Shown here: positions 1 through 22,772 of the stretch, piece after piece
Layout of the letters: each line of letters opens with the position of its first letter
Numbering within the stretch: position 1 is the stretch's first letter
Source: a virus
Virus record (IMG/VR): IMGVR_UViG_3300030061_002410
Coordinates: 1 to 22,772 of that record
Reading direction: 5' to 3' (one strand)
Length of the DNA stretch: 22,772 nt
Program-made: the position numbers and the translations under genes
The notes under the pieces: model-generated
Databases searched by the model: none
What the model saw: the letters and a program-made list of their open reading frames with translations, nothing else
What the model was told of the DNA's origin: nothing

Positions 1-39
1 ATACAAAGTTTATTATTATATCTATTATTTTATTCTTTT

Positions 40-183
40 TCATCTTATTAATATATTAGCAGTTGCACCTTCGAATATAATAGCATAAATCATTATTGCA
101 ATTCCAGTAAATGCTAGTGTGCCAAGTGCACCGATGAATAGTTTGATTGCTACATTAAGAGCAATGTGAGTGAATTTTCTCAT
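40..183 (-). CDS. small one-helix membrane peptide (47 aa), unknown
   Basis: A short leftward reading frame, ATG at 183-181 and TGA at 42-40. The translation begins MRKFTHIALNVAIK and continues with a hydrophobic stretch (roughly residues 7-37, including LFIGALGTLAFTGIAIMIY) that fits one or two membrane passes. The N-terminus is basic, as expected for an inner-membrane peptide. Support for it being real comes from its leader: the 21 nt upstream of the ATG nearly match the leader of the next leftward gene (start at 538). I do not recognise a family. Small membrane peptides in phage early regions can be lysis accessory or host-takeover proteins, but nothing here identifies the role. Confidence 0.6.
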   Translation of the reverse strand: MRKFTHIALNVAIKLFIGALGTLAFTGIAIMIYAIIFEGATANILIR

Positions 184-204
184 AGTTAATTGTATTTAAT
201 TGTT
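184..204 (-). promoter_or_regulatory. A/T-rich translation leader of the 47-aa gene
   Basis: On the minus strand this reads AACAATTAAATACAATTAACT directly before the ATG. It is almost the same as the leader at 539-558 and contains CAATTAAA but no Shine-Dalgarno purine run. The CAATTAAA element recurs before the starts at 538, 5373 and 8944. Bacteroidota rarely use Shine-Dalgarno pairing, so this is probably the ribosome-recruiting leader. Confidence 0.45.
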
Positions 205-297
205 AGTACTAGTGTGTGTAATCGAAACGCACCTCTGCTCCAAGACTAGTTATTCAACTGTATTTATACTCGAGAGAACTTTGAACGCCGAGTGAAT

Positions 298-325
298 AAA
301 GAATTAGTTATTAAACTAACTCTTT
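298..325 (-). terminator. hairpin overlapping the stop of the 75-aa gene
   Basis: On the minus strand AAAGAGTTAGTT pairs with AACTAATTCTTT across a TAAT loop, giving a 12-bp stem with one G-U pair. The stop codon of the leftward gene (313-311) lies at the loop. The 3' arm ends in CTTTATTC, a weak U-tract, so this could be a leaky terminator or an mRNA 3'-end stabiliser for the leftward transcript. Confidence 0.4.
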
Positions 326-538
326 ATCTCTAAGTACTAAAGGTATATTGTTAGTAGCAGTATACGATTTGTACTTTAACCAACATGGTAGTGTAGTTAG
401 TGTATCTTTCATTATTGAAAATACTTTGTCGTGATTGTAAGTTATCTTGTCACCTTTTTTGTTAGTGAATTCGAATGTTACATTTTTACCGATTAGTGAT
501 TGTCTTACGACAAATCTTTTAGTGATTAAGTTACTCAT
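311..538 (-). CDS. small hypothetical protein (75 aa)
   Basis: A leftward frame with ATG at 538-536 and TAA at 313-311. The protein (begins MSNLITKRFVVRQSL) is basic, with a Lys-rich middle (FTNKKGDKITYNHDK) and no signal peptide or membrane helix. I do not recognise it. Its start is supported by an A/T-rich leader (539-558) that matches the leader of the 47-aa gene downstream, and its end by a 12-bp hairpin at the stop. The two leftward genes are separated by about 130 nt without a reading frame and run opposite to all other genes in the window. They probably belong to an early or separately controlled small-protein operon. There is no functional evidence beyond that context. Confidence 0.7.
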   Translation of the reverse strand: MSNLITKRFVVRQSLIGKNVTFEFTNKKGDKITYNHDKVFSIMKDTLTTLPCWLKYKSYTATNNIPLVLRDKELV

Positions 539-558
539 AGTTATTATATTTAATTGTT
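539..558 (-). promoter_or_regulatory. A/T-rich translation leader of the 75-aa gene
   Basis: Minus strand AACAATTAAATATAATAACT immediately before the ATG. It differs from the leader at 184-204 by one substitution and a one-base gap. No Shine-Dalgarno sequence is present. The pair looks like a duplicated or strongly constrained start signal. Confidence 0.45.
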
Positions 559-591
559 ATTATTAGTTACATTTATATTATCCAAGTTGTA

Positions 592-622
592 TTGTATTGT
601 ATTTGTAAAAGTAGTATGTTTG
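592..622 (+). promoter_or_regulatory. candidate Bacteroidota-type promoter
   Basis: TATGTTTG at 615-622 matches the -7 element TAnnTTTG used by the Bacteroidota primary sigma factor. A TTG at 592-594 lies 20 nt upstream, where the -33 TTG/TTTG element is expected. The segment is in the divergent region and points at the rightward genes, leaving a leader of about 400 nt before 1046. Short motifs occur by chance in A/T-rich DNA, so confidence is modest. Confidence 0.3.
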
Positions 623-897
623 TTTATTAGTAGTTTTAATGTTAGTAGTATTCCGCACACTCTCACAACTTCTAATTTTATAATTCATAATTATTACTTT
701 TTACTTACATTATTATTATCCATTTAGTATTGTAGTGAGTTTGTAATAATATGTGAAATGTTTTTATAAAATGAATATAAGTAGATGAGCGAGGTGAGCA
801 TAATAGTTAACATGTATTACAGAGTAAATACGAAAAATCAAGGATAATAAGGGTATAAGCTGGCGGGGCTAGCTAAATAAAAGGCGTTTTCCTATAT

Positions 898-922
898 GGC
901 ATGGTGGTGGAGGGGAGGGGAG
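898..922 (+). other. G-rich purine block, possible two-layer G-quadruplex
   Basis: Six G-runs occur in 23 nt: GG at 898, 903, 906 and 909, and GGGG at 912 and 917, ending in a pure purine tract. It stands out sharply from the A/T-rich surroundings. Only two runs reach three Gs, so a canonical three-tetrad quadruplex is not possible, but a two-tetrad one is. It could also be a binding site or part of a structured leader RNA. Confidence 0.35.
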
Positions 923-937
923 CAACACAAACTATCT

Positions 938-958
938 AATTATCTTATAATTTTTTTT
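938..958 (+). terminator. weak A/T hairpin with T-run
   Basis: AATTAT pairs with ATAATT across a CTT loop, and the second arm runs into a T tract (T8 at 951-958). The shape resembles an intrinsic terminator, but the stem has no G-C pair. If active it would attenuate any rightward transcript started upstream, just before the hairpin at 961-1001. Confidence 0.25.
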
Positions 959-960
959 AT

Positions 961-1001
961 GACAGTAGCCTTATAGAGTACCCTAGTAATAGGCTAGTGT
1001 C
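961..1001 (+). promoter_or_regulatory. 41-nt imperfect inverted repeat upstream of the late genes
   Basis: GACA (961-964) pairs with TGTC (998-1001). After a G/G mismatch, TAGCCT (966-971) pairs with AGGCTA (991-996), and AT (973-974) with AT (989-990) after a bulged T. This makes a roughly 12-bp stem with an internal loop of about 14 nt, ending 44 nt before the first rightward ATG. It is not followed by a T-run, so a terminator is unlikely. An operator or a structured 5' leader fits better. Confidence 0.4.
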
Positions 1002-1045
1002 ACTATAGCTTTAAATATCACTTTTTACGTGTAATTATATTGTAT

Positions 1046-1267
1046 ATGGCAAGAGCAAATTCACAAGGACTGAGTCCAACAGCATTAAGAGCAAAGCGAG
1101 CTAGAGATTTAGCAGCAGCTAAAACACCTAAACGTAGAGCCCGTAAAGCTGAGAACCAGAGGATAGGTCAAAAACCAGGATCTGACTTGCATCATACATC
1201 CAGTGGAACAGTAATACGCACATCGATAGCTTATAATAGAGCTACACATGATAGAGGCGAAGTATAA
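1046..1267 (+). CDS. small Arg/Lys-rich protein (73 aa), unknown
   Basis: I chose the ATG at 1046, giving MARANSQGLSPTALRAKR. A TTG two codons upstream (1040) is possible but unneeded. The first half is highly basic (AAKTPKRRARKAENQR, about residues 25-40) and could bind nucleic acid. The second half contains SDLHHTSSGTVIRTS and ends in NRATHDRGEV. The D-L-H-H plus downstream N-R pattern loosely recalls small HNH-like phage proteins, but the motif is incomplete and I would not call it a nuclease. It is the first rightward gene after the control region, and its TAA overlaps the ATG of the next small frame (TAATG), suggesting coupled translation. Confidence 0.75.
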   Translation: MARANSQGLSPTALRAKRARDLAAAKTPKRRARKAENQRIGQKPGSDLHHTSSGTVIRTSIAYNRATHDRGEV

Positions 1268-1338
1268 TGGATTTTATACTATGTTTATTATTAGTTGTGT
1301 TAAGTTTTGTCTTCCACATGGTAGTGTATGAAGATTAA
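1267..1338 (+). CDS. micro-membrane peptide (23 aa)
   Basis: The frame starts at the ATG embedded in TAATG at the stop of the previous gene and ends at TAA 1336-1338. The peptide, MDFILCLLLVVLSFVFHMVV plus YED, is almost entirely hydrophobic, long enough for a single membrane helix, with an acidic tail at the C-terminus. Arguments for it being translated are the one-nucleotide stop/start overlap and the clean helix. The argument against is its size, since such a frame could arise by chance in A/T-rich DNA. If real, it may be a small lysis or membrane-remodelling peptide; I infer no specific function. Confidence 0.4.
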   Translation: MDFILCLLLVVLSFVFHMVVYED

Positions 1339-1369
1339 CCTAATTATTAACCCTTAAAAAACCAAAATT

Positions 1370-1654
1370 ATGACGTTTTTTTATTCGACTAGAACGTGGA
1401 ATAGTCAACCACAAATTACCGATGAAACCATTTCTTGGTGGAAACATTTATCTACTAAGAAAAACTGGAGAATAGTTCAGTTACCAAATGGCTTTTATCA
1501 AACCGAATACCTAGATTTAGATGAAAACTGGGTAGATGTTACAAGAAGAGAAACAATTGAATCAGCTGAGGCTGCAATTGATGGTAGCATCGAACATTAC
1601 AACAAAAAGTTAGAGTTCACAAAAGGACCTAAAGTTGTAAAAACATTTAAATAG
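1370..1654 (+). CDS. hypothetical phage protein (94 aa)
   Basis: Starts MTFFYSTRTWNSQPQ after an A-rich leader (CTTAAAAAACCAAAATT). The central part has aromatic residues in a strand-like pattern (WRIVQLPNGFYQTEYLDLDE), followed by a probable helix (RRETIESAEAAIDGSIEHYN) and a basic C-terminus. No signal peptide or membrane segment. It looks like a compact alpha/beta domain. I do not recognise a characterised family and know no function. It ends 22 nt before groEL and is probably on the same transcript. Length and codon use are consistent with the flanking genes. Confidence 0.8.
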   Translation: MTFFYSTRTWNSQPQITDETISWWKHLSTKKNWRIVQLPNGFYQTEYLDLDENWVDVTRRETIESAEAAIDGSIEHYNKKLEFTKGPKVVKTFK

Positions 1655-1676
1655 TAACTAAATAAAATATAATTTA

Positions 1677-3236
1677 ATGGAATTTAATAACCCAAGTCAA
1701 TTGGTCAAGCATCTTAACTTTGGTGATGATGCTAATGACAAAATAATGAGTGGTGTAGATCAACTAGCTAAAGCTGTTAAATCTACACTAGGTGCTTCTG
1801 GTAAATGCGTTATATATGAAGATGCAACAGGAAGACCGGTGATTACAAAAGATGGTGTAACCGTTGCGGAAAGCGTAGTCTTATATGATCCGGTCGAAAA
1901 TATAGGTGCAACACTTATAAAGGAAGCAGCTAAAAACACGGTGAAAGAAGCTGGAGACGGTACCACAACGGCTATCGTCTTAGCTGAATCACTACTAAAA
2001 GAAGTAAATAACAGCGATAATGTACGAGAAATTAAAGAAGGTATTAACTCAGGACTTGAAAAAGTTAATAAATACCTTTCTAAACACTCCAAAGCAGTAT
2101 CTGGCGATAATCTTAAATACGTATCAACAATAAGTTGTAACAATGATAGTGAATTAGGTGGTATTATAGCCGATGCTTACACGAAAGTAGGTAAAGATGG
2201 TGTAGTATTGATGGAGGAAAGTGAGACGGATGAAACTTATACAGACATCGTTGAAGGTGTACAGTTAGAAAATGGCTTAACATCGCCATATTTTGCTACA
2301 GACACTGAAAAACAAAAATGTGAATTAGAAAATCCGCTAATTTTAATAGTTTCTAGTGAAATTCCTAGTGTTAGGAAGATACAAAACATACTAGAACATG
2401 TAATTAAGAATAATAGATCGCTTTTAATAGTGGCTACTGTTGCTCAGCAGGTAAAATCTGCGCTTTTAATGAATAAAGTTAAAGGTAATATAAAAGTAAA
2501 CATTATAAATCCACCAGGATTTGGCCCAACTAAGCGAGATACTATAGATGATTTAGCTATTTTAACAGGGGCTAAGGTAATAAATGAAGAATTAGGTGAC
2601 GATTTGGATCTAATTCAACCAGATTGTCTTGGTGAAGCTAAATTTTCAATAACTGACGATAAAAATACAGTTATAACTACTTATAATGTACAAGAAGACA
2701 TAGAGGGTAGGGTAAAAGAGGTTAAAAAGCTCATAAAAAATGAAAAAAATGGCTTTTTAAGAAAAAAATTAGAAAATAGACTTGCTATGTTATGCGGTTC
2801 TGTTGGTATTATACGTGTTGGTGCTAATTCTAAGGTAGAATTAAAAGAAAAGAAGGATAGAGTTGAAGATGCAATATACGCAGTTAAAGCCGCTTTGCAA
2901 GAAGGTATTGTCCCAGGTGGCGGTATCGCTCTTTTAAATGCTGCAAATAACATAAAGTTTGATAATATTGGGGAGAATATACTAGCTACAGCAATTCAAG
3001 CACCATTTAAAACCATTATGGCAAATGCTGGTATTGAAAACTACGATACGCCTAAAGATTTAGGTGTTGGGTACAATGTAATTTCCGGTAAACTAGTTGA
3101 TATGGTTGACTCTGGTATCGTAGACCCCGTCTTAGTTACAAAGACAGCACTAAAAAATGCAGTTAGTGTTGCAACTACTATATTTTCTGCAGATTGTGTA
3201 ATTAATAATATAAGAGTAGAAAATGCGAGCAGTTAG
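1677..3236 (+). CDS. groEL: phage-encoded group I chaperonin GroEL
   Basis: At 519 residues this is a near full-length GroEL (bacterial about 548). It folds proteins in an ATP-driven double-ring cage with GroES. Equatorial ATPase signatures are intact: TKDGVTV with Asp59 (E. coli Asp52), GDGTTT at 93-98 with Asp94 (E. coli Asp87), and RVEDA with Asp398 at the same number as in E. coli, followed by GIVPGGGIALL. The apical domain keeps SPYF near 203-206, aligning with the E. coli Tyr203/Phe204 substrate- and GroES-binding edge. Oddities are an N-terminal extension of about 7 residues and a C-terminus ending in VENASS, without the Gly-Gly-Met tail. groES follows with a 14-nt overlap, the reverse of the usual bacterial groES-groEL order. 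Identification is firm; chaperonin activity is inferred from the residues. Confidence 0.97.
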   Translation: MEFNNPSQLVKHLNFGDDANDKIMSGVDQLAKAVKSTLGASGKCVIYEDATGRPVITKDGVTVAESVVLYDPVENIGATLIKEAAKNTVKEAGDGTTTAIVLAESLLKEVNNSDNVREIKEGINSGLEKVNKYLSKHSKAVSGDNLKYVSTISCNNDSELGGIIADAYTKVGKDGVVLMEESETDETYTDIVEGVQLENGLTSPYFATDTEKQKCELENPLILIVSSEIPSVRKIQNILEHVIKNNRSLLIVATVAQQVKSALLMNKVKGNIKVNIINPPGFGPTKRDTIDDLAILTGAKVINEELGDDLDLIQPDCLGEAKFSITDDKNTVITTYNVQEDIEGRVKEVKKLIKNEKNGFLRKKLENRLAMLCGSVGIIRVGANSKVELKEKKDRVEDAIYAVKAALQEGIVPGGGIALLNAANNIKFDNIGENILATAIQAPFKTIMANAGIENYDTPKDLGVGYNVISGKLVDMVDSGIVDPVLVTKTALKNAVSVATTIFSADCVINNIRVENASS

Positions 3237-3489
3237 TTTATATATAGTAGTAGAAAACATAAAGCTAAAACCTAAAACAATAGGTGGCTTAGAAATATCT
3301 GATAACATAGACAGTGACAATAGATATTTAAAAGGAAAAGTTATTAGTAAAGGTGATCTTTGTCCTCCAGATGAGGTTTTAAAAGTAGACGATATTGTCT
3401 ATTATGACAAACATGCTGGCCACGAGATAACATATAATAACAAACAATACTATGTCATGACTATTAAAGACATAGTTTTAGTAGAATGA
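3223..3489 (+). CDS. groES: phage-encoded co-chaperonin GroES
   Basis: An 88-residue Cpn10 (E. coli 97). The N-terminal strand SLYIVVENIKLKPK is followed by a mobile-loop-like segment with IGGLEI at 20-25, matching the AGGIVL hydrophobic tripeptide region that docks onto GroEL. The C-terminal half, KVDDIVYYDKHAGHEITYNN and then YYVMTIKDIVLVE, aligns well with E. coli KVGDIVIFNDGYG and VLIMSESDILAIVE. The ATG lies inside groEL (14-nt overlap) and the stop overlaps the next ATG (ATGA), so all three genes are probably translationally coupled. Having both lid and cage suggests a self-contained phage folding machine, although mixing with host subunits is possible. Confidence 0.93.
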   Translation: MRAVSLYIVVENIKLKPKTIGGLEISDNIDSDNRYLKGKVISKGDLCPPDEVLKVDDIVYYDKHAGHEITYNNKQYYVMTIKDIVLVE

Positions 3490-3926
3490 GATTAAGTGCA
3501 TCCGATCTCAGAGAATTAAATATATTTAAGTATTACAGGCTCGTTCGTAAATGGGCTTGTAAAACTTATAATTTAAAGGATGCAGATTTAGAATTATTAA
3601 TATACTTAGACTGTAAAGGTAAATTTACACGTCAAGAATTCATAGATGGTGTATACACTATGTCTTGGGATAAAAACCGCTGGGAACGTTTAAAACGCGA
3701 AGGCTGGATAGAGACATGGAGACACCGTAACCGCACTTCAATAAAATATAGCATTTTTAAGACATCATTTAAATGCTCACAACTAATCACAAGAATATAT
3801 AGAATCCTATTAGCAGAGGAAGACTTACCTACATCAGAACGTAGTATTTTTTATAAAAATAATTCGTATACTGATAAGGTGTTTAATAAGGCTATAGATG
3901 ACATGTTAAAAGATAATACAAGATAA
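3486..3926 (+). CDS. winged-helix-like (MarR-type) protein
   Basis: A 146-residue protein starting at the ATG in an ATGA overlap with groES. Residues about 25-105 have the pattern of a winged helix: a helix with DADLELLIYLDCKGKFT, a second with WDKNRWERLKREGWIE, then a basic wing (RHRNRTSIKYSI) and a further helix (CSQLITRIYRILL). LELLIYL followed by a Lys/Arg-rich turn is typical of MarR-like folds. The C-terminal 40 residues, with SYTDKVFNKAI, look helical. It might be a late-gene regulator or a structural DNA-binding protein. Its position in a coupled groEL-groES cassette is unusual and could mean it regulates that cassette. The fold is inferred from sequence pattern only. Confidence 0.8.
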   Translation: MRLSASDLRELNIFKYYRLVRKWACKTYNLKDADLELLIYLDCKGKFTRQEFIDGVYTMSWDKNRWERLKREGWIETWRHRNRTSIKYSIFKTSFKCSQLITRIYRILLAEEDLPTSERSIFYKNNSYTDKVFNKAIDDMLKDNTR

Positions 3927-3927
3927 T

Positions 3928-5346
3928 ATGGCAAAACCTATTACAAATAAAGTAAAAACAGGCCAAATACCTGTAATTAAGAAAGACTTAGACAGTGGTG
4001 TCATAGCTGAGGCTAATAATGACGGTACTATATATTTAGACAAGTCTGTTAAAAATGACAGCCCTCTTGCAAAAGAAGCTATAGCACACGAAATGGTGCA
4101 TATGGATCAAATGGCTAGAGGTGATCTAAACTACAATGACGATAAGGTTTTTTGGAAGGGTAAAGAATATGACCGCGACGATATGAACGAGGGGTCAAAA
4201 CAATTACCATGGGAAAAAGAAGCTTACGATAAAACTAAAAATATGAAAAAATCCCCAAACAAATACTCTCTTAGTAAAGGTGCAATAAGGACCAATAGAG
4301 ATGTAGTTACTACTAAATTAAGAGCTGATGCTGATAAAACAGCAGCTATAGGCGCAGCCGTAGGTACGGTTACTAGTAAAATACCTAGTTTTGACGACTA
4401 TGAGAATCAAAAAGATAATGATGTTGATGTAGGTACAGATGATCTAGTAACAGATTCTGGTGCTAACATGAACTTAAAAAACAAAAATAAATCAGCTATA
4501 AAGATGAAATCAACTCCTATTACACAAAAAGCTAAATCACCTGCGAAACTCGCACCGTTAGCCGCTATGGCTGGTAAAGCACTTATTGGTGCTGCCGCTA
4601 ATAAAGTGGTTGATTCTGCTATGAAAATGAAATCTCCTTTACATGTTGAAACAACAGAAACCAGAGAGTTTAAAGGTAACTTAGGTGATGAAACTGGAAC
4701 GTTTACAGAAACAAAAACAACTAAGAAAAGTAAAGAAAAGAAAGAAAGTGTTAAAAACTTTGCTAATTCTTGTTATAACGAAGATGGTAGTAAAAAAGCT
4801 GAAGGAACAATTGTAGGTGATATAAAATGTAGCTGGAAAGATGATGAAGATTTTGATCCAGAAAGTGAGTATGAAACAAAAGAAGAAACTATATATGATA
4901 CAGCTTTTCAAAACGAAAAAGATAAAGTTGTAACACCAGGCGATCCAGGTAGACCGAATATGGGGTATTACGAGTCTCTAGATAGCAAAATGGGTGCTGG
5001 TGTAAGAGGTAGATCTAACAAAAGAGTAAATAGAAAAGCTAACAGCGCTGGCGCTAAGTTTGACAGAATGGATGGTAGAGGTAAAACACCACTTAATCCT
5101 AAGACTGGTGAGCCTTACACTAGAGAAGAATATATTAAAAACGTATCTGGTGCTTTTGAAATACCAGATGCTTTTGTAGGTAAAAGAGAAAAAAGTACAC
5201 CTGGATCTGAAAAAGAAGTTATAAAAGGGGCAGACCCAGATAAACAAACTTATAAAATAGTAGATGGCGAAGCTGTCGCTGTTATGAACAAAAATAATAA
5301 AAATAAAAGTGCTTTCAAAATGAAAGGTTGGAAAGCATATAATTAA
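3928..5346 (+). CDS. HExxH metallopeptidase-like protein with long Lys-rich tail
   Basis: A 472-residue protein in two parts. Residues about 20-105 form a compact domain with HEMVH at 54-58 and PWEKEAY at 94-100. A Glu in that second motif (96 or 98) is a plausible third zinc ligand, as in gluzincin-like peptidases. The rest is low-complexity, Lys/Asp/Glu-rich and probably disordered, with repeated short motifs: MKKSP (106-110), NKSAIKMKSTP (187-197), KAKSPAK (201-207), MKMKSPL (232-238) and a C-terminal NKSAFKMKG (459-467). Residues about 205-232 (LAPLAAMAGKALIGAAANKV) could be an amphipathic or membrane-active helix. No signal peptide. It sits between the chaperonin cassette and a second Lys-rich protein with related motifs. 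It may be a virion-packaged or assembly peptidase; activity is inferred from motifs only. Confidence 0.75.
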   Translation: MAKPITNKVKTGQIPVIKKDLDSGVIAEANNDGTIYLDKSVKNDSPLAKEAIAHEMVHMDQMARGDLNYNDDKVFWKGKEYDRDDMNEGSKQLPWEKEAYDKTKNMKKSPNKYSLSKGAIRTNRDVVTTKLRADADKTAAIGAAVGTVTSKIPSFDDYENQKDNDVDVGTDDLVTDSGANMNLKNKNKSAIKMKSTPITQKAKSPAKLAPLAAMAGKALIGAAANKVVDSAMKMKSPLHVETTETREFKGNLGDETGTFTETKTTKKSKEKKESVKNFANSCYNEDGSKKAEGTIVGDIKCSWKDDEDFDPESEYETKEETIYDTAFQNEKDKVVTPGDPGRPNMGYYESLDSKMGAGVRGRSNKRVNRKANSAGAKFDRMDGRGKTPLNPKTGEPYTREEYIKNVSGAFEIPDAFVGKREKSTPGSEKEVIKGADPDKQTYKIVDGEAVAVMNKNNKNKSAFKMKGWKAYN

Positions 5347-5372
5347 TAAACAAGGACTAAACAATTAAAACA

Positions 5373-6110
5373 ATGGGAACAAAAGGAAACAAAGCCTCTA
5401 ACATTTATCAAGTGTTAAAAGGTGCAGGTGCTTGGCAGAGTAAAGACTCGCAAGGACCTATGATTAAAGGTGTTGGTATTAAATCACCACTAAATATGAA
5501 AGCTTCACCGGCAAAAATAATGCCTTCTCCAAAGGTGACTGAAAAAATAGATAAACCAGTAAAGAAAACTTCATACTCAGAAGCTTACAAAAAGCGTGAT
5601 ATGAAAACTTATGGTAATTTAACAGAAGCTGAATATACAGCAGAAGCTAAAAGACAAAATAAGTCTAAAAAAGAAACTGGTAAGTGGGATGCGCCTAAAA
5701 AGCAAATGGAGTCTAAAGAAAATAAGAAGAAGGACGATCCAAAAGATACTACTACTACTACGACTACAACAACTACTGATCCTAAGAAGGAGGAAAATGT
5801 TAAGTCTACTGAAGTTACTGTTAAGTCTAGAAAACAACTTAGAAATGAAAGAAGAGCTAAGAGGTTATCTGATAAAGCTAAAGATAAAGGTAGTTTAACA
5901 AAAGGTCAACAAAAAAGATTAGCTATTGCTGAAGAGAAAGCTTCTGGTAAGTCTGGTAAAGATGCTAGAGATGCTGCTAAGAAAAAGCTAGCACCAAAAG
6001 AAGAGGGTGATTCGCCTGCTAAAAAAGCTTTAGTTGGTAAGCAAAAGAACTTACCTGAGGACTTAAAAGCTAAAATTAAAGCTTCACCTGCTAAAAAATA
6101 CAAAAAATAA
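5373..6110 (+). CDS. Lys-rich disordered protein with poly-Thr linker
   Basis: 245 residues, strongly basic and low-complexity. The N-terminal part has IKSPLNMKASPAK (36-48) and MPSPK, related to the KMKSP motifs of the upstream protein. Residues 66-110 include TSYSEAYKKRDMKTYGN and AEAKRQNKSKKETGKWDAP, a probable helical segment. A run of ten Thr (126-135) separates this from a Lys/Arg-rich C-terminal half (RKQLRNERRAKRLSDKAK) that ends with ASPAKKYKK. The leader CAATTAAA precedes the ATG with no Shine-Dalgarno. It could be a DNA- or scaffold-binding virion protein. The shared terminal motifs suggest that both Lys-rich proteins are recognised by the same partner. No enzymatic domain seen. 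Confidence 0.8.
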   Translation: MGTKGNKASNIYQVLKGAGAWQSKDSQGPMIKGVGIKSPLNMKASPAKIMPSPKVTEKIDKPVKKTSYSEAYKKRDMKTYGNLTEAEYTAEAKRQNKSKKETGKWDAPKKQMESKENKKKDDPKDTTTTTTTTTTDPKKEENVKSTEVTVKSRKQLRNERRAKRLSDKAKDKGSLTKGQQKRLAIAEEKASGKSGKDARDAAKKKLAPKEEGDSPAKKALVGKQKNLPEDLKAKIKASPAKKYKK

Positions 6111-6518
6111 ATGTCAAAAATACTAGCTAAACTTTTCGGCGGTGCTGGAGGCAGTGTTGTCGAAAAGATAAGCGGTGTTGTAGATAAGTTCGTAAGAACT
6201 AAAGATGAGAAAGCAGCTTTTGAAAAAGAGATGACGCAAATTCTCATTGAAGCAGAAGCCGCTATGCAAAAAAACGTAACCGAAAGATGGAAAGCAGATC
6301 TAGAACATGGTAACTGGCTTACGCGAAGCGTACGTCCATTAGTCCTTGTTTTTTTAATAGTCAGTACTGTGATCATGGTTTTCATAGATAGTGGTTCAAT
6401 AGCATTTGAAGTAGATGAAAAATGGACGGATTTACTTCAATTAGTGCTTATGACTACGATCGGTGCCTATTTTGGCGGACGAAGCGTTGAAAAATTTAAC
6501 AAAATAAAAAACAAATGA
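6111..6518 (+). CDS. holin-like membrane protein (GTA_holin_3TM type)
   Basis: 135 residues. The N-terminal half is a charged helix (about 15-65), followed by NWLTRSVRPL (68-77), a hydrophobic segment at about 76-92 (PLVLVFLIVSTVIMVFI), and a second at about 107-123 (DLLQLVLMTTIGAYFGG) ending in GGRSVEK. The N-W-x-x-R-x-x-R-P and GAYFGGRSxEK signatures are typical of the GTA_holin_3TM family, whose members are predicted to permeabilise the inner membrane. No endolysin lies beside it in this window. In some phages this family sits among structural genes, so a virion or assembly role is an alternative. It starts one base after the upstream stop and ends one base before the next gene. Confidence 0.8.
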   Translation: MSKILAKLFGGAGGSVVEKISGVVDKFVRTKDEKAAFEKEMTQILIEAEAAMQKNVTERWKADLEHGNWLTRSVRPLVLVFLIVSTVIMVFIDSGSIAFEVDEKWTDLLQLVLMTTIGAYFGGRSVEKFNKIKNK

Positions 6519-6519
6519 A

Positions 6520-7224
6520 ATGGCTAGAATTAATCAGTATACAAAAGATACAAACATTACTGGTTCAGACAAGTTTATTGGGTCTGATTCTAGCGGAGCT
6601 ACTAGAAACTTTTTAGTAGAAGATTTACAAACCTTTCTAGCTGAAACAGCTACATCAGGTTCTAGTAGCCGTTTTTCATATAAGTACAAAACCGTTGGTA
6701 CATCTAGTGGGGATATGGTATTCACTTTTTCTAGTGGTAGTACTTTTGCTAATGTAACAAGCATAAAAATAAGTAAGTATAATTATAGAAGACCATCTAT
6801 TGATATAAGTAAAGCTTTAGAGCTTTTAAATGGTAAAGATATAATTATATATGATGTAAATAATAGAAATAACTATGGTGTATATAAAGCTGGTAATATA
6901 GCTGTAGATAGTAATGATAGTAATTTTTATGATTTACCTATTACAATGAAAAAGAACAATAGTTCTGTTACAATTGACAAAATATACGGTATAGATCTAT
7001 TTGCTGGTAGCGATGTAAACTACGTACATCATCAAAATAACGCAGCTACTACTTGGTCAATAAACCACAATCTTGGTAAATTTCCTAGTGTTAGTATAAA
7101 ATTCTCAAGTTCTGATAATGTTTATACTAATGTTGGTGCTTTTGCTGGGGTTGTATATACCGATGAAAATAACTTAACAATAAACTTAGCGGCCCAAGAA
7201 AGTGGATACGCATACTTAAACTAA
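6520..7224 (+). CDS. tail fibre / adhesin protein (234 aa)
   Basis: The N-terminus MARINQYTKDTNITGSDKFI followed by GSDSSGATRNFLVEDL resembles the virion-attachment ends of marine phage fibres. Residues about 50-165 are Ser- and Asn-rich with strand-like spacing (ISKYNYRRPS, KDIIIYDVNNRNN). Residues about 169-234 form a distinct C-terminal module: WSINHNLGKFPSVSIKF, then VVYTDENNLTINLA, ending SGYAYLN. That module is common at the tips of phage appendage proteins and probably forms a small beta-sandwich. First gene of the 16-kb fibre locus. Receptor unknown. Confidence 0.85.
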   Translation: MARINQYTKDTNITGSDKFIGSDSSGATRNFLVEDLQTFLAETATSGSSSRFSYKYKTVGTSSGDMVFTFSSGSTFANVTSIKISKYNYRRPSIDISKALELLNGKDIIIYDVNNRNNYGVYKAGNIAVDSNDSNFYDLPITMKKNNSSVTIDKIYGIDLFAGSDVNYVHHQNNAATTWSINHNLGKFPSVSIKFSSSDNVYTNVGAFAGVVYTDENNLTINLAAQESGYAYLN

Positions 7225-7231
7225 AAAAACA

Positions 7232-8881
7232 ATGGCAATACCTATTTTAAATCACTTAGATCTACGAAGCGTATCGGAATTAAGAAATGCGATCCTTCAT
7301 AAGACATCATCAGGATCAGCTACTCATGCTGCTGGTAAAATAATATATGACTCGGGGGCTGTAAAAGTTTCTGATGGATCAGCTTGGTTTGATCTTTCTG
7401 GAGATATAAAACAAGTTAAAGTAATTGCTGATAGTGGTGATTACGATGTTACAAATGGTAATTTCGTATTAACAATATCTGGAGATACTGGTATAACTAC
7501 AAGCATTACTAGTTCTACGTTGTCAATTGATCTTGATGACACATCTACTGATATGACTGCTACAAACAGCGGTGTATATGGATCTTCTACAGCAATTCCA
7601 GTAATTACTGTTGACAGACAAGGTAGGTTAACAAACGCTACGACAACAAGTATATCCACATCGTTTACTATTAAAGATGACGACGACGACGATCTAGTTA
7701 TCGATATGGGTAAAGAGATTAAATTCTTAGGTGATGGTATCGGTATTGACTGGACAGACATTGATACTGGTAATGATACTGATCCTTATGATTTAACATT
7801 TACAAACACAGATAAAGGTTCTGGTCAAAATATATTTAAAACAGTAGCTATAAACCCTTCACATAGTGGTACAACTACTTACGCATCAACAAGAGATCTT
7901 ACAGCTGATAGCAATAATGATACTTTAAAGGTATTTGATGGTGATGGTATTGATGTTGTTGGTGCTGCTGAAGATGATATAATGAAAATATCTGTAGATA
8001 ATACAGTTGTTAGAACATCAGGTGCTCAAACAATTGCTGGTACTAAAACGTTTAGCAACGAGGTTATTATAAATGGTAACTTAACAGTATCTGGTACACA
8101 AACAACTAAAGCATCCGAAACAGTATTAATTGAAGATAATATAATTACATTAAATAGTAATGAAACTGGTTCTGCTTCTGAAAATGCTGGTATTGAAATT
8201 GAAAGAGGAAGTGATACAAATGTATTATTAAGATGGACAGAGGGAAGTGATAGATGGCAGTTTACTAACGATGGTTCTACATACTACAATATTCCAATAC
8301 CTAGTGAATATGATAATTTTAACTTTAGTGTAAAAGCATTAAACGGTTCTGGTAATTTAACAACACAAGAGGTTGCTGACGGCGGAGTTGTTACTTTTAC
8401 AGCTGGACAAGTTGCTAGCACGGATGGTATTGATGTTGTTATTAGTGGAGATGATACAATTACTATATCACACCATGACACATCTAGTCAAGCTTCTGTA
8501 AACAATACAGGTAGAACTTATATTCAAGATATAACTTTAGATACATACGGTCACATTACCGCTATTACCTCTGCTACAGAATCAGTAGTTGATACAAATA
8601 CTCAATTAGTTACTAAATCAGCACTTATTGACGTAAGTGTAATGGATGACACCGCTACACATAGAGCAGCTTCTATAGCTCACAATATGGACTCTGAAAA
8701 AATAATGGTTCAATTGTTTGATATATCAACTGGAGGTGTTGTTTTTGCTGATATAGTTCATGTTGATGAAAACACTGTTAAAATAACATTTGCTTCAATA
8801 CCAACAAATGATATTAGAGTTCTTATGATAGATCTTAAAGATACATTAAGTGATCTAACACCTACATACAGTAACTCATAG
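7232..8881 (+). CDS. tail fibre protein (549 aa)
   Basis: N-terminal AAGKIIYDSGAVKVSDGSA (34-52) is a common fibre-attachment pattern. Two copies of a VDRQGRLTNAT-like repeat occur (about 120-141, and TLDTYGHITAITS at 435-447). Six Asp residues lie at 149-154. Residues about 265-353 form a module with TIAGTKTFSNEV, NGNLTVSG, LIEDNIITLNSN and WQFTNDGSTYYN, which recurs in the 1566-aa fibre. The C-terminal 80 residues (HRAASIAHNMDSEKIMVQLF, VDENTVKITFA) are related to the tip module of the preceding gene. Composition is Asp/Thr/Ser-rich with almost no Cys. It is followed by a strong intrinsic terminator. Confidence 0.88.
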   Translation: MAIPILNHLDLRSVSELRNAILHKTSSGSATHAAGKIIYDSGAVKVSDGSAWFDLSGDIKQVKVIADSGDYDVTNGNFVLTISGDTGITTSITSSTLSIDLDDTSTDMTATNSGVYGSSTAIPVITVDRQGRLTNATTTSISTSFTIKDDDDDDLVIDMGKEIKFLGDGIGIDWTDIDTGNDTDPYDLTFTNTDKGSGQNIFKTVAINPSHSGTTTYASTRDLTADSNNDTLKVFDGDGIDVVGAAEDDIMKISVDNTVVRTSGAQTIAGTKTFSNEVIINGNLTVSGTQTTKASETVLIEDNIITLNSNETGSASENAGIEIERGSDTNVLLRWTEGSDRWQFTNDGSTYYNIPIPSEYDNFNFSVKALNGSGNLTTQEVADGGVVTFTAGQVASTDGIDVVISGDDTITISHHDTSSQASVNNTGRTYIQDITLDTYGHITAITSATESVVDTNTQLVTKSALIDVSVMDDTATHRAASIAHNMDSEKIMVQLFDISTGGVVFADIVHVDENTVKITFASIPTNDIRVLMIDLKDTLSDLTPTYSNS

Positions 8882-8900
8882 TAATAAAATAAAAAAATAA

Positions 8901-8925
8901 GGCGGTACGTGAGTACCGTCTTTTT
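8901..8925 (+). terminator. intrinsic terminator with GNRA tetraloop
   Basis: GGCGGTAC pairs with GTACCGTC (8 bp with one G-U) across a GTGA loop, a GNRA tetraloop, and is followed by TTTTT. On the other strand the stem is also followed by a T-rich run, so it could work in both directions. It lies 20 nt after the stop of the 549-aa fibre and splits the fibre genes into separate transcription blocks, or attenuates them. Confidence 0.85.
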
Positions 8926-8943
8926 ATCAATTAAATAATAAAT

Positions 8944-11900
8944 ATGGCTCAACAATTTCTTACAGGTGTAAAAATAACCGCTGGCGACGAGAATACTTTA
9001 TATCTCAACACTGGGTCTACTGGCCAAGAAACAGCTATTTTTTACCAAGTAAATGGTTCTTATAAATTTGAACAAAGAGTAGGAACTAACTGGGAATTGT
9101 ATAATTATACTACATCTAATTGGGACTTTCATCTACAAGGTTCAACTGGTTATTTAGCTTTAGGTCATAATTCACCTGGAGCTGGACTTCACGTAAAAGG
9201 TACAACCAACCTAGCATCAAGATTTATATTCACGAAAGACTTATCTACAGACAAAATACTATTTGGTGGTGCAGACCACGATAATTTTGATACTTTTGTA
9301 GGTTCCTCAAGCAATCATTCATTTACTATAACCCAAAATGGAGCAGCTGCTATAACTGTAGACACGTCTAAACACTCAACTTTTGCAGGTAATGTTACGT
9401 TGTCAAGCACTGGTCCTTTGTTACATCTCGCTAATACAACGTCTACAACTGGTAAAACTTGGAGGTTTAGTTCAGCAGCAAATGGTAAATTTTATATTAC
9501 TCAAGAGGGTGTTGTAGATGCAGTTACACTTGATCACACAACAGGTAACGCAACTTTTGCAGGAGGTGTAACTGTTGAAGGTGGAACTTTAGAATTAGGT
9601 AAAGCAGATACATCATCTGGTCATATCAACGCTAAAGAGTTAATGACTTTTAATATTGACACAGATAATGATGATACTAACAGATATTTTGCTTGGTATA
9701 AAAATAGTTCATCTGGTAGTGGTACTGAGTTAGTAAGAATAAAAGAAGACGGAACTGTCGGAATAGGAACTGACGATCCTGCATTTAATTTAGAAGTTTT
9801 TTCAGCCGCAAACAGTACTACAGCAATAGGTATAGGTAATTCAGGTACTGCTGCATCAAGATTATATTTAGACGCATCTAATGGTGATTATTCAGGTAGT
9901 GACTATATGTGGATTGGTCAAAATAATGACTTATCTGGTGAAATTTTTATGGCTCAAAATGCTGGATCATTTAAAATAAAAACACAACCAGGTGGTGTAT
10001 CAACAACTCAGTTTGAAATAGCTCAAAATGGTAATGCAACTTTTACAGGTAAAATATCATCAAAGCATATAAAATATTGTAATAAATCTATATCAAATAG
10101 TTATGAAAGAATCTACTTTGCAGCAGCAAATACTTCTCAATTAGCTACTGCAGTTAGATTAACAGGAACAACACATGGTAGTAGTCATGTTGCTAATTTT
10201 ACAGCAGATATATTAGTAAACCACTATCAAGATGTTTTTATAACATCAAAGAGTGGGGCTTATACACAAGTTACATTAAAAGTTTCAAGTAATAATAATG
10301 GAGATTATACATTATTTGTAAAATCAGCTTCTTCTAGCGCATCTACTTATTATTTTAAAATAGAAGCAATATCAGATAATGTAGATTTAACAACTTTACC
10401 ATCATCAACCGCGTCAAGTAATACAACACATGAACATACTACTGTATTTGGTAGCAACGCAACTGGAACAGGTGGTACGTTAGAACATAAGCACGGAGGT
10501 AAACTTGGTATGTCAAGTGGATATGCTAGTGGAAAGTTTGCCGTAATGTCTAATAATGTTCATGGTTCATACGATTTTTATAATAATGGTACTTCTTATT
10601 TTAACGGCGGTGTAACAATTGATGCAAGCCTTAATCAAACAAGTGGTGCTTCTTCAAATTTTTCAGGAGACATAACAATAAAAAAACCTGTAGATGGAGA
10701 CTTTACAGGTCTACGTATTATGAACCAAAAAACATATGGTTCAGGTACAGGTATAAATGAAACAGCAAGATTAGTTTTAGGTATTGCAGAGAGCGGGCAA
10801 GCAGATTCTAATAGAGAAGGTTTTGTTATTGAAACATATACATCTACTGAAACTGACTCTTCTAATATAAATACTGAATTTAAAGTAAGAGATGGTGGCG
10901 CAATTGGTACTGCAGTAAAATTCCATGGTAATGATAAAAGTGTACAGTTTTATAGTCATATTAAAATTAACTCAGGTAAAGCACTTAGGTTATACAACGC
11001 GGCTGGAAGCGGTTGGGCTGAAATGGCTTTTAATGAAAGTCTTAATATGCTACAAATTCAAAGAGGTCTTGTAGCTTCAGGTGATAGCTCATTAAACTTA
11101 GGTACTAGTTCAGTTAGATGGGCTAATATTTGGGTAGACAATATAAACGGCGGCACACCTGTAAGTGGTAGTGGTGCTGATAATTATTTAGCTCTTTGGA
11201 ATGGCACAGGCGCTATAGATCATGACACAGATTTTTATGTAGATAGTAGCACGTTGTACACAAACGCTTTAAGAATTACTAGTGATAATGCTTTTTATAG
11301 AGATACTATAAACAGTATTACTGGAGGAGAATCATGGAATGCAAGTAACGGATGGCATAGAATAATTGAAATATCAGGTGGTAGTGGTAGAGGTAAATGT
11401 CATTTCTTGATACAAACAGGTGGTGGTAGTGGTACACCGTGTAGAGTTGAAGCTATAGTTAATACAGCTTGGTCAAATTCTAACTCTACATTAACAATAC
11501 TACATAATAGTTATCCAAACTTTATAACAGATATAAGAGTTGTAAGAAACGCAACAACTAATAAATCCTATGTAGATATAAAAGGTAGTGGTGAAGATTA
11601 CGTTGATGTAACAATACTTCCAGATGGTTCTACAAGCGCAGCTATTGTAAACTTTACAAACGTAAATTCATTACCAAGTAATGATACAATGGAAATACAT
11701 CAAACATTGACAAATATGATTATGTCAATGTCTAGCGGACAAGGATCAGGTAATGGTTATGATGGTAACGCTGGTACAGGACAAAAACCTTTCCAAGTAA
11801 AATATGATGGTTCAATTTTCGCTGAACAAGGGACTTTTGAAGGAACCATTTATACAAATCAATATTTAACACATCTCGATGATGGAAATACATATTTAGA

Positions 11901-13644
11901 ATTTGCAGGTGCTGATAATATAAAATTAGTTGCAGGTGGAAAAAATTATTTACACGCACATGATAATGGTAATTTATATTTATACGGTAATAATAGCACA
12001 GCGTTAACATTAGACGGTTCACAAAACGCAACTTTCGCAAATGATATTTTAACTGATGCAGATAGTTCAGCAGATATAGGAAAAACTGGTACACGTTGGG
12101 CTAATCTTTGGGTAGATAATATTAACGGAAGTACACCGGTAACTGGTGGTCCTTTTTTACCTTTAGTTGCTGGTTCAGGTTATCCTTTAACTGGAAGTCT
12201 TTATTTTAATAATTCTGTAAGATCTATAGTATGGCCTCACACATCTGGTCAAAGCTCTAGTAGATCATGGGCGTTTATAGGTGAACAAGGTTCTTATGGT
12301 AAGTTTGAATTAAGAAGATCTGATGCTGCCGACGATACACCAGATACTACTGTATTAGAATTTGATTTAAATGGTAAAGCAACTTTTGCTAATGATGTAA
12401 GATTAGGTAGTTATACAGGTGCTAATACAGGTGGTGGCGGACAGACTGCGTATGGAGCGTTAAGTATATTTGAAAACTCTGGTACAGCTGCTTTATTTTT
12501 AGGTGTTAAAGATGCTAGTTATGCTAATAGAGGTTGGTCATTTAAAGCAACAGAAGTAGGTGTTAACTCTAAATTAGAATTAATAGAGCATGGGTTATCA
12601 GGAACTAGATTAACAATTACTAGCGGTGGTGACGTTGGTATAGGATATGGATCTCCTGGTTATAAATTAGAGGTTGCTGAAGATGTAGATGGTACGGCAG
12701 ACTTATTAAGGTTAAGAAATTCTGATTCTACATATGCTCAAACTTGGGCGTTCCAATCAGATACAGCTAAAGATTTAGTAATTACAGGTTCAAGTGGTGC
12801 GGGTGGATTTAAAGTTGTTCCAGGATCAAGAGGATCAACATTTACAGGTAATGTAACAATAACAGGTGATCTAACAGTTGGAGGAACTAACACTATATTA
12901 AACACACAAACAGTAGAAGTTGAAGATAATATACTACAACTTAACACAACACAAGGTTCACCAGACACAGCTACGGCTACTACATCTGGTATATCTGTTT
13001 ATAGAGGCAATGGTGTTACGCAAGCAAGTTTAATATTTGATGACGCAGACGATACATGGGATTTAACAAATAATTTTAAAGTTGATGGTAAAATAATTCC
13101 AAATGCTCATATTGAACTTCCTTATGGTGGTGAACTTAGAACATTAGATTCTAATGGTGCTGTAAGAACTATAGCTAGAGCAAACAGTAATAAATTACAA
13201 TACGGTTGGAGTTACAACGGTGCAGTTGAGTTTATGGGTGGTGGTAGTTACTCACCTAAAATAACTATAAATACAGATGGTACAACAACTTTTGCAAATG
13301 CTATTGATGTTAATGGAAGTGTAACAGTACAAAGTGGTTTAGCTGCTTATTATTCACAAGCCACGTCTGCAACAACAACAACAACGATTGCTAGTGTAAA
13401 CAAAACTACATACGGAGCTGCATTTTTTGACTATGTTGCTTATAAAGGTACTAATATTAGAGCTGGTACTATAACAGCGGTTAATGATGGAACGAATGTA
13501 GAGTATAATGAAACATCTACTACATCTTTAGGTGATACGTCTGATATAACATTTGAGGTTGTTATAGCTAGTACTCAAATGAGTCTACAAGCAACCACTA
13601 CATCAAGCACGTGGACAATTAAAACAATGGTAAGAGCATTATAA
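8944..13644 (+). CDS. giant tail fibre protein (1566 aa)
   Basis: The longest protein here. It is built from repeated fibre modules: LALGHNSPGAGLHVKG near 75-90, many N-A-T-F-A-G/N turns, VGIGTDDPAFNLEVF near 272-286, RWANIWVDNINGGTPV at 725-740 and RWANLWVDNINGSTPV at 1051-1066, VGIGYGSPGYKLEVA near 1231-1245, and at about 1303-1395 a GNVTITGDLTVGGTN...VEVEDNILQLN module shared with the 549-aa fibre. The C-terminal 110 residues (FFDYVAYKGTNIRAGTITA, ISS-free, ending WTIKTMVRAL) form a conserved marine-phage tip domain; there is no S74 chaperone. The leader carries CAATTAAA. The stop overlaps the next ATG (TAATG). Role: host-surface adhesin or long fibre. Confidence 0.93.
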   Translation: MAQQFLTGVKITAGDENTLYLNTGSTGQETAIFYQVNGSYKFEQRVGTNWELYNYTTSNWDFHLQGSTGYLALGHNSPGAGLHVKGTTNLASRFIFTKDLSTDKILFGGADHDNFDTFVGSSSNHSFTITQNGAAAITVDTSKHSTFAGNVTLSSTGPLLHLANTTSTTGKTWRFSSAANGKFYITQEGVVDAVTLDHTTGNATFAGGVTVEGGTLELGKADTSSGHINAKELMTFNIDTDNDDTNRYFAWYKNSSSGSGTELVRIKEDGTVGIGTDDPAFNLEVFSAANSTTAIGIGNSGTAASRLYLDASNGDYSGSDYMWIGQNNDLSGEIFMAQNAGSFKIKTQPGGVSTTQFEIAQNGNATFTGKISSKHIKYCNKSISNSYERIYFAAANTSQLATAVRLTGTTHGSSHVANFTADILVNHYQDVFITSKSGAYTQVTLKVSSNNNGDYTLFVKSASSSASTYYFKIEAISDNVDLTTLPSSTASSNTTHEHTTVFGSNATGTGGTLEHKHGGKLGMSSGYASGKFAVMSNNVHGSYDFYNNGTSYFNGGVTIDASLNQTSGASSNFSGDITIKKPVDGDFTGLRIMNQKTYGSGTGINETARLVLGIAESGQADSNREGFVIETYTSTETDSSNINTEFKVRDGGAIGTAVKFHGNDKSVQFYSHIKINSGKALRLYNAAGSGWAEMAFNESLNMLQIQRGLVASGDSSLNLGTSSVRWANIWVDNINGGTPVSGSGADNYLALWNGTGAIDHDTDFYVDSSTLYTNALRITSDNAFYRDTINSITGGESWNASNGWHRIIEISGGSGRGKCHFLIQTGGGSGTPCRVEAIVNTAWSNSNSTLTILHNSYPNFITDIRVVRNATTNKSYVDIKGSGEDYVDVTILPDGSTSAAIVNFTNVNSLPSNDTMEIHQTLTNMIMSMSSGQGSGNGYDGNAGTGQKPFQVKYDGSIFAEQGTFEGTIYTNQYLTHLDDGNTYLEFAGADNIKLVAGGKNYLHAHDNGNLYLYGNNSTALTLDGSQNATFANDILTDADSSADIGKTGTRWANLWVDNINGSTPVTGGPFLPLVAGSGYPLTGSLYFNNSVRSIVWPHTSGQSSSRSWAFIGEQGSYGKFELRRSDAADDTPDTTVLEFDLNGKATFANDVRLGSYTGANTGGGGQTAYGALSIFENSGTAALFLGVKDASYANRGWSFKATEVGVNSKLELIEHGLSGTRLTITSGGDVGIGYGSPGYKLEVAEDVDGTADLLRLRNSDSTYAQTWAFQSDTAKDLVITGSSGAGGFKVVPGSRGSTFTGNVTITGDLTVGGTNTILNTQTVEVEDNILQLNTTQGSPDTATATTSGISVYRGNGVTQASLIFDDADDTWDLTNNFKVDGKIIPNAHIELPYGGELRTLDSNGAVRTIARANSNKLQYGWSYNGAVEFMGGGSYSPKITINTDGTTTFANAIDVNGSVTVQSGLAAYYSQATSATTTTTIASVNKTTYGAAFFDYVAYKGTNIRAGTITAVNDGTNVEYNETSTTSLGDTSDITFEVVIASTQMSLQATTTSSTWTIKTMVRAL

Positions 13645-14957
13645 TGGGAATAGCAAGAGGAACAAATATAGTAACAAACGGTTTGATATATGGGCATGAC
13701 ACTGGTCATAATCCAAGTATAACTGGTTTAGATAGTCAACCTCATCATAATGATTATAGGTTTTACAAAGGCGTACCAGATACAAATGTAATTTCTTCTG
13801 GTATACCAGGTTATTTTGGATCAGGTGGAACGACTTTGTATCAAAAAACATTAAATGGGTTTTCATCAGCATCTGGCGTGTTTCAAAGAAATTATGTAAC
13901 TAACCCAGCTCAAGCTAATACTGGTACGTATAACAATAACGCAGGTTTATTTCATAGTGGACTTTCATTTAATAGTCTTTCTGCTAACACAGAATACATA
14001 ATGATTAGTTTTGATTTTTATATGATAACACCATATGTTAGACACTCAAGCTCAGGTACTGGTTTAAATGGTTATCTAGGTGTAACATATACTGATGGAT
14101 CAGGTGGTAATCATGGTTGGAATACTTCATTAGCTGGTAACGCTGGTGATGACTGGAATAACAATAGTGCATATGTTGGTAAGTGGAGGAAAATAGCTTT
14201 AATAGCTGATTTAACAGATAGTAAAACACCTAGTTCTATTAACGCTATGTATATATATAACGATAGAACTATTCAAGGAGAAGGTATATTTACAAACTTT
14301 GTTATAACTGAACATACAACACTACCTACATCACCTGTACAATGGATTGCTCAAAACGGAAGTAGAAGTAATACTCAGTGTTTAAATGATTTAGCAAGTT
14401 CATCGATTATAGATGTATCAAACGTTTCTTTTGATTCAACTGGTCAACCAACTTTTGATGGAACAAGTGATTATTTTACTACATCACATCTTTCTACACC
14501 AAGTTCAACAAAATTAACATTTGAATCAATTTTTAAATTTAATGGTAGCTTAGATAGTAATGATAGAAAAGTGTTTCACTGGGATAAAACAGGTTCATCT
14601 AACGCTGTTGCTCAAATAAGAAAAGGAACAAATAACGGTAGATTAATGTATCAACATCACAACTCTCAATGGTACACATTATCTGTTGATGACGTTGTTA
14701 CAGCAAATGATTTTATACATATAGTAGTTGTTCATAGTGGTACAACAGCAACTATGTATAAAAATGGTACTCAGGTAGGTACTACAACCGTGGGCTCTTT
14801 AAATTATACTAACGCCGCTGAAATACTAGTGGGATATAGAGCTAATGCTGAGTATTGGAAAGGTGATATACCTGTGTTAAAAGTATATGATGTTGCGCTT
14901 TCTACAACTCAAATAACACAAAACTATAACGCATATAAAAACAGATTTAATTTATAA
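13644..14957 (+). CDS. LamG-like adhesin, paralogue 1 (437 aa)
   Basis: Begins MGIARGTNIVTNGLIYGHDT, a start shared in pattern with the genes at 15294 and 15899. The middle (about 80-235) is a jelly-roll-like region. From about 255 to the end is a concanavalin/LamG-type domain: FDSTGQPTFDGTSDYF, then LTFESIFKFNG, IHIVVVHSGTTATMYKNGTQ, a final strand with VLKVYDVALSTTQITQ, and the tail NYNAYKNRFNL. LamG domains in phage appendages usually bind glycans. Translation is probably coupled to the giant fibre through the TAATG overlap. Assignment is by fold pattern and family resemblance, not by identified ligand residues. Confidence 0.85.
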   Translation: MGIARGTNIVTNGLIYGHDTGHNPSITGLDSQPHHNDYRFYKGVPDTNVISSGIPGYFGSGGTTLYQKTLNGFSSASGVFQRNYVTNPAQANTGTYNNNAGLFHSGLSFNSLSANTEYIMISFDFYMITPYVRHSSSGTGLNGYLGVTYTDGSGGNHGWNTSLAGNAGDDWNNNSAYVGKWRKIALIADLTDSKTPSSINAMYIYNDRTIQGEGIFTNFVITEHTTLPTSPVQWIAQNGSRSNTQCLNDLASSSIIDVSNVSFDSTGQPTFDGTSDYFTTSHLSTPSSTKLTFESIFKFNGSLDSNDRKVFHWDKTGSSNAVAQIRKGTNNGRLMYQHHNSQWYTLSVDDVVTANDFIHIVVVHSGTTATMYKNGTQVGTTTVGSLNYTNAAEILVGYRANAEYWKGDIPVLKVYDVALSTTQITQNYNAYKNRFNL

Positions 14958-14959
14958 TT

Positions 14960-15292
14960 ATGGCATTTGAAAATAGAAGATGGTTGGTACTACCAACTGA
15001 CAAAATAGACGATATAAACTTTGATCAGGTTTTACAATCAAACAAAGATTCTTTAATTAAATCTTTAGACGAAAGTGAAACTTTTGTTAAGTATGATGTA
15101 ACTATATTAGAAGAAGACGTTGTTAATGAATATACAGATGTGGAAACAAACGAAGAAGTATCACATACTATAAAAGCTGGAACGTACGGTAGGCCAGATG
15201 TGTATAGCACAGATTACAAAGAATATAATCATGAAGATATGTTAGCTTTATTAGCTACAGATAAATGGACTGATAACACAGAACAAGAATAA
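14960..15292 (+). CDS. small hypothetical tail-locus protein (110 aa)
   Basis: Starts MAFENRRWLVLPTDKIDDIN two bases after the previous stop and ends one base before the next start. It is acidic, with FDQVLQSNKDSLIKSLDESE probably helical, a strand-rich middle (FVKYDVTILEEDV) and an acidic helix at the end (HEDMLALLATDKW). It has no low-complexity fibre repeats, signal peptide or membrane helix. It interrupts three LamG paralogues, so it may act on them, for example as a fibre-assembly partner or a cap. I do not recognise a characterised family. Confidence 0.82.
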   Translation: MAFENRRWLVLPTDKIDDINFDQVLQSNKDSLIKSLDESETFVKYDVTILEEDVVNEYTDVETNEEVSHTIKAGTYGRPDVYSTDYKEYNHEDMLALLATDKWTDNTEQE

Positions 15293-15293
15293 A

Positions 15294-15893
15294 ATGGGAG
15301 CAATAACAGGACCAAACATAGTAACATTAGGGTTAGTATTATCTTTAGATGCTGGTAGCACTAGATCTTATCCAGGTAGTGGAACAGTCTGGAAAGATTT
15401 AAGTGGAAATGGTTTTGATTTTACTATGGACAGTAGTGGTATAGCTGCTAATAGCTCTGAAGGCTCTTTTACATTAACGGGTGGCGGAGCTAGTTATAAT
15501 GATATTATTACACAATCACAAGACTGTACATTTGTTTTTTGGATGAGAACAAATGATAGTACAGCGCTTTTTTGGCAAGGCCAAACTACTAGTTATTACT
15601 TAGGCGCATATCATGGTGGTAATAAAGAATATCATAATCTTTTTGGTAGCCCACAGTTTTTTAAAAATACAGTTGACACAGCTAATATATACGATAACAT
15701 TAGAGATAATCAGTGGCACATGCTTGAGTTTAAAAATGTAAGCATGCTTGGTCACACGCAACAACATTTTAATCAATATGGTAGTTTTGAGTTTCAAGCT
15801 ACAAGCGCTGTTGGTGCAATTATGGTATATAACAGAAACCTTACTGCAGCTGAAAGCGCTCAAAATTATAACGCACTTAAAAATAGATTTTAA
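15294..15893 (+). CDS. LamG-like adhesin, paralogue 2 (199 aa, short)
   Basis: Begins MGAITGPNIVTLGLVLSLDA and is essentially a single LamG-like domain: WKDLSGNGFDFTMDSSG, FVFWMRTNDSTALFW, NQWHMLEFKNVS, AIMVYNRNLTAAESA, and the family tail NYNALKNRF. It lacks the N-terminal insertion (about 200 residues) of the other two paralogues, so it is either the ancestral short form or a deletion derivative. D-A-G-S-T-R-S-Y-P after the first strand is common in phage LamG proteins. Likely a glycan-binding appendage domain; ligand unknown. Confidence 0.87.
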   Translation: MGAITGPNIVTLGLVLSLDAGSTRSYPGSGTVWKDLSGNGFDFTMDSSGIAANSSEGSFTLTGGGASYNDIITQSQDCTFVFWMRTNDSTALFWQGQTTSYYLGAYHGGNKEYHNLFGSPQFFKNTVDTANIYDNIRDNQWHMLEFKNVSMLGHTQQHFNQYGSFEFQATSAVGAIMVYNRNLTAAESAQNYNALKNRF

Positions 15894-15898
15894 TAGAC

Positions 15899-17116
15899 AT
15901 GTACACAGGACCTAAATTAATAACGGAATCTTTAGCATTTGGATTTGACACTGGTTATGGTGTTGCAGATAAGCATACATCTACTATATACTATAAAGGT
16001 GAACCAGCTACAAATTTACAATCAGGCACTCAAACGTCTGGTATAATTCAAGGTATGTCTGGTGTTAGCATAGCCCATGTTGGTGAAGAAGATGGTTATC
16101 AAAAGTACTCTATGAACGGTACTTTTAGTGGAGGAAGTTATCCATATATAACATATTTAAATCAACAAAGTTTTACAGGTGGTGTTAAATATTCCACACA
16201 AGCTAAAGTAAAAACAAATGTTCCTGATAAATTTAATTATTTTGGTTCTAATGGTGTTAGTTATGTAAATCAACCTATGGATCATAGTGGTACGTTAAGT
16301 AGTACGCTTCAAGATGATGGTTGTTATTTAGTTAAAAGAGAAGGTTTTGCATATACTTCTACAACGTCTCAACCTGGTTATTTATGGACAAATCCAATTA
16401 ATAATACGACCTTTAGTTCATCACAAGATTTTATTTATATAAAAGATTTTCAAATAGAACAAAACGATCATTGTACACCTTATACACCAACATCTAGAGG
16501 TAATAATAATAGTTTAATTGATTTAACAAAAACTAGAGATATTCAGATAGACAACGCGTCATTCGACTCAACATGTCAACCTGTGTTAGACGGAACTGGT
16601 GATGATATTGATTTGGGTGCTGATGTTGATTTTGCTGGTGATAGAGAAGAGTGGACAGTAGAAAGTGTTGTTAAATATAACACAGTGGCTGCTGGTTACA
16701 ATAATACTACATCTCCAGCTAACTTTATCGGCTCTGATAGTATTCAGCATAGTAGCTGGTATTGGAGTGTGTTGGGTAGTAAACTTGCTATTTGGAATAT
16801 AAGTCCAGGAGTTTGGAAATATGGCTCAACAACGCTTGCTGCAAATACTTGGTACCATGTAGTTTTAACTGTTGGGCCTGGTGGAACAAGTTATCAAATG
16901 TATTTAAATGGTGTAGCAGAAGGTGGTGATCACGCTAGCTACTCGTTTAACGCTGATTACTCAGGTTTAAGAGTTAGATATTTTGGTAGAGGAAACTCAG
17001 GTAACAGAAGAAACGTTGATGGAAACATAGCAGTAACAAGAATATACAAAAAAAGATTAACAGCAGATGAAGTAAAACAAAACTTTAACGCATATAAAGA
17101 AAGATTTAATATATAA
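15899..17116 (+). CDS. LamG-like adhesin, paralogue 3 (405 aa)
   Basis: Begins MYTGPKLITESLAFGFDTGY. An N-terminal jelly-roll-like region (about 30-200) includes YKGEPATNLQSGTQTSG, comparable to YKGVPDTNVISSG in paralogue 1. The LamG-like domain starts near 222 with FDSTCQPVLDGTGDDIDLG and continues with WTVESVVKYN, WYHVVLTVGPGGTSYQMYLN and VTRIYKKRLTADEVKQ, ending NFNAYKERFNI. The W-Y-H-V-V-L-T-V strand with Y-L-N-G is a good LamG_3 signature. It precedes the S74-terminated fibre by 21 nt. Role: probable glycan-binding appendage protein. Confidence 0.87.
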   Translation: MYTGPKLITESLAFGFDTGYGVADKHTSTIYYKGEPATNLQSGTQTSGIIQGMSGVSIAHVGEEDGYQKYSMNGTFSGGSYPYITYLNQQSFTGGVKYSTQAKVKTNVPDKFNYFGSNGVSYVNQPMDHSGTLSSTLQDDGCYLVKREGFAYTSTTSQPGYLWTNPINNTTFSSSQDFIYIKDFQIEQNDHCTPYTPTSRGNNNSLIDLTKTRDIQIDNASFDSTCQPVLDGTGDDIDLGADVDFAGDREEWTVESVVKYNTVAAGYNNTTSPANFIGSDSIQHSSWYWSVLGSKLAIWNISPGVWKYGSTTLAANTWYHVVLTVGPGGTSYQMYLNGVAEGGDHASYSFNADYSGLRVRYFGRGNSGNRRNVDGNIAVTRIYKKRLTADEVKQNFNAYKERFNI

Positions 17117-17137
17117 CCCGGAAAATGAAAGGTAATT

Positions 17138-20100
17138 ATGGCAAATGAATTTAAAGTAAGAAAAGGTCTCATAGTAGACGGATCAACACAAGTTCCAGCA
17201 TTAGTTGGAACAGTCGTCGATGTTCAAGGAACAGCAGGACAGCTATTTTCTGTAACAGATAGTTTGACAGGAGACTTGTTTTCTGTGTCAGACGTTTCTG
17301 GTGTACCTATATTTAATATAAATTCATCTGGTGAAATTAATATTGGTGATGACGATAAGTTGTACTTTGGTGCGTCTAATGATCTTCAAATATATCATGA
17401 CGGTAGTAACAGTTATATAGCTGAAGTAGGATCAGGTGGGTTAGTATTTAAATCAAATCACTATTATTTTCAAGATACTTCAGGTAATACAGCATTCAAC
17501 GTAAGTGCACCTGCAGGTGATGCAACTTTTGAAGGTAGTATAACTTCTGGTGGTAATATTATTTCTAACGATACTTTTTATTTACAAAATTCTAGTGGTA
17601 AAAAATGGCAATATCTTTTTGACGGAGATAATTCTCAATTTAGACACTACAATGGTTCATCATGGGGTACACATGTATTAAAGCTTTTGGCTAGTAGTGG
17701 TATTAATGTAACAGGTGAATACACTACGTCAGCAGACTATGGTAACTCTGGATTTATACAAACATGGAGAAACACTAATACAGGCGGTGGTGCTTACGTA
17801 GAACATATTATTGGAAATAGCGCTTCTAGTGAACTTCGTATAGGTCATGCACCTAATTATGGCTCTGCTGACTGGAATGCATCATGGGTATATGCTGTTG
17901 GTAAACCGTTGTTTTTAAAATCAAGTAATGGTAACGTTGTTATATACGCAGGTGGCGCGGGTGCATCTGATGAGGTAGCAATATTTGATACTAGTCAAAA
18001 TACAAGGTTTAAAGGTGATGTTCAAATTGATGGTGGGATAACAAGTGCTTTAAATAATAGTATATTAATAAGTTACAGTAGTAATGACGGAAATAACAAT
18101 GACGCTGGATTAAAAATAATGAATGACAGCAACGATTGGGGTGCTTATATTAGAAAAACTAGTAGTGGTAATTATGGTTTAAGAATAGATTCAGGCGGAG
18201 CAAGTGCTCTTAGTATATACTCAACAACTGGAGGTAGTACAAAAACTTTTGGTGTTGATGGTTCTAACGGAAATACAGGTATTGCAGGTATTGTAACAAC
18301 AGATAAAATATTTGTTGCTAAAGGTCAAAACGTAACACACGGAACAAGTCAAATTAAAATAAGTCAAGAAAATTCAACTAAAAGTCAAATTAGATTTTAT
18401 GGTGCTGATACTTCAACGGCAGGAATTTTAGAATTTACAGGTTCATCTTCTGATGGTTCTGCTGGTGGTGTAAGATTAACAATCAATGCTGATGGTTCAT
18501 CAACTTTTTCAGGTGCTGCAACTTATCATAAAATTAAAACATACTATGATGGTGATTATACAAGTGGATTTAAATTTTCAGATTATAATGGTGGTATTTG
18601 GTATGATGCTGGTGCAGATGATTTAACTCTTAATGGTGGTCATGCTAATAGTCAAATTCTTTTTAATTCAGGTGGAGCGCTTGCTTTAACTTTAAATGCT
18701 AGCCAATTAGCAACTTTTGAAGGAACTATACTTATTGATGGTGTTTCTAATTATACAGGATTAGAAGTAAAAGGAGCGGGTGCATCTAGACCATCAGTAC
18801 AATTTTCAAATGCAAATCAAGGTGATTTAGGTCAGATTTATGGAACGGAAAGTAATGCTTTAGTTATTGCAACTGGTACTGGTAGCAACACTGCTGTTAC
18901 TTTAAATTCAAATCAAACAGTTAATTTTCACAATTCAGTATATTTTAGTGGCTCTAACGTTGGATTAATTTCATGGGGAAGTATGGGCGGTGGAACTGGT
19001 TTTGGTATTAGAGGTGAAAGTGGTAGAGCATTAAGTCTGGGTTCTAATGGGGCATGGGATAAACTTATTATTGATACAAGTGGCAATACAACTTTTGCAG
19101 GTAGCTTAACCATGAGCGCTAGTGGTAATGTATTTTCAGATAGTATATTTCAGTTTTTAAATACAGGTAGTGGAGCTCAATATGGTAAATTTAGAGGTAT
19201 ACAATTGTCTACCTCATATAGTGGTACAATACCTAGCCAAGGTATATTATTTGGTACAGATACAAATTTATATAGATCAGCAGCTAACACTTTAAAAACA
19301 GATGATGATTTTGTAATTAATAGCTCATCAGCATCTGGTAGCACGGTGTTAGATGTACAAGGTTCTGAAGGTCAATTATTCTCAGTTACAAATAGTTTAA
19401 GTGGTGATTTATTTTCAGTATCAGATGTATCAGGTGTACCTATATTTAATGTTAATTCTAGTGGCGCAATAAGTGTTGACGGTTATATTGAAGGTAACTT
19501 AGAAATAAAATCAACCGGATCTGTAGGTTTAACTATCAATGCTGATACAGATAATGCTACAGAAAGTGATATTCCGTTTTTATCATTTAAAATGGATGGT
19601 GCTATGGAAAGATTACGTATTGGTGTTGATGCTAGTAATAACCCGTACATAAGCACAGACAGTGATAGTAATCTACCTTTAAAAATATTAACAGGTACCA
19701 ATAACGGTAGTTGTGCTACTTTTAATGCTGATAAAACTACAACATTTCATGGTAATATACATACAGACGTTGTAAATAACGGTGCTAATTCGCATAATAT
19801 GATATACAGAACAGGTGGAAAAACACTTGTTGGTGGTGGTTCTTCTGCAAATAAACTTTATGTAGATGATACCGGTAATGTTACTGTTGGTGGTAATAGC
19901 AACGCTACTACTAACGCATATGGAGGTACCGGGGTTAAATCACTTAACATACAAGCACCTGATTATCCTTTAATAGCTTTCTACGCTGGATCAACACCAG
20001 CTTTAAGAACGACTATGATAAGTTATTCTAATAGCACACTGTTCACTCACAATCATGCTACTGCAAAATATACATTTCAAAATAGCACATCGAATACAGG

Positions 20101-20455
20101 TGAATTAAGCGGAACAGGAACATTCACAGTTAAAGGCGATGTTATAGCTTATGGATCTCCATCAGATATATCGTTAAAAGAAAATATAAAACCAATTGAA
20201 TCAGCTTTAGATAAGGTAAATAAACTAAAAGGTGTAACATTTGATTGGAAAGAGTCTGATAGTATATTAGATATAAAAGAAGATATAGGATTTATTGCTC
20301 AAGATGTACAAGAGGTATTACCAGAGCTTGTAAGAGAAAATGATAATGGTAAATTATCACTTAGAGACAAAGGTATAGTGCCTGTATTAGTTGAAGCTAT
20401 AAAAGAATTAAAAGAAGAAATTGAACAACTTAAAAAACAAATAAATAATGGCTAA
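17138..20455 (+). CDS. tail spike/fibre with C-terminal S74 intramolecular chaperone (1105 aa)
   Basis: The N-terminus EFKVRKGLIVDGS leads into a DVQG...SVSDVSGVPIFN segment (25-67) that is repeated at 736-778. The shaft is Gly/Ser/Thr/Asn-rich with LYFGASNDLQIYHDGSNSYI and many TTFAG turns. The last 97 residues are a Peptidase_S74 chaperone: SDISLKENIKP with Ser1009 and Lys1014 in the same Ser-x4-Lys spacing as the autocleavage dyad of endosialidase chaperones, then GVTFDWK, IGFIAQDVQEVLPELV, and a terminal coiled coil (EAIKELKEEIEQLKKQ). S74 domains trimerise, guide beta-helix folding and then cut themselves off. The mature fibre would end near residue 1008. A Shine-Dalgarno-like AAAGG precedes the ATG. 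Confidence 0.94.
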   Translation: MANEFKVRKGLIVDGSTQVPALVGTVVDVQGTAGQLFSVTDSLTGDLFSVSDVSGVPIFNINSSGEINIGDDDKLYFGASNDLQIYHDGSNSYIAEVGSGGLVFKSNHYYFQDTSGNTAFNVSAPAGDATFEGSITSGGNIISNDTFYLQNSSGKKWQYLFDGDNSQFRHYNGSSWGTHVLKLLASSGINVTGEYTTSADYGNSGFIQTWRNTNTGGGAYVEHIIGNSASSELRIGHAPNYGSADWNASWVYAVGKPLFLKSSNGNVVIYAGGAGASDEVAIFDTSQNTRFKGDVQIDGGITSALNNSILISYSSNDGNNNDAGLKIMNDSNDWGAYIRKTSSGNYGLRIDSGGASALSIYSTTGGSTKTFGVDGSNGNTGIAGIVTTDKIFVAKGQNVTHGTSQIKISQENSTKSQIRFYGADTSTAGILEFTGSSSDGSAGGVRLTINADGSSTFSGAATYHKIKTYYDGDYTSGFKFSDYNGGIWYDAGADDLTLNGGHANSQILFNSGGALALTLNASQLATFEGTILIDGVSNYTGLEVKGAGASRPSVQFSNANQGDLGQIYGTESNALVIATGTGSNTAVTLNSNQTVNFHNSVYFSGSNVGLISWGSMGGGTGFGIRGESGRALSLGSNGAWDKLIIDTSGNTTFAGSLTMSASGNVFSDSIFQFLNTGSGAQYGKFRGIQLSTSYSGTIPSQGILFGTDTNLYRSAANTLKTDDDFVINSSSASGSTVLDVQGSEGQLFSVTNSLSGDLFSVSDVSGVPIFNVNSSGAISVDGYIEGNLEIKSTGSVGLTINADTDNATESDIPFLSFKMDGAMERLRIGVDASNNPYISTDSDSNLPLKILTGTNNGSCATFNADKTTTFHGNIHTDVVNNGANSHNMIYRTGGKTLVGGGSSANKLYVDDTGNVTVGGNSNATTNAYGGTGVKSLNIQAPDYPLIAFYAGSTPALRTTMISYSNSTLFTHNHATAKYTFQNSTSNTGELSGTGTFTVKGDVIAYGSPSDISLKENIKPIESALDKVNKLKGVTFDWKESDSILDIKEDIGFIAQDVQEVLPELVRENDNGKLSLRDKGIVPVLVEAIKELKEEIEQLKKQINNG

Positions 20456-20759
20456 AGTATATACAACAACGATAGAAAGTTTAAGAGGTGCGCCTTCTTA
20501 TGACAGTAAAACAAATGTTATTACAGCTGTTAATTTTCAAATAGTATGTGTAGATGGAGAATATAGTCATAATTATTATGGAGATATATCTATAGAATAT
20601 GATGCTGATAATTTTATAGAGTTTAATAACTTAAAAGAATCAGATGTAATAGCTTGGGTTGAAGCACATCCAGCATATACAAGTGGTAAAAATTGGTTAA
20701 GCGATTTTATTGATAACATGAAAGTACCTATGGATGTAGGTCTAGAAAAACCTTGGTAA
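20448..20759 (+). CDS. small phage protein resembling DUF7936 (103 aa)
   Basis: Starts MAKVYTTTIESLRGAPSYDS with the ATG inside the end of the spike gene (8-nt overlap, ATGGCTAA). The pattern of NVITAVNFQIVCVDG, NYYGDISIEY, FIEFNNLKESDVIAWVEAH and a C-terminal GLEKPW resembles the small phage family known as DUF7936: strands with conserved G and Y, then a W-V helix and a final P-W. The function of the family is unknown to me. It sits one base before the next tail gene. The family call is from memory of the pattern and could be wrong. Confidence 0.8.
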   Translation: MAKVYTTTIESLRGAPSYDSKTNVITAVNFQIVCVDGEYSHNYYGDISIEYDADNFIEFNNLKESDVIAWVEAHPAYTSGKNWLSDFIDNMKVPMDVGLEKPW

Positions 20760-20760
20760 T

Positions 20761-22521
20761 ATGGCAGTTCCTGCAAGTGGTAATCAGTTAAGTTTACTTA
20801 AAATAGCAAAAGAAAAAGTGGCTGATGATTATAATTCATCTAGTCCTGTTCAAAGTGCTATAAGTTTAAAGCATGTAACTATAGGTGGCAATGATGGTGT
20901 TCATATGCACTCAGGTACTAGTTTTGATGTAACTAATGCCATTAGCCCCTCACACCCTGACAACGAAGCTAGTTATGGCATGTCTGAGTTTTACAGTTAT
21001 GACCATGATTTTGCAGCGCCAGGTTGTAATATAGCTTATTACGAAGGTAGCCAAGGAACATTTAATTATCCTATAAATTTAGGTAGTGCACAAGGAACTG
21101 TCACAATTGAATATCAATCTTTTGTAATACCAGATAAATTTGTATTTACATGGAATGGTAATACATACACAAGCGGTAGCACAAGTGGTAATTACGATGG
21201 ATGGGTTGGTGGTCAAAGCTATTTATCCGCTTTAAGAGCCGCAACAGGTATTAGTGGTTTAGAAATAACAACTCATACAGGTGGACCTTATCCAGGTTCC
21301 TCAAGTAGTAGTCAGAATAGACAACTAGGAGGTAGAGGAGCAATTACATTTAATAAAAACGCATCAGCTGGAAGTATGGTAGCTACTGTATCAGCGCCGT
21401 TAAGTAATACAGCTTGGTGGTTTAGTGTAAGTTGCCCTGGTCAAACAGTAGTCGTTGACTCAACAAACGGTATTGGTATTGCACCTAGTATAACGGCGAG
21501 TAATGGTCAAGTTAGTTCAACTTCAATACAAATGTATGGTAATGTAACTGATAAAGGTAAAACAAGTAATTTTAGCACAACTGGAACTATATCAGCCAAA
21601 GGTTTTGTAGTTTTACCAGCTTCAAACTCTACTGCTCAATTTTACAAAGACACGTCAGGTGTTACTGTTATCAATGAAGATGATAGTACAATAAATACAA
21701 CAGGTAGTTTTAATGAAAGTATAACTGGCTTAACAGTAGGTACACCTTCTATAGGTGCTGTAACAACATCTAGCATTGATGAAGATGAATTCGATGTTAG
21801 TTATAACTTATCTAGTGTTGGCGCATCACCAAACGCTTTTAGAGCTTGGGCTACTAATACAGCTGGTACTACATATAGTGAAATTAAAAACTTAAGTAAT
21901 ACGGGTGAAGTAGCTGAGCATGGTGTTGTTTTTTGTAATCAAGCTTTTAGTTCTACACCTACAGCAGCTATATCGCTTGGTGTTTTAGATGATTCAACTG
22001 GATGTCAATTCACTCAAGTAGCTGGTACAACAACGACTACCGGTACTAAAACTGATACAATACAAGAAGGCAGTGTTAGTTTACTAGCTAATAACACGTA
22101 TAGAATTAGATCAGTATGTAGACAGGGTAGCACTGCAACTCATGGATCTATATCATCATTTACAGTTCCTGCTAGTAATGATTTTAGCTCAACAATAACA
22201 ACAGGAAGTAGTAGTTTTTACTCAACTACTTTTCATGGTTATATAACATCACCAGTTACAGCTGGTAGCATGAGTAATAAGAGTTTTAATGGAGTATTAA
22301 TAACTGGTATGTATTGGCAAAACAGTTCATCTGGTACAGATTATTTGTATATATATTTTAATGGAACAAAACCTAGTTGGAGTGCTTTAAGCATAAATGG
22401 ACAGAGTATGGGAGCATCTAGTGCTTGGACAAGTATTAACAATGTTGCATGGAGAAAGGTATATACAAGTAACATATTTGGAAGTAATGGAAGTAGTATC
22501 TCTGTTACAGCCTCATATTAA
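20761..22521 (+). CDS. tail appendage protein with Fn3-like region (586 aa)
   Basis: The N-terminus MAVPASGNQLSLLKIAKEKV, with SYGMSEFYSYDHD at about 71-83, resembles the P-S-S-G...S-L-S-E-F-Y-G start of many marine phage tail proteins, which probably anchors them to the tail. Residues about 240-390 have a strand pattern like a fibronectin-type domain (TVGTPSIGAVTTSSIDEDEF, FRAWATNTAGTTYSEI). The C-terminal part (about 480-586) contains SSFYSTTFHGYITSP and YLYIYFNGTKPSWSALSING, a likely beta-sandwich tip. Several Cys are present, more than in the neighbouring fibres. A host-binding role is inferred from composition and location. Confidence 0.86.
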   Translation: MAVPASGNQLSLLKIAKEKVADDYNSSSPVQSAISLKHVTIGGNDGVHMHSGTSFDVTNAISPSHPDNEASYGMSEFYSYDHDFAAPGCNIAYYEGSQGTFNYPINLGSAQGTVTIEYQSFVIPDKFVFTWNGNTYTSGSTSGNYDGWVGGQSYLSALRAATGISGLEITTHTGGPYPGSSSSSQNRQLGGRGAITFNKNASAGSMVATVSAPLSNTAWWFSVSCPGQTVVVDSTNGIGIAPSITASNGQVSSTSIQMYGNVTDKGKTSNFSTTGTISAKGFVVLPASNSTAQFYKDTSGVTVINEDDSTINTTGSFNESITGLTVGTPSIGAVTTSSIDEDEFDVSYNLSSVGASPNAFRAWATNTAGTTYSEIKNLSNTGEVAEHGVVFCNQAFSSTPTAAISLGVLDDSTGCQFTQVAGTTTTTGTKTDTIQEGSVSLLANNTYRIRSVCRQGSTATHGSISSFTVPASNDFSSTITTGSSSFYSTTFHGYITSPVTAGSMSNKSFNGVLITGMYWQNSSSGTDYLYIYFNGTKPSWSALSINGQSMGASSAWTSINNVAWRKVYTSNIFGSNGSSISVTASY

Positions 22522-22581
22522 AGTAAAAAACGTGAAAATAGCGTAATAATATAAACATAGAAATAACTTAAAATTTAAAAA

Positions 22582-22772
22582 ATGGCATTACAAGGAAAAT
22601 TTGCATGGAAAGGTATTGAACTATCTGATGCGTATATTACTATAAATGAAGCTACATGTAAATGTGTATATAACTCTAAAATGATTGTAAAAACACCTGA
22701 GGTGTTAAATGAAGACGGCAGTGTTAAGACTGAAGCTGTTATGGAAAAAGAAATAACAAAAGTTCTTCATGG
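22582..22772 (+). CDS. start of a tail or structural protein, cut by window edge
   Basis: ATG at 22582 after an A/T-rich leader (ACTTAAAATTTAAAA). 63 codons are visible with no stop. The sequence begins MALQGKFAWKGIELSDAYIT, followed by CKCVYNSKMIVKTPEVLNED. The M-A-L-x-G-x-x-x-x-K-G-I-x-x-x-x-A-Y start resembles small virion proteins of marine phages. The rest lies beyond the right end of the window, so length and function cannot be judged. Confidence 0.75.
   Translation, partial: MALQGKFAWKGIELSDAYITINEATCKCVYNSKMIVKTPEVLNEDGSVKTEAVMEKEITKVLH

Follow-up and report, generated by a model that had tools for sequence, protein, structure and literature searches.

A modular peptide tag, found mainly at protein ends in uncultured marine podovirus-like phages, as a candidate capsid-targeting label

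In bacteriophage T4, the capsid targeting sequence (CTS) is removed by the gp21 (S77) protease at [LI]xE. The internal proteins of T4 are a diverse set with only this capsid targeting sequence in common (PMC3012670). The arrangement typical of T4, a short conserved terminal peptide on unrelated small proteins, is also found here, on 136 distinct proteins among the matches listed, and is represented in the window, the whole 22,772-nucleotide stretch analysed (positions 1 to 22,772 of IMG/VR record IMGVR_UViG_3300030061_002410). Judged from motif comparison, the motifs repeated in two neighbouring proteins of this window, P1 and P2, are instances of one modular tag that is mostly terminal, MAFKMKG-(about 6-11 residues)-S[PA][ALFIM]K. 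Its users are uncultured marine podovirus-like phages that form a large clade.

The record holding the window is a 25 kb virus record, and a 61 kb record (G001) encodes identical P1 and P2 proteins. The MCP family of the window phage also occurs in ctfjg026 (49%), Maribacter phage Panino (45%), the Flavobacterium elemo phages (43%) and Cellulophaga phages phi38:1/Calle (39-40%), with a weaker match in phi18:3. In relatives, the P1/P2 cassette is flanked on one side by phage GroEL/GroES and on the other by genes toward terminase, portal, scaffold and capsid protein, and it also houses holin- and endolysin-like genes. The conserved upstream border of the cassette in the window is the phage's own GroEL (1677-3236) and GroES (3223-3489) pair (1677-3489, plus strand), which is kept beside the cassette in many relatives. 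Directly after GroES lies the gene for a 146 aa protein (3486-3926; SASDLRE...YYRLVRKWACK), likewise kept in many relatives and with no more than a weak match to a PHROG of unknown function. A holin-like protein (GTA_holin_3TM/phrog_3427; 6111-6518, plus strand) is encoded immediately downstream of P2. Elsewhere in the window, three proteins of 437, 199 and 405 aa (13644-17116) have a C-terminal sequence in common (QNYNAYKNRF-like) and look like paralogous tail or adhesin proteins, and a large fibre-like protein (17138-20455) ends in a Peptidase_S74 intramolecular chaperone (Pfam E 2.7e-20). A block of ejection-like genes follows the tail genes of this phage.

P1 (472 aa; 3928-5346; all P1 and P2 coordinates are on the plus strand) combines an HExxH metallopeptidase-like domain with a long Lys-rich tail that carries the motifs. 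Residues 1-108 (3928-4251) were assigned as a minigluzincin-like domain on the basis of conservation, AlphaFold modelling and PDB hits, and include HEMVH (4087-4101) and LPWEKEAYDK (4204-4233). H54, E55, H58, W95 and E96 are invariant in an alignment of 39 sequences, a set picked in part by these very peptides, so that conservation there is partly by construction. The gluzincin feature of HExxH plus a distal Glu is present, with E96 as the putative zinc ligand. The domain was modelled alone because Foldseek with the full P1 model was weak; this model (pLDDT 81) gave as leading PDB hits the minigluzincins selecase, abylysin and jannalysin together with IrrE-type proteins, at probabilities up to 0.97, a TM of about 0.4 and non-significant E values of at least 0.11. 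Sequence searches of the domain against PDB returned chance hits only. A candidate eCIS_core (PF13699) match was rejected at 12.8 bits, below the Pfam gathering cut-off of 22. In other phages, the P1-type domain usually makes up a whole protein of some 100 residues, beginning with MAFKLN.. or MAFKMKG... P1 and its long orthologues are without the N-terminal tag and end in SAFKMKGW, APFKMKGF or PFKMGG; within a single domain family the label is thus found at one end or the other.

The motif strings quoted in the sequence-only reading were all found in the P1 and P2 reading frames. In P1, MKKSP (4243-4257) marks the end of the peptidase domain, and is followed by SAIKMKSTP (4492-4518), KAKSPAK (4528-4548) and a module, SPAKLAPLAAMAGKALIGAAANKVVDSAMKMKSPLH (4537-4644), in which a hydrophobic helix-like stretch is flanked by two SPx motifs, with MKMKSPLH at 4621-4644. 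The C-terminal tag of P1, SAFKMKGW (5308-5331), is N-terminal in other HExxH proteins. The motif stretches (residues 157-237 and 425-472) have pLDDT below 50 in the AlphaFold model and are presumably disordered. Across seven orthologues the tail is fast-evolving with few conserved columns, among them the core (M/L)K(S/A)xPITxK of SAIKMKSTP, kept in nearly all seven, SPL and the C-terminal FKM(K/G)G. P2 (245 aa; 5373-6110) is 23% Lys with a net charge of +35, and homologues were found in 5 of the 14 other records searched. Its N-terminal module, SNIYQVLK...GVGIKSPLNMKASPAK (5397-5516), is kept in orthologues, and in G011 another body bears a related cap (MGKSIYEKIK...SPAK). IKSPLN and MKASPAK lie at 5478-5516. 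The C-terminal module, GDSPAKKALVGKQKNLPEDLKAKIKASPAKK (6006-6098; SPAKKALVGKQKNLPEDLKAKIKASPAKK), comes with GDSPAKK (from 6006) and KASPAKKYKK (6078-6107), and a near-copy of it is N-terminal in an L009 protein and C-terminal in L017 and L020.

Motif expectation in both proteins was derived from 20,000 within-protein shuffles. In P1, three occurrences each of KMK[SAG] (0.15 expected, p 0.0006), KSP (0.18 expected, p 0.0004) and [MIF]K..SP (0.07 expected, p 0.0001) were counted, and in P2 three of SPAK (0.02 expected) and four of [SA]P[AL][KHRN] (0.10 expected), numbers reached in none of the 20,000 shuffles. The sequence-only reading had proposed a spaced linear motif with a function, frequently located at protein termini, to be abandoned if its frequency followed from Lys/Ser/Pro composition or if homologues did not conserve it. 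Neither is the case, because the motifs exceed the shuffled expectation and their columns are kept in the seven P1 orthologues; the proposal is strongly supported and reaches far beyond P1 and P2.

Related phages, where that reading had suggested looking for the motif at protein ends, do carry it. M[AGP]FKMKG has at least 147 matches in IMG/VR, compared with 17 stretches in a codon-permuted control and 62 in 257 Gb of bacterial genomes; at plausible gene starts there are at least 125 open frames in IMG/VR, 1 in the control and 2 in the bacterial genomes, with a spurious look to all three of the latter. The motif is also met at C-termini and a few residues inside protein starts. The 136 distinct tagged proteins among the matches listed have little in common except the tag, being small (median 119 aa), Lys-rich and basic (median net charge +10) with unrelated bodies. 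Most of those listed lack a Pfam domain, DUF6321 recurs, and 15 are HExxH proteins. The tag is often trailed by S-[PA]-[ALFIM]-K. In these 136 proteins among the matches listed, SP[ALFIM]K is found 35 times downstream of the tag (2.0 expected) and SPxR not at all, and S[PA][ALFIM][KQN] falls within residues 8-35 of 51 tagged proteins (1.4 expected). In the non-redundant ORFs of HExxH loci, SP[ALFIM]K was counted 49 times against 5.7 expected (SPxK 8.6-fold), while reversed, TPxK (1.6-fold), APxK, GPxK and SPxR (1.2-fold) forms all stay at 1.2-1.6 times expectation. All four Gly codons are used in the DNA encoding the tag, with 39 distinct 21-mers among the 136; selection acts on the peptide, because the Gly codons vary freely and C-terminal copies exist. 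The tag is real, peptide-level, virus-specific, clade-restricted and exchangeable between bodies.

Among the tagged proteins of L204, L252, L262, L280 and L311, some have Met/Lys-rich repeats (SAMKMKKEAAMKMKK-like) shortly behind the tag. A 336 aa protein of G003 (17953-18963, minus strand; locus L091) has N-terminal MYVQKNNPFQKKGPLKM, contains a IPGIGEVADGINA stretch recalling pretoxin regions and has a C-terminal HITPTGQRGTAGHW region, and is possibly a tagged toxin-like effector. No tagged cassette was found in the relatives phi38:1, phi18:3, elemoE, Panino and ctfjg026, nor was any cultured phage carrying the tag found. A literature search limited to non-subscription papers returned no description of the tag or FKMKG motif, and for SPLK in phages it returned only one, unrelated, paper.

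Exchange of the tag is seen directly in bodies that are 76-89% identical between two phages but follow MAFKMKG... in the first and a MAY[VI]Q..NPF-like start in the second; the junction is sharp. This second tag, MAY[VI]Q-x-NNPF, gave 47 hits and its permuted control none; its carriers are mostly DUF6321-type proteins, plus several other bodies. Modules within P1 move as well: the SPAKLAP... module is mostly absent from a 78% identical orthologue and has counterparts in the ejection-like protein and in a protein of L309 that bears the tag at its N-terminus. An untagged DUF6321 body is found between the scaffolding and capsid genes of pelagiphage HTVC142P; this protein, gp28 (L424, 392-637), is DUF6321-like, small and Cys/Arg-rich, and untagged bodies of its type are widespread in cyanophages and pelagiphages. 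AG-345-E15, reached through the DUF6321 body, was set aside as lying outside the tagged clade.

Both tag halves turn up again in proteins that probably belong to the procapsid. The MCP family of the window phage is encoded in 38 of 40 tagged contigs, and in this lineage SPxK falls within the first 40 residues of 12 of 34 ejection-like proteins (MKKYQGSSPLKFIP...), about a third, compared with 1 of 1237 proteins of other conserved families, the ejection-like and scaffold-like roles being assigned by gene order. FK-phi-K falls within the last 18 residues of 69 of 126 scaffold-like proteins (DFKVKIGRNPNKIS, SFKIRKKN) and of 1 of 1145 others, a resemblance to the tag that is short (F-K-hydrophobic-K) and was spotted after the fact. 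The scaffold ends have V, I or F at the position where tags show M or L, and the scaffold of the window phage carries FK-phi-K at its C-terminus only. Sequence comparison thus points to an FK-phi-K element of the scaffold-like protein and an SPxK element of the ejection-like protein that are shared with the tag. These are expected to be the two conserved proteins inside the procapsid. Of their position-equivalents in phi18:3, the ejection-like gp120 was detected in virions by MS and the scaffold-like gp103 was not, which fits the expectation for a scaffold.

We propose, with a probability of roughly 0.5, that the tag is a capsid-targeting label that addresses unrelated small basic proteins into the assembling procapsid, in the manner of the T4 CTS but without homology to it. 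The tag would dock, probably, on the coat protein or scaffold core of the assembling procapsid, and the tagged proteins would be packaged in the head and could accompany the DNA on ejection. On this reading two of the internal head proteins would be P2 and P1, the latter a minigluzincin-like peptidase tagged at its C-terminus. We infer presence in the virion, a docking partner and delivery into the host. Among the functions put forward in the sequence-only reading, a capsid-packaging tag or scaffold-docking peptide fits best, because the tag halves recur in the scaffold and ejection protein and hardly elsewhere among the conserved families tested; a maturation-protease site is possible. Counting against packaging are the presence of holin and endolysin genes next to the cassette, a setting that would suit lysis or a late host-directed role too, the brevity and post hoc nature of the scaffold likeness, and the restriction of SPxK to a minority of ejection-like proteins. 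A wider proposal, made more tentatively, is that exchangeable address labels, comprising at least two N-terminal tag types and a C-terminal form, load the virion with a rapidly changing set of small effectors for delivery, a metallopeptidase among them; the labels would represent a second, independently evolved capsid-targeting code.

Proteolytic processing is the main rival because an HExxH peptidase co-occurs with the tag, and we consider it unlikely. The tag, especially SPxK and the hydrophobic residue after it, would here be the cleavage or recognition site of the co-encoded peptidase; as the head matures, this enzyme would process scaffold, ejection protein and cargo. Of the tagged records with this MCP, 33 of 38 encode HExxH proteins, compared with none of 5 untagged relatives (Fisher p 3e-4, a value that ignores shared ancestry), and so do 7 of 7 records above 60 kb of an MCP-selected set; the peptidase is itself a tagged protein, as a core protease could be, and an S78 prohead protease was not found in any of 11 records, with a positive control. 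An excess of M (8.7-fold) is seen behind SPxK, as is one of P (7-fold) at the third following position, but the residues that come after SPxK vary (K, M, L, F, I, A), and known prohead-protease site types (T4/phiKZ) are not enriched behind the tag: [LI]xE occurs in residues 8-35 of 29 tagged proteins, with 22.6 +- 4.1 expected. Tags at either end suit docking better than propeptide removal, and FK-phi-like scaffold ends are present in peptidase-less relatives too, as in elemo, whose scaffold begins MFKMK and ends TKFKLV.

Less likely still is that these late proteins dock away from the procapsid, on some other assembly of phage or host such as a membrane or lysis complex or a phage factory. 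The position of the cassette between GroEL/GroES and the terminase-side genes, interspersed with holin and endolysin genes, and the hydrophobic helix-like modules behind some SPxK motifs agree with such a role, which leaves unexplained why, among conserved families, FK-phi-K ends are nearly confined to the scaffold and N-terminal SPxK to the ejection-like protein. The S/T-P-x-K/R motifs of histone H1 tails are minor-groove motifs, and SPxK-rich Lys tails might similarly bind DNA, condensing the phage genome or targeting the host nucleoid, in keeping with the Lys content and charge of P2 and with the median charge of the tagged proteins among the matches listed. This we rate as improbable: T and R should then be tolerated, but Thr-Pro and SPxR forms are near chance and SPxR is absent behind the tag, and the invariant MAFKMKG is left unexplained. 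A nucleotide element in translation initiation or regulation, or an artefact of composition, is very improbable as the source of the repeated start. An A-rich stretch upstream and a preference for GCA as the second codon speak for such a source, but synonymous variation at Gly and the C-terminal and internal copies disfavour an RNA-level element at the start codon; composition was ruled out by the within-protein shuffles and the codon-permuted scans, which gave 1 match at a plausible gene start for the first tag and 0 matches for the second.

Irrespective of mechanism, a virus-specific terminal motif on more than 100 unrelated proteins offers a powerful entry point to phage genes that lack characterisation. 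Should the tag direct packaging, hundreds of genes that are now hypothetical in abundant marine phages would be classed at once as virion-internal and probably delivered, foreign proteins could be loaded into phage heads, and the cargo docking site in this capsid lineage would become testable. If a second targeting code does exist, virion cargo would be recognisable by sequence alone.

Compared with known systems, the SPAKK strings in Lys-rich disordered sequence resemble histone H1-type S/T-P-x-K/R tails, but Ser and Lys are specifically favoured here and Thr and Arg are not. The HExxH domain of about 100 residues has a predicted fold that may resemble that of the minigluzincins, whereas it lacks a sequence match or a significant Foldseek score and is fused here to motif tails or tags. 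Like the podovirus-like crAss001, whose virion contains internal ejected proteins (cargo gp45, gp46 and RNA polymerase subunits; PMC10172136), the window phage has an ejection-like block that by gene order may be comparable to the cargo genes; the available part of that account notes no shared short tag (PMC10172136), while many extra small proteins would be labelled here. The closest likeness in organisation is to the CTS of the T4 internal proteins and Alt, also a short terminal peptide on diverse small basic proteins, several per genome, with bodies swapped while the tag stays (PMC3012670, PMC5694885). The present tag shows no sequence relation to the CTS, may be C-terminal, is bipartite with SPxK, lacks enrichment of T4- or phiKZ-type cleavage sites, and belongs to a podovirus-like lineage that encodes GroEL/ES and an HExxH peptidase and in which packaging is putative. 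By sequence and cleavage-site features it lies outside the T4 CTS family, yet it plausibly works like one of its members.
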